A DNA stretch of 64,000 nucleotides from Plumapathes pennacea (Eukaryota; Cnidaria; Anthozoa; Antipatharia; Myriopathidae). The stretch covers positions 9,434,183 through 9,498,182 of the forward strand of contig OZ038468.1 of the NCBI GenBank assembly GCA_964036295.1, written 5' to 3'. The notes beneath the pieces were generated by a model. It was not told where the DNA came from, ran no database searches, and saw only the letters and a program-made list of their open reading frames with translations. Each line of letters starts with the position of its first letter. Within the stretch, counting starts at the first letter, position 1. Below are positions 1 through 64,000 of the stretch, one piece after another. Made by a program: the position numbers and the translations under genes.

Positions 1-49
1 ACTGTAACAAACATGGATACACAAGTAAAAACTGTGCAAAAAAGCAACA

Positions 50-703
50 CTAACCTACTGGTTCATACAGGTTCCCAATTAGGCCGTTAGGGAGAGCAAC
101 CGATTGAAATTTCAGTGCGTGTACCCTTTTGTGGCCATTATACATGATCCGCTGTCTTTCCCCTGGTCTGCATATCGGTCTCACTGTTCCATCGATGAAA
201 CCAAAACAATTGTCAAGTGCTGCCTCTTTCTCTGACACGGCATTGGCATATCTCTGAAGGGAAACTGGATCAAGAATGGCCTGGTTCCATTGAAGTATCT
301 TGTAGGCAAACCACTTGTAAAGATGGTTGAGAACGGTGTTTGTGACCATGCAAATCACAGGCATGGGCTTTGCAAAGCGATGAATCATGTCAGCATACTG
401 ACACTGGTAGGCCAATCTTTTCAGCAACAAGCAGTCCTTCCATCCCATCACACTGGCCGCTGTTCACACATACAATAGGGACAGAACATCTTTAAGCAGC
501 AGTTCTCAGTTATGGAACTGGAACTCGGAGACACACTCCGAGTCTTCCATACCGCTGAGGTTGAAATTTGGGTACGAATCGTAGGGAAAATCCAGATTTT
601 CAGATTGGTTCAACTCACTTAAGAGTAAATACTGTTCGGCGGTTATCCAATGGTGCCCATAACTTAGCAAAAGCATCACACGAGCATCTTTCAGAGATGC
701 CAT
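50..703 (-). pseudogene. PIF/Harbinger-type DDE transposase remnant (HARBI1-like)
   Basis: The minus strand encodes two blocks in one frame. The first (703-506) is an N-terminal segment with YGHHWITAEQY. The second (451-50) has the DDE_Tnp_4 landmarks FGFIDGTVRPICRPG, where the D of FIDGT would be the first catalytic Asp, and YNGHKRVHALKFQSVALPNG. Two TGA codons, at about 503-505 and about 455-457, interrupt otherwise continuous homology, so it is broken. After NLYEPV a possible splice donor (G|GTTAGT) lies near position 50, so the remaining catalytic part may be an exon outside the window or may be lost. These proteins cut and join DNA for Harbinger elements, and domesticated HARBI1 copies also exist. 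The stops favour a dead transposon copy. Confidence 0.75.
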
Positions 704-2091
704 ATTTTTTAACTGCAGTGGTCATCGTCCAAAAAGCTTACTGCTTGTTTTTCGCGCCTAAACCGACATCCTCGCCCCAGGCTTTACTGATCACGCTCAT
801 CGTTTTCCAAACCAATGTCATGCGTTGCTTAAAGTCCTTAATACTTTAATCATGCATGTAACTTACAGTCATCATATTGTCAAATGTACATTTTTTATTC
901 CAAATAAGCTGAAATCTCTAAATTCTTCCAATGCAGGTTCAACGTACTTGTGCCAAAAGAGCAAGGAAGGCTAATTCATCTGCTTCGGCAAGCAGCAATT
1001 GTAAAGGTAAAACACTGGTTTAAAGTTTTTTCTTTTGTGCACATGCAGCTTTAGAGAAGCAGGTTTCAGTTATCACTATTTTTATGAATGTGTGTTCAGT
1101 TCAAGGCAGACTTGCTGCAGCTTTTTTTCCAATTGGAGGAATGTGTTTTACACCATAAGACACTTTGGGCTACATAGAGTAATGTATGCACTGAGAAACC
1201 AAAAAAGCTACAACGGGTTGCAAAAATAGTTGAGACATCATTTTTGCCCTGTTTTTCGATTTTTGACTTGTTTTCTTCTCTTCTACCCTCCCCCCGATTG
1301 CAATGTTGTTTCAGCCCTCATCTGTTACACAGTATTACAGGATCAACACTGAAAAGGGGGAGGGGAAAATGGTCAGATTGAGCACAATTTTATGGTGGTT
1401 TTTAAGGCAGGAAAGCATGCTTAAGGTTTTGTACAACATGAACAGCGTCATAGAAGAAAACAAAAGAAATCATATTGTGAATGACACACCTGCTATTAAA
1501 TTTCAACCAGCCAGTATCCAGACAGAAATCTTTGGCAACACTTGAAACTGTCCGATTTTCTCATTCAGCATTAATATGTAAATAGGTTTAGCAATTATTA
1601 GTCAACAACTTTTACTTACAATCGATTTTTTTTGTGTGTCCCTGATTAGTATATCACATGTGATATGCTAGAAGATTTTGACACTTGAATAAAGTTCATG
1701 TGTAGTTCATGTATGCATGTATGTTCTCAGATATTTGTACACAATAACTTGTAAATAGAAAAAAACTTCTACCGAATTATAGATATTAGATTATAGAAGT
1801 TCTGCATGTAATATTTGATATACACGGCTTTCATGGAAAGCAGTCTGCAGACTGATGAAATTCCGTGTTTAAATAAAGTCACTCCCTCACTCACCCCCAG
1901 CCACAAGGCTGAATACAGGCCAGACAAGAAAATATTAAAGACCAATCCCTCAGCACAGATCAATACCCTGACATGGTATGCACAAGAGCCAACACGCTGT
2001 TGCAACGAGAAAGAGAAACTCATGCCTCTTAATGTCAAACAGTCTGGTTTGCATTTAGTCCCCAATATTTTTTCTCGTTCATTCTCATCAA
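704..2091. other. No recognisable gene
   Basis: AT-rich sequence with short unrelated open frames on both strands and no recognisable protein motif. A YVDD-type reverse transcriptase remnant starts shortly after it, so the last few hundred bases may be decayed upstream sequence of that element. Confidence 0.5.
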
Positions 2092-3165
2092 GTGAGGACT
2101 GGGGAGGGTGAGGGGGACTGGAGAGATAAACCAGCACCTGACATTGCCTCTAATGCCATCAACACCCTAGCCAAGGCGTCTCAGGCAGAATTTCCTGAAG
2201 CAGCAAGAAAGCTACAAGATCACACGTATGTAGATGATGTTGGTGGGTCCAAAGCAACGTTGACAGAAGCCAAGAAAACTACAAATGCAATTGACACCAT
2301 TTTGGGAAAGGGTCAATTCCAAATCAAGACATGGCATTCCAATTGCCAGGAAATTGACCAGTCAAATGGTGAACGGTTCACAGATCTACTTGGCCACAGA
2401 TGGAACAAACAAGAAGACACATTTTCCTTCAAGAAAGATGTGGTCGTTGGAAAAGTCGAAGATTTCTCCAGGCCCAACTTTGGGACCCCAATGCCCTCGT
2501 TTCACCTGTCACAATAAAGTTCAGAATCGATTTGCAAGAACTGTGGAGTTCGGGCTACAACTAGGACAACATCCTGCCTGAAAGTGTTCAGCTTAAGTGG
2601 ATGGAAAATGTAAAAGCCATAAATCACCTCACGTTTGAGTTTGATCGCAAGCTGAAACCAAGGAACACAGTAGGTCCACCTGAAGTTCATGGATTTTCTG
2701 ATGGTGAACAAGCATATGGTGCAGTCATCCTCCTTCGCTGGACTCTCAATGATGGAAGCTATCACTGTGTTCTAGTTATGATCAAACCGTTTGCCGCTCC
2801 TCTGAAGAAATCCATTCCAAGAATTGAACTCCTGGGATGTCTAGCCTTCTCAAGGATATACAATACGTGTCAAGAAGCACTGAAAGTTGAAAGATCAAGG
2901 ACCTAGATCAGATCTAGATCAAGATCTAGGTAGACTCATCAACTGCCTTGTCCTGGATCAGAACTCCACCACAACAATTCAGACTCTTTGTGTCGACCAG
3001 GGTGGCTGAGATTCAAGAAACAGTGGGAGTGGAAGACTTTCACTACATCAGATCAAAGAGTAATCCAGCCGATGCTCTCACAAAAGGAATCGAACCGGAG
3101 CAACTCACAAGTTGGCTAGAGGGACCCTCATTCCTTAGACTGCCTGAAACCGAATGGCCTGACTT
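2092..3165 (+). pseudogene. BEL/Pao retrotransposon pol, reverse transcriptase and RNase H part
   Basis: Three consecutive frames give one BEL/Pao polyprotein segment. The first (2092-2517) has the RT catalytic motif TYVDDVGGS and the following thumb residues FQIKTWHSN. The second (2601-2906) has the RNase H-like core VHGFSDGEQAYGAVI and IPRIELLGCLAFSRIYN. The third (2948-3169) has LSWIRTPPQQF-type residues, FHYIRSKSNPADALTKG and the family-typical LEGPSFLRLP. Frameshifts and stops separate the frames, and a small palindromic repeat of GATCTAGATCA type interrupts coding at about 2900-2935. The polyprotein is cut after WPDF by the TTAA-flanked element at 3170 and resumes at about 8490. It would copy element RNA into DNA but is inactive here. 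Confidence 0.85.
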
Positions 3166-3169
3166 TTAA

Positions 3170-4095
3170 GAGGCAGTCTCTGTAAAAGCCACCAGCCGAT
3201 TTTCAGGTCAAAAATAGATTTCACTAATTTTCTCCCTACAAGTCAACATTGTCATGCAACTTATAAAAGTGAAACCCTTTCGTCTGAATTGTTTCTCTGG
3301 CTTTCGAAATTGAACAAAATGACCTTGACCCCGCGTCAGCCGTTTGGCGCTTGTTGAAATTCTGAAAATTAGGCAAGTTCGACGAATCGCTTCGTCGAAA
3401 GTATAAGATCCCGAACTTTAAATTTTGAATTATATGGAAGTTTTGTGTCTTCTCTTTATACAGTAGAGTTAAAAATCTCCTTTCCTTTAATATTCGCGAA
3501 ATGCGAGACCGAATGGTCGACCTACCCAAGGCTGTGTTTCACGAGGACCACTTTTGGCCATTTTCATAATGGATTTAGCAAAAAGTGGGAAACTTTATTC
3601 TAAAGCAAGGCACATCAAATTAAATTTTAAGGTTCCATCTATAACTTTCCGCAATAAAACCTTTTGGCCTCAGTCTCCTTCAGTGAGCCGTGAGCTTCCG
3701 AAGTTCACTCACTTCGCTGTTTTTGCCGTAAATTCGCCTGATAGTAGAATGCCACAATTGGCGATTTTAATTTGCTTTAAATTCTCCCAACCAAGCCTCA
3801 TAATGTTCTAAGCAACTGATAAAGCCAGCAGAGCGGATATTTGGTAGATTTGTGTGAGTTTTGAATCATAAAATGTCTGCGAGAGCCACCCGACTCACCG
3901 ACGTGCTAAAGGTCACGCACCACACAATTTGCCAGTCGCCGCCAACGGCGAAATTTAATAAGCAAACACTCACTTGGAGGATATACATCCGGAAATACAT
4001 CATTAGTGACTTCTGCTGCACTCTTTTTCAAAGAAACACACTCTCGTGACTGTGATACTACTCGTTATGAATAATTTCTGTGTTACTTGATTGAC
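3170..4095 (+). repeat. Left inverted terminal repeat of the TTAA element
   Basis: Inverted match of 7584-8483. It contains a short perfect palindrome near 3378-3400 (TTCGACGAATCGCTTCGTCGAA in parts) and a 97-codon open frame on the minus strand (3529-3236) that is also open in the other arm. That ORF has no recognised domain and probably stays open because the arms are young. Confidence 0.85.
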
Positions 4096-4100
4096 AAGGG

Positions 4101-5740
4101 AGTGTCAAACTCAATCAGTCATGTCTAATTTTAGATCGAAAGAAGTCAAACGGCTTTTTCTCTCTCACACAAAATTTGCAACTTAAAGTTAATTGCATCA
4201 AAGAAACAATTAGTTATTTTACCCTGCGAGCAGTGATTTCTCCTACGCTTGACCACTGCTCGCAGGGAATAGTTTTTCCAATTTGCACTTTCGAGAGATG
4301 ATACTTGTGTAAGAAAAAACAAAACAAACAAAAACGAAAAAACAAAAATAGAACGAAAAAAAAACGGCGTATTTTTGCACAGAAAAAATCTTCTGTACTG
4401 GTACGCATTCTGCTGATGAGAGAGGTTTTTGGTATTCAGTTAATATGTCTTAAAGTAAAGGTTTGGATGCATATGCACTATGCATTTTTCAAACAAAAGC
4501 GTGATCGCCCTCCTTCCCATGATTTATCTCCTCCACCTTCTCCCCCTGGCCATAATTTCCACGCGATATAACTTATCTAGGGTAATTATTGGTCCAGTCT
4601 TGATCAGGGTCACAAATTAGAGCTTTTGTCTTAATTTACACGGTGTCTTGAATACAGTCAGGGTTTTATAGTCAGTGGAACCTCCCTACCTATATTCCTG
4701 CTTCCTGTCTCTTGACTTGAACGGAGTGTCAAAGTGGGAGCACATCTCAAATCATCGAAAATGATGAAGAAATTGACAAATGCAAACGACGATGATTTGG
4801 CCCCCCGGGTGGGGGTTCATTAGCCCATAGGTATGTGCGCCCCAAAAGGTATCGTTTTCAAACATTTTTAGTCTGAAATAGGGTATAGATTTAGTATTTT
4901 TGTTCTGGGACTAGCGTCAGTAGTGAACAGAAACCAGTGTCGCTGCGGACATTGCACAACAAATGGAAGAAACAACGAGCGGAAATCGATGCTAAAGAAA
5001 AAACTCTAGATTAGAGTATACATTATAGAGTCAGGTCTAAAATAGGGTATAGAAAATCAGATATTTGGTCTGAAATATGTTAAGGGTACGGTTTTCGGGA
5101 CCGGGCGGCACACAAAACTAAGATGAGTACACCTCCCCCCGTCCCGGGATTTGGCCAGTGAACAGATGGAGATTGAACAGGAAATTTAGGAAAGAGTTGT
5201 TCATGACCTCTCTCAAGCACCCCATAAAGCGCCCATGACCGCACGAATAAGCTAAAAGGCTTGAGTGTGAAATCTCATTTTCGTTCAAGTCAAGAGACAG
5301 GAAAGCCGAACTGATTGGAAATTACAGGATATTACAGCATGTTCATGTTTCCAAGAGTTCCAGAACAGAAAACATGCAAACACAAAAGTCGGCAATCGCA
5401 CTTTTGTTTGAAAAAGTGCATAATACATAGCATCCAAACTTTTACTTTAAGAAACATTAACTGAATACCAAAAACGCTCTCTCATCAGCAGACTGCGTAC
5501 CAGTACAGAAGATTTCTTCAGCGCAAAATATGCAGGATTTTTTTACACAAGAAAAAAACTTATACCCCGAGAGCAGTGGTCAAGCGTAGGAGAAACCGCT
5601 GCTCGCAGGGTAAAATAACTGTTTCTTTGATGCAATTAACTTTAAGTTGCAAATTTTGTGTGAGAGAGAAAAAGCCGTTTGACTTCTTTCGATCTAAAAA
5701 TAGACACGACTCATTGAGTTTGACACTCACTTCTAAACCG
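4101..5740. repeat. Nested foldback (inverted repeat) inside the TTAA element
   Basis: The left arm starts with AGTGTCAAACTCAAT at about 4101 and the right arm ends with ATTGAGTTTGACACT at about 5729. Matching blocks include the GAGCAGTG/CACTGCTC segments at about 4230-4270 and 5570-5610, the CATCAGCAG segment near 4410 and 5490, and TCCTGTCTCTTGACTTGAAC at about 4703 against its complement at about 5284. The unpaired centre (about 4725-5283) has motifs such as AATAGGGTATAGA, which recur in diverged form at 55.0-55.2 kb. No coding capacity was recognised. Confidence 0.7.
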
Positions 5741-5776
5741 CGACAAACTGGACACAAGTTTGGGATCTGGCAGTCT

Positions 5777-6565
5777 TTAATGATTAAGATACACATATAT
5801 ATAGACACTTAATATATGGCTAGCTAGTTTTCCCTGACTTAAAAGAGTGTAAAAAATACGGGTGTTTGCTACCACCCACTGCTGTAGTGTTACGTTTTCT
5901 AACTTAGGCTTCTTCGGCCCGTACGTTACTACTATTTTAGCAGTTCCTTGGAGGGCCAATGTTTCTTCTTCCTCTTGCGGTACAATGTTGTCTACATAAT
6001 CTACAATGTAATGAATTCTCTCACCCTTTGGTAGTGCCGCTGGTCTCAGGAACATTTCTGATGTTTTCTGAGCTTGGTCCGCCGCTGTGGTGGGGTGAAC
6101 TTGATGGGGTTCTTGTGGGGCGTACATAGCGTCCAATAGTTCGTCTAGTGGAGTGTCGTTCGGCAGCGCTGTTTCTTTTTTCTTCAGGTCTTTTACGTCT
6201 CGAACGTAGGTGTTGTGGCGTTCGTGGGGAGTGGCTGCGCTCCTCCGTCTTGCGCGCAGACCGTCAATGGTGGCCCGCTTTGCGGCGATTTGCTGCTGCA
6301 AATTCTCCATTTCCAGTTTTTTCCTCAGGGCTTCCTCTTCAAGTTCTAGCCCATTTAGCTCTTTTGTCAAGGCGTCATAGCCGGCTGCTTCCTTTTCTTG
6401 CGGTTGAGTTTCTTCCTTCTCCTCGGTTGTGTTCGCTTCCTCTTTAAGCTCCAATTTGCCCTCACAATACCGGGAAGGTACTCCCCACTCGTGGTAAACG
6501 AGAGGGGTTTTGCACCCTGGACACTTTGCAATTCTTTTGTCCTCTTCGCTTGTGCCTTTGTCCAT
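5777..6565 (-). CDS. Zinc-ribbon/coiled-coil ORF, possibly a DIRS-like ORF1 (gag-like) fragment
   Basis: A 262-codon open frame starts with MDKGTSEEDKR. Residues 15-35 have a CPGC...C zinc-ribbon-like start (CPGCKTPLVYHEWGVPSRYC). Residues about 40-120 are rich in Glu/Lys/Leu/Ala and look like a coiled coil. The C-terminal third holds IVDYVDNIVPQEEEE and IVVTYGPKKPKLENVTLQQW. I associate the last segment with ORF1 proteins of cnidarian tyrosine-recombinase (DIRS-type) retroelements; this is recall, not a search. The frame passes into unrelated sequence after GKLAS, at about 5825, so the C-terminus is probably truncated. No recombinase or reverse transcriptase lies next to it. It sits between the foldback and a smaller inverted-repeat element inside the TTAA element, so it may be captured cargo. 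Confidence 0.5.
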   Translation of the reverse strand: MDKGTSEEDKRIAKCPGCKTPLVYHEWGVPSRYCEGKLELKEEANTTEEKEETQPQEKEAAGYDALTKELNGLELEEEALRKKLEMENLQQQIAAKRATIDGLRARRRSAATPHERHNTYVRDVKDLKKKETALPNDTPLDELLDAMYAPQEPHQVHPTTAADQAQKTSEMFLRPAALPKGERIHYIVDYVDNIVPQEEEETLALQGTAKIVVTYGPKKPKLENVTLQQWVVANTRIFYTLLSQGKLASHILSVYIYVYLNH

Positions 6566-6838
6566 TTTAGAAAAATCAATTGCTACTGTATTTACTTCAG
6601 TACTGCTCTGCTGAAGTTGCCAAATACAATAGCAGCTACATGTGGTACAATATGAGTGCCTTACTTAATCCTGATTGGCTATAGTATATTCTGGTGGGAT
6701 CTTGTGATCCTCAGGTGGAATCTTGTGATCAAGTTGCGAAATTACTTGACCTTGGTCATTGACCCAGAGTAGCCTGGGTTCCAAGGTCCTGTTTATCCCC
6801 AGTGCTCCATGGTCCCGGTCTAGATTTATATTAATATT

Positions 6839-7562
6839 GGCTGTGGTCACACTAGAAAGCTAAATCATGATTTCGCACCCTAAATCTTGATCAAGGAAAC
6901 CGCAAGATAAATCGTGATTTAGAAGAGGCGGCATTCGTGCTCTCTTGAATGTATCAAAGATGACAGCTAACTTCCTAATCCGATTAGATAAAATGAAATA
7001 GAACACGTTCTGAAAGGGCAGCATCTGAACTTTGGAGTAGTAAAAACTTTGGCCTTTGCAAACGTTATCATCGGTCTCTTTGCCTTGTTTTGCTAAGAAA
7101 ATTAATATGGAAAGCCCGATCCAGACGACTGAAAAGAATCAGGATGCTCATGCTCCAGAGGGAACGGAGGAGAAGGCTGGTGGTTGGCTTGCACATCATA
7201 GTGCTTTCCAAATCTGCTGGAACGTTAAAGTTAAACGGAGGTCGATCGGACATCTTAAGAGAAGTTGCGAAAAAAGTGCGGGAACTGATAAAAGTGAGTT
7301 GTGGTGCATGATTACGATCAATACGGGGGTTGACGTCGGCAATTCAATGAAGCATGCGATTGGTTCATGGAACAAGAGTTAGATAAATCACCTTTTAAAT
7401 CGTACTTTTGAGATGATTTAGAACGAGAGTTATTTCTTTCAACTAAGCCGCTTTCGATATCACTTTACAACATTAATCAGTGCGGTTTCCACTGGGCAGT
7501 TTTTACGGTCACACACAGATTTTGGCTAAATCGTGATTTAACTTTCTAGTGTGATCACAGCC
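6839..7562. mobile_element. 724-bp inverted-repeat DNA element, Harbinger-like
   Basis: Terminal inverted repeats start GGCTGTGGTCACACTAGAAAG at 6839 and end with the complementary CTAGTGTGATCACAGCC at 7562. Both sides are flanked by ATT (6836-6838 and 7563-7565), consistent with a 3-bp duplication. An internal frame (7090-7311, plus) is arginine-rich (RSRRLKRIRMLMLQRERRRR) and resembles the basic N-terminus of some Harbinger transposases, but nothing catalytic follows. Probably a non-autonomous derivative. Confidence 0.55.
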
Positions 7563-7583
7563 ATTGTGATTATCAATATTCAC

Positions 7584-8483
7584 GTCAATCAAGTAACACA
7601 GAAATTATTCATAACAAGTATCACAGTCACGAGAGTGTGTTTCTTTGAAAAAGAGTGCAGCAGAAATCACTAATGATGTATTTCCGGATGTATATCCTCC
7701 AAGTGAGTGTTTGCTTATTAAATTTCGCCGTTGGCGGCAACTGGCAAATTGTGTGGTGAGTCGGGTGGCTCTCGCAGATGTTTTATGGCTCAAAACTCAC
7801 ACAAATCTACCAAATATCCGCTCTACTGGCTTTATCAGTTGCCTAAAACATTATGAGGCTTATTTGGGAGAATTTAAAGCAATTAAAATCGCCAATTGTG
7901 GCATTCTACTATCAGGCGAATTTACGGCAAAAACGGCGAAGTGAGTGAACTTCGGAAGCTCACCGCATACTGAAGGAGATTGAGGCCAAAAGGTTTTCTT
8001 GTAGAAAGTTGTAGATGGAACCTTAAACTTTAATTTGATGTGCCTTGCTTTAGAATAAAGTTTCCCACTTTTTGCTAAATCCATTATGAAAATGGCCAAA
8101 AGTGGTACTTGTAAAACACAGCCTTGGGTAGGTCGACCATTCGGTCTCGCATTTTGCGAATATTAAAGGAAAGGAGATTTTTAACTCTACTGTATGAAGA
8201 GAAGACACAAAACTTCCATATAATTCAAAGTTTAAAGCTCGGGATCTTATACTTTCGACGAAGCGATTCGTCGAACTTGCCTAATTTTCAGAATTTCAAC
8301 AAGCGCCAAACGGCTGACGCGGGGTCAAGGTCATTTTGTTCAATTTCGGAAGCCAGAGAAACAATTCAGACGAAAGGGTTTCACTTTTATAAGTTGCATG
8401 ACAATGTTGACTTGTAGGGAGAAAATTAGCGAAATCCATTTTTGACCCGAAAATCGGCTGGTGGTTTTTACAGAGACTGCCTC
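7584..8483 (-). repeat. Right inverted terminal repeat of the TTAA element
   Basis: Inverted match of 3170-4095, ending in CAGAGACTGCCTC before the TTAA duplication. It carries the counterpart of the 97-codon frame on the plus strand (8124-8417). Confidence 0.85.
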
Positions 8484-8487
8484 TTAA

Positions 8488-9571
8488 GATGCAAGCCAAA
8501 GCTCGCACACCTGCTCCTACTGCACTTGCATGAGAAGCGTGGACACTGTGGCTACAAAAGCTTGATACATGAGACCAGGAATTCTAGATCATTGTACTCC
8601 ACAACATGTCAAAGCTCCTCACAAGCAACTGTGTCACTTGCAGAAAGCTACACAAGAAACCTCTTGTGCAGCTGATGGGCCAAATTCCAAGTCTAAGAGT
8701 AGCAGCAGGGTTCCCAGCCTTCTCTAACACCGCCATGGATATGTTTGGACCATTGCAGATCAGGTTGAATCGGAAGACTCTCAAAGAAGCGCAAGTTGTC
8801 ATCTTCACGTGCATGACAACAAGAGCAATTAACCTGGAACTTCTCACGGACAAAACATCAGAAGCGTTTTTGATGGCATTCCGTCGTTTTGCCTGCCTGC
8901 GTGGACACCCAAACGTTTGTTGGTCAGACTGTGGAACAAATTTTGTGGGTGCTCAAGCATACCTCAAAGAAATTATGCAGTGTTGGGACATTCCCAAAAT
9001 TCAAAGTTTGCTATCAGAAGAATTCACCTGTGACTTTAAGTGGCAGTGGAACATACCCCATGCAAGTCATCAGAATGGAGTTGTGGAAACCCTGATCAAG
9101 TCTGTCAGAAAAGCTCTCAATTCCACATGCAAGAATCAAGCCTTCACCGACGAACAGTGGAGGACATTTCTCGCAGAGACCACCTACATGATCAATGGAT
9201 GCCCATTGTATCCAAGCTCAGACAACATCTGGGAATGTCCACCCATAACTCTGAATGATATTCTCATGGGGCAACACAATCCCCCTCCGCAGCCAGAGCC
9301 GGACGACAGGATCAATCCCAGGCATCTACTCAGAAGCACTCAGAAACGAGTCAGTGAGTTTTGGAGCTGCTGGATGAAATACTTCACACCCAATTTGCTA
9401 CCAAGGAACAAATGGTTCAGAGTGAAAGAGATTGTGGAATTTGGTGATTTGGTCTTGGAACTGGACCCAAACCACAAGAGATGCCAGTGGAAGATGGCAC
9501 TCATCACCGAGACTTTCCCAGGAAATGAAGGTCTGGTCAGGAAAGTCCAAATGAAAGACCCAGAATGGTGA
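8488..9571 (+). pseudogene. BEL/Pao retrotransposon pol, integrase and C-terminal part
   Basis: Continuation of the BEL/Pao polyprotein after the TTAA element. The stretch 8488-8605 is broken by stops. An open frame from 8606 (321 codons) then gives the end of the zinc-binding region (NCVTCRKL), the integrase core (AMDMFGPLQI, then WSDCGTNFVGA with the second catalytic Asp, then HQNGVVETLIKSVRKAL with the catalytic Glu) and the C-terminal DUF5641-like domain typical of BEL/Pao (FGDLVLELDPNHKRCQWKMA). It would insert the cDNA into host DNA. Loss of the upstream half makes it inactive. No LTR pair could be assigned. Confidence 0.85.
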
Positions 9572-10840
9572 ATACAACAGGCCCATTCACAAGCTGTGTC
9601 TCATAGCGACAAGACAAGAATTGGATGCAACCCGTCAGTAAAGAACAATGAATAATGTGAACTGAACAATGAACAGTTTTTTGTTTCAGTGACTCGTTAG
9701 AGAACTTTATCCTGTAATAATGCTCATTAGAAAAGTTGTTGCTCAATTAGGGATCTCTAATTTCCGCACTGGGGTCAAGTGGTTTGCGGTGTATCATTAT
9801 TTAATTCCCAGTTGACTAGACTAAAATTGGAAAGGACCTCCGAAGCTAGTACAAATATAAGACAAGGGAGCATTCTCTGTGTGGCTTTCATCAATTGTAG
9901 CGTGTCGCCCGTACATGCGAAACAGTCACTGGCACAAATAGCTCACCATAGAGAACCCCTGTGGCAAATACCCAAAAAAAAAAAAAAAAAATAGGGAAAA
10001 GGAATGAACTTGTCAAAGAGACAGTGAGAGCTCAGAGTCAGAAAAATTACGAAGAGATAACAGTGAATACCTAAAAGAAAGAGATCCATCAATCATTGAA
10101 TTGGATGGAGATTAGGAGGATCGACCAGCAGAAATATGCTCGAAATTACCAGAGACATGAAAAACAAAGCAAAACAAGACAGAGTGGTTACACACTTAAA
10201 TTAAACCCTCTCATCCTAAAGCTGAAATAAAAAATCAACAATTTGTAACAATTTTATTTTGTAAGGTACTAATACCAAAGTGATATTGGTGCGTTGACTG
10301 AACCCAAAGTGGACACAATGGTCGAATGCATTTGCAACACAACCATAAATAATGCAGTTGGAAATCTCTCTTCTTCTAAAACGTCTACCAGTGCAAAAGT
10401 ATGTGACGTTTATGGGTGGCAAACGCTCACTGAAGTCCTCAACACTGAGTGCGCACTTAGGATATGTGCTGCACATTGAAAAGTTTAGAAACAGGGGCAT
10501 GCCAGATAACACTTTTGTGTTGAATTCGCCTTTATTGGTATAGAACCCATAACCTAATTCACGGTTTGATTGTTCCTATACGGCAAGAGGACTCATGAAG
10601 TACCTTTCCAGGAGACCCCTTGTTACAAGATATATCAAGGTTATTATAGGCCATTATTAACTTGTTGATTATTTGGTAAGGCTATTTTTAAATATCACCA
10701 TTAATAATAACTGTATTGTTCATAATGGCAAGTTTAATGACAATAAACTAATAATAATGATAATAATAATAATAATAATATTAAAACATTGAATAAGATT
10801 TGTTTGTACGGTATGTAACATGATTAAAAATCATTAAATT
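9572..10840. other. Non-coding stretch with simple repeats
   Basis: Holds a pure A run at about 9974-9990, an AATAAT-type microsatellite at about 10745-10780 and no recognised gene. A 98-codon minus-strand frame at 10512-10216 has no recognised domain and is not called. Confidence 0.5.
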
Positions 10841-10848
10841 TTTCTTCT

Positions 10849-11480
10849 ATGAATTTTTTAACACCATGCAAAAACACCCCTGATGACATTATCTATGAAA
10901 AAGACCAGGAAGACCATGATAGAAATCTGCATCACGAACTCGAGACTCAAGCAGTGAGGCATCCGTCTCAACCAAGAAAAATGCAGTTTCTCAGACCAAA
11001 GTCGTGTTCTAGGCCACATCTTCAGTGCCAAGGGTATCAAGCCAGACCCAAAGAAAGTTGAGGCCATCTAAGCTACGAGCCCTCTCAGAATGCAAGTGAA
11101 GTGGTCACTTCTCAGAATGGCAGAGTATGTCTCCCGTTTCATTGCAGATTATGCCACAATCACAGCCCAACTATGTAACCTGGCCAAGCAAGACACGCTA
11201 TGGAAGTGGGGAGGAAGAACAAAGGGCTCTCGAAAACCTCAAAGGAACTCTCACTGGAGACCACGTGATGTCATACTTTGACAGAAGTCATCGTGGACGA
11301 AAGTCCAGTAGGACCCAGAGACAAAAAGATAATCTGCTACACAAGCTGTGCCCTGAGTGATGTCGAAAACAGATACTTCCAGGCGGAATAAGGAATGCTT
11401 GCTACTGTCTGGGTCACAGAAAAATTTCCACTTATACATGGCTCCCAGTTTTCAATCAGTCATTGGTTGTTCCTGGCACA
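10849..11480 (+). pseudogene. Ty3/gypsy reverse transcriptase-RNase H remnant
   Basis: Pieces in several frames match a Ty3-type RT C-terminus and RNase H in the right order. They include the DDIIYEK-like catalytic loop with EDHDRNL, then LGHIFSAKGIKPDPKKVEAI-like residues readable near 11020-11070, then MAEYVSRFIADYATITAQL with WKWG, then a DHVMSYFD block, and finally an ICYTS...LSDVENRY block near 11330-11380. Several frameshifts and stops separate the pieces. No LTRs were found. It is unrelated to the young Ty3 copy at 20.8 kb. Confidence 0.7.
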
Positions 11481-13800
11481 ACTAAACACTAAACTTGATT
11501 TTGAGCCCTGCAATTACATAGCATGAAAACTCTTTTCAGCTGCCGTGCAAGTCGGAGCTTCATGTTTTCCAGATAAAGAAAAGTGCCAAGATGAAACCTT
11601 TCAAGAGAGATGGACAGCCCTGTCAAAGTGCTTTCTTGATGAAGCGATTACTGGTAAGTACATTTGTATTAAGAGTGAAGGTGTTGATATCAGGGATAAC
11701 ATCTGACAAATCCATGTCATACTTCACGTCAGCACTAATTTTATTATCAAAAATTATATTTTAATTTTTCTCCAAGGCAGCATTTTTGGCACTGAAACAA
11801 ATCCACGAGCCTTTTCAGGGAGCTGAACTATTGCCGTTTTCTCTAACTGTAAGTCTCTGTGAAGTGTGTTTTTTCTGCTTGTGTGGTAAGGTAATCGTTT
11901 ATGTATTAAGACAAATCTTCACCTGTGGGTATAGCTGTTGTTTGTTGGGGGAGAGGATGACCTTATAGTATTCAGTTGCTCTATGTCGAAAACAAAGAGC
12001 TGATTCTCAACAGCTGCATTAAGAATGAGAAATCAGAAAAATTTAAACCAAACATTCCAAAGTTCTTGTATGTACATGCATACTTTAATTCAGAAAGGTC
12101 AAAGGATGGAAAACCTTCTGAAGGAGCTGCCATCAAGTGCACCATGCTTGGTTTTCTATCAGTCTAACGAAAACTCTGAGGCAGATGCACAAAATATTAG
12201 CAGTTGTGGAAAGAGATGTCTCAAGTAAATGCACAACAGGGCCATGCATATATCCATCAGTACTTGTGACCCCTTATGGCTATAAAATATTCATTTAACA
12301 TGGATACCAAGGAACTCAGAAATTTCTCAAGTTCCTAGAGGAACATGTACTTGACATCATTCCAAAAAGAGCTATGTTTTCAAGCAAATTGAGAACTGAA
12401 TCACTGCCAAACCTAAGTGATCTTAAGATCCTTTCTGTACGAATGCATGATATTAGGCAATTAAGTATTATTTATGTCTGGGTTATTGTTGCAGTTATCG
12501 TCTTTAACTGCCTCAAGATGAGGCATTACCTTGGTTCTTATTAATTGTATATTTTGGTATGTTACAGGAAGGAATTATTTTCTCATTTGAAGTATGCTGC
12601 TGTGCAAGAGTACAAGCACCATACCTCGCTACCATCAAGCCATTTTCCGCCACCAAAAGATTTTCTCGAATATTAAATCAGTACCCGACCCTGAAAATGA
12701 TTTTTGCCCAGGCAGACAAAACAGACAACCCTAATCAGAATGATCACAAGTAACATACAGAATGCACCTAACACCAATTTCAAAAGCAAATATACCAGAT
12801 CACGCTGATAAAGAACAGCACAGAACAAGAGATCATCATAGCACCATGCCCCTCTCTTTATGCCTTACTCTCACAAAGCCATTTCCAAAACCTGACATCA
12901 AATCTTCTTTGATTATTGACCTTTCACTTGACGTGAAAGGTTACTGTCGCTCAAGGAGTTGAAACGTCACTTGTCAACAATAGTTTTCCTGGAGAGTATT
13001 TTAACCCAATTGATCATAATCAACCAACAGTATGCACCCATACACACATAAAGAGAAAAAGCAAATCTACCACATCCCCTCAGGAAAAACTGCACAGAAA
13101 AAGTAACAATCACAGTGCCAATACATCCTGGTTTTTTGCAAGAACCAAACCACACTACCATTAAGCCATTGAAAAACCCAAATTGACCCTTTCACTTTAC
13201 CATAAAGATGACCTCCACACAACAACTAGAAATGATGGTTACCAACTATAGTCCTGTAACCCCAACAATCACAACCAACCTACTGATTATTAGAACATCT
13301 TGCCAACAAAAAGTATGATGCAAAAAGATGAATCTTACCTTCAAGAACAATCTAAAATGATACCCTCTGAAAAACAGAGTAATGCCCTTTCACCAAAGGA
13401 GGGACCAGGAAGCCAAAAATAACTAAAACTAAACATATGACAATCGCAGATACCCCCTCACTCTGGCATTGATTGGACTATTACTTTGGTACTGCTCAAC
13501 AAGAGCAGCCTTTGTGTTACCGAAGTTTTGACACAATCATTTCTTCGAAGTCATTGCTGCACACAAAGAAGGAGAAAAATGTTATACTTTTGCATTGAAA
13601 AAAGAATTGCGTGACACCATACATATTCCTCACGGTCGACATGCTAAATTAGATCATGCAGTCTGTAGAGCACATTCTCAAACATTTAGTACTTGAATTG
13701 TGAAGTTGGTCAGCCGCTGTAGTATGCGAAAAAAAGAACACTGATTTTCCAGTTTTGTATTTATAAGTAGTACAATTACATAGGCTTTCTGTGCGATTTC
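11481..13800. other. No assigned gene; weak exon-like patches
   Basis: Open patches near 11570-11650 (ending before a GTAAGT-type donor), 11780-11830, 11970-12165 and 12300-12430 look mildly protein-like (for example KFLYVHAYFNSERSKDGK) but match no family I recognise. The stretch 12780-13200 contains two diverged similar segments, each starting near AAAAGCAAAT. At 13440-13570 there is a copy of a dispersed repeat also present at about 58155-58300. Confidence 0.35.
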
Positions 13801-13804
13801 TTTT

Positions 13805-15182
13805 TTTTTGAAGCTATTTGCAATATGCAAATAGCTTCTATGTCGGCGTTTGAGCGATAGTTGAACAGCCGTTCGGCCCATCTCATTAGGTCATTAAAAT
13901 GCTCCCCCTCTAGGTGGCAAGAACTACTGAGGGGGGAGGAGCATGAAGTGTTATCCATATAAAAGCCGCCGTGGTACAGGTCCTGTGAGAAAGTTTGTCT
14001 TTTATCATCTACTTAACACAAAGAATGCACAGAGAGATTTCCAGTAAAGGGTTTCCATGCTAATGTTATAACTTTGCAATAGAATGTCAGAAGCTAAATT
14101 ACCTCTCCAGGGAGGGGTTTTGTAAATATAATTGGCTCTCTCGCACGTGGAAATTCAAGGCATTATTTAATGGCGGCTGTAAGCGTTGCCAATTCTTTGG
14201 TTGCATGTGGGAATCTGCTCCCCTTTCAGCCCCCGGCTGACATATCCGTAGTATCTGGCAAACAGGCGACACAGATTCACATTTAGAGCGACATTTCTGG
14301 ACACATTTGCGAATATACGTTCCGCTCACAAAAGAAGGAACACAGCTGTATGGTGTGACCATGACATATGTTTTGGCAAAGGTAAAAGCTAATTCCGAGT
14401 TTTTTTGCGTTCTCTGATGTTTGTTGACACATGATTTCATGCCATAATTGCAAATGCAGATCAACTGTGGTATGTCTGAGTTGTTTGTTTATAAAGTTGT
14501 CTCAAGCGGATTCTGTCACTAATGAAAAATCGACAGGAAATTTTACTTTGAATCCTTCTCACCACCGTTCAAATAGCATGAGAAACAGGTTTGTTCAGCT
14601 GGAGTGTGTTATGTTACGAAACTATTATAACGAGTCAAAATCTGGTTTACCTCGCATGATGTTTGTTGACACATGATTTCATGACCAGATCGACTGTGGT
14701 TTGTCTGAGTTGTTTGTTTACAAAAATTGTCTCTAGCGGGGGTTTTGTCGCTAATGAAAAATCAACTGAAAAGTCGACAGGAAATTTTACTGTGAATCTA
14801 TTTCACCACTGTTCGAAGAGCATGAGAAACAGGTTTGTTTGGCTAGAGTGTTACGTTAATACGAAATTACTATAACGAGTCAAAGTCTGGCTTACCTCGC
14901 AGAAATTTACAGAACGACTTGAAATATTTTGGCAAGCTATACTTTCCTCCTTTTATGTCGATCAGCTCAAAATAATCATATAATAAACTGTCATACATGT
15001 TTGTGCATTTGTGTTTGGTCATGCATATTACGTAGCTGGCATAGTAGAACATAGTGTAAAACCCCGATCAAACGGTGATAATATTCAATGATAGTTCGTG
15101 CCCCGTTGTAACATGAACTACCTATCATAGACTATCTTTAACTAGCAAATAGCTTCACGTACGCTTTGCGGACCTATGTTTT
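13805..15182 (-). repeat. Interspersed repeat, copy 1 (interrupted)
   Basis: 13810-14040 and about 14943-15182 together are the inverted counterpart of 54335-54800. A perfect hairpin made of GAAGCTATTTGC and its complement lies at 13810-13838, and another GCAAATAGCTTC occurs at 15145-15156. The roughly 0.9 kb between the halves (14041-14943) is missing from the other copy and is probably a later insertion. Confidence 0.7.
14416..14899. repeat. Tandem duplication, two units of about 242 bp
   Basis: Unit A (14416-14657) and unit B (14658-about 14899) both begin GATGTTTGTTGACACATGAT and share the blocks TCTGAGTTGTTTGTTTA, GACAGGAAATTTTACT and AGCATGAGAAACAGGTTTGTT. Small indels separate the units. 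They lie inside the insertion that splits the repeat at 13.8-15.2 kb. Confidence 0.8.
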
Positions 15183-15312
15183 TACTATGGAATGTATGCA
15201 CCGGACACAGGCACGCATATTTAATGAGTTCAAATTCTTTTCTAAGTGAAACCGCTCAAAACGTGATTTCTCCCAGAATCAAATCAAAATTTGAAAGGTT
15301 CTTTTTCAAGCT

Positions 15313-17103
15313 GTGTTGTCGCTGTTGATCAGCATTCATACACTGATCACTTTGCAGAGTCTTCATCACCACGATTCTGTTCACAACTTCTCCAAAGATG
15401 TGTTGTCATATATTGTTTCTCAAGCCAGGGCACTTAACTGCATTGCAGCACATGTAGTCCAAGTCAATGTTCGAAGACTTGAAGACTCAAAGAGAAGAAT
15501 TTCGGAGACTTGGCTTAATCCTTCAACATGCGATACAGATATCCAAATTCCGGGATATGTGCTGTTCAGACAAGATCGGGAAACACACAAGAAAGACAGT
15601 GGTCTTGTTGTTTATGTTAAAAACACCTACAAGGCCTCCATTGTTGACCTATCTTCTGCAGTGTCTGAGTGCAATTTCCAGCAGCTATGGCTCAAGGTGC
15701 AGTGTAAAAGTTCAAAACTTTCTTACTTTGCACAGTCTAAAGACCTTCTAACATGCCCATATGCTTCCTCAAGGACTTCGGCAAAACTTTTGTAGACTCT
15801 TTATTGCCAAGGTTGGATGTTATAGTACTTAGAGACCTAAACTGCAATATCCTTGGGAATTGCCCTGATGGTCACGCCTTGTTTGATTTCTGTACCACCC
15901 TTAATCTGACTCAGTAAAGGAGCCCACCAGAGTTACTGAAACCTCACAAACGCTTATTGACGTCGCCTTAACCACAAATGAGAACGTCATTGAGGCATGT
16001 GAGATGAAATCGTCAACAATCAGTGATCACAGCTTGGTTTGCTTGACACTCAAACTGAAAGCCCCAAAAGCACGCTGCTCATATTTACCACTAGAAGCTA
16101 TAAGGATTACTACCATAACAATTTTATTCAAGACTTGGTCAATGTTCCATACTATATGGTCAATTTCTTCAACAACTTCGATGATCAAGCGCACGCATTC
16201 AACTGCCTGTTTTTAGATGTGCTTGACAATCACGCCCCAATCAAGCAAACCAAAATAAAGTCAAGACCTAACCCTACATTATCCCTGAGATTAGACAGCT
16301 CATGAAAACCCGAGACAAGTGGCACAAAAGCACAATGAAAACAAAGGACAAACTGCATTGGAATGCATATCGGTTTTTCAGACAAGAAGTTAAGTGTGAA
16401 ATTCGGATAGCTTTGCACTGGCCTGGAAATCAGCTGAAGTCATTCCCATTTTTAAATCAGGTGATCCTGATGAGCCCTCCAACACGCATACCACATCGCT
16501 TTTGCCCATTATGTCCAAGGCATGCGAAAGGTCTGCAAAAAAGTAATTCATGAATTTTTTGGACAATAATGGAATGATATCTCAATTGCAAAGCATAAAT
16601 AGGAAATTCCATTCTACTGGAGCAGCCTTACTGTACTTCACCAACAAAATCCTAAAGAATATGGATGACAAAAACATATCTGTGATTGTCCTACTGGACA
16701 TGTCGAAAGCTTTCGACAGTATTCGCCACAACCTTCTTGTTGTGTTTCTGGTGCCACACCAGCTTGGTCCAAGAGCTATCTATCACAGCGTAATCAAGTC
16801 GTCAAAATAGACAATACCTTGTCCGAATCCCTCCCACTGACTGTAGGAGTACCACAAGGGTCAATCCTTGGACCAGTTCTATTTACATTATATGTAAACG
16901 ACCTTCTATCTGTTCCTAAACACTGCAAAGCAATGGGCTACTTGGACGATACAAAAATCCTTATCGCCCTTCCACCAAGCCAACTCTCAGACGCTTTAGT
17001 TCCCCTGAATCAGGATCTTACAGAAATATTTAGATGGTGCTGTGCAACTCTCTGCATGCACCTAGACACTATGCCGTCATGCAAGATCCCGAATGTAATG
17101 TAA
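15313..17103 (+). pseudogene. Decayed LINE (endonuclease plus reverse transcriptase)
   Basis: The endonuclease part is readable at 15440-15790 (ISETWLNPSTCDTDIQIPGYVLFRQDR, cut into pieces) and around 16000 (STISDHSLVCLTLK, the SDH motif). The RT part is readable at 16550-17103: LLDMSKAFDSIRHNLL, then VGVPQGSILGPVLFTLYVND, then the catalytic box as GYLDDTKIL, where an LDD replaces the usual ADD. Many frameshifts, stops and a large internal deletion separate the blocks. The arrangement and motifs suggest the CR1/L2/Jockey group. Inactive. Confidence 0.8.
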
Positions 17104-18150
17104 GTAACAGTCAATGAATCGGAACCAATAAAAAACAAAGACAATTCCCATTGGATCATTTCATGTGCTCCAGTACTCCAATCAAAAGAGGAGGAACCAA
17201 AAACCAAGATCAGAGAAACCGACGAGCAACATCGGTGAACAGCGTGGCGAGAGCGTGGCTGTTGGAATCGTTGGAGTTTTGGTGAGTGTTTTATGCAATG
17301 AATTTCGCTAGATTTGCAAGTACAATTTATCACAGCTTTCAAGGGGTGTACCGAGTCAGTCAAATGAAAAGTTTTCCAAGCATTTGTTCGAGTTATAGGC
17401 GATGTATTCAATGAGAAACAGCACGAAACCACCGAGAGAAGACACAAGAACACATGATGCAAATCAAATGTATTCAGCCCTGTTTGGGGAAACAAAAGCC
17501 CGTAAAGGGAAACACTGAGCCTCTTCGGAGGATAAATGAGCCCCTTTGTGGGAAAATCCAGCCTGCTCACGGGATGAATAAAGCCCTTTGGGGAGAAACT
17601 TACGCTTTGCCAGAGCAACAGCGTGTGCAAAATTGCACCTTCAAGTGACCGAGCATCCGTGAAAGCTGTGGTAATTCATCAAGGAAACTATGCTAGAATT
17701 CTAAATTTTGTCAATAAGTACCATTTGGACCTCAGTTTATTTGAGTCTTGTAATGTGACTCCGAACAAATCGGCCGAACGCGAATTTGCATGCAGACCGA
17801 CTGTGAGGAATATGTACACACAAATTCAAAAATGAAAAGATCGTTTAGACTGTGAACCGTCGAGAATTCCTGTTAAGAAAATTATGCAAACAATGAGAAG
17901 GAAAAAACTAAGACCCAAACTCAAGAAGGTTCTTGGAAAATCTACTCCCAAATCATCATGCATGTACAAGCTACGGTAGCAAATGATTATAAGAGTTGGT
18001 ACGTGAACTTTGTCTACAGAAGCAACTGCTTTTCAGCACGTTTCTTAGACGTGCAAAGTGCTGTACTAAAGTTTAGAAATGTACTTCCAAAACCCGGAGT
18101 TCTTTATTGAGTGATTACAACTCCATTTGTCACTTTGATTATGTGCAATA
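17104..18150. other. No recognisable gene
   Basis: A 206-codon minus-strand frame (17630-17010) overlaps the LINE end and shows no recognisable domain. Near 17480-17600 short repeated units rich in AGCCC(T)TTTGGG-like words occur, which explains the repetitive frame. No other gene was seen. Confidence 0.4.
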
Positions 18151-18181
18151 TTGTGTTTCTAAAAGGAAGCTTTCTCTGTCT

Positions 18182-18208
18182 GGTTATATTAAATTAAACC
18201 CAGGTCCT
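18182..18208 (+). other. 2A-like motif at the Helentron N-terminus
   Basis: Encodes GYIKLNPGP within a hydrophobic context (LSLSGYIKLNPGP). The conserved C-terminal NPGP of ribosome-skipping 2A peptides is present, but the upstream D(V/I)E positions are changed to Y-I-K, so skipping may be lost. It is in frame with the OTU domain apart from one stop codon at about 18245. Confidence 0.5.
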
Positions 18209-18249
18209 GTGCAAAATGACAACAATCAAAATATAAATACCATATAACG

Positions 18250-18840
18250 TGTCAATAGGTTGTTAGAATCCAGATTACATCAACTAGGTTTGAGACCACT
18301 AGATGGTGGTGCAGGCGACTGTTTTTTTAGAGCTGTTTCACACAAGTTATATGGTGATCCAAATTTTCACTTGGATATCCAGGCTGCTGGCATTGAATAT
18401 ATGAATGATAATCCTGACGTTTTATTAAAGTAACACTGATAGAAGATCTGGATAGAAGATCTGGATAGAAGATCTGGTTAGAAGAACCTGGATAGAAGAT
18501 CTGGTTAGAAGAACCTGGATAGAAGATCTGGTTAATATGCCTATGCAAGGAACATGGAGCGATGGTCTAATAGTACAGGCTGTTGCAGACAAACTAAATT
18601 TAAAAATTCACATAGTGGAATCACAGCATTTTGCAGTTCAATGTGGTAGAAGCAATAAATCAACTACAAGAAGCATCCATAAATTATTTAGGTCATGTTG
18701 ATGAACACCATTATATGTCAACTGTTCCATTAGTCATGGACTCAAATGCACTTGAAAGTCAGCATGCTAAGAATACTTACATGAGAAAATACAGGAAAAG
18801 AAAACAGCAAACTAATGATAAACAGAAAGTGCTTACATGA
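18250..18840 (+). pseudogene. Helentron OTU cysteine-protease domain, broken
   Basis: RPLDGGAGDCFFRAVSHKLYG contains the OTU catalytic signature D-G-x-x-G-D-C with its nucleophile Cys. It continues with PNFHLDIQAAGIEYMNDNPD. An in-frame TAA follows at 18433, then a short tandem repeat (18439-18530), then the next OTU block GTWSDGLIVQAVADKLNLKIHIVES in another frame. The C-terminal block NYLGHVDEHHYMSTVP holds a His expected for the active site. OTU domains are a normal part of Helentron proteins; their exact role in transposition is not settled. Confidence 0.8.
18439..18530 (+). repeat. Tandem repeat of about 13 bp inside the OTU coding region
   Basis: Seven units of GATAGAAGATCTG or its variant GTTAGAAGAACCTG. 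The last is followed by GTTAATATGCC, which resumes normal OTU coding. The expansion destroyed the reading frame. Confidence 0.9.
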
Positions 18841-19139
18841 AGGAGAAAAGGAACGTAGAGTAAATCAAGGAAAGCAAATCGAGGAAAGCAGAAGAAAAAT
18901 GCTTACACGAGGGAATATAGGAAAAGAAAACAGTCAAAACAGAAGGCTCAAAAGAACACTATACAGGTGTTCATGTGAATGCTTCTGGTGGTAATTATGA
19001 TGTAATAGAACAAAGTTCGTTGCAACATGATAATGAGCTTCAGCAGACAGAAAATTTGATATCAAAATTTCATGATACTGTTTCCAGAGGAGCAATGTAT
19101 ATATGCAGTTGCTGTGACCAGCTGTGGTACAAACACAGT

Positions 19140-19376
19140 GGGCCAATTTTTTAAACAAGGTTTAGACCACAGTTAAGAAAGTCCTGGTCTAAACAAGATT
19201 TAAACAACAGCCATGCTTAACGGACAACGGCCAAGCATCATCTTTATAAACCAACTCCGATCCATGTTCCAAAAATGCAATTTAACGTTTCACTAACCCT
19301 GTTTTACGGGGTCCGTTTAAACTTCAATTTGTCGATAACCCAGCTCTAAGTTAGACATTGTTTAAAAAACCGGCCC
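19140..19376 (+). mobile_element. 237-bp MITE, copy A
   Basis: Ends are GGGCCAATTTTTTAAACAA and, inverted, TTGTTTAAAAAACCGGCCC. AGT flanks both sides (19137-19139 and 19377-19379), and removing one AGT plus the element restores the Helentron frame across KHS/VSSAE. An inverted copy of identical length is at 51619-51855. Size, 3-bp duplication and GGGCC termini suggest a PIF/Harbinger-type MITE. Confidence 0.85.
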
Positions 19377-19509
19377 AGTGTGTCTTCTGCTGAAATGTTA
19401 AGACATGTTAGTCCAGATATTGACAAGTATCTCCTTAATAAAAAAAAGTGTGAATACCATTGAATGGCTGTGTAGATCATGCCATAATTTCTTAGCAAAG
19501 AGTAAAGTT

Positions 19510-19880
19510 TGTCGCTGAACCCAAAACCTCGTCGCTTCTGTTCATTTAGCTGGGGACCTGGGACCCACCTAGTTTCATTTCCGGTTTTGTTTAGTATCTC
19601 CAGACCCCACTCCTGGAAAAACCTCATGGTCTATGTTGACATTTTAGTTCTAGTTTCACGAGTCTGTTTATCCTTCGGTTTTGCTCGCTTTTAGTTTCAC
19701 CACACAGGGATCTTCGACGTAAGTTTTTCCTTTGTCCCTTCGTTCTCAGTTCTAGTTTCATTTCGTGGTTGTATTTTGGTTTAGTTATTTTGTTTTGTAT
19801 TATTTCCTTCGTTTTAGTTTTCACAATATTAAACACGCATCGACGTGTTGTCAGGTTGAACACTGCGCTGCAAATGCGAC
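19510..19880. mobile_element. 371-bp short insertion in the Helentron
   Basis: AAAGTT is duplicated at 19504-19509 and 19881-19886, and removal joins the Helentron codons S-K-V-P-P-C. Near-terminal GTCGC and GCGAC form a short inverted pair. The interior repeats variants of TTCTAGTTTCA several times. The superfamily is unknown. Confidence 0.65.
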
Positions 19881-20848
19881 AAAGTTCCACCTTGTGCTTC
19901 TGTGAATGGGATGCAATTCCCAACAAAACCTGCATTTTTTGACTTGAATGAGTTGGAGTGTAGACTACTTGCTCCTAGGTTGGCATTTCTAAAACTCATG
20001 CAAGCTCCAAGAGGAAGACAACTCAAAATCAGTCGGAACATTGTAAATGTATCAGCTGACATTGCAAATAGTATTACTGTTACCCAGATTGCCAAATGAG
20101 ACTGGGACAATCAAAGTGAATCTAAAGAGAAGACTACAGTATAAGAGTTCAGCATTATCACTAAATGTTAGACCACACAAAGTAATGCAGGCAGCCAACT
20201 GGCTTGTAAATAACAGTAGTCTTTACAGGGTTGAAGGCATTATGTTGAATCAAAATTGGGCAGAAAATAATGCTACTTTAGAAGAATATGATGCTTCTGG
20301 ACAAACCGAGGACCACTCAGAAAATAGGGACTGTGATACAATGTTGATCAAGCAATTGCACTCAATGATGCAGATGAGTGGAGCGAATGTGAGGTAGAAA
20401 TACCTGCTGGAGTTACTGATACAATGTTAACTGACAGCCATGTTATGGAAGAAAGTGAACATCAACACATTATCAATGTTGCACCAGGTGAGGGTAGTAG
20501 ACCCCTTAGTCTATTCAGAGATAAGTATTCTGAGGAATTAGCATATCCTGGTACATTTGTAGGCCAGAAAAGGCCTGATAATGAAAATCGGCTTTCAGAT
20601 GTTCATTATAGTGAAATTTGGAAATCTGAGGCAGTCAGACCGAAGAGCTGCTAGGTGTGTGGAAAATATATTCTTTAAAGCAAAAAAGCTGCAAATAAAG
20701 ATCATGCTAGGAAAATCTCAAGTTGCCCTGAGAAATGTAAAGGAAGTAACAGAACAATAAAAGCTGGAGTTAAAACACCCAGGAGCATTGGAGAAATTAA
20801 TTCACCATGATGGTTTTAAGTTTTTAAGAGCATTGCATGGTTCACCTC

Positions 20849-20968
20849 TGTCATGATATTAGGTTAATAAGTTAATCAATGTTACTCACTAACCACAGAT
20901 CTATATACGTGTATGATCTTTACCCAATAAACCAGTTGCGTTACTCACGCTTGAGAGTGAACATAACA
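20849..20968 (+). repeat. 5' LTR
   Basis: 120 bp, TGTCATGATATTAGG...GTGAACATAACA. Contains ATATACGTG and AATAAA (in CCAATAAACC), the latter a candidate polyadenylation signal. Confidence 0.93.
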
Positions 20969-20981
20969 TGGTGTCAGAAGT
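20969..20981 (+). other. Primer-binding site, tRNA-Leu
   Basis: TGGTGTCAGAAGT directly follows the LTR and is complementary to the 3' end ...ACTTCTGACACCA of tRNA-Leu(CAG). The next base is the A of the gag start codon, so there is no untranslated leader after the primer site. Confidence 0.8.
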
Positions 20982-21578
20982 ATGGACTCTTTAAAACAAC
21001 CGAAGCCTCTATCGTTCGAAGGAAACGTCGCCGAAAATTGGCGTCGGAGGATTCAACAGTTCAAACTGTACTTGGTCGCTACAGCCCGGGACAAGAAGTC
21101 CGACGCAGTTCAATGTTCGACTCTGTTAACAGTCGCTGGCGAGGAGGCCATAGAGGTGTATAATACGTTCAATCTCAATGAGGAGAGCGGTGACCTTGGT
21201 GTTCTCATCAAGAGGTTTGAGGCCTATTGCATACCCAAAAAGAATGTAACCTTCGAGCGACACGTGTTCAACACAAGGAGCCAAGGCACGGCAGAAACCA
21301 TTGACAGCTACGTTACAGAGTTAAGAAAGTTGGCCAAGTCATGCGAGTTCGGAAGCCTTCACGACACTCTCGTCAGAGACCGAATTGTGTGTGGCATAAG
21401 GAGCGACGAGGTGAGAGGACGACTGCTACGCACAACTGACCTAACGCTCATCAAAGCGATAGAGACATGTCGGACAGCAGAATTAAGTAAGAGCCAGATG
21501 AAAAACATGGCCGAAAACCAAGAAAAAACCGTAAGTGCCCTATATGCTTCATCAAGACCCGTATATCTGAGCAGATAA
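20982..21578 (+). CDS. Ty3 gag capsid protein without zinc knuckle
   Basis: 198 codons starting MDSLKQPKPLSFEGNVAENW, typical of Ty3 capsid proteins, followed by KLYLVATARDKKSDAVQCST and EAYCIPKKNVTFERHVFNTR, then TIDSYVTELRKLAKSCEFG. The start is the ATG immediately after the primer site. Gag forms the virus-like particle. Usual family members continue into one or two CCHC knuckles and a protease; here the frame ends shortly after CRTAELSKSQMKNMAE. Its TAA overlaps the ATG of pol by one base (TAATG), an arrangement that could allow termination-reinitiation. The missing part suggests an internal deletion joining gag to the RT region. Confidence 0.9.
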   Translation: MDSLKQPKPLSFEGNVAENWRRRIQQFKLYLVATARDKKSDAVQCSTLLTVAGEEAIEVYNTFNLNEESGDLGVLIKRFEAYCIPKKNVTFERHVFNTRSQGTAETIDSYVTELRKLAKSCEFGSLHDTLVRDRIVCGIRSDEVRGRLLRTTDLTLIKAIETCRTAELSKSQMKNMAENQEKTVSALYASSRPVYLSR

Positions 21579-24268
21579 TGGCACAGCATGCTGATGTGTT
21601 TCAAGGCCTTCGTTGCCTTCACGGGGACTACCACATAGAAGTTGACCCCTCTGTTCAACCAGTCGTACATCCACCCCGCAGAGTACCGTTCGCTCTCAAG
21701 CACAAGCTGAGAGCCGAACTGGAGAGGATGGAAAAACTCAACGTCATCACCAAGGTCACGGAAGCAACCGCATGGGTTAACTCAGTAGTGGTGACAGAAA
21801 AGAAAAACGGAAAATTGAGAGTTTGTTTGGATCCACGAGACTTGAACAAAGCCATCAAGCGAGAACACTATCCAATGAAAACAATCGAGGAAGTTGCAGC
21901 TGAGATAAGCGGAGCAACGGTGTTCAGCACTCTGGACGCATCATCTGGATTCTGGCATGTCAAATTGGACGAGCAGAGCTCCAAGATGACCACATTCAGC
22001 ACACCATTCGGACGGTACCGGTATCTCAGATTGCCGTTCGGAATAAACTCGGCGCCGGAAGTCTTTCAGCGACGAATGACACAAACGTTTGAAGACATCG
22101 AGGGAGCCGATGCCATCGTGGATGATGTTCTCATCTGGGGAAAAGACGTGCCGGAACACAACAAACGGCTAGAGCAAGTCCTGCAGAGAGCCAGAGATAT
22201 AAACCTGAAGCTGAACGCGGAGAAGTCCATCATAGAGACAGACAAAGTGACATACATCGGACACATTTTAACCAGCCAAGGAGTACTACCAGATCCGACT
22301 AAAGTCGAAGCTATCACAGAGATGGAGTCACCTAAAGATAAGAAAGAATTACAGCGATTCATGGGAATGGTAAACTACTTGGGAAAGTTCATTCTGAACC
22401 TGTCAGATGCCACCCAGTCTCTCCGAGAACTTCTACACAAAGAAGTAGTGTGGCACTGGAACACAAACCACGAGAAAGCCTTTAAAGAAGTAAAGGAAAG
22501 GCTGACTGAAGAACGCATACTGAAGTACTTTGACGTGAACAAACCAGTGACGATCTCGGGAGACGCCTCATCATATGGAGTTGGAGCATGTTTGCTGCAA
22601 GACCGATGCCCAGTTTCATACGCATCACGGTCATTGAGCAAGTCAGAACAGAACTATGCACAAATTGAGAAGGAACTTCTCGCGATAGTTTTTGCATGTT
22701 CAAAGTACCATCAGTACATCTACGCGAAACCAGTGATGGTCGAAACAGACCACAAACCGCTGGAGTACATCTTCCGGAAGCCGCTAACGGCAGCACCCCC
22801 TAGACTACAGCGCATGCTGCTGACCCTGCAAAAGTATGACCTGGATGTCATTTACAAACCTGGGAAAAGCCTATTCATAGCTGACACTCTGAGCAGGGCC
22901 CCAAGAAAGCAGGGGCAACATGAGCAGGCAACAAGTGACGAGTTGCATCAAGTACACACACTACAACACCTGCCAATGACACCAGAGAAGTTGGAACGGT
23001 TCCGAGCAGAGACATTGGCAGACCCGGTGCTCCAGAAGCTACAACGCACAGTACACAATGGATGGCCAAATGAGAAGTCATCCGTAGATCCAGCCATCCG
23101 GGAATACTGGTCAGCCAGAGACGAGATCAATGAACAAGACCGAATTCTCCTGCGAGGGGAAAGGCTAATTGTACCCTCCTCCTTAAGGAAGGAAATGCTG
23201 CAAAGGATACACGAGAGCCATTTCGGTATCGAGAGATGCAAGCGCAGGGCGCGTGATGTGCTCTACTGGCCAGGCATGAACAACCAAATAACCCAGCTGA
23301 TATCAAGATGCGACATCTGTCAGCGCTTCAGGAAAGCCCAGCAGAAAGAGCCCATGAGAGGACACGAAATACCTGGAGGACCATGGCAAAAAATAGGCCT
23401 AGACCTATTCGAAGACGAGGGCGAGAGCTACCTGGCAATCTCGGACTACTATTCGAAATTCTTTGAGATCACAAAGCTGACAACCACGACCAGTGCATCA
23501 ACGATTAAGCACATCAAGCCGCATTTTGCAAGACATGGAATTCCAGAAGAGGTCATAAGCGACAATGGCCCACAATTCAGTAGTGCCGAGTTCGCAAATT
23601 TTGCTACACAATACGAATTCAAGCACACCACCTCTTCGCCCACGTACCCACAGTCAAACGGTCTGGCAGAGAGAACCGTAGAAACCGCCAAGAACATCCT
23701 CAGGAAAGCCAGGGAGGATAAGAAAGACCCCAACATAGCATTGTTGGACTTTCGAAATACACCAATAGATGGGGTTGGACTATCTCCAGCACAACTGCTG
23801 ATGGGACTTCGGATGAGGACACGGTTGCCTACAAGCCCAAAGCTGTTGAAGCCTATGTACAATGCAGACACGATCAGGACACGCCTGACAGAGAAACAAC
23901 AGAAGCAAAAGAGCTACTACGACAAGACAGCCAAAACCCTGCCGACCCTGCAACCAGGAGAACACGTGCACCTACGGAATGAAGATAAAGGAATCTGGGT
24001 ACCAGCTACAGTGAAACAGGTTGCCAATGAGCCACGATCCTATGTAGTGGAGTCGAATGGACGAGACTACAGAAGGAACAGGAGACACATCCTAAAGGAA
24101 CCAGCCCAAGCAGAGGACCAAAACACAGCCGGTACAACACCAGACTCCCCAGTAATCACACCTGCCGCAGAGACAACGAAATCCCCAAGTCCACAAGGCG
24201 GAGTTACAGTCACTACCAGATCTGGTCGAGTTGTAAAGCCACCAGTCAGATACATTAACTCTTCATAG
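21578..24268 (+). CDS. Ty3 pol: reverse transcriptase, RNase H, integrase
   Basis: An uninterrupted 896-codon frame. RT is at residues about 20-230, with LRVCLDPRDLNKAI, LDASSGFWHVKL and the catalytic box DAIVDDVLIWG. RNase H is at about 320-440, with ISGDASSYGVGACL, the Glu in QIEKELLAIVFAC, and VETDHKPLEYI. Integrase has a zinc-binding segment (HESHFGIERCKRR...RCDICQ), a core with the catalytic Asp in GLDLFEDEG, the second Asp in VISDNGPQFSS and the Glu in QSNGLAERTVETAKN. A C-terminal domain follows (GEHVHLRNEDKGIWVPATV). No protease motif (DSG/DTG) precedes RT. The start MAQHADVFQG corresponds to the usual linker before RT. Open frame and near-identical LTRs mean recent insertion, but without protease it would need help in trans. 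Confidence 0.93.
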   Translation: MAQHADVFQGLRCLHGDYHIEVDPSVQPVVHPPRRVPFALKHKLRAELERMEKLNVITKVTEATAWVNSVVVTEKKNGKLRVCLDPRDLNKAIKREHYPMKTIEEVAAEISGATVFSTLDASSGFWHVKLDEQSSKMTTFSTPFGRYRYLRLPFGINSAPEVFQRRMTQTFEDIEGADAIVDDVLIWGKDVPEHNKRLEQVLQRARDINLKLNAEKSIIETDKVTYIGHILTSQGVLPDPTKVEAITEMESPKDKKELQRFMGMVNYLGKFILNLSDATQSLRELLHKEVVWHWNTNHEKAFKEVKERLTEERILKYFDVNKPVTISGDASSYGVGACLLQDRCPVSYASRSLSKSEQNYAQIEKELLAIVFACSKYHQYIYAKPVMVETDHKPLEYIFRKPLTAAPPRLQRMLLTLQKYDLDVIYKPGKSLFIADTLSRAPRKQGQHEQATSDELHQVHTLQHLPMTPEKLERFRAETLADPVLQKLQRTVHNGWPNEKSSVDPAIREYWSARDEINEQDRILLRGERLIVPSSLRKEMLQRIHESHFGIERCKRRARDVLYWPGMNNQITQLISRCDICQRFRKAQQKEPMRGHEIPGGPWQKIGLDLFEDEGESYLAISDYYSKFFEITKLTTTTSASTIKHIKPHFARHGIPEEVISDNGPQFSSAEFANFATQYEFKHTTSSPTYPQSNGLAERTVETAKNILRKAREDKKDPNIALLDFRNTPIDGVGLSPAQLLMGLRMRTRLPTSPKLLKPMYNADTIRTRLTEKQQKQKSYYDKTAKTLPTLQPGEHVHLRNEDKGIWVPATVKQVANEPRSYVVESNGRDYRRNRRHILKEPAQAEDQNTAGTTPDSPVITPAAETTKSPSPQGGVTVTTRSGRVVKPPVRYINSS

Positions 24269-24361
24269 GTTGAACCATGAACATGAAATTGAACTGGGAC
24301 TGATTTTCTAGTGCTTTGTTAAATTTATGATTGTTACGTAACATTAGCTTGTCTCCAATTT

Positions 24362-24372
24362 GAAAGGGGAGA
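24362..24372 (+). other. Polypurine tract
   Basis: GAAAGGGGAGA directly before the 3' LTR, the expected primer for plus-strand DNA synthesis. Confidence 0.8.
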
Positions 24373-24492
24373 TGTCATGATATTAGGTTAATAAGTTAAT
24401 CAATGTTACTAACTAACCACAGATCTATATACGTGTATGATCTTTACCCAATAAACCAGTTGCGTTACTCACGCTTGAGAGTGAACATAACA
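24373..24492 (+). repeat. 3' LTR
   Basis: 120 bp, one difference from the 5' LTR, followed by the ACCTC target duplication. Confidence 0.93.
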
Positions 24493-24497
24493 ACCTC

Positions 24498-26203
24498 CAT
24501 ATTTCGAAAAGGCTAAAAAAGATATATTTGCAATGATCAGACAGCTGGGACCAGCTTCTCTGTTTTGTAGTTTCTCTTCAGCAGAAACTCAGTGGCCTCA
24601 TCTCCTGAGAATACTTAGAAAGCTTGTCGATAATAGAGAATACACTGACACTGAGCTAGAGAATCTTAACTGGCAAGAGAAGTGTAGGCTGATTCAAAGT
24701 GATCCAGTGACATGTGCAAGGCATTTTGACCATCAAGTAACCCAGTTCCTATGAAATTTTCTCATGAGCAGTGTTGCCCCTGCAAAATTGCAGACTGGTT
24801 TTACAGAGTTGAGTATCAGCAAAGAGGCTCACCTCATATCCATCTGCTGATATGGCTTGAACATGCACCAGTATTTGGTGTTGCTAATGATGATAAAGTC
24901 ATAGCATTTATTGACAAAATAATTAGTTGTGAAAGACCAAGTAATAATCCTGAACTACTTGAACTCGTAAACAGGCAAATCCACAAACATTCACACACAT
25001 GTTGAAAAAAGTCCAAGGCAGAATGTCATTTCAATTACCCACAGCCACCCATGAATTCCACAAAAATTCTTTATCCTCTGGACAGTGATATTCAAGCAAG
25101 TGAATTACAACAACACAAAAATACTTAGAAATCTATAAAGAAACAATTAAATTACATGAAAGGTGAAAATATATTATTCAATCAGCTGCTTGTAAATTTG
25201 AAAGTAACTGAAGAAAACTATCTGCTTGCTGTGAGATCACATCTTAATACACCAACTATATTTTTGAAGAGACAACCAAATGAGCTGAGAATCAATAAGT
25301 ATAATTCTGCTTGTCTTGGTGCATGGAGAGCTAACATGGACATCCAGTTCATCTTGGATGTGTATGCATGTGCTATGTACATCATACATCTCAAAAGCAC
25401 AGAAGGGAATGAGTGAACTTTTGCAAACTGCCTGTGCTAAAGCAAGGAAGGGAAATTCTAACATAAAACAGCAAGTGATAATTGGTAATAAATTTTTGAA
25501 CAATGTAGAAATCAGTGCACAAGAAGCTGTCTACATTGCACTACAACTACCCATGAGAAAATCATCCCGTCAAGCCATTTTCATCAATACGTCACTACCT
25601 GAACAGAGAGTTGAACTTCTGAAGCCCATGAATGACACCCAAGAGATGGAAGATGATAGTAAAGACATCTACTATGGTGGTCTGTTGAAGAGATACACAA
25701 AGCGTCCTTTAAGCCTTGAGCATGTGACACTTGCAGACTGGGCTGCATGGTACGACTCTTCTGGAAAACCATATGTTAAGAAGTGCTATCAAGTTGATAC
25801 TGATAATCTGCTACTTGAGACAGTTATTGGAGCAGAAAACGATGATTATGATGAACTAAGCTGTAAACCTCAAAAGAACAAGAAACGATCAAAAGCTAGG
25901 ATTATTAGAGGTGTTTGTTTTAACAAACAAATAGATTTAGAGAAGCATTACTGTGAACTAATCATGCTCTTTACATCATGGAGAAATGAAGAAACTGACT
26001 TGATTGGTAATTGTTCTTCATATCAATAACATTTTGTATGTGTTAAAAACATAATAGATGAACAAATGAAACAATATGCAATTTGCAGCGAAGACCTGAA
26101 TAATATACAAGAACACTCAAACAATATTGAAGAGTCTGATGATACTTATGACCTGATAGCACCTGTTACACAACACATGGACTACAGAGATCTTGCTGTA
26201 GGC
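24498..26203 (+). pseudogene. Helentron Rep (HUH endonuclease) region, broken
   Basis: Begins YFEKAKKDIFAMIRQLGPASL and continues with SSAETQWPHLLRILRKLVD and CRLIQSDPVTCARHFDHQV. A frameshift near 24750 leads into WFYRVEYQQRGSPHIHLLIW (24790-24850), where HIH is the HUH metal-binding motif of rolling-circle initiators. Then follow IDKIISCERP and KHSHTC, an in-frame stop, a segment with PTIFLKRQPNELRINKYN, and after a frameshift near 25400 the block SELLQTACAKARKGNSNIKQQ ... GNKFLNNVEISAQEAVYIALQ (25410-25560). LSLEHVTLADWAAWY is at about 25700. Rep nicks and transfers one strand in rolling-circle transposition. It ends at the Penelope-like insertion at 26204. Multiple lesions make it inactive. 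Confidence 0.85.
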
Positions 26204-26215
26204 ACACAGGACTTG

Positions 26216-26838
26216 AGAAAGACAGAATCCCACTGACCATCACTTATCATCCCAACAATCTTTGGGTCAAAAACATAATTCTCAAAAATTTCAAATTACT
26301 TCAATCCGATCCTGATACCACCACAATTTTCAAAAAACCACCACTCGTCTCATTCAAACAAGACAAGAGCTTGCGCAATTCCCTAGTCAAAGGCTCTTTA
26401 ACCACAGTACTTGAACCTGGCACATTCAAATGCTCGCGCAAGCGATGTAACACATGTCCATTCATTACCAACACCATTTCAATTTCCAGCCCTAAGAACT
26501 CCACCCAAATCACCGATCATTTCGACTGCACTTCCCGCAATGTCATCTACTGCATACGGTGCACCAGCTGCAACCAGCTTTACATCGGCGAAACAGGACG
26601 GAGGTTGGGAGACCGTTTCCACAAACATCTTTTGGATGTGAAAAACAACAGCCAGGACGCTTCCAAACCTGTAGCTCGGCATTTTAATCAACCTGGTCAC
26701 TCCCACAACATGACCATTTTCGGCTTATCTCTTCACCAAGGCAACACCAAATCCCGTAAGTGCACAGAACAGCATCTGATTTTCAAAATTGGTACCTTAT
26801 CTCCCACAGGAATCAACGAGCGGTTCTCTTTCTCGTAG
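26216..26838 (+). CDS. Penelope-like GIY-YIG endonuclease domain (truncated ORF)
   Basis: Open frame entering from the insertion border with no start of its own: DRIPLTITYHPNNLWVKN, then EPGTFKCSRKRCNTCPFI (a CX2-5C zinc-finger-like linker), then CIRCTSCNQLYIGETGRRLG with the YIG part of the GIY-YIG motif and the catalytic Arg in GRRLGDRFHKHL, ending ARHFNQPGHSHNM and the conserved C-terminal INERFSFS. The endonuclease nicks target DNA for insertion. The frame is open to its stop, so this is a fairly recent insertion. A first in-frame Met is at 26371. Confidence 0.85.
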
Positions 26839-26976
26839 CTCCTTAACCCTTGACCATGTTTTTCTGATTGGCTGCCTTTCTCGGCAGCCAATCAAAAATT
26901 ATTAAGTTTCCTCTGAGGTAAGTTTCTTTCTTAATCCCCTTTTAAACCCTGTTTACCCATAATCCTCTCATTCACT

Positions 26977-27006
26977 CTGACGAAGGGCTAGAGCTCGAAA
27001 CATCAG
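26977..27006 (+). other. Hammerhead-like hairpin at the Penelope-like 3' end
   Basis: CTGACGA, one extra A, a 4-bp stem (GGGC/GCTC with TAGA loop), then GAAAC and ATCAG. CTGANGA...GAAA is the core of hammerhead ribozymes, which are known in Penelope-like elements. The NUH cleavage strand and stem III are not assigned, and the extra A is non-canonical. CTGA also pairs with the closing TCAG. Confidence 0.45.
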
Positions 27007-27065
27007 CTATTGTCTCTTTTACGGCATTCCATTACCTTCATCAACACCTAGTTGATACACAGGAC

Positions 27066-27544
27066 TTGCAAGACCAATTACAAGACCATGATTACAGACA
27101 AATGGTCCAAATGTTGAACAAGGAGCAAAAGGATTTCTTTTATCATATCTGGCATCTCATTAAAACGTCTGATGAACCATTCCATTGCTTTTTAAGTGGA
27201 GGAGCAGGTGTGGGAAAGTCGCATCTAACTAATGCACTATATCAGGCTGCATTGAAGTATTACAACACTAGAGCTGGCGATGACTTCCATCAAGTCAAAG
27301 TTTTACTGCTTGCCCCTACTGGAAAGGCTGCTTATAATATCCAGGGTAATACAATACACAGCTCTTTGGCAATAACAGCATGCCAGTCTCTGAAGAATTA
27401 CAAACCTCTCGATTCAAGCAGACTAAATACTCTGAGAAATCAACTTGGAGGTATAAAACTAATATTTCTAGATGAAATATCGATGGTTGGCAATACCATG
27501 TTTAATGTACAGATTAACAATAGACTGAAGGATATCAAAGGCAG
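27066..27544 (+). pseudogene. Helentron helicase, N-terminal part
   Basis: The frame continues the Helentron after the Penelope-like fragment: MLNKEQKDFFYHIWHLIKTS, then the Walker A motif FLSGGAGVGKSH, VLLLAPTGKAAYNIQGNTIH (motif Ia) and Walker B IFLDEISMVGN. It belongs to the Pif1/RecD-like SF1 helicases that unwind DNA during Helitron transposition. It is cut at KDIKGS by the LINE at 27545; the remaining motifs resume at 31320. The reading frame runs on by chance into the LINE protein. Confidence 0.9.
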
Positions 27545-27557
27545 TCGTCATGTCACC

Positions 27558-28679
27558 ATGGCGCGAAGACGCGTTCTTATGAGCTCCGTAACCTTGCTGG
27601 TTTTTTCAACATTTCTCGAGGTTAGTGCGCAACCTTTGCATGCTAGAGTATTGCCCAACAAGTGGTGCTATCCACTAACAAGCTTTGGAGGATCGAAGGC
27701 TGATCTTCCTGGTGCAAAAACACAAACATCATCGGGAATGCTTGATCACAGTGTCCGCCATATTGGAGCGAGGACGCTGCGATTACGTCGGGCACGGTTT
27801 GCGAAATCAAACATCACCTATTACGCTAATGCCGATGCCAGTTTCAACTATGAATATCTGTGTCTGTGTGGTGACATTCTATCCAACCCGGGACCTACTA
27901 CCAAGAAAACCTGTCCTGTGCGTAATAAAACAGTCGCTAAGTCACATCGAGCCATTAGCTGTGATAGCTGTTACCTCTGGTGTCATATCAAGTGCGGAGG
28001 AGTTAGCCCGAAGGAGTACAAACTGTTTCAAGCAACTGAAGACTTTTCCTGGACCTGCCCAACTTGTGTAGCCATATTACAGGAACTTCCATTTGCAAAC
28101 GTCAACAATATTGATTCCAGTCTTGACTCAAGTTCCTCCACGGAACACGAAACCTGCATCTTGCCGGGCTATCAGGAACTCGCACAAAAGTGTGCGAAAC
28201 ACTTCAAAATGGGTCATATAAACGCAAACAGCATTGCAGGATTTAAGCATGCAGAGATACGGCAATGGCTGGAGGCAAGTTATTTTGACCTGTTCGTAAT
28301 TACAGAGACCAAGCTTGATAATAGTTTTCCAAACTCACAATTTGAAATCAACGGATTTCGACTGCTTCGGAGGGACAGAAATATACATGGAAGCGGAGTA
28401 CTAATGTATCTTCGCAGTGATATTCCATACATCCAAGTAAAGAGGCTCGAACAGACATCTGGCATTGAGTGTCTAGCGGTTAGAGTAAAATTAGCGAAGT
28501 CCTGGACAACATTCATTGGTCTCTACAGACCTCCAGCCCTTGCAAAATTCATGTGGAGAAAGGAGCTATCTGACGTTCTCGAAACTGCAAATGGGAAATC
28601 TGAGAGTATCTTTCTGCTGGGGGACTTTAACTGTGACCTGCTAAAACCGGACAAGCCGCCCAAAGAGGGATCTTGTTGA
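27558..28679 (+). pseudogene. LINE protein part 1: signal-like N-terminus, 2A-like motif, PHD finger, endonuclease
   Basis: Starts at the ATG 13 bases inside the element. Residues about 5-25 (VLMSSVTLLVFSTFLEVSAQ) form a hydrophobic, signal-peptide-like stretch. YLCLCGDILSNPGP (near 27860-27896) ends in the NPGP of 2A peptides. A PHD-like zinc finger follows (CDSCYLWCHIKCGGVSPKEY ... WTCPTC). The AP endonuclease starts KMGHINANSIAGF, with FVITETKLDNSF (catalytic Glu), LYRPP and FLLGDFNCDLL (GDFN motif). A frameshift near 28665 ends the frame before the SDH motif. The helicase frame of the Helentron reads into this ORF without a stop. Confidence 0.85.
27870..27896 (+). other. 2A-like motif in the LINE
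   Basis: Encodes GDILSNPGP. NPGP and the preceding D-I fit the 2A ribosome-skipping consensus D(V/I)ExNPGP, with Leu in place of Glu. Such motifs are known near the N-terminus of CR1-like LINEs of invertebrates. Confidence 0.6.
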
Positions 28680-28683
28680 CATT

Positions 28684-29679
28684 ATGGAAGCGTATGGCTT
28701 TCATAACGTGATAAATTATGCGACACGCATCACTAGGTCAAGTGAAACAATGATCAATCTCATACTGACGAACAGCAGATCGAAAATTCTAAAGGCTGGT
28801 GTAGTGGATCCCCACATCAGTGATCACTCGCTGGTTTTTGCCGTTTTAAGAGCAGCGCCGTTGAGATCCCGATCGCAAAAGATTACGTTCCGAAGTCTAA
28901 AAAACTTTGATGTTGACAACTTTCTCGCTGACTTGAATAGCGTTCCATTTCACGCCGTAATGAATGCTTTTGACGACGTTGATGATAAGCTTTATGCTTT
29001 CCAAACACTTTACACTGATGTTGTGGATGAGCACGCACCATTAAAGCATGTGCGTGTTCGTGGAAACCAAGTGCCGTACATGACCGAGCAATGGAGGAAA
29101 GCAATTAGACATTGTAACCACTTATGGAAAATTTTCACGCGAGAAAGAACTGACGCCAATTATGCTACTTATAAATCCCAGAGGAACGCGTGTACATCCC
29201 TCAGGTGTAAGGCTATAAAAGACTATTTCAGGAAGAGATCGGAGGAATTAAATCAAGATCCACGCCAGTCTTGGAACACTTATCGCCCATTTCTCCACTC
29301 CAAGTGCACTTCGAAGGCCAATGATATTATTCTGAAGGAGGATGAACAAATAATAACTGACAAATTGCAGATCGCTGGCATTTTTAATGAGTACTTCATT
29401 AATATTGCCAAACATATTGACATTCCGCACAGTGATGACTATGGTGGGGATTTCAGCAGTCACCCCAGCATGAGGGCGATCACTGAAAGCGTCAACAAAG
29501 CTGGTGTACTGCGATTTGGTTTGTCTTTGACAAATTCAGCTTGCGTTCAACAACTACTGCAGGATATCAAAGTGAAGAAATCACCAGGTCATGACGACAT
29601 AACCCCCAGGTTATTGAAGGAATCGGCAGCGGTCATTGCTTCTCCACTCTCGAGCATATTCAATTCATCTATTGTCTAA
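28684..29679 (+). pseudogene. LINE protein part 2: endonuclease end and RT N-terminal region
   Basis: 331 codons in a new frame: the endonuclease SDH motif in PHISDHSLVFAVL, then PHAVM...DVVDEHAPLKHV and YFRKRSEELNQDPRQSWNTY, then the RT start KVKKSPGHDDITPRLLKESA. It ends at a TAA where a one-base shift would continue into part 3. Confidence 0.85.
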
Positions 29680-30560
29680 TGCAAATATCCGTCAACATGG
29701 AAAATGGGACAGGTCACTCCCTTACTGAAGAGGAGGGGATGAACAAGCAGTTCTTTAGACCAGTAACTGTTCTCCCAGCACTAAATAACATCTATGAGAG
29801 GCTCCTTTCGTCGCAGATGCTCCATCACTTCCAGGGCCTTCTTTCTGACTACCTTTCAGCGTACAGAAGGTTCTATAGCTGCGACACGACGCTGTTACGC
29901 CTCGTCGAGGACTGGAAGGAATGTTTGGATCGTGGGGAGCTTGTTGCCGTTGTTGCCATGGATCTATCAAAGGCATTTGACAGCCTTCCTCAAGCACTGC
30001 TGATTGCCAAACTGCGAGCGTACGGCTTAGATGAACAGTGCTGTTCATTACTCGAAGATTACTTTCAGGATAGGCAACAGAGGGTCAAAGTTGGCGATGT
30101 ATTTTCAACATGGGAGCACAATCAGAGAGGTGTGCCACAGGGAAGTGTCCTAGGACCCTTACTTTTTAATATATTTCTGAATGACCTTTTCTATTTTATT
30201 ACCAAAGTCAAGCTTAATGCATACGCTGACGATCAGCAACTGCATAGCTTGGATACGGATCACCTTGCCCTGTATAATAGAATGAATAGTGAATTATCGG
30301 TAGCTGCTAATTGGTTTAGGCAAAATGGCCTCATGGCCAATCCTAGCAAATTTCAAACACTCATATTCGGAGAAACAGATTTGGATTTCTCATTTACAGT
30401 AGATGCAGTGAAGATCGAGAAGTGTGATGATATAGATTTATTGGGAATTAATCTTGACTCCAGACTTAGTTTTAAAAGCATACATCACATATCTGTGAAA
30501 AGGTTAACAATCAGATTAGGGTTATCGGACGCTTTAGAAAGCTTCTTTCGGGATCTATAA
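29679..30560 (+). pseudogene. LINE protein part 3: reverse transcriptase core
   Basis: 293 codons with RT motifs VTVLPALNNIYERLLS, AVVAMDLSKAFDSLPQALL (first catalytic Asp), QRGVPQGSVLGPLLFNIFLND and the catalytic box NAYADDQQLHS, followed by NPSKFQTLIFG. It would copy element RNA at the target site. It begins and ends at frameshifts, so the protein is not continuous with its neighbours. Confidence 0.88.
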
Positions 30561-31026
30561 AGGTACGTTTATACAAAGCGTTTTTACAACCTATTTTCAG
30601 TATTGTAGTATTGTATGGCACTTTTGTGGTGCATGTAATTCTGACAAGCTAGAGTTAGTAAATAAGCAGGCGCTTCACTTAGTTCTAGGGGGCACATCAA
30701 GCTCTTATTCAGTACTACTCAGAAAGCTCAATATGGTATCCTTAAAGGACAAGAGAATCCAGAACATGTTAACTATGGTTTACAAAGGCCTATGCAACAT
30801 GGCTCCTGGATATATCACATCACTCTTCCACGAGCGCACTCATAGTACATACAACCTAAGGGGACAAAGGAAACTACAGATACCAGCGGTTAGGACCACA
30901 ACTTTTGGCCTCCACTCTTCCAAGTATCTCGCTGTCTTGGCCTGGAATAGTTTATCAGACGCTGTAAGAACATCGGACACCTTGTCTACCTTCAAGCGTG
31001 GCATTAGGAATTATGTTCTAGCGTGA
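30561..31026 (+). pseudogene. LINE protein part 4: C-terminal region
   Basis: After a frameshift region (30561-30732), a frame from 30733 gives LKDKRIQNMLTMVYKGLCN, YNLRGQRKLQIPAVRTTTFG and LAWNSLSDAVRTSDTLSTFK, the usual C-terminal end of CR1/L2-type proteins, stopping at 31024-31026. Confidence 0.8.
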
Positions 31027-31319
31027 TTCTCGGGTTTGCGTTTTTAGCGCTACTCTCAGTGTAGCGTCAGATTTAGTAAATATCATTTATTTAGTATATA
31101 TCCGTAAATATGTATTTTTTTCTCTATATTTTTATTTTTATTTATTTTAATTTTTATATCTTGCATATATATAAATATTGTAGTTTTAATCTCCTTTCTT
31201 TCGATATAATGTAGTTATTTTTAGGCCGTTCTTAGTTTTGTTGTATGTTCAGAGAAACTAGCACGTCTAGTACTACTCATAAATCTGAATGGAAATAAAG
31301 TTTATGTATGTATGTATGT
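31027..31319 (+). other. LINE 3' UTR and (TATG)n tail
   Basis: AT-rich stretch that ends AATAAAGTTTATGTATGTATG..., a short microsatellite directly before the second target duplication. Confidence 0.8.
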
Positions 31320-31327
31320 AAAGGCAG

Positions 31328-32424
31328 CAGAGAAGACTTTGGTGGTGTCAGTATAATTGCAATTGGTGATTTGTTTCAACTTCAACCTGTTATGGATGGC
31401 TACATATTTAAAGACAGACAACTCAGAGTATGGGATTCTTGCTCCTAACTTGTGGCAACAGCATTTTAGAATGTTTGAACTTCAAGAGATTATGAGGCAG
31501 AAAGAAAGTAAACTGTTTGCTGAAATTTTAAACAGATTACGTGAAGGTAAACATACTCACACTGATATTTTGAAAATCAAGGAAAGATGTATCCAAGAAA
31601 ACTGTATGCATAACTACCCAATGCATATACCTCATTTGTTCATTCAAAATGCCAAGGTTAATGAGTTCAAAGATAGAGCCCACCATGCTGCTTGTGGTGA
31701 CAAGTATACCATCAAAGCACAAGATAGTGTTATAGAAGCTAACTCTGCAGAGCTTACAGATAAAATCATGAAGCAAATACCACATGACCCCAAGAAAACA
31801 AAACAAATAATTTCCAATCTTCAACTGGCAGAAGGAGAAAGAACAGAAATAGCAATAAATGTTCAAACTGAAGATGGCATGACAAGTGGTGCTGGTAATG
31901 TCATTAAAAAGATCAAACTACATCAAAGGGATAAACCATCTGGAATAATATGGGTACAATTCAACCATCCCCGGGTAGGAGAAAAAACTCGCCATGAAAA
32001 CAGAAACCTGTATGTGCAAGGCATTCAACCAACATGGACTCCAATTAAACCTATCACTATTCAATTTGCAGTAGGTAGAAATAGATCTGCTCAAGTAGTA
32101 AGAAAACAATTTCCGCTGTGCCCTGCAGCGGCAAAAACAATACACAGATCACAAGGTGATACTGAGGCTAGCATTGTTTTCAACTTTGACACTAAAAGAG
32201 CCATTCCTCATGTTCACTATGTAGGCCTAAGTAGAGTTACCACAATTGACCGTGTCACTGAGCTTTGTGAAAACAAAATAGCAGTGAGTACTTATGTGCA
32301 GATTGAAATGGAGCATTTACGAACAGAAGGGCACCTTGAGCTTTGTGTATCCCCTCTCTACAATGGGCACCAAATCCCTTTTAAGCTCTGCTTTCTTAAT
32401 GCCAGGTCATTGCAGACATATTGA
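31328..32424 (+). pseudogene. Helentron helicase, C-terminal part
   Basis: Resumes after the LINE with FGGVSIIAIGDLFQLQPVMD (motif III, GDLFQLQP). A frameshift near 31430 leads to PNLWQQHFRMFELQEIMRQK, IKERCIQENC and IPHLFIQNAKVNEFKDRAHH. LCPAAAKTIHRSQGDT (motif V-like) and HVHYVGLSRVTTIDRV (motif VI with its Arg) complete the helicase. The frame stays open into the first residues of the endonuclease (LCFLNARSLQ) and stops at 32422-32424. Confidence 0.9.
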
Positions 32425-33021
32425 TGTGCGCAATGATTTGAATTACACTACCACAGATGTTTATATTTTTACTGAAACAAGATTCTGTCTATCAGATGAT
32501 TATAGTCTGTATGGCATTGATGGATACACTCTGTTTAAAAACAACAGTCACACCAGTCTTAACACAAGGCCACATGGAGGTATAGCAATCTACAGTCACA
32601 CTGATTTCATCCCCAGGTATCCATACTGTCACAACACTAATGGCATTGAAATAACCATTGAAAGGGAATGGCCCTCCCACATGTAACCATCATAGGTGTA
32701 TATCGGTCTCCTAAAGTATCTGTGCGACAAATGTGTACAGCATTAAAAGAAATACTTGACCTGCAGCCATCTACTGCTTTTAATGTCTTTGTAAGAGTTT
32801 TCAATGTTAATTGGTTAAATGAAAGTGATGGGCTTCCTCTTAATAATCTCTTTATTAGAAACTACAATTATCGACAGTTGATTTCACATTATGCCACTGA
32901 CAACAGAACATGTATTGATCACATCTATACTAATTTTGTACCAGACCAACATGTTAAATCTCAAGTCCTGGAGACATTTTTTTCTGATCACAAGCCTCTC
33001 TGTGCATATATTGAGACCTGA
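32380..33021 (+). pseudogene. Helentron AP-type endonuclease domain, broken
   Basis: Pieces in successive frames: KLCFLNARSLQ (N-terminal Asn motif), TTDVYIFTETRFCLSDDYSL with the catalytic Glu in TET, GGIAIYSHTD, then THVTIIGVYRSPKVS and finally DNRTCIDHIYTNFVP and FFSDHKPLCAYIE with the SDH motif. The GDFN motif is altered to RVFNVN. Presence of this domain after the helicase distinguishes Helentrons from canonical Helitrons. Two frameshifts near 32420 and 32680 inactivate it. Confidence 0.85.
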
Positions 33022-33352
33022 TAACTACTGTCAAAGTAAACGATCATTGTTTCTCTGAAGAATGGTAAATAAATGTCTGTCTAGTCTGAAAAATAGTGGT
33101 AGCCTCAATAATCTATCCCTTTGTTTCTAAATTCATTCCAGTATATTTCATTTCCTTGTTAGATGTCTAACATTTAGGAAAACTTGACATTTGATAGCTT
33201 AACCATAGGAATTTGAGATCAAATGCAGTATTTTCAATAATTTATTATCAGAATATCAATCACATTCTCTTCCAGAATACCAGGGGGGGGGGGGGGACAT
33301 GTATTCCACTTAGGTTTCAAAACATCCTTAGTATCAACATAATAATAATGTA
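33022..33352. other. Short intergenic stretch with G run
   Basis: Contains a run of about 14 G at about 33283-33296, and AT-rich sequence otherwise. Confidence 0.5.
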
Positions 33353-34395
33353 GTGTATCATTCTATTTTCCATGCCCTCAGACCATTCCAGAGAAATGGA
33401 CAATCAACTCATTGGTTACGTGCACAATATATCCCAGTGAAGAAGACTGCTAAAACCTCATGGTTTGACATGAAAATACAAACAGAAACAGAAGTTGTCA
33501 GAGGGGTGTGCTTCTCAGCAACAAAACATAACCACTTCAAAAGGTTCTTTGACCAGAAGAGCCCAATCAAAATCAAGAAATTTAACATGGATACAAGAAG
33601 AAATGTGAAGAATGTGTTAATGATCTCCGGAGTTCAAATAGAATCACTTCCCAGAGTCGATTTTGAAGCAAACACAGTCCCAACCTCTGTGAACATACCC
33701 TCCATTACAGCTGTTCATATTGGTCAACTTATTGATGTTAAAGCAAATCTTGTCTACTTGTCTGGGGTCAAGAGAGCCAGTACTGCTGATGACCCCAAAA
33801 GTAAGGTGGAAGCAACACTGAGAGATCCTTTTGGCTCTATCAAAGTAACTCTCTGAGAACAGTATACCAATCAAGTGAAGGAAGGCAAAACTTATCTGTT
33901 CAAGAACTTGAGAGTAAGAAGGAACAATGACTCACCAGATTTAACTACAACAAAAGATGGATCTACAACAGCCACAGAAGTCGAAGCATTCGCTGAACCA
34001 CTGGCCACCCCAACAGACATCCCAGAGTCATTTCTGCTTATGACAACAACTGCTGAAATCCTGGGAATTAGTAAATTTACAGGCATATCGTTCCTGCCAA
34101 GCATGCAAGAAGAAGCTTCATGATGAACACACTGATGCTGTCAAATGTGGAAGTTGTGGGCTTAGGCAAAAGTCGGCAAAATGCAGCACTAATATCTACA
34201 TGCAAGCCTCGGTGAAAATTGATGATAACACCAATTTTTGATGACACGATCAAGAACCTCCTTGCGCTCAATGGAGAAGATTTGCCACAAGATGAAGAAA
34301 AGATGACTGACATTTTGCTTGATCTACCATTGGTGGGACTCACATATAACAGAAAAAGTAAAATAATTGTCACTGATATTGTGCACAAGGCTTAG
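33353..34395 (+). pseudogene. RPA-like single-strand DNA-binding protein of the Helentron
   Basis: First frame (33353-33856): VVRGVCFSATKHNHFKRFFD and KSPIKIKKFNM, then an OB-fold-like block VHIGQLIDVKANLVYLSG...ATLRDPFGSIKVTL. A TGA follows where a Trp is expected, and the same frame goes on with QYTNQVKEGKTYLFKNLRVR (33875 onward). After a frameshift near 34080 it reads YRSCQACKKKL...KCGSCGLRQKSAKC, a CX2C...CX2C zinc ribbon like that of RPA70, and ends with LALNGEDLPQDEEKMTDILL and LVGLTYNRKSKIIV, stop at 34393-34395. RPA-like proteins are known cargo of Helitrons and would protect single-stranded intermediates. Confidence 0.75.
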
Positions 34396-35555
34396 CCTGT
34401 CTTCTGCTTATGCAAAAGTTGGAATATCTACATGCAAGCCTTGGTAAAAAGGCGATAGTAACACATCTCACCTTTACATGATCAAAAAACCCTTGCACTC
34501 ATTGCCACAAAATGAAGAAAAGAGGCTTAACCCTCTTTTTTTTAAATCCACTTGGAAACACTTCAGATACATGGTTACAGTTACATACAATAAAGTTCTC
34601 CACTTAGCTTTCAACTCTTTGTGTTAGATACAGTTATGATACTTATAAAATGGTCATGTTCCAATTCAAATTACACAGTTTTGCAGAACTCCAGTTCCAG
34701 TTTGCTTGATCTCTGGTCAACAGAAATTTGCTGCAGAAGTGTTTCTTTTTTCTCTGTTAGTTCTAGTTGCACATTTTAAAATTGTTCCAGTCATCCAGTG
34801 GCATGCTCCTTACTGAAGTGAATCAAGAGCCATTTTTTGACAATTTTTACTGCCATTTTATGACAATGATTGTCAATAAACCATTCAAACTACACATGCT
34901 CCCGAATGTGTGATGTGTACCAATCTAAAGCTTACAGCATTCAGTTGAAAAGCAGTATTTGAAGGTTTACATCCTTTGTTTTAAGAATTTCTTGGGTTCC
35001 TAAACAGATTTTGCCCACCACACTGGCTCACTTGGATCTCAACCAACATAGCCCTCTTTTGCCTTAGACACATGTACCCACTGGGTACCTACTTTTTTCT
35101 AAGCAGTCTCAGCCATCACCATTCTCAATAAGGGAGACCTCATCAAGCCCCACACTCATGTGGATAAGGAATTTCTAAATCAGCAAGTTTTATTATATAT
35201 AAACATGCTAAAATGTATCTAGCTAACGGCCAATACACAAGAAGTTTGGTACGGTAGAATAACACTTATGCTGTCATTGTGTTCTTAACATCCGGCCTTT
35301 ACATTATTTTGATTCTACCTCTAATTTAAAACTTGAATGCAGCTCTGAAGGCAGGACATGTCTGCAAATCTCAGAAATGAGTTTACATGTAATGTATGCT
35401 CAGCTATTAAAGTACATACACTGAACCCATCAAAAACAGAGGGTGATATGATAGTGGACAAGTTCCCTTATTGGGTCAGGAAATGTAAGTACAAGTGAGA
35501 TAAACTCTAACAGGGCTCAAAGTTTGAGCCCTGCAAAATATTTTTAGGCAACCTG
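34396..35555. other. No gene; diverged duplicate of the RPA 3' end
   Basis: 34415-34520 repeats words of 34165-34300 (AATATCTACATGCAAGCCT, then CCACAA.ATGAAGAAAAG), a partial tandem duplication of the RPA-like end. The rest (34.6-35.5 kb) is AT-rich without recognised content; the Helentron 3' end may lie here. Confidence 0.45.
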
Positions 35556-36560
35556 GGATTTACTGACCACCTCAATAAAGTCAGCAGCTGCTCCTTTACA
35601 AGCAAAAATATACAAGGCTGCTAATAAACTGGACTGCCACCACATAAACCGCAACAAAAGTGCCAAAAACTCATCAGCTAAACCTGCTGAATATGCCACA
35701 CTTCAGGCCAAGTTCAACAAACTACTAGGAATGATGAACTTATTCAACTCCAATGTAAATTCTTGTGATAAGTATGAAGCCAACACCAAAAACACTCATG
35801 ACACAACTCCAGTGACCTTGACCACAACTGAGACGATAACAAACCTAACAACAAATAATGATAAGTATACAGAATACTATGTACTGACTGCAAAGCCACC
35901 TACATCACTGAGACTGGCAGAAACCTGAACATGAGACTTACTAAAACAAACAAGCAGTGTTTGTGAGCTTGACTGTGTTAGCACTGATGGTGAAGAGGCA
36001 GGAACACAACATCACCAGCAATGCTGAGCCCATTAAAAACCTCAACACAGAGCTGCCAACCTTGTTTCCAGAAAAAATAAAAGTATACCAAGCCCATAAG
36101 AGACATCATCGGCCAGCCAAAGATAAACACAGAGGACTGCCAGAAGCCACAACAAAAGTGCCAAACACCCATCAGCCAAACCTATTAAATATGCTACAAT
36201 TCAGCCAAGTTCAATGAGCTGCAAGCAATGATGAATTCAGTCAACTCAACTGTAAATTCTTGTGATAAGTATGAAACAGATGCAAAAACCACTGAAAACA
36301 CAACTCAGTGACCTTGACCACACTACCATACATCAAAGGCACCTCTGAGACAATAGTAAGCCTTACAATACATAGGGAACAGTATACAGAACACCTGTAC
36401 TGACTGTGAAGCCACCTACATTAGTGAAACTGGCCGACACCTGAACACAAGACTTACTGAACACAAACGAGCTAGTAGAAACAGCAACATTGAAGCAGAA
36501 TTTTGGAGCGTTAGCCTTTTCTTCAAGCAAGTAACTACTTAGTTTAACTTCATCACACAT
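35556..36560 (+). pseudogene. Two tandem remnants of a Penelope-like GIY-YIG coding end
   Basis: Copy 1 (about 35600-35940) and copy 2 (about 36090-36480) share AACAAAAGTGCCAAA, TGTAAATTCTTGTGATAAGTATGAA and GCCACCTACAT blocks. Copy 2 reads CTDCEATYISETGRHLNTRL followed by TEHKRA, a GIY-YIG end of the type found in invertebrate Penelope-like elements. Copy 1 gives the similar CTDCKATYITETGRNLNMRL. Both are frameshifted and lack the RT. They are only distantly similar to the fragment at 26.2 kb. Confidence 0.65.
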
Positions 36561-37425
36561 ACTTTAAATTGCTATTACCAGTTTCAGAACACTGTAAATC
36601 TACATCAGTAGGAGACTTTGTTTTTATCTGAAATTGTAATTTTCCTGCATCGGTTTTATATCATTAATGGCACTGCATTCCTTTTGAAACACTGGATGTG
36701 ACCAACCTTGGTACTGACACTTTTTTGTATCTGAGGGTCTTTTGTTACTTTTACATAGTTGCTATAGCTTTTATCAATTCCGACTGACAAGGATACAAAG
36801 TAAAAATAAGAGTTGATAAGCAAAGCCTTTCATTCTTTTTTTTATATTATTAAACACTTTATACTAAAACCGTAAACTGCACGGAGAAATATATTGAAAA
36901 ACTGTACACGAGTACTGTTTAACAAAAGGTCGTACAGCAAACAAATAATGTACAGTGACCGTTTTCATAACTACTTTACAAAGCGCATATAATTTTCAAC
37001 GCATGTCGTTGTCTCACGCAACAGTCGTGAGCCGTATGAAAAGCCATACCAAGTAAAAAAACGGGCTTGAAACGAAGCTTCCGTCTCTTGCAGCCTTCTA
37101 TCTATGCACGAAGCTGATATACATTCGCAAATTGGCATCAACACAGATCATTTTAACACAATTAGGGAGGGCTTACCTTTGTGGGTTCGCCAAAATATTA
37201 CACTCCGATCGACTGTGCTTGCATTCGTACAACCCTCAGCAGTCAAACCAACGAATTTCATACTGACAGAAGTAAAAAGAGACGACAACCATACTGGTTA
37301 AGATAATTCTACTTCCTGCGAGGTATTCAGCTGCTAAGAACGGCTCAAAATGGACTTACCCTGAAAACGAACGTTCTCTCCATGTGACTGGGTTGTGCCC
37401 GCGTGTTACTGGCCAGCGACAACAT
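36561..37425. other. No recognisable gene
   Basis: AT-rich, with short frames that match no known family. Confidence 0.4.
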
Positions 37426-37637
37426 AGGCAACCCAGGCTCAGGGGGCCTGGAAGCGAGTTTTCATTTTATAAGAGTTTGAATGGGGATCTAGATGGCGCA
37501 AAATAATTTAGGAAATACTCAAATAAAAGAAGTGAAACTTTGCTTTGGTGTTTATTTACCTACGAACTATCTATGGTCGCGATTACAGCGTTTTCGGGCA
37601 AAAATTCGTTTCCAGGCCCCCTGAGCCTGGGTTGCCT
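37426..37637. mobile_element. 212-bp MITE with perfect 26-bp inverted repeats
   Basis: Begins AGGCAACCCAGGCTCAGGGG and ends with the exact complement (CCCCTGAGCCTGGGTTGCCT). Similarity continues imperfectly inward to about 40 bp. No clear target duplication was found. Confidence 0.8.
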
Positions 37638-37904
37638 GTGGTTTTGATTCATACAATTTTCTGTGCGACTGTTGAAATACAGAATTTTTCAGGCTTGATT
37701 ACTGATTTCCTTTGGGTGCCGATGTTACTCCATGTAGTAATAATTTCTTCAGAAAATAAAGCTATTTTCCTCTGAGTTGTAAAGCGTCTGTTAAGTTTTA
37801 AACGATAAAAGCTAGAAAAAGTCGAATGGAAGTGGCATTTGCTCACGTCATATTATTGAGCACGGGTGTGCACAATAAAGTTATGGAGCACGCTCTTCGA
37901 CCAA

Positions 37905-38365
37905 TCAAAACGTGGCTTATATTGTGACTATGTTAAGTGTACAGGCTGTGTGTGACTATAAAGGCTCCTTTATGGACGTTGAATGTAGGTGGCCAGGAAG
38001 TGTCCATGATGCAAAAGTATTTTCAAATTCTTCCATCAATGCCAAGTTGAGAAGCAAGATATTGCCAAGTACTTTTCAGGCTCCAATTCCAGGTTGTGTC
38101 AAGATACCCAATTACCTCATTGGTGATCCAGCATATCCACTGCTTCGCCTTTCTGCATGAAAGAGTATGAAACATGCACCAGTAATAAACAAGTTATTTT
38201 CAACAACATGCTCTGTTCTGCCAGGAACCCAATTGAATGTGCTTTCGAACAACTCAAAGCAAGGTGGGCCATACTCACTACTTCCGGCTGCTTGGGAAAT
38301 ACCAACAATTATTTATGCATGTTTTGTGTTACACAATATTATGCCACTTTTCCAATTTAATTGAA
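37905..38365 (+). pseudogene. PIF/Harbinger transposase C-terminal remnant
   Basis: Reads DYKGSFMDVECRWPGSVHDA (with the D of VHDA as a DDE-fold residue) and then NYLIGDPAYPLL. After a stop and frameshift near 38140, ARNPIECAFEQLKARWAIL carries the conserved catalytic-like Glu, and a last block reads IIYACFVLHNIMP in another frame. It covers the C-terminal half of a HARBI1-like transposase. Frameshifts make it inactive. It could be related to the N-terminal remnant at the left window edge but lies 37 kb away. Confidence 0.75.
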
Positions 38366-39105
38366 ACTAAATAAGTTTAAATAATATCCAGAATAATAAT
38401 TATACTGTATTTAGTACATGGTTATTACTCGCCTTATTACTGCATGACTTGTAAAAATACACAGTTGTACAGTACTACTCACTGAACTACTGCACATTTA
38501 TTTAGGTTTGAAAACTACATTTTTACTGTAGTTCAAATGATGCCTTTTTTCAATCTTTCTTTTATTTTTCACATCTAAAGATAATTTTTAGTGTGTGCTA
38601 TTGTACATTTATTTAAAATATAAAAAAAATAAATAATAAATATCATTTATTTAAAGTCGAAGCATTAGGGAGTGGTTGCCCATTCTCCCAAGCCAGAGGC
38701 TCATGTTTCAATTTAGAGATTGCAGAGATGCAAAGATTGGAAGACTCCCACTTGACAGGTCTGAAATTTCAGAGAGCGTGCCAATATCTGCAAACAACTG
38801 TGCACTTACCTTCAGACATCCTTTCTCATGTATACCAAAGTGCAAATTAGCCATCGCCAAACAATGTGGACCCTGGTCCATACACTTTGAAGTGCAAAAT
38901 TCTCTCCCTGAGTCTTGTAGATGAGACAGCTGTCAGTTACTGTAGTTATAACAAAAAGGCCTGATGTCAATAAAAGCTCTGATTTTCTTAAAAAATTCAT
39001 ACAAACAAGTTCAATGTGATGGTAATCATTGGTGTGCAAGTTTAATGTTTGAAAATTCTAACAAAATAACACGAGTCCACAGGAAAAGTGTTATTTGTGG
39101 GTATT
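38366..39105. other. No recognisable gene
   Basis: AT-rich to 38660, then a more balanced stretch with no recognised protein. Confidence 0.4.
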
Positions 39106-39166
39106 TCAAACATTACGAGCACTATCTCTATATAATAATACGCTAAGCAACCGCTGAGCGCGGCTC

Positions 39167-39190
39167 ATGTGTGTGTGTGTGTGTGTGTGT
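39167..39190. repeat. (GT)n microsatellite
   Basis: About twelve GT units. Confidence 0.9.
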
Positions 39191-39194
39191 AACA

Positions 39195-39405
39195 AATTGA
39201 TATAATTTCGATTGGTGACGTAACAAATTAAACCGGTAATTAGATAATGTGTTTGAATTTCTGATGCAACAGTAATGCTCGCGTAGTCGTTAGTCATAAT
39301 TACCATATCGTCAATTCGAATTGAATCGCCGGGAAAAGCAAGCCAGAAATCTTCTCGACCGTTGCCTTTCAACCAAGCCCATGGGACGCGAATACTGAAG
39401 GTGAG
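39195..39405 (-). other. Possible exon or captured coding piece, unknown family
   Basis: The minus strand reads VPWAWLKGNGREDFWLAFPG followed by DSIRIDDMVIMTNDYASI without a stop, preceded by an acceptor-like TTCAG near 39402. The composition looks protein-like, but I recognise no family and no partner exon was found. Confidence 0.2.
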
Positions 39406-39474
39406 AATTCCGTTTGAGTTTAGAAAAAGAATTTCAGAGTGTCAAGTGACTGGATGTTGGGCTGATGCTGCGGC

Positions 39475-39755
39475 ATGTTCAAAAAACGGGAAGATTTTGA
39501 TTCGGACGATCGGTGGTTCGACAAGTCGAGTATGATCGAGTGGTACATGCACTACAGGGACGTTTGTACTTTGACGCGGTAAACTGCGTTTGAGATGCTC
39601 GAAATTGAGTTCGAGATGCTCAAAATGGAATTCAAAAAGGAAAAAAAAAAGACAGAAAGAGTTCCGAAAAACGGGGAGATTTTGAACACAGTATAGTGCG
39701 TTCGAGATGCTCAAAATGGAATTCAAACAGGAAAAAAAAGACAGATAAAACATTA
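39475..39755. repeat. Imperfect tandem repeat
   Basis: The words AAAAACGGG(G)A(A/G)GATTTTGA and TTCGAGATGCTCAAAATGGAATTCAAA recur twice each, at about 39480-39655 and 39660-39745. Confidence 0.6.
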
Positions 39756-42700
39756 GGAAAAAAGAAATTCGATCCCCGCATTTTACAGGGGTCCCGCTAG
39801 TTAATTATTAATTGAATAGGCAAACTAATGATTACTAGTTAATAGTATGGATGCAAAAATAAACAAGGTGAAGGAAGCCATTCAAAAGCAAAACCAACAG
39901 TCAATCAATGTCAAAAGCAAGACTTTTTATTGGATACTAAATTTTCAGGCCGTGGAAATTTGCATAATGCAAAACTCAAGTCAAAGAGGATCACTGGTTT
40001 GAATAGCCTTGTATGAAAGACTGAGTTTACCCTGAGCTTTGCTATGGAACATGTTATGGATGAAAGTCACCGAACAGCAAAACCATAAACATCATAACTG
40101 GCTGCCGACAATCACCGAAAAGAAGAGAAACCCAAGTTACAGCAGGTTTATCCAGTTATAATTACTTAGCAAAGATTAAGAAACCGTAGTCTATAACCGT
40201 ATATTATATTCGTATCATAAAGCCTTCAGTCATAAAGTTCTGCAGAGACGATCAACACACTCGCGAACATTGGTTGAGCAGCTAAACTTTCACAATAAAG
40301 CCTTTTAGCAGAAGAAACTGGAGAAATCAACTTACAAAGTTTACTGATCACGACCTGTTGATGATCTCTTGAAGTTCCAGAATCTTCCCATTGTGGATGG
40401 CTTGGCACTTTACTGATCTCCAAATATAACTTAATTTCGGGCTCATAGATTCCACTTTCATTTGATGTTAATTCCGCTCTCCTGCAAATTTCTTACAGGC
40501 ATTTTCGTCCATGTTTCAGAGTCGATTTCCTCCATTGAAATTTCCCAGTTTAAACTTTTATGGCTGCTTTGTTTATTTTTTGGGAATCACACTCTCACTC
40601 CTGGCGACCATTTTTTCTCAATGCAAAAGTTAAGCTTGCAACTTGCTTGTACAACTGTCATGGCAACGAAGTGTGCAAAATCAATGAATCAGTGCAATTA
40701 ACTCTGATTAACTACTTTTGCACATCTGATTAACCTTTTTGCACACTTGCACACCAATTTAAATAACACCTCTGTTCTAAGCCAATCAGAATTGAGTATT
40801 TTTGCATCTATATTATTAGTATAGAAAATACAGTATGACCTTTGAGGTCACAATAAATACAAGGAACACCTCAATTTATCTTAGGGTGTGACAAAAAATA
40901 ATTTGGCAGGGTAAGCGGTGGGGAAGATATAACTCACTAGTAAGTTTAGCTTGTCCAGATTGTTCAAACAGCTTTCTCCTGAGGAAGTTGTTGGGAAAAT
41001 CTACATGTACCTGTGGGAAAGTCTCAGTAGCCCCTGGTTACATTAAATTAAAATGCTATTACCAGTAATATTACTTACCACATTATTCCAAATGCCTCCT
41101 TGCATGCTTTAGTGATCTGGAATAAGAAGGATATAGTTTGACGACACAAAAGTAGCTGTGCTATGAAAATCCCAGTTTGGAATAACCATGCCACTTCCTT
41201 TAATCAACTCAAAACCATACATGTAAGATCAAGAAACACTGCCAGCTATAAGTCAAATAGAAACAATGTAGAAGCTTTAATGATACATATCCACACTATA
41301 ACCTATCAATACAGTACTGCATTGTCTGAGCAAACAACTGTTTTATAGGTATTTATAATATATTGTAGTCATTAGGAAGTCTGGCAAGTTTTTACTACCC
41401 AAAGAGCAAGCTGAGCATGCAAAATATTGAACTGTACTGATCAGTGCATTATTATCACCTCATCAGTATTACTTCCTGGGAGGGAGAGAGCTTGTACTGT
41501 ACGTACATTTGGTACAGGGTTAAACTCCCAAGTATGATTACTGTCAAGCCCATCGACCAGAAATTAGATATTTCATTTCATAAAATCTGTTGTGATGCAG
41601 AGATTTCCGCCACTGAGAAATGTTGTACATATCTAAACACATGTAATTTACGACATCTGTTTACGTGTTAACATCAGCCATTCACGCATGACTGAGAAAT
41701 TTGATGAGCCTTTGATGTTTGCAGTGTGTTCTCTCAAGTTCCCAAAAGAACATTCACTTTAGCAACTTTAAAACTGCTTCCAGGCAACAGCTCAATCAAT
41801 TATCTCACTTCAATCAATGTCTGCCATTGTTTACATTTTCTTGATTCTGTTTCCTCATGTTCTTTGGTCTTGTTTCGGGCATAGATGACGTCATGATGTT
41901 GTCACATGGACTGGGAGGGCAGTCTCGACATCAACTCGAAACTTTTCCTATTCCGGAATAGGAATACACAGAATACAAGTGCCCAAAAGAACAGACTTTG
42001 CGCTACTCCGAAAACAGAATTGCTGACGTGACAGAATACGGCCAAAAATACCAAAAGAACACAATTACCGGCTATTCTGTCTTTTCCAAATAAACCGCTA
42101 TTCCGTCTATTCTGCTTTCGGGAGCAGAATGAACGTGTATTCCGTTCATTCTGGAATCAGAATACCGTTTGTCACGGAATAGGAACAGAAGGAACAGTCC
42201 CTTAGTCGCCATCAAACGGGATGTGATTGATTTTCAGGTGGACTATTAATTCATTGTCAATGTAACATTCCGACAGTTAAAAGTACACGTTACACGTAAA
42301 CAGAATGGCTTTGTTTTTTCTGCGGACGAAACGTTTAAATATAAACGATACAAAACGCAATAAGAAAAAAACAATAGCACCAAGAAAATGGGTTCAGTGT
42401 GAACATGAAGAAGTTATTAAAACACTTTTGAGCTCTCAGTGGACAGAAAGTGCGAGCTTCTACAGTAGATGAAATGGGTTTTTTTCTCTTACCTTGATGT
42501 CATAGCGAATGCTCCCTCCTCAGATAGCAAGTTCAATCAGGTCCTGCAAGGACTTGAGAAAACTAGACATTGACAAAGCTGCAAACGAATGGCACAACAG
42601 CTAGTTTTTCGCCATTTTATCTGGAAGAAAAACATCTGCCTCACTTTCAGAATAGCAAACTGACGCTCCCCACTCCGGGTAATGTAAATTTCCTCTTTTA

Positions 42701-42893
42701 AACTAAAAAATCCCAGGTTAATTCCTTTTATACTTACAAATACAAATATAAAGATCCTTTTAAAACCTCCGAAATGGGGAAAACACCAGAAAATGACATT
42801 TCGCTCTAGTAAATGCACAGTTAGCTACCCACCTATCCCCCCACGACATTCAACAACATTGAAGCCCGCGCAGGTTCATGGGAAATTTTAAAC
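39756..42893. other. No recognisable gene; imperfect palindromic stretch near its right end
   Basis: Nothing coding was recognised. At 41935-42200 many imperfect inverted copies of ATTCCGGAATAG and TATTCTG-like words occur, compatible with a decayed palindromic element. 42250-42890 has no recognised content apart from an upstream region for the SLU7 copy. Confidence 0.4.
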
Positions 42894-43104
42894 ATGGCGG
42901 TGACAAGTGAAAGTCAGAAGAAGAGTCGCTCTTTGGATCAGGATTGGCGAAAGGAAAAAGAGCTGTGAGAAACGAGGAAAGCTGGAACAGCACCAGCACT
43001 CACTGATTAGGAGGTAAAGTAATACTTTTTTCTTGATGCTCCCGGAATATTTATTTCGTAGCTGTAATATGCAAGTTTCAAGAGCAAACGTTGATCCTTC
43101 TTTG

Positions 43105-43385
43105 AGGAGGCAGTGTGGCCGAGATTTTAGGACGCCGGACTTGAAATCCGGAGGTCTCAGGTTCACGTTCCGGTCTGACCACAGCTGAATTTGCAACACG
43201 GTAGCCCTGGGTTCAAATCCTCGGCCACACTATGTAAATAGCCAATTGGTAATTAGCCTCCGACCAGTTGGGATTCTTAATGAATTTGCGTTCAGTTTAT
43301 GATATTTCGTTTCCGCATTTCAAGTCTCCCCAATTAGCACGGCAGTGCTAAATACATTGAGAATTGAATAAAGTGATTTTTTACT
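43105..43385 (+). mobile_element. tRNA-Ser-derived SINE in the first SLU7 intron
   Basis: The head (about 43105-43184) resembles tRNA-Ser(UGA): A box TGGCCGAGATTTTAGG, anticodon arm CCGGACTTGAAATCCGG with loop CTTGAAA, and a decayed B box GGTTCACGTTCC. A second B-box-like GGTTCAAATCC follows at about 43210 and ends with CTCGGCCACAC, complementary to the head's GTGTGGCCGAG. The body continues to TTGAATAAAGTGATTTTTT. Degenerate B box and the body exclude a functional tRNA gene. Confidence 0.8.
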
Positions 43386-44119
43386 GGATAGTTTCTATAC
43401 CGATCTCTATTCGTACCATCATTTTATGCACTATTTATTGTATTTCCTTCTTACTTGAACACATGATAAAGTATCGCATGCATGTGATCCTGTATAAAAT
43501 GTGTAATGTTTTCTATCTTTGTTCTTAATTCATTCAGAAATATCAATCCTCATTTTCCTCAAATTTCACAAGTTCCATGGACTATGGAAATACAAGGTAA
43601 GTACAGTACAGTGTAAATACCATTAATCAGCAGAATGTGTGTGATGTAGCTAAGACCTGACACTGCTCGACATTAACGGTTGCCTGCTATGCCTGGTACA
43701 ACCAAAAATTTTGGCCAGGCAGGTAAATTCATGGCTAACCTGAGTTTCAGGCTCTTTTCTGGGAGATGTGATATAGGGGCAAAAAAGAGAGGAAAACAGC
43801 CTGACACAAATCCATTGAAAAAAGCCTTCCGCCCCTTCACATGTCACCATATTTTCAGCCAATCAAAAGGACTTCTGGTTTTTGATTGACATGCATCCAG
43901 TTGCAAGCGGCTCCTGGCTTGTTCAAGAAAATAAAAATATTCATTTTTGTGAGTGATTTTAGCTGATTGAGCAAGACATTCACTGAACATTATTCTGTCA
44001 GTTCTGCCAGCACATTCAGAACAGTTGCTCATTTAATCGGGGAGTGATTTCTAGTTTTTTTTTTTTTTTTTTTCAAATTAGCGCATCCCTACTTGATGGC
44101 AATAATACTGATGACTATT

Positions 44120-44480
44120 AACCATTAACAATTTTTCCACTCTCTCACTTATCCGATATCCGAAACTCTCCAAGCATTTCTGCCTTCAAAACAAAACTTA
44201 AAAATAGCCTACTTTGCTAGATACCTACAACCTAGAAGTTGTCGTATTCTTTGTTTGGCTTACTTTACTTTACTTTACTGCACTGCACTGCACTGTTTTC
44301 TCTGTTTGCACTGCACTTCCACAATACTACACTTATATAGATCTAGTTTTTCGTCCTTGTAACGAGGAAGCCCAGATATCATAAGCCCCCCGGCTTCTTT
44401 CTGGGCTTCCTCACCACAAATTTTCTCAATTAGTAAGTTACAAGATAAATGATATGTGCAATGAATCAAATAAAAAATAA
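44120..44480 (+). pseudogene. LINE 3' end fragment in a SLU7 intron
   Basis: Reads SDIRNSPSISAFKTKLKNSL, the typical C-terminal end of CR1/L2-type LINE proteins, followed by a 3' UTR with a (TTTAC)n/(TGCAC)n simple repeat at about 44255-44300 and an A-rich tail near 44470-44490. Confidence 0.65.
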
Positions 44481-47400
44481 AATGAAATGAACAAGGTGCT
44501 TGAAATAGACTTGAGCACTGCAGAAACTAGTGAGGCAAGAGCTTAAAACATTTTGCTTTGATTTTGGGAAAGATTTAGGCTTTCTTTGAGGAGTTACACA
44601 CAAAACAGTGTCAGTGTCTGCACATGCTGATTCTTTTGTTTATTATCCAATCAGCACAACGCCCAGATTCTGGACATTCAACATTGGTCATTGAATGGGT
44701 TTTTGTCAGGCGTAATTTCATTTCTCTCCTCTCTCCCCAGTCTATTAGGCTGAGAGAAAAATTAGCTGAAAAGTTAGCCTGATACTCAGGTTAATTCAGG
44801 GCTGGGCAACCAGTATATATGAAACTTTCTATTGCTTGAAGTCATTCTACAGCCTGAAGGGCAACCAACCTAAAACCTTAATGTTGAGCACTGCCTGATT
44901 TTATCTGTGCGATCTGTGTGAGAAAACTGCTTCATGCAGGATGGGAGGAGAAGGGGTACAGTATGTGTCATAGTTGGAATATTGATTTAACATTATGAAA
45001 AACTCACATACAGTACAGTAATGTTAATTTTTGCTTTACGTTAGTTACCAGCCTGTTGCAGGCTTCTGGCATGCTCTCAAGATTCAGGTTCTGTCTTTCT
45101 TCAATAACCAGAAGCCTATACAGTAGCAGTTAAAGTGAGGTTCAACTGTAAAATTTTTTACATCTAATGACTGCAGTCTAAAATAAAACATCAGAGACCT
45201 CAAGAGAAAAAAATAGGCAGTTTGCTGGTCTGGACACTTGGTCAGGGATCCATATTCGTAGTCATATGGCGTCCAAGATGACAAAAAAGCCATGCGGACA
45301 AGTAAAATAACTCAAAAAGTTGTCCGTTTGACGAGTTAACTCAAATACAATTATTCTGCTGCAAATGTGTTCAAAAACCTGTGTTCTGAAAATTCCTCGT
45401 CTATTTTGTAACTTCCAGGAAAACCGCTAAAACTTTGCCAACTAGCTTCCTTTCGCTCTAAAATCATAATCATTTTGCTTGTGCATTGTTGTTATATGCA
45501 CTTTTTTGGTTCTGGAAATTAAATAACAAATGTTCCATTTAATTATACTGCCATTTGCTTTTGTTATAATTCTGCACTTTTGAATGGGCAAGTAAAATTT
45601 TGCCAGGGCAAGTATCTTATCCAGCATCCACCTGATGACCATGAGAAAAAACGAATATGGGTCCCTGCTTGGTGCAAAAAAGGGACAGCAATCGTGAGTA
45701 GAATTTGCATAATTTACAGTAACATGTTTATATAAAAGATGAATTGGTGTGAACTTGTTGGGGTAGTATATGTTACAGTATTATGGCATATGTTTAATTT
45801 TAATGGTTGGATTGCAGGTTCAACGTAATACCCTTCCAATCAAATACCGCAAAGGATCCTGTAAAAACTGTGGTGCTACCACTCACAAAAAGAAGGATTG
45901 CTTGGAAGTAAGTAGTCAGTACACCCATGATAGTGTTCTTTAAGTTTTCGGACAGCCACTTACTGTACAGTTTAGGCTAGGAAAACTGACAGATTTGCTG
46001 TCAGTTGCTTTGCCACCATTGTACTGCAGAGTCAGTGAGAGGAGAAAATGACTGGTAGCAGGGTGAGAGGCAGATGTTTATTGTGCATTTTAGACTTTCT
46101 ATTGCTAAAATGTATTGAATTTGTGTGTTTGTGATGAATTCATTTGACCACAGCTGAGCTTTGATTATGATGGAAAATGTGACAGGTAATGTCCAGGCTG
46201 TTGACAGTAACCTGATATACCATACACATATTAGTATAATGATTATTACAGTTGAAGCTTTCTGGGTGGACACTCTCATAAGTGGACAGCTCTACTTGTG
46301 GATGCCTTTATGAAACCCTGTTTAAAATGTTGAATAATCAGACTCTGTATTTAAGCATTCTTGTAAGTCAACTGTCTATAAAATTATGCGTTGCACAGTC
46401 TAGCAATGCATTTTTGTGTATATACATCAATCAAGGTTGCTTTCATGCATTGGGCAATAAGTTAAAATAATGTCGTACAGACACAGTGTATCAGTATTGA
46501 AACAATATCAAATTAATGCTTTTTTTTTTCAGGTTTGATGGAGAGAATGGCCCAGATGTAATTTTTGTTTATTTTTTTCTCTCAGATGGAATGGCTATGA
46601 TGTCAGACAACATCAACAGATTGTTGAAGAATACACTAAGATGGACCTTGTGAGTATGGAGTGTAATAGAGTGTTGCATTTTGCAGTGTTCTACATACCA
46701 GATTCCCAGTTTGATTCATGGTCAAAATATTAGATACTATTACTTGTATCTTCGACAAATAATTTAAATTGCAAATTGTTCGAAGTATTAATGTGAGCCC
46801 AGGAGGTCCACAATTCATTATAATTTGGTCTCACAGGGCATGGGAAAATATGTTTTATGATGTTAACTTGAATTTCTTTTTTACAGGCTAAGCAGCAGTT
46901 AAAGGCACAAAAAAAAGGAAAGAAAGAAAGGTACAGAAACCGGAAGACAAAAAACAATGTAGCAAGTAAGGTAACTTCTTGCTCAAAACTGATCTCTTGG
47001 TTTCATAGCCTATTACCCCTTCACTTCCAGGAGTGACAATTTTCAATTTTATCCTTCAGTTTCTCAGCAGAGGTACAGTACATGCCTGGGTACATGTCAT
47101 GTACAGGGCATTTGACTTTTGATAAAATCTGACTAAACTATTAAATTCTCTTTAGGTCACTCATACATTTTCTTCTTAAAAGGTTGAGAAAATCTGCAGT
47201 GTGATCAAACACACTATGCTCAGCCTGTCTTTCATGCTGACAGCTCTCAGCATTCTTGGCCAACTTAATATCAGATCATGAAGTCATCCCAGGAAGCCAG
47301 TTGTAAACCAAGTTCATTCTCTCATGCTCATGGCTATGAAACTGCAGAGTTATGATCAAAGATTTCCTCTGTATGTAGCAACCCATGTTGTGCCTTGAAT

Positions 47401-48499
47401 AACAGGCCTCTGCTGTATGAAGTTGTTCCCTGATGCAAGTCACTTGGTATTATGTACAGTAACAGTATTTTTTCTGTATACTTTCTTTTAACAGGCTGAT
47501 GAGGATACTGAAGACGAAGACAAGTATGCAGAAGGTCTGGCCAACAAAATTTTGATACAAAAAGGTTATGATAAGTAACAAATTAATACTTGATCCAACA
47601 TACAGTACTGATAAAATGTCGCAAGAAAATAATTAATAAAAGCATATGATTTCATTTCCTGTAGAAGTACCACTGCGAGGAATTCGAGAATATGAGAGGA
47701 CATGACAAAGGTAAATAGTGAATGGCTTCCCTGCTTTATTACATCTCAGCTCTTATAATGTACTTGCATGATTATTGTATTTCACATACTTCCTTTTCAG
47801 TGTCTGTAAAACTTGTTCTTGAGTTCGGCGTACTACAACCCCAAGACAAGATCAACACGTAAAAACCCCCCTGCGAGAAGGCAAAAAGGACAAGTAAGTT
47901 TAGTTAATTAGACCTCCAAGGTGCAACAAAGGTGTGTCCCTGCGGCCATAAACAAATCTTACTACTGCAGCCTCCTCCTCCTACAACCTCCTCCTTCAAA
48001 CATGCAAAGCATGATGTCTCTATGCTTATGACGTGAGACTTGTTCTGTTTTCCAGTGTGACGTTCTCTCATGATAACTTTGTGCAATATTCAGGAGATAT
48101 ACAAAAAATGGCCAAGTAGGACGCAAAGTAAAGTTTCTCCTGGCAGTCTAACCCAGTCTCTTGCCATCTCGCTCAGATGAATGCTGATTGAACTCGCTCA
48201 ATAAATTCTCAGAACTAAAGGCCAACATAATTTGCAATTGCCTTCACTTTGAAGACCAATCAACAATGTGAGAAAAGTCCATCGCCACTAGCTTGCTTAC
48301 GTGACCAGATTGCAATATTGCTTTTGCTTCTGATTGGCCGAGAATGCTGCCAAATTTATTTGGACCAATCAAAAAGCATAGGAAACGCAAAGCAATCACG
48401 TGACTACTTTGGACAGTCAACTAAAAACCGCCCCAGTATACTCACGAAGATTGTCTCGATTGTTTCCGCTCACACGATAGCTTCGTAAACACGGCTTCT

Positions 48500-48945
48500 C
48501 ACAGCTCTTATACTGCCTACCGAAAATAAGGACCAATTATGATAAATTCAATATCAGACTTAATGGCCCTAAAATTTGGAATGAAGTTTCTGAAACTATC
48601 AAAGGAAATAATCAAAGCACAAAACTATTTAGAAGTAAACTCACTGCTCACCTGATTGAATCTTACTGATCTTGTTTGAAAGTTATTTTTTATTTGTGTG
48701 TGTGTCTGCTTGTTTGTTAGTCTTTTGAAATGGTACTGTATACTGTGTAGTTAGTGATTATGTTTCGCCTTTCTGACTATCAACTGTACTAATATTCATG
48801 TCTGAGTGCTTGACACGATTAACGTACTAGTTATTTCTAGCATCCTGTACATTTTCCCTGTAATTCTAAGCCATATTGTTGTTGTTAGCTTCTCGCTCCT
48901 TCGCAGAGGCTTCTCGTTGTACGCTCGCTGTTTTATAGCGTTTAG
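48500..48945 (+). pseudogene. LINE 3' end fragment in a SLU7 intron
   Basis: Reads TNYDKFNIRLNGPKIWNEVS, then FRSKLTAHLIESY and a stop, a standard LINE C-terminus (GPKIWN...FK.KL...), followed by a T- and GT-rich 3' UTR. 5'-truncated copy between two SLU7 exons. Confidence 0.7.
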
Positions 48946-51618
48946 TTGTGGGAAATGTAAAGCATGCGGATACCTGGGGGAGAGAAATTCAAGCGTGCCA
49001 TCGTTTTTCCTTTTCTACACTGCCCCCTCCCCTAGGAAACCTCTGCGGAAGAGAGACACACAGCTTACTGCAGTTGGATGATCATTGCATTATATTCTTC
49101 ACGGGCAGTGTTTGCTTGGGATACGTACGAAAAAGGAGCGGACGTGCACTTACGGGCAGACCCGGCAAAACTGGAGTTACTTCACCGCGAATACAAAGTC
49201 AAAAAGGGAGACTTTGAAGAGGACTAGAAGCTGAATATTCTGTAAAAGGTACGCCAACTTATAATCGTAGTTTTCCACAAGCAACTGTGGCCACAAAAAT
49301 GTTGCTCAAACTGATCTACTGCTGTACGTTTTATTCTGTGTAGTATGGAGGAGAGAAGCATAAACGGTGAATGTATGCATCAATCGGAATCAAATCTGCT
49401 TACGTCTCCAGAGTGATTAACCGTTGTTTGCAATATAGAAACGATCTTTTCCCGCTTTGGCTACTGGCTGTAACATTTATTGGTTTTTCAAGAAGTAGTG
49501 TAGCATGCTCTGACAATCAAAGTAGTTTTTTAGACTTTTCGTCACTCTTTCATGGCGTCTCTTGCAGGAACAATACGTGGAGTATTCACGAACAGGCCGC
49601 GTGGTAAAAGGTATAGGAACCAGTTCAACTTTGATGAAGTGTGCATACAGTGCTTGTTGTGATATAGTGTCTCTGGGATTAAGGTTTGTGTAAAACTCTG
49701 TTATTTAGAAGTCATGATTGACTTGTACTGCTCACTACAAACAAACTAGTGCCTGTCCTTGATAACCCACAATCTTGGACAAAAGTGTTGACACATTCTC
49801 CCCTCCCCCCATTCAATGTTGATAAATTAATTATTTAGCAACGATTTTCCGTCAAAGTCTTACCGGAACTCTTCCAAATTCAAGCTACAACATTGATACG
49901 GGGAGGGGGGGGCATGGGGGGTTATTAAAAGCAGTTTTCTTTGGAACTGGTGACTCACAGCATGGTAGTTTTGACAAAAGTACGACATTTAAAGCATGTG
50001 TCAACACATTTTGTCTGGGATTGTAGCTTCTTTCGAAAGTATGCTTTAGAAACTTCATAATGAAACACTGCTCTTTGTGATTTTTTTTCTGAAAACAAAA
50101 TGCGAACCTGTCGCGTACTGAATTCTTTTGTTACGTTATTACAGGACAAAAAAAGGCAGTGTCGAAGTCCAGATAAGAAGACATCTGCACTAACAAGCAC
50201 ACTGTACGTTGAATGAGTGAACTTTGTATCGCATTCTCAAACACCTGCTGCTCGTTTTACGTCACTATACGAATGTCACACGACGTCGTAACTTGAACCT
50301 CTTTGAGGATTAATCTAAAAAAAACATTGTCATGACTTAAAATCCTGACCAAACTGACTCGCAAAGTCACAAAGAACGCAAGGAAAGCATTCAGTTTCCA
50401 AGACAAAAGCTCGGATACGTTGAGTGTAGGTCGGCATATGTTGAGTACGCCAAGAATGCGTCGGCTTGCGCGTAGATCTGAGCTCAACAAAGTCCTCGTG
50501 AGTTGGCCCAAGTGGTGTAGGCCGATTGGCATGCACATGTTTGAACGCACGGAAGTCGAAAACTTGCGTTGATTTATGAGGCAACTCCTCGGAAGCGAGG
50601 TGGCAAGCTTTTATCGTTTTATTCACTGCATAATCTCAACTTTTGCCTGTTAACAAAAGGTTGCTCGTTCGTTGACGTAGTTGTTACTGTATATGCTGAT
50701 GTGTTTGTTGTGTATTTAGTTGTCAGGCTGTGTGGGGATCGTTCCGGCAGAAAAGCAAATGGGGCTACGGCTGCTGTCATTCTATCGTCAGAAAGTCCTA
50801 CTGCACATGAGAAGCGACCAGCAGAAAGGTAAGCGGTCATCCACACAACTGTGTGAGTTAGTATAACAGAGATAATAACTGATGAGTTAACAGAGACAGG
50901 CAGTGAGGATCAAACGAGTAAACCTGAATGCCTGCAGTGAGATTAGGAATCTCCTGAACGAACAGTTTCGCCCGGAACGAACGGAAACGCCGGCATTGCA
51001 GTCTACAAACGAGTCCAGCAAAACAGACAGAGCACAAAAAAAAGGGTGTCGAGGTAATTTATCCTCAAAATTGATTCTACATCAACGACACGTCTTACAA
51101 ATCTTTATAACTCATAGATGCCACATTTAAACCAACTAATCTTCCACTAATGAAATACGTACGAGATGTAGACTCAATCTTAGCGATAAAAAAATTGCCC
51201 GGTTTACTTTAAAGCCAATTTTTGGACAACTTGATGTATTGTTAGTATCAGGCGCGGTCACTGTTCTGTTCGACTCATGCATGGTTTACTGATGCGGATT
51301 TTGCACTTACTCTTTCCAGACGCTTCTCCAACTGACCGAAGCTGCTAAAGCCATCAGTGAAGCAGACGAAAGCAATAAAACACTACTGGAGGTGAGAGCA
51401 ACACCGCTGACCAAAAGTAGTTTTGCAAAGATGTTTTCCTCAAGAAATTTTGCATGGGGTACATTAAGCTGGGGAAGTCAAACTAGTTTTGTGTCCAGGA
51501 GTGAATATGGTCATAGAAAGCCCACACTGGCTTATGACGTCACGACTGGTCCGCGAATGGGGATTTGTATGGGATTTTTTCAAGTAACTTTTTACGCGTT
51601 AATGTAACAGAACTTACT

Positions 51619-51855
51619 GGTCGATTTTTTAAACAAAGCCTAACTTAGACCTGGTTTATTGCTAAATTGAAGTTTAGACGGACGCCGTAAAACAGGGCTA
51701 GCCAAACGGAAAATTGCATTTTCAGAACATGGATCGGAGTCGGTTTTGTAAAGACGACGTTTAGCCGTTGTCCGTTAAGCATGGCTATTGTTTTAATCTT
51801 GTTTAGACAAGGACTTTCTTAACCGCGGTCTAAACCTTGTTTACAAAATCAGCCC
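51619..51855 (-). mobile_element. 237-bp MITE, copy B, in the last SLU7 intron
   Basis: Inverted counterpart of 19140-19376 with the same length. Ends GGTCGATTTTTTAAACAA and TTGTTTACAAAATCAGCCC, flanked by ACT (51616-51618 and 51856-51858), which is AGT on the element's own strand. Confidence 0.85.
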
Positions 51856-52435
51856 ACTGGGTCTGATAAACAGAAAGAGTCCTTCCCTCGGTTTTTAAGC
51901 CGATTGTTGCACTCGTAGTTCTGCGCCCTGCCGAGGTTGACAGTGCCGCAACGATAAGAAGAGTTTGAAATTTATGAAAGCGTGTTATAGAAAACGGATT
52001 CAAACCCCGGATTTGAACTCAAGTTAGCCATTCAACACAAACGTTGAACTCAAATCCAAAAGTGGCCAGCTACGAAAAATTGTTTGAAATTGGAATTTGT
52101 GACCTGTAGAGTTCGGATTATTTGTCGGGAACTCAACCCATTTGTCCAATGAACTGGTAAAAGAGAGCAACATTTGAAATTCATGCTGCCAAATTATATT
52201 AAATGACGTCAGTAACAAACCGCTGATCATTTCTAACCCTCTGCAGGCGCTTAAAGTCGAGGAATGCCACCAGAGAGACACTGAACGCCTCCTTGAGATG
52301 GACGAACGCCAGAGACCGTACAACTCACTCTGAGGGGACAACAAAGACATGACGGAAGAAGAAATGGAGGCGTATATAATGAAGCGTCGAAACCAAGACG
52401 ATTCAATGAAAATTTTTCTGGGTTCAGTCGATTAA

Positions 52436-54334
52436 ACTGAACCTTCCCAAAATGGACGTAATGCAAACGCCTGGGATGAGGTCGACGCTGGCTAATGTAT
52501 TGCAGGCGCAACTGCTCGTTTTCTGTTTAACTGTTTCAAAAGATTTAATGCTTCAAATGGAGAAGTTGATTTGGTATTGAAACATTTAAGGTGACTCCGG
52601 AGTTTCATTGCTGAATGATAGCTGCAACGTTCCTCAAAGTTTTTACAGAAGTCGCATAAAAGCCAAAAAGGTTATGATCCAAAGTTTATCATGGACGAGT
52701 GTGCCTGGTGAAACTCCTAAGTCACCTTAATAATAAAAGAAATGACCGCGCTTTGTAACATATTATTTTAAAACGGCTTTTTCAGCCATATCGACCAATG
52801 TTTGTGTTTGAAACCAATGACAGTTCGTTCTCAGAATTAAGTCTGCTTGCCGATTGACAGTTGATTGAATAAATATGCAGAAAGCTCCTGACTTGAAGGA
52901 GGGATCTTCCAGCTTTCTCCTCAGTCATTCTTGTAACGATACATCGTCCATATTCAAGTCGTTGTAATTTTTTGACTCTCCCTTAGTCGAGTCACGCACT
53001 CAAACATTCTTCCTCGTTCCGCGCGTTACAGTTTTTATATTTCTCTGGGTAAATGTTTCCGCTTTAAAAGTTGTGTATCGAAAAACGAGCATCCGTAAGT
53101 CGGCCATTGTGTCTATAGATGAAGTTGACTGCTGCTGGCTTTAAAAAATGTCAAAGAACAACTTCCGGATTTTCCGTAATTTAGTCAGAAATAGGTCTGG
53201 TATCTTCTCAGAAATCAAGGCAGCTGTAAGCTCGCGAATTTGTAGAAAGTACTTTGGCGGGATTGGGTATTTAATAGAACTGGCTCAAGGCCACATCGTA
53301 AAAATTGCTTAATTTTAGGTATGTGGAAGTGCGCATCCGTTTCCGCTGGCCTCCACTTTTGTGAACCGCGTATTCGATTTAGTCTCAGTTTTGAAAACCC
53401 TAATTTACAAGGCGGCAGAGGGTGAAAATTATAAACTTAGACGCTCGAATTGGGAGAATTTAGAATCCTTCACCGAGTGCCAAATCTTTGAACCGGAAGG
53501 AGACCTTCCGGAGTCGCACTGAAAAAAGTCTATCCGTGACTTCATTACTCATGTCATGCACAGCTTATGTCCAACATCTACATACTTCATCAGAGGCCAC
53601 GATACTCTAGCCTGGGCTGCATTCAAACTAAATACGTGCTTAAAGAAAACACGCCTTTCTTCTTTTGGCTGAATTTCAAGTCGAATAAGCAAAGCAAATA
53701 TAATCAAACGATAGAAATATTTCGACAAGCTGAAGTCGCTCGATCGCGATCAGGGCTGTCAGTGGTCACGGGTCTTTCAACTTTGACTTACGCTTGTCAA
53801 ACCGAGAAATTACCAAAACCTCTGTGATAATGGTTCTGAAGTGCAACAAATCTACTGGCAATTCAGGAATACAATGATAACAATCAAAATAACTCCAGAA
53901 AACGTCTTCCCATCTCTTCGTTTCTTCATGCGTATTCGATGATGCTCAAATTTCAAAGGCAATTGTTGACACGGCATGACGGACTGACTAACTGACGCAG
54001 TCTTAACTGCAATAAGGTGGGATACTTAAAATGCCACCGCAAAAACTACTTCGACGATCGCGTTCTAGATTTTGTTGCGTTGTCGGTAATATTGATACTG
54101 CCCAAATTGGGAACAGAACGACTTCCATATTTGGAATCCATTGTTGACAGCACCGGGACACATTCCAATTGACTGGATCGCATGAAGCTTTGCTTTTCAG
54201 CACTTCGTGCTGAAAGCGAGCTTAAAAAATACGGAGCATGTCAGATTTTCTCGGTAACAGGTTTTGAAAGTTCCTAGTTTTCTCGGAAATACCATGTTAA
54301 AATTTCTGTCTCTTGTATTCTTTCCTCATCTAAA
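52436..54334. other. No recognisable gene
   Basis: Non-coding sequence 3' of the SLU7 copy. Small frames show no family resemblance. Confidence 0.4.
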
Positions 54335-54800
54335 CATAGGTCCGCAAAGCGTACGTGAAGCTATTTGCTAGTTGATAATAGTCTATGATAGGTAGTTCGT
54401 GTTACAACGAGGCACGAACTATCATCGAATATTATCACCGTTTGATCGGGTATTTACACTATGTTCTACTATGCCAGCTACGTACTATGCATGACCAAAC
54501 ACAAATGCACAAACATGACAGTTTATTATATGATTATTTTGAGCTGATCGACATAAAAGGAGGAAAATCTCTCAGTGCATTCTTTGTGTTAAGTAGGTAA
54601 TAAAAGACAAACTTTCTCACAGGACCTGTACCACGGCGGCTTTTATATGGATAACACTTCATGCTCCTCCCCCCTCAGTAGTTTTTGCCACCTAGAGGGG
54701 GAGCATTTTAATGACCTAATGAGATGGGCCGAACGGCTGTTCGAGTATCGCCCAAACGCCGACATAGAAGCTATTTGCATATTGCAAATAGCTTCAAAAA
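54335..54800 (+). repeat. Interspersed repeat, copy 2 (uninterrupted)
   Basis: Inverted match of 13805-15182 without its 0.9-kb insertion. GAAGCTATTTGC occurs at 54357, and the hairpin GAAGCTATTTGCATATTGC...GCTTC at about 54767-54795. Contains a TATA-like GGCTTTTATATGG segment on the plus strand (TATAAAAGCC on the other). It may be a MITE or a solo-LTR-like sequence; not resolved. Confidence 0.7.
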
Positions 54801-55578
54801 GAGAGGGCTTGCGGGCATGCAAACCATTATAAAAGATAGACTGTTGGCATGGCGTATTTACCTATCTCATGGCCATTCAGGAAGTAATCGGCAATATCGT
54901 TAGTCGGTCTGGCAGTACTTCCGAATCCGACGAGTAATCTCGTGGATCTGGAAGTAAACGTCAAAGAACTTGCTAACCAACCAACAGCAAATACCTTATG
55001 ATCTTATAAATTTTCGACCCTTTTTCAGACTCTGTATACCAAAAAAATTACCCTATTTCTGCAGACCAAATACCAAAATATGCAAAATCTACTATTTCAG
55101 ACCAAAAAGACAAAATTGATTCCCTTGCGCAGCCTTAAAAATGTTAAAAAACGATACTGCCTTTGAGGCGGCGCATGCAGTATTGATGGGACCCTCCCCT
55201 CCTACCCCCCTCCGGGATATTCATCTCTAATTCACGTTAATTTTAGTCGCATTTATCAAATTTACACGAAGCGTTAATTTTCTATAAAAAAGTGTTGTAC
55301 GCACGTTTCAAAATAAAACGCTTTAAGGACTTACATATTTATACTTTACGTCTTTCTTTGTACACGCTATTTCACTCCGATGTGACGTTTATTTACCATT
55401 GCACTTCTGTCAGTCAGTTATTACTGTTGAGGGGCGACCGCTGACAGAACACAATCAGACTGCGGGGGGGGGGGGGGTCCCCATCCTAACGTGGGAATTC
55501 GCTTCCCCACTGGTTCGATACTGTGCTCATTGCAAAAGATCTGGTTTTATAAACACGCGCGTAGCCCTGTACTTTACA
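54801..55578. other. No gene; diverged copy of the foldback centre
   Basis: 55015-55180 resembles the inverse of the unpaired centre of the foldback at about 4840-5100 (TACCCTATTTC, ACCAAATA, AACGATAC words). A G run of about 13 is at 55465-55478. Confidence 0.4.
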
Positions 55579-57538
55579 ATGGTAAGGACTTGGTCCTATA
55601 TCGCTTTTGTCACCACTGTTCTTATTATTCCTCAAGAAAGTAAGTTTAAACCACAAATCTTGCCATATGTCGATTTTAGGTCATGATTCAGTTATGTTTT
55701 GTGACATCCGGTTGGCCCTCGCGTAGATTATATTCAACATACATTCACGCCATACACTGTGGCTTGAACTTGTGAAGGAAAAAGAAAATGAAAAAACCAT
55801 CGAGTTACTTTCCACCGACACATAATCCACCGTTCCTATACTCAGTGCCTAAGCAATGGAAGATCGCTGGAGCTAAAAGCTTACTGCTTTGGTGGTGAAC
55901 TACTTCTATCAACGAAACTTTACTAGCCGGTCGAGCTTTATTAAACCAAGTAATCAACCAACTTCAGCTCCGAAACTATTACTACAGAACTCCATTAATT
56001 GTCCTGAAAACGAAACAAAAGGAAGGACGTAACTAAAATCCTTAAGCAAACAAAGTGAATTTCTATGAATCCCCGTGGATTTCTTTTCCCAGACAGAATT
56101 AATGCACTGGGATGACACTGCAACACGTCGTGATAAGCCAAACACACTCTTTAACAAGGCATTCTAAGGTCCGGGTCAAACGCCGTACTTCACATGAGCC
56201 GAACTAAATGAAAGTGAGCAAAATATATTGTTTGGGCTAATTTGAGTTTCGCTCATGCGAAGTTCGACGTTTGACTCAAGCCTAAGAGCATAGCAATGAG
56301 GATACATCGTGGCGGTAACATTATTTCCTTCGAATGCTGTTTCCAGCATGAAACGTGCGGCAACACTAGGCAATTTAAGATTGGCGTATACTGCAGAACG
56401 CAAACCATAATAAAAATTACTGGAATGCTTGGGTAACTTACACTTGAAAGCTATATTTCGGATACAAAGTATAAGGAATGTCAGTATAAGAATATATTTA
56501 GCTTTTTATTAAAGCCATACATCCTCGTTCCCAGAATAAAAATGACTGGAATGCTAGGATTAACTTACAAGGTCAAGCTATTTATATACAGTAGCCGGAC
56601 CAGCTTTTAGAAAAGTACAGTGTTGCCAGTGAGCTCGTTGGGTGGAGTCGAGACCAGAAAACACTAAAATGGAAATAGGGACAAGATTTCGATACTCCCA
56701 AAAGAGACTTTCAGTTTCTTACCAGAAAAATATCGCACAGTACAGAGAACTTACTATAAATTGTTATTACAACACTCATACACTTGCTTCTTAAAGGTTA
56801 AGCGACTCTTCAGTTTGAGCTTAGGAGTGAAAAGGTTAGCCAGCAAGAAAAGAGTAATGCGTGACTTATCTTTTCGTGCACAGTCGATTTTGACAGTTTG
56901 ACTTTGAACACTTATGTTTAATCGGAGGCCACGATAACCTAGCCTTCGCTTCAATACTTATGTATTTTTTTACTGAATGCGTTTCTTCTATGAGGCTTTC
57001 GAGTATTCGAGCTCTTTAACAAATATAAATTGAAAGCAAGGAATGTAACACGAGACTTGTTTACAATATTACTGCGGTTTTGTTCACAGCGTGTTCAGTT
57101 ATTTGTGACTATTAAATACACTCAATGTTCAAGACTATTTCGATGTATTTTTCATTTCTAGTATACTACAATACCACTGCGAAACAAAGGCTACTTGATC
57201 GAATGGAAGAAATATTTCAACATGCACTGTACGATAAGCCGAAGCATTTAGACAACTGTCACGCTCACGCGCAGCGTAATACATGTAATATATTCATAGA
57301 GACGCATTGTGCCGTGAGAAATGGATATTTTTGCCACAAAAACGGATATACTTTCGGCGAAAATACTTTACAAAACAGCTGCAGTATGTACGAGGCAATG
57401 GATGTCATGTACAGTGTAAAGCATAAATCATCATTGTTTACGGCTAAAGTTCGTCATGGCTTTGGTGTTCCGTTTTCGGCCTGGTGTCTTCCCAGAAGTG
57501 TTTCGTGCTGCCACAGAAAGTTCGTCGGAAAAAATTAA
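55579..57538 (+). CDS. Candidate two-exon gene for a small secreted cysteine-containing protein
   Basis: Exon 1 (55579-55639) encodes MVRTWSYIAFVTTVLIIPQE, a good signal peptide, and ends at a GTAAGT donor in phase 1. Exon 2 begins after TTTCTAG at 57162, and its open frame needs exactly that phase. It encodes about 125 residues: YYNTTAKQRLLDRMEEIFQH, then CHAHAQRNTCNIFIETHCAV, GYFCHKNGYTF and CSMYEAMDVMYSVKH, ending WCLPRSVSCCHRKFVGKN. There are about nine Cys, probably disulfide-bonded after secretion. I recognise no family. A second frame in the same region (57484-57666) is also protein-like (RGRLICNPVAVAIKYDR), so a frameshift near 57480 or an alternative end is possible. Confidence 0.5.
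56168..56282. mobile_element. 115-bp Harbinger-type MITE in the intron of the secreted-protein gene
   Basis: Inverted ends GGTCCGGGTCAAACGCCG and CGACGTTTGACTCAAGCC, extending to TACTTCACATGAGC/GCTCATGCGAAGTT. TAA flanks both sides (56165-56167 and 56283-56285), the usual PIF/Harbinger duplication. Confidence 0.8.
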
Positions 57539-58961
57539 TTAGCCGCGGCAGACTTATTTGCAATCCTGTAGCAGTAGCTATTAAATATGATCGAATCCAT
57601 CAAACATTTGTTTGCGGCTATGACGGTGAACTTAAGAACGCAAGCCAAAATCGTTCCCTAAAATAACAACCGCTGACTGCTGACTACGTGCGCGCGTTGC
57701 TCGGCGAAACGTCAGCTGACGTCAACAATCATTTGAACGGTAGTGAATTCAATTATCGTACCTGTGTGAAAATTTGATTCCTACACAAACATGGAAAACA
57801 ACGAAGCTTGTGAAAGGTAAAGGCTTTTATTTACTTTATGATGGTTAACTTTGAAACGCAAGGCGTGCGATGTGTGCACATGTCACGTAAAATAGAGGGT
57901 GTCCAGAACATCAACAAGAAAGTGCATGAATTGGTCAGATAATGTAATAAGCCTTTTACTATAGGCTTTGACATCGCGCGAAAAAGCTTGTTTAATTCTA
58001 AGTCCGAAGTGTAAAAAAACAAAGAAAATTTGTCAGAAAACTTGTCAAAGAAAATTTGGTCGACCGTATACACGAGCAAATCATTTTGTCACAGAAAACT
58101 TGTAAAGGAAAAATTGCTCGTGTCCATGGGGCTTAAGAATATGGAATACTAGAAATACGATAATCGCAGATATCCCCTCGCTCTGGCCTGGCATATATTG
58201 TTTTGGTAACTCAACAACAGCAGCCTTTTGCTCTGCCTTTTACTAAAGTTTCGACGCAAAAAAAATCATGGAAGTTTGTGTCTATTTTATGAGGACTTAA
58301 TGTTACCAACTTTTTGTATTGATGGGGAAAGCATGTTAAAAAAAATATTTTAACACTTTTGCTACACAATCCCTTGGAGGATAAGGGTATAACAACTATA
58401 CAACTATACAACTTGACAGAGTATACAGGCCAGTGTCCTTGAGAACATTTTCCTTTGGCATTCTTGTTAGAGACATCACCATCGAGTTCATTTTTGGCTC
58501 CTGACAATCTTACACTTTCATGATGTCAGTTACCTGGTATACGAGGATCCTTTAACTGCACAGGAGTTGACTTCTCAGCCTGATTTCTTCACTTGAACAT
58601 TTCCTTTACCATGATCTTTTTGGAGATGAAAACACATATTCAGGTTTTTGTCTTCACTACATATTGTTGCAATTTATTTTATAGTACTTACCTATAAACA
58701 ACACAGAAATTGAACTTCCACTTCGACTGAAGTGTAGGTTTAGCCAAGGAACCTCTGTTTGCTCCTACAAAAATCAGAAAGACACCAAATTTTCAAGAGG
58801 ATGATGAGATAATTCACAATGATGTACACGTTACAATGCACTTTCATAGCTAACCTGTAATATTCATCCACAATTGACATTAATCTTGAAAGGATGCTAT
58901 GTATATTATCATCTTTTTTACTTTATTGTAAGGTCATTTGCACGTTACATACATCTTATTT
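57539..58961. other. No firm gene; dispersed repeat at 58155-58300
   Basis: 58155-58300 matches 13440-13570 (TAATCGCAGATA.CCCCTC.CTCTGG, then ACTCAACAA.AGCAGCCTTT), a dispersed repeat in direct orientation. At 57791 a short ATG frame (MENNEACER) ends at a GTAAAG donor and could be a first exon, but no continuation was found. Confidence 0.4.
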
Positions 58962-59088
58962 GATGGTTTAGCGCGTAATACGGGCCGGTATTTTACGAGT
59001 TGCTCGTATTTTTCCGAGCCCCGCCGCGGGGCGAGGAAAAATGCGAGTAACGAGTAAAGTGCCGGCCCGTATTACGCGCTAAACCATC
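58962..59088. repeat. Large near-perfect palindrome (hairpin)
   Basis: 127 bp that folds back on itself: arms begin GATGGTTTAGCGCGTAATAC and end with its complement, centre CCCCGCCGCGGGG. About 85% of positions pair in the inner arm, and the outer 25 bp pair perfectly. Confidence 0.85.
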
Positions 59089-60049
59089 GAATGAGAGATT
59101 TATATGACTGTGTCGTAGTTTTACCTTTATATAAAACATATTTCAGCAAACATAAAACAGAGACTTCGAGCAAAACTGTTTTCATTCAATCCCAGGCAAA
59201 ATGTGCGCACACTCATTTACACAAAGATTCACTTACAGCTTCCAATCCGGTCATTGATTTAAAAATCTTGGTGGATGAGTTATATGAGGTTAAGGGAGTG
59301 ATCGAGTGGCGAAGTGAAGTATAAATTAAAACGATGTGCGTTAGTACGTGATTATATGCTGCAGCGCTAAAATGGGGTCCGTGTCAGGGCTTGTATTTGT
59401 GTAGGGAACATTTTCGGTAGGGAGACATGTAGTTGGGGTCGGTAGTCAACACGTGTGTTGGGCAACAAAGGGGACGGGAGCGAAGAGCGAATGAAACCGA
59501 GAATACAATAAACAGAGAACTGAAAAACGAAGGGATTAGTGAAGACGCTAACACAATAACAGTAATTAATGAAAGTGGAAGTTAAACGGGTGGTGTAGGA
59601 AAGAGCGCTCTAAAAAATGTGTCGAACTAATGACCATCATTTGAGGTTTGTCCGTCGAAGCAACCGCGCTATTCTCATCAGGGGCATAGTAACGCGGTTG
59701 CTCTATGAAGGTGAAAGTTCCTTCAATAGTACGTGTTTCGAAATGGTAGGCGCGTGCCATCCATGCCCTACACGATCAACGGTTACAAACTTTTGGCCCT
59801 GGCCGAGTTGAGGGTGAAGGGAGAAGGCGGGAGAAGATGGTCAAGACTTCGACACAAGGAGGGGAGGGAAAAAATTAGGTGGAAGGAATTGACTTACCTC
59901 GATAGATTTCCGAAGATCGATGCCGTAGGACTGCATCCAAACGCTAAGTAAAATACTGCGTTGCAATACGACAGGCAGTTGTAAACGAAGTCGAATCGTG
60001 GCCACGTGAAATGTAAAGTGACCTTTCGTTTGTGGGGGCGTACCTTTCG

Positions 60050-60332
60050 CTGGCCAATAGGGGGCGGGTATAGAGAATTGTTAACAAGGAAAACGGCGAC
60101 TGGGAGGGGCGGGTCGAAGGGAGGGAGTAAAAGTAATAAAATAGGATGTGTTATGTGGGAGACCAGCGCGTGGGTGGTGGGCAGTGAATACATTTGTTTC
60201 GCGAAAAGGGATAAGTGGCTTCGTTGTTTGTTGTACGTGGCGGGTAGGGGAGGGGGGAGGGGATGGATGCGAGGCCTTGGGAAGGGGGGGGGTGTGGTTG
60301 GGTTGTGGAAAGTTGTTGGAGGGGGAAATTGT
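60050..60332 (+). other. G-rich block with strong strand asymmetry
   Basis: Many G runs (GGGAGGGGCGGG, GGGGAGGGGGGAGGGG, GGGGGGGGG) on the plus strand, able in principle to form G-quadruplexes. Proline- and glycine-rich open frames here are a by-product of this composition. Confidence 0.6.
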
Positions 60333-60351
60333 TTGTGAATCACATTTGTAT

Positions 60352-60388
60352 CTGAAGATGACTTCCGCTCAGGTAGTCGAAACGTCAG
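60352..60388 (+). other. Hammerhead-like hairpin, second copy
   Basis: CTGAAGA, one extra T, a stem GACUUCC/GGUAGUC (one U-U mismatch) with a 5-nt loop, then GAAAC and GTCAG. Same layout as 26977-27006 although the stem sequence differs, so structure rather than sequence is kept. Confidence 0.45.
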
Positions 60389-61774
60389 TTACCAACAACA
60401 GTCTTTCTGGAAACTACTCTAACCCGGACGATCACAACCAACCTACTGTTCACACTCCTGGGTTCAAACCATTTGCCATAGGATTTTTACCGCCGACACG
60501 TTGTCAAGTTATAGATTATTAACAACTCACCGATTTCCTGCCTGGTTGTATAAAGTTTAAGACCCCTTCCAGCAAAGGAACCACTCAAAACAGTGTTCGT
60601 ACACGGCGAAAATCATTTTGCAGTGTTTACAGTGACGGCATCGTGCGGAAAACTTTACGGAGTCAGAGCTGCCGTTTGTCCATGGCGATTGTTCGCTTTC
60701 CACCAACTGAACTGTGCTTTCTCTTCCTTGACAAATTATGCAGTAACAGTTTCTTTCGATGGAAGGGTCTTGTATCTGAAAAGTCATAGACTTTCGTTGC
60801 ACCGTTTTACCTTGCACTCAGAAAAATCTTTGATTCATTTGTGATGCGCGCGCATCTAAACCGGTCAAACCGGTTTTCTACAGTGTAATACGGATTTGAA
60901 GTGTGTAATACGCTCCCGTACCGGCACTCTGTTGTGACCTTATATGGTAAAACTACGTCAGTCATATAATAATGTGCAGTAATAGAAGACTTTTTTCAGC
61001 AACGGACACCCTTTAGTTTACTTTAAGGAATTTGTCGCGCATGGCGACGGGCGGATAGGAACAGGACTTTTGACCCAATTGAAACCCATCTCTTTTGTTA
61101 TATGAGCTTAGGTCATTTCACAACACCGGGGGAATTCTCCCGCTCTTTTCGAGAAGTGTGTGAGGTCTTCTAAGTTCCCCATATTTTAAATACACTAAAA
61201 AGCGTGCGCCTGTACTCTTATTGGCCATGGTTTGCGCACCAATCGGAAGAAAGCAGAAATTTGTCCGCTCACGCTCAGGGAACAAAATAACACTGTATAC
61301 TATTTCCATATCAAACTGAAGAATGTTATTATGTTATCAAACAAATATAACAAATTAAAGCGTTCAAATTAAAGCACGCAGTAAGTTTGTAACCAGCGCA
61401 CGAAAGAAGTGGAGGGAGTTAACGGGATTATTGGTGCTTTTCACTATTTAATGATAATATAAATAGCGATAAATAGAGTTTGCTTGATTGATTAATTTAT
61501 TGACTGCTTAGGCACAAAACGCAAGCCATTAGGTGATTAGAGTCAATTCAATTAACAATACAAAGGTGATGTAATAAAAAACACATCGAGTCTAAAACCT
61601 TTAATACAACATTGCTTAAAGACAAATTAACAATTGCTATTTTCAAAAATATTTTTCTAGTTATTGAAATACTTATATTTTGCAGGTGTTTTGAAGCTTT
61701 TCAAAGGAGTCAAGAGAAGGTAACTGTTTGTTTATTATTTTTTGCACGTCGGAACAGTTTGACTAATTGCCTTG

Positions 61775-61970
61775 CAAAACGAGGACACATTGTGGCGGCA
61801 ACAATGTGTCCTTTAATGTTTCCAGACAAAACGTGCGGCAACTACTGTTGTGCTCAGTGTGGACACAAACTTGTGTTCCGAACAAATGTTTCGCGCGTGG
61901 CAAAACGTGGCAACATTTGGGAAACATGCACTCGCCAGCAATATTGCCGCCACAATGTGCCACAAAACAT
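61775..61970. mobile_element. Probable MITE with inverted repeats
   Basis: ACACATTGTGGCGGCAACA at about 61785 is mirrored by ATTGCCGCCACAATGTGCC at about 61943-61961, with related words (AACATTTG, ACAAATG) between. Target duplication not resolved. Confidence 0.5.
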
Positions 61971-63599
61971 AACACTATGACTCCATTAGAAACAACATTG
62001 TGCATAAAACAGCTCCTCATTGCATGCATGTGTCTACTGTGATGTACTCGAATCAAAGCCTTCTCGCCGACTTTTTGTAACATCGTTTTCCTCGTTTAGA
62101 CAAAAAGGAGTCCTTTTTGTCTAATGAGCAGCTGCGACAGATACGTAAAAGATAGCTTTCTTGTGATTTGCTGCGAGTAGTTAAGTTAACACGGCTTTAA
62201 CCTCGTAGGCCCAATAAATGACCCTGGTGAAGGGCTGCAGGCTGAACGTTTACGCCCCACGATCGGTTAATTCGTTCAGTGCTTTTGATTTTTAATTAAT
62301 TTTATAGCAAAAAAAGAAGTTGCCCACCGTTGCAACTCGAAAAACAAAGTATGCCTATGCAAGCGTATACAAAGTTGAGTAAGGGGATTGTTTGAACGGC
62401 AGCGTTGAACGCATGATATCATAAGTAAAACAGTACCCGCCAATCTCTTTTTTGCACAAATCGGCACATCACGAGCAGCATGTTTACTGCTAAACATATC
62501 GGTAGTGTCAATGTACACTGCAGTTTTCGCACAACCATATAATACAGTATGAAACTTGAACAGAGGAAACGAATAAATTCAGGCACGGCATATGATAACA
62601 GCGCACAAAATTAATCCAACCAGCTAATCTTGCCAGAAAGTCACAACCTTGCACTAATCATGAGTAATCGCTTTCACAATAATTCTTGATTTCCTTGGTT
62701 CCAGAAGTTGTTTTTGTCCCAGGAAGAAGGCGAAGCTGTAAGCACAACATGCACAGTCGGAATATTTCAAAATCAGAATAAACTATAAACTTGTTGTGCC
62801 GACAATCTTTTTGATGCTCAAACAGATGGTATTCTATGATCCTGAGCAAGAAAACAACCTGCACCAGAATCGTTTGTCGGGCCTACCTCGCGGGTGGCCC
62901 TGGGGGCGATGTTAACTCAGTTTTAGATTATGACATGCACAATAGACAAAAACATCCACATACTTTACACCCACAACTTCCTCTGATTGCAGACTGCCCA
63001 CAATCTACCTTTTGAAAAGCCTCTCAAAGAAGTGGTGGCCGCAAAGCTGTAAAACAGGTCTAATTATTTTAGTATATTCTAGTATTTTTGTCAAATTTTC
63101 TGAAGTTTTCCTTTTTGTTATCTTTGAAACTCAGGTGTCAGACATTCAAGACCGCTGCTGCAGGTAGACTCTTTCCTCGCATCTCTCTGGTTCTTTTGTG
63201 TTAAAAATGCGCACAATTTTCGTTTATGTGTACCCAAAAGGTGTAAAATACACTTATTTATAAGGTAAAGTGATGGTACGCGCGATCTGATTGGTAAACG
63301 TGCGTGCATTGAAACTCGATATACGCACGCGCGCGTCAATTTGACGTTAGCTTGCGTCAAATTTGTTTATATATTTGTTGTTGTTTTTGCAAAGTTCGTT
63401 TTCCTTATCTTATAAAAAATGTATAGCACTTGTCAGCGTACTTACGCATTCTGCATCCTCGTGCCTCTCCCAACTCTCTCGTTTTCGTTCAAATTCCCGC
63501 GTGCATCTATGAGTGCATCCCGCGTGCATCTGTAACTCAATGTACGCACGTGGACGCGTGCTTTATTCTTTATTATAAGATAGTCACGATACAAGCCGC
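61971..63599. other. No recognisable gene
   Basis: Non-coding. 62224-62252 holds CTGGTGAAGGGCTGCAGGCT followed by GAACGT, a possible diverged relative of the hammerhead-like hairpins. 63270-63360 is rich in alternating GCGC/ACGC words. Confidence 0.35.
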
Positions 63600-63617
63600 G
63601 CGCTGATTGGTCGAAAA

Positions 63618-63698
63618 CCGTGGTTTGCCAGAGTATAAACCACACTTACCCGTGGTTTATAAGTTATAAACCACGCTTACGTCATCCTCTGGCAAAAA
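63618..63698. repeat. Compound palindrome
   Basis: TTTGCCAGAG at the left and CTCTGGCAAA at the right enclose TATAAACCAC and GTGGTTTATA, an inverted-repeat structure of about 80 bp resembling a small MITE. Confidence 0.6.
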
Positions 63699-64000
63699 AG
63701 AGAAAATAATGCGAGAATGGAGTCACCAATGCCCAACTTCGAGATGAAATTTGGCTTTAAGTGAAGGCACCGGCTAGTGCGGTTCACCGTGAATCGGTAA
63801 AGAACGTGACCTCATCAAAAAGCACTTCAACAGTTTGGAGAGGGAAAATCGAAGAACGGCACGTTTCTTGTCAGCGTCGTGGAAAGCGACTCGGTTTAAG
63901 CACTGTCCCTAAGTACAGCATATTTGGGAGTCACAATTTCATCAGTGGGTTGTTTGAATGAAGTTGAATGCTTCAACAAGAAAGGAGAGAGCAAATCATT

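Follow-up and report, generated by a model that had tools for sequence, protein, structure and literature searches.

Does the SLU7-like locus at 42894-52435 of the window, the whole 64,000-nucleotide stretch of Plumapathes pennacea DNA analysed here, still encode a protein, and if not, what is it and why are its splice borders kept better than its frame? SLU7 is an essential splicing gene whose product acts in the spliceosome at the second splicing step. The locus was identified as a decayed SLU7 copy with its introns kept. The exon reading matched human SLU7 (PDB 5xjc_Z) at E 3.3e-86 and 293 bits with a query that held one wrong exon-3 piece, and the spliced protein-to-DNA alignment scored 994 at the locus versus 115-202 on six control stretches. 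With tblastn, SLU7 exon matches reached 63.5 bits, while the best in the rest of the window was 26.2 and in the reversed window 23.9. The Pfam Slu7 domain (PF11708) was detected at E < 0.001 in three of ten exon pieces of the locus scanned one by one. Judged by these scores, the similarity to SLU7 is far above chance. The window copy resembles SLU7 (PF11708; 5xjc_Z) in exon order, zinc knuckle and remnants of the Slu7 domain, but its frame is broken by ten stops and further indels. Rfam at gathering thresholds gave no match anywhere in the window, a 121-base piece of the window had no match among phages, and the literature on SLU7 (pseudogene, coral), judged by titles and abstract openings, held nothing on a SLU7 pseudogene.

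A Pfam Slu7 census of the assembly (9 matches, 16 of 16 candidates scored) gave five loci, one on C12, one on C10 and three on C7, and searching the assembly's DNA with 6.3 kb from the locus recovered the four of them that carry introns (40 of 4292 candidates scored). The intact second locus for which the original prediction had proposed a search was found at C12:3313237-3320772. In a hand-made model this gene has 19 exons, 544 amino acids, no stop and GT-AG at 18 of 18 introns, and it scores 349 bits with Pfam Slu7. Its alignment with the human protein had flagged two stops and one frameshift; in the model one of these stops precedes the ATG, and a misread exon 7 accounts for the second stop and the frameshift. 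Two further dead intron-bearing copies lie on C7, copy B (C7:9954997-9941745) and copy C (C7:5881750-5871067). The C10 locus is a dead intronless fragment with seven exon junctions fused and is a processed pseudogene; a living intronless SLU7 was ruled out there, since the locus is a fragment whose alignment, within its SLU7-like part, shows one stop and three frameshifts.

Alignment to the open C12 gene recovers 18 of its 19 exons at the window locus, in the same order. The predicted exon-by-exon preservation stands for these, but exon 18 is lost, replaced by a repeat, and exon 5 is truncated. The features of the window copy are as follows (shared, in all three C7 copies).

42894..43018, + strand, exon 1 remnant; TGA 42966 shared, TAG 43008 in window copy and copy C
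43100..43380, + strand, tRNA-like SINE in intron 1; in the three C7 copies, not aligned in C12
43538..43596, + strand, exon 2 remnant; 3-base and 1-base deletions, shared
45177..45693, + strand, exon 3 remnant; two 1-base deletions, shared; split by the element at 45243-45667
45243..45667, no strand assigned, 425-base insertion in exon 3; 17-base terminal inverted repeats, 94% complementary, between two CTTGGT copies
45818..45907, + strand, exon 4 remnant; zinc knuckle [14 protein letters not shown] readable, as predicted
46134..46185, + strand, exon 5 remnant; lacks first 49 bases and acceptor; stop TGA 46145 shared
46586..46649, + strand, exon 6 remnant
46887..46970, + strand, exon 7 remnant; indels of +26 and -14 bases
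47495..47564, + strand, exon 8 remnant; shared 7-base deletion
47665..47710, + strand, exon 9 remnant; shared stop TGA 47693
47801..47893, + strand, exon 10 remnant; shared stop TAA 47807; 1-base insertion in window copy and copy C
48056..48116, + strand, exon 11 remnant; end and donor removed by a 12-base deletion in window copy and C, intact in B
49109..49248, + strand, exon 12 remnant; Pfam Slu7 match; shared stops TAG 49225 and TAA 49243
49344..49366, + strand, exon 13 remnant; shared 34-base deletion
49568..49610, + strand, exon 14; identical to the C12 exon
50145..50203, + strand, exon 15 remnant; 3-base deletion creating TAA 50174 in window copy and C; TAG at the same codon in B
50727..50828, + strand, exon 16 remnant; shared stop TGA 50808 and shared 9-base deletion
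51320..51391, + strand, exon 17; open
51619..51865, no strand assigned, repeat replacing exon 18; shared
52247..52435, + strand, exon 19 remnant; terminal stop retained; shared stop TGA 52331

Scoring 40 of the 1089 first-look candidates gave at least 37 relatives of the SINE that lie elsewhere than in the SLU7 copies, with 90-93% identity; the SINE's tRNA-Ser likeness was judged by eye, and ARAGORN calls no tRNA. The exon-3 element is present in the window copy and copy C, and its site is empty in copy B and C12. The original prediction had missed this insertion. The wrong exon-3 piece in the query for the human match was 45620-45690, read as exon 3 by eye; it is mostly the end of the element. 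The repeat at the exon 18 site has a relative at window positions 19130-19375 in opposite orientation.

The ten predicted in-frame stops of all three types are present (TGA at 42966, 46145, 47693, 50808 and 52331; TAG at 43008 and 49225; TAA at 47807, 49243 and 50174), and an eleventh, TAG 48117, lies in what used to be intron, which the reading enters because of the 12-base deletion. The single frameshift predicted along with them was too few: relative to C12, and with exon 18 left out of the count, 12 indels that are not multiples of three lie in surviving exons 2, 3, 4, 5, 7, 8, 10, 11 and 13. The indel pairs in exons 4 and 7 sum to multiples of three, and some of the 12 may be changes on the C12 side. 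Stops fall within the Slu7 domain, and no open SLU7 frame is left. Hypermutation by C-to-T changes only was ruled out as the source of the stops, since the original codons are mixed (GAA, GAG, CAA, CGA, TAC, AAG, GAT, GGA and AGA). The window copy thus has the marks of a duplicated pseudogene: disabling lesions in a homologue of a coding gene (the stops and out-of-frame indels), the parent's introns, and an open paralogue in the hand-modelled C12 gene.

Eight of the ten stops also occur in copies B and C. Over aligned gene sites, identity between the window copy and copy C is 99.2%. In introns, copy B is 3.6% away from the window copy. Matched pieces of the window-C block (filtered at 300 bases and 95%) run from C7:9444482/5917831 to 9537182/5819590, at least 92 kb, inverted and with 96-99.5% identity, which is the long high-identity block elsewhere that marks a segmental duplication. 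Since eight stops are common to the three C7 copies, the gene would have been dead before it was copied further within inverted blocks. Very probably, then, the locus is a dead duplicated SLU7 whose wreck was copied at least twice more on C7 within segmental duplications and which gives no SLU7 protein now. The copying of the wreck itself was not visible to the original prediction.

The high identity to copy C, in the gene and across the filtered pieces of the block, would also fit a single locus placed twice by the assembly as uncollapsed haplotypes, with C (or B) as the second placement, and in outbred corals allelic divergence could reach the window-C level. We consider this unlikely: the window copy and C lie on one contig in opposite orientation, 3.6 Mb apart and without N in the fetched stretches, their regions differ by insertions of kilobases, and B is 3.6% away in introns. 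Even if it were true, the window copy would still be a dead paralogue of the C12 gene.

The recent death offered by the original prediction did not hold. With eight stops in two other copies, the intron distance of B, and the C7 lineage about 22% (JC) from the C12 gene, the death of the C7 copy is, as read from these sequence distances, old. The proposed comparison of dN/dS with the intact paralogue gave 0.28 for the window copy, 0.34 for B and 0.31 for C against C12; among the C7 copies it was 1.15 for window-B (27 nonsynonymous and 6 synonymous changes; imprecise) and 1.19 for C-B. Polarised by human SLU7, the 54 nonsynonymous stem differences fell 32 on the C7 side and 2 on the C12 side, with 20 undecided. 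With the C10 fragment as outgroup, changes at codon positions 1:2:3 were 9:10:11 on the C7 side and 1:0:10 on the C12 side (positions 1+2 versus 3, Fisher P 0.004). By dN/dS (window-B 1.15) and by codon positions (9:10:11 on the C7 side), evolution was without coding constraint. Window-B differences amounted to 36/1411 sites in exons and 248/6944 in introns (P 0.053), or 29/1411 and 116/4289 in the polarised subset (P 0.21), and window-B evolution was close to neutral. The dead share of the C7 lineage estimated from dN alone was 0.60-0.67 (bootstrap 0.41-0.86), which would imply a sizeable functional phase and is in tension with the even codon counts; those C10-outgroup counts, together with the slower change of exons once B had split off, led the estimate to be widened to about half to all.

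As to splice borders, 32 of 36 dinucleotides in the window copy are GT or AG, and the other four were counted as lost by deletion or replacement; among these the intron 18 donor reads GC in the alignment, but lies inside the repeat that replaced exon 18. All 32 alignable dinucleotides are unchanged, with a chance of 0.003 if the copy was dead since duplication, or 0.014 with the lower exon-like rate. The predicted better keeping of splice borders than of frame was borne out with modest statistics, as 0/64 splice-dinucleotide bases changed (the replaced donor left out) versus 79/938 at codon positions 1+2 (Fisher P 0.007). Intronic controls were kept at GT 165/253 and AG 162/241. Splice dinucleotides were kept somewhat better than full neutrality predicts.

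These counts, the lower keeping of the intronic controls and the slightly slower exons after the B split would be expected if the window locus, its frame dead, were still transcribed and spliced as non-coding RNA with its splice borders under selection. We find this improbable, as differences from C12 are seen at 6/16 sites for donor position +5 and at 3/17 for +6, copy C has lost the intron 3 donor (GT to AT), another donor is deleted in the window copy and C, and the locus no longer has two of its acceptors, exon 18 or most of exon 5; an early functional phase accounts for the splice borders without an RNA role, and such a phase or chance suffices to explain the kept dinucleotides. It is a little more doubtful again that the three dead copies all continue to be transcribed and spliced, none of them coding, under a selection that acts on the splice borders only; such selection might, for instance, remove harmful mis-spliced transcripts or preserve an RNA by which the real SLU7 is tuned.

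A living gene whose stops are sequencing errors, or are recoded or edited, could appeal to the long readable exon runs and the intact zinc knuckle, but it is hardly credible. It is refuted by eight stops of common position in three genome places and by neutral divergence (dN/dS about 1 after the B split); the occurrence of all three stop types, the 12 out-of-frame indels, the element inside exon 3 and the existence of an open gene also speak against it. That the locus is a processed, reverse-transcribed pseudogene is practically impossible, since its introns and both flanks align with C12, and the prediction of a duplicated rather than processed pseudogene is upheld.

For the dead duplicated SLU7 we infer the following history. 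A segment with the whole gene and its flanks would have reached C7, the copy on C12 remaining open. On C7 the gene would then have lost its frame through point stops, small indels and the loss of exon 18, with repeats entering its introns, and large inverted segmental duplications would have multiplied the wreck along C7 on at least two further occasions. Copy B probably branched first, the 425-base element then entered exon 3, and the window copy and copy C split afterwards. No SLU7 protein would come from the locus now.

This is a known and ordinary kind of locus, a duplicated pseudogene spread by segmental duplication. Unprocessed and transcribed pseudogenes in GENCODE have lost the frame and kept the exon-intron structure; the window copy resembles the unprocessed ones in both, as known here from DNA. 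In the available part of one account, the PKD1 pseudogenes of human and chimpanzee chromosome 16 are young copies that share a chromosome with the master gene and show signs of gene conversion (PMC2564946). SLU7 is similar in having one master gene and several dead copies duplicated along a chromosome, but differs from PKD1 as there described in that its dead lineage stands about 22% away from the open gene, lies on another contig and has copies that share stops. Coral non-syntenic regions, in the part of the source available, show block duplications with hitch-hiking neutral sequence and transposons, and a duplicate can become a pseudogene in the model (PMC12314368). Neutral sequence and transposons were likewise copied along with large blocks here, but the coral blocks described in that part are tandem arrays of expanding gene families, in contrast to a dead essential gene in inverted blocks (PMC12314368). 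The SLU7 region may be a coral non-syntenic region of this type. Widespread segmental or tandem duplication appears in the available part of another coral paper (PMC12005167).

The locus illustrates, with a relative time scale contained in the case itself, the loss of a spare copy of the splicing gene SLU7, and also a wreck multiplied because it is located in a chromosome region prone to large duplications. For annotation it is a warning, as SLU7 gene models can be drawn to the fragment on C10 and to each of the three loci on C7. A single genome here combines the open gene with three dead copies and an outgroup that lacks introns, a small natural test of the rate of splice-border decay after the death of the frame.

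At window positions 42894-52435 the similarity to SLU7 was far above chance (spliced-alignment score 994, against 115-202 for six control stretches). The original prediction of a broken SLU7 copy with ten in-frame stops (copy A) was confirmed. Five SLU7 loci were found by searching the 290-Mb genome (24 contigs, including the window as C7:9434183-9498182), one on contig C12, one on C10 and three on C7, with 9 Pfam Slu7 matches in all. By its repeat style and gene content the genome would be that of an anthozoan, perhaps a stony coral. The search for an intact second copy was successful, as C12 carries a predicted open gene of 544 codons. Its exon model, built manually on the alignment to human, has 19 exons with GT-AG in 18 of 18 introns and a Pfam Slu7 score of 349 bits, and 340 of 539 aligned residues agree with human SLU7. 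The other copies were:

C7:9954997-9941745, minus strand: copy B, introns and flanks aligning with C12
C7:5881750-5871067, minus strand: copy C, introns and flanks aligning with C12
C10:8385719-8385214, minus strand: SLU7 fragment lacking introns, which begins at the end of exon 4 and reaches into exon 12, 7 exon junctions fused

The introns and flanks of A align with C12 as well. Over gap-free aligned sites, A was 99.2% identical to C, 96.6% to B and 82.6% to C12. Eight of the ten stops in A are common to A, B and C, while TAG 43008 and TAA 50174 are present in A and C. The shared frame breaks include deletions in exons 2, 3, 8 and 13, and in all three copies the position of exon 18 is taken by a repeat. 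Lesions private to B include one TAG each in exons 1 and 15, and exons 6 and 19 carry insertions. The C10 fragment, frameshifted and truncated at both ends, is a processed pseudogene branching near the C7-C12 split.

Recent death, as had been suggested, was not borne out. Between A and B the differences were 13/467, 12/470 and 11/474 at codon positions 1, 2 and 3 and 248/6944 in introns, with a dN/dS of 1.15 (27 nonsynonymous and 6 synonymous changes); the dN/dS of A against the open C12 paralog was 0.28. Among 54 nonsynonymous stem differences, human SLU7 decided 34, placing 32 on the C7 side and 2 on the C12 side, a count biased towards C12, since conserved residues are retained in the human protein. 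With the C10 copy as independent outgroup (506 coding sites aligned, small numbers), agreement with C12 against C7 was seen at 9, 10 and 11 sites (codon positions 1, 2 and 3), and with C7 against C12 at 1, 0 and 10. The even third-position counts indicate that neutral rates were similar on the two sides. The even 9:10:11 pattern indicates that coding constraint on the C7 side was slight over much of its history. Whole-gene dN gave a dead share of the C7 lineage of 0.60-0.67 (0.41-0.86), if both branches are taken as equally long and the constraint on the live gene as 0.05. Read together, the outgroup and dN results suggest that C7 SLU7 has spent somewhere between about half and all of its existence as a dead gene; its death is old.

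GT/AG dinucleotides stand at 32 of 36 splice borders in A. Deletion or replacement removed the other four: the acceptors of introns 4 and 17 and the donors of introns 11 and 18. The intron 18 donor is a GC inside the replacing repeat and was excluded from the splice counts. As control, 165/253 GT and 162/241 AG of C12 introns away from splice sites were kept in A, and this loss was halved for one branch as neutral expectation. The chance of 32/32 kept was then 0.003, 0.02 or 0.06 for a copy dead throughout, two thirds or half of the time, and 0.014, 0.06 or 0.13 at a lower rate (0.74 of intronic). The better keeping of splice borders noted previously is thus real, though its statistical support is modest, and a functional phase early on would be enough to account for it. 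The non-coding role proposed for the locus seems unlikely.

Exon 3 of A is interrupted by an inserted element:

window 45243-45667: short element resembling a DNA transposon, its inverted ends of CAGGGATCC type and its target duplication 6 bases long

Its 17-base inverted ends are 94% complementary, and it is flanked on each side by CTTGGT, which occurs once in B and C12. The 22 matches listed in the genome include the window copy and the corresponding one in C; a further two are full-length copies at 90%, and the remaining listed matches were partial. Several of these pair as the two ends of 1.3-6.1 kb spans (C1, C2, C5 and C6), as longer relatives of the element would look. The insertion occurred after the split of B and before that of A and C.

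The blocks around A and C are inverted and span at least 92 kb (C7:9444482/5917831 to 9537182/5819590), their edges lying beyond the compared stretch. The matched pieces are 96-99.5% identical, and the pair is a real duplication or, less probably, a haplotype or assembly artefact; the blocks lie at 5.82-5.92 and 9.44-9.54 Mb of one contig and are broken by insertions on both sides. Around B, homologous pieces cover a stretch of similar extent, which insertions interrupt more than in A-C.

Other repeats were observed in the window. A stretch of about 3.6 kb (20849-24492) has, by eye, long open retrotransposon-like frames and is missing from the otherwise aligned C block, which makes it a young insertion. 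At 26946-30557, a PIF1-like helicase reading runs into an endonuclease domain and then a reverse transcriptase (Pfam), probably a LINE-type element adjoining or inside a helicase-bearing element. At 43100-43380 lies a member of an approximately 275-base SINE family resembling tRNA-Ser (1089 first-look genome candidates, 40 scored). The open stretch 48481-48666, where intron 11 has an insertion of about 380 bases, resembles by eye a LINE protein end; it gave no Pfam match. For the repeat of about 260 bases at 49769-50030, scoring 40 of 4292 candidates gave at least 34 other places (93-97% identity); all three C7 copies carry it in intron 14, without counterpart in C12.

In conclusion, the window SLU7 copy is an ordinary kind of dead gene copy. 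Recurrent block duplication with neutral hitch-hikers is described for non-syntenic coral regions (PMC12314368), and by analogy C7 here may be such a non-syntenic, block-duplicating region.
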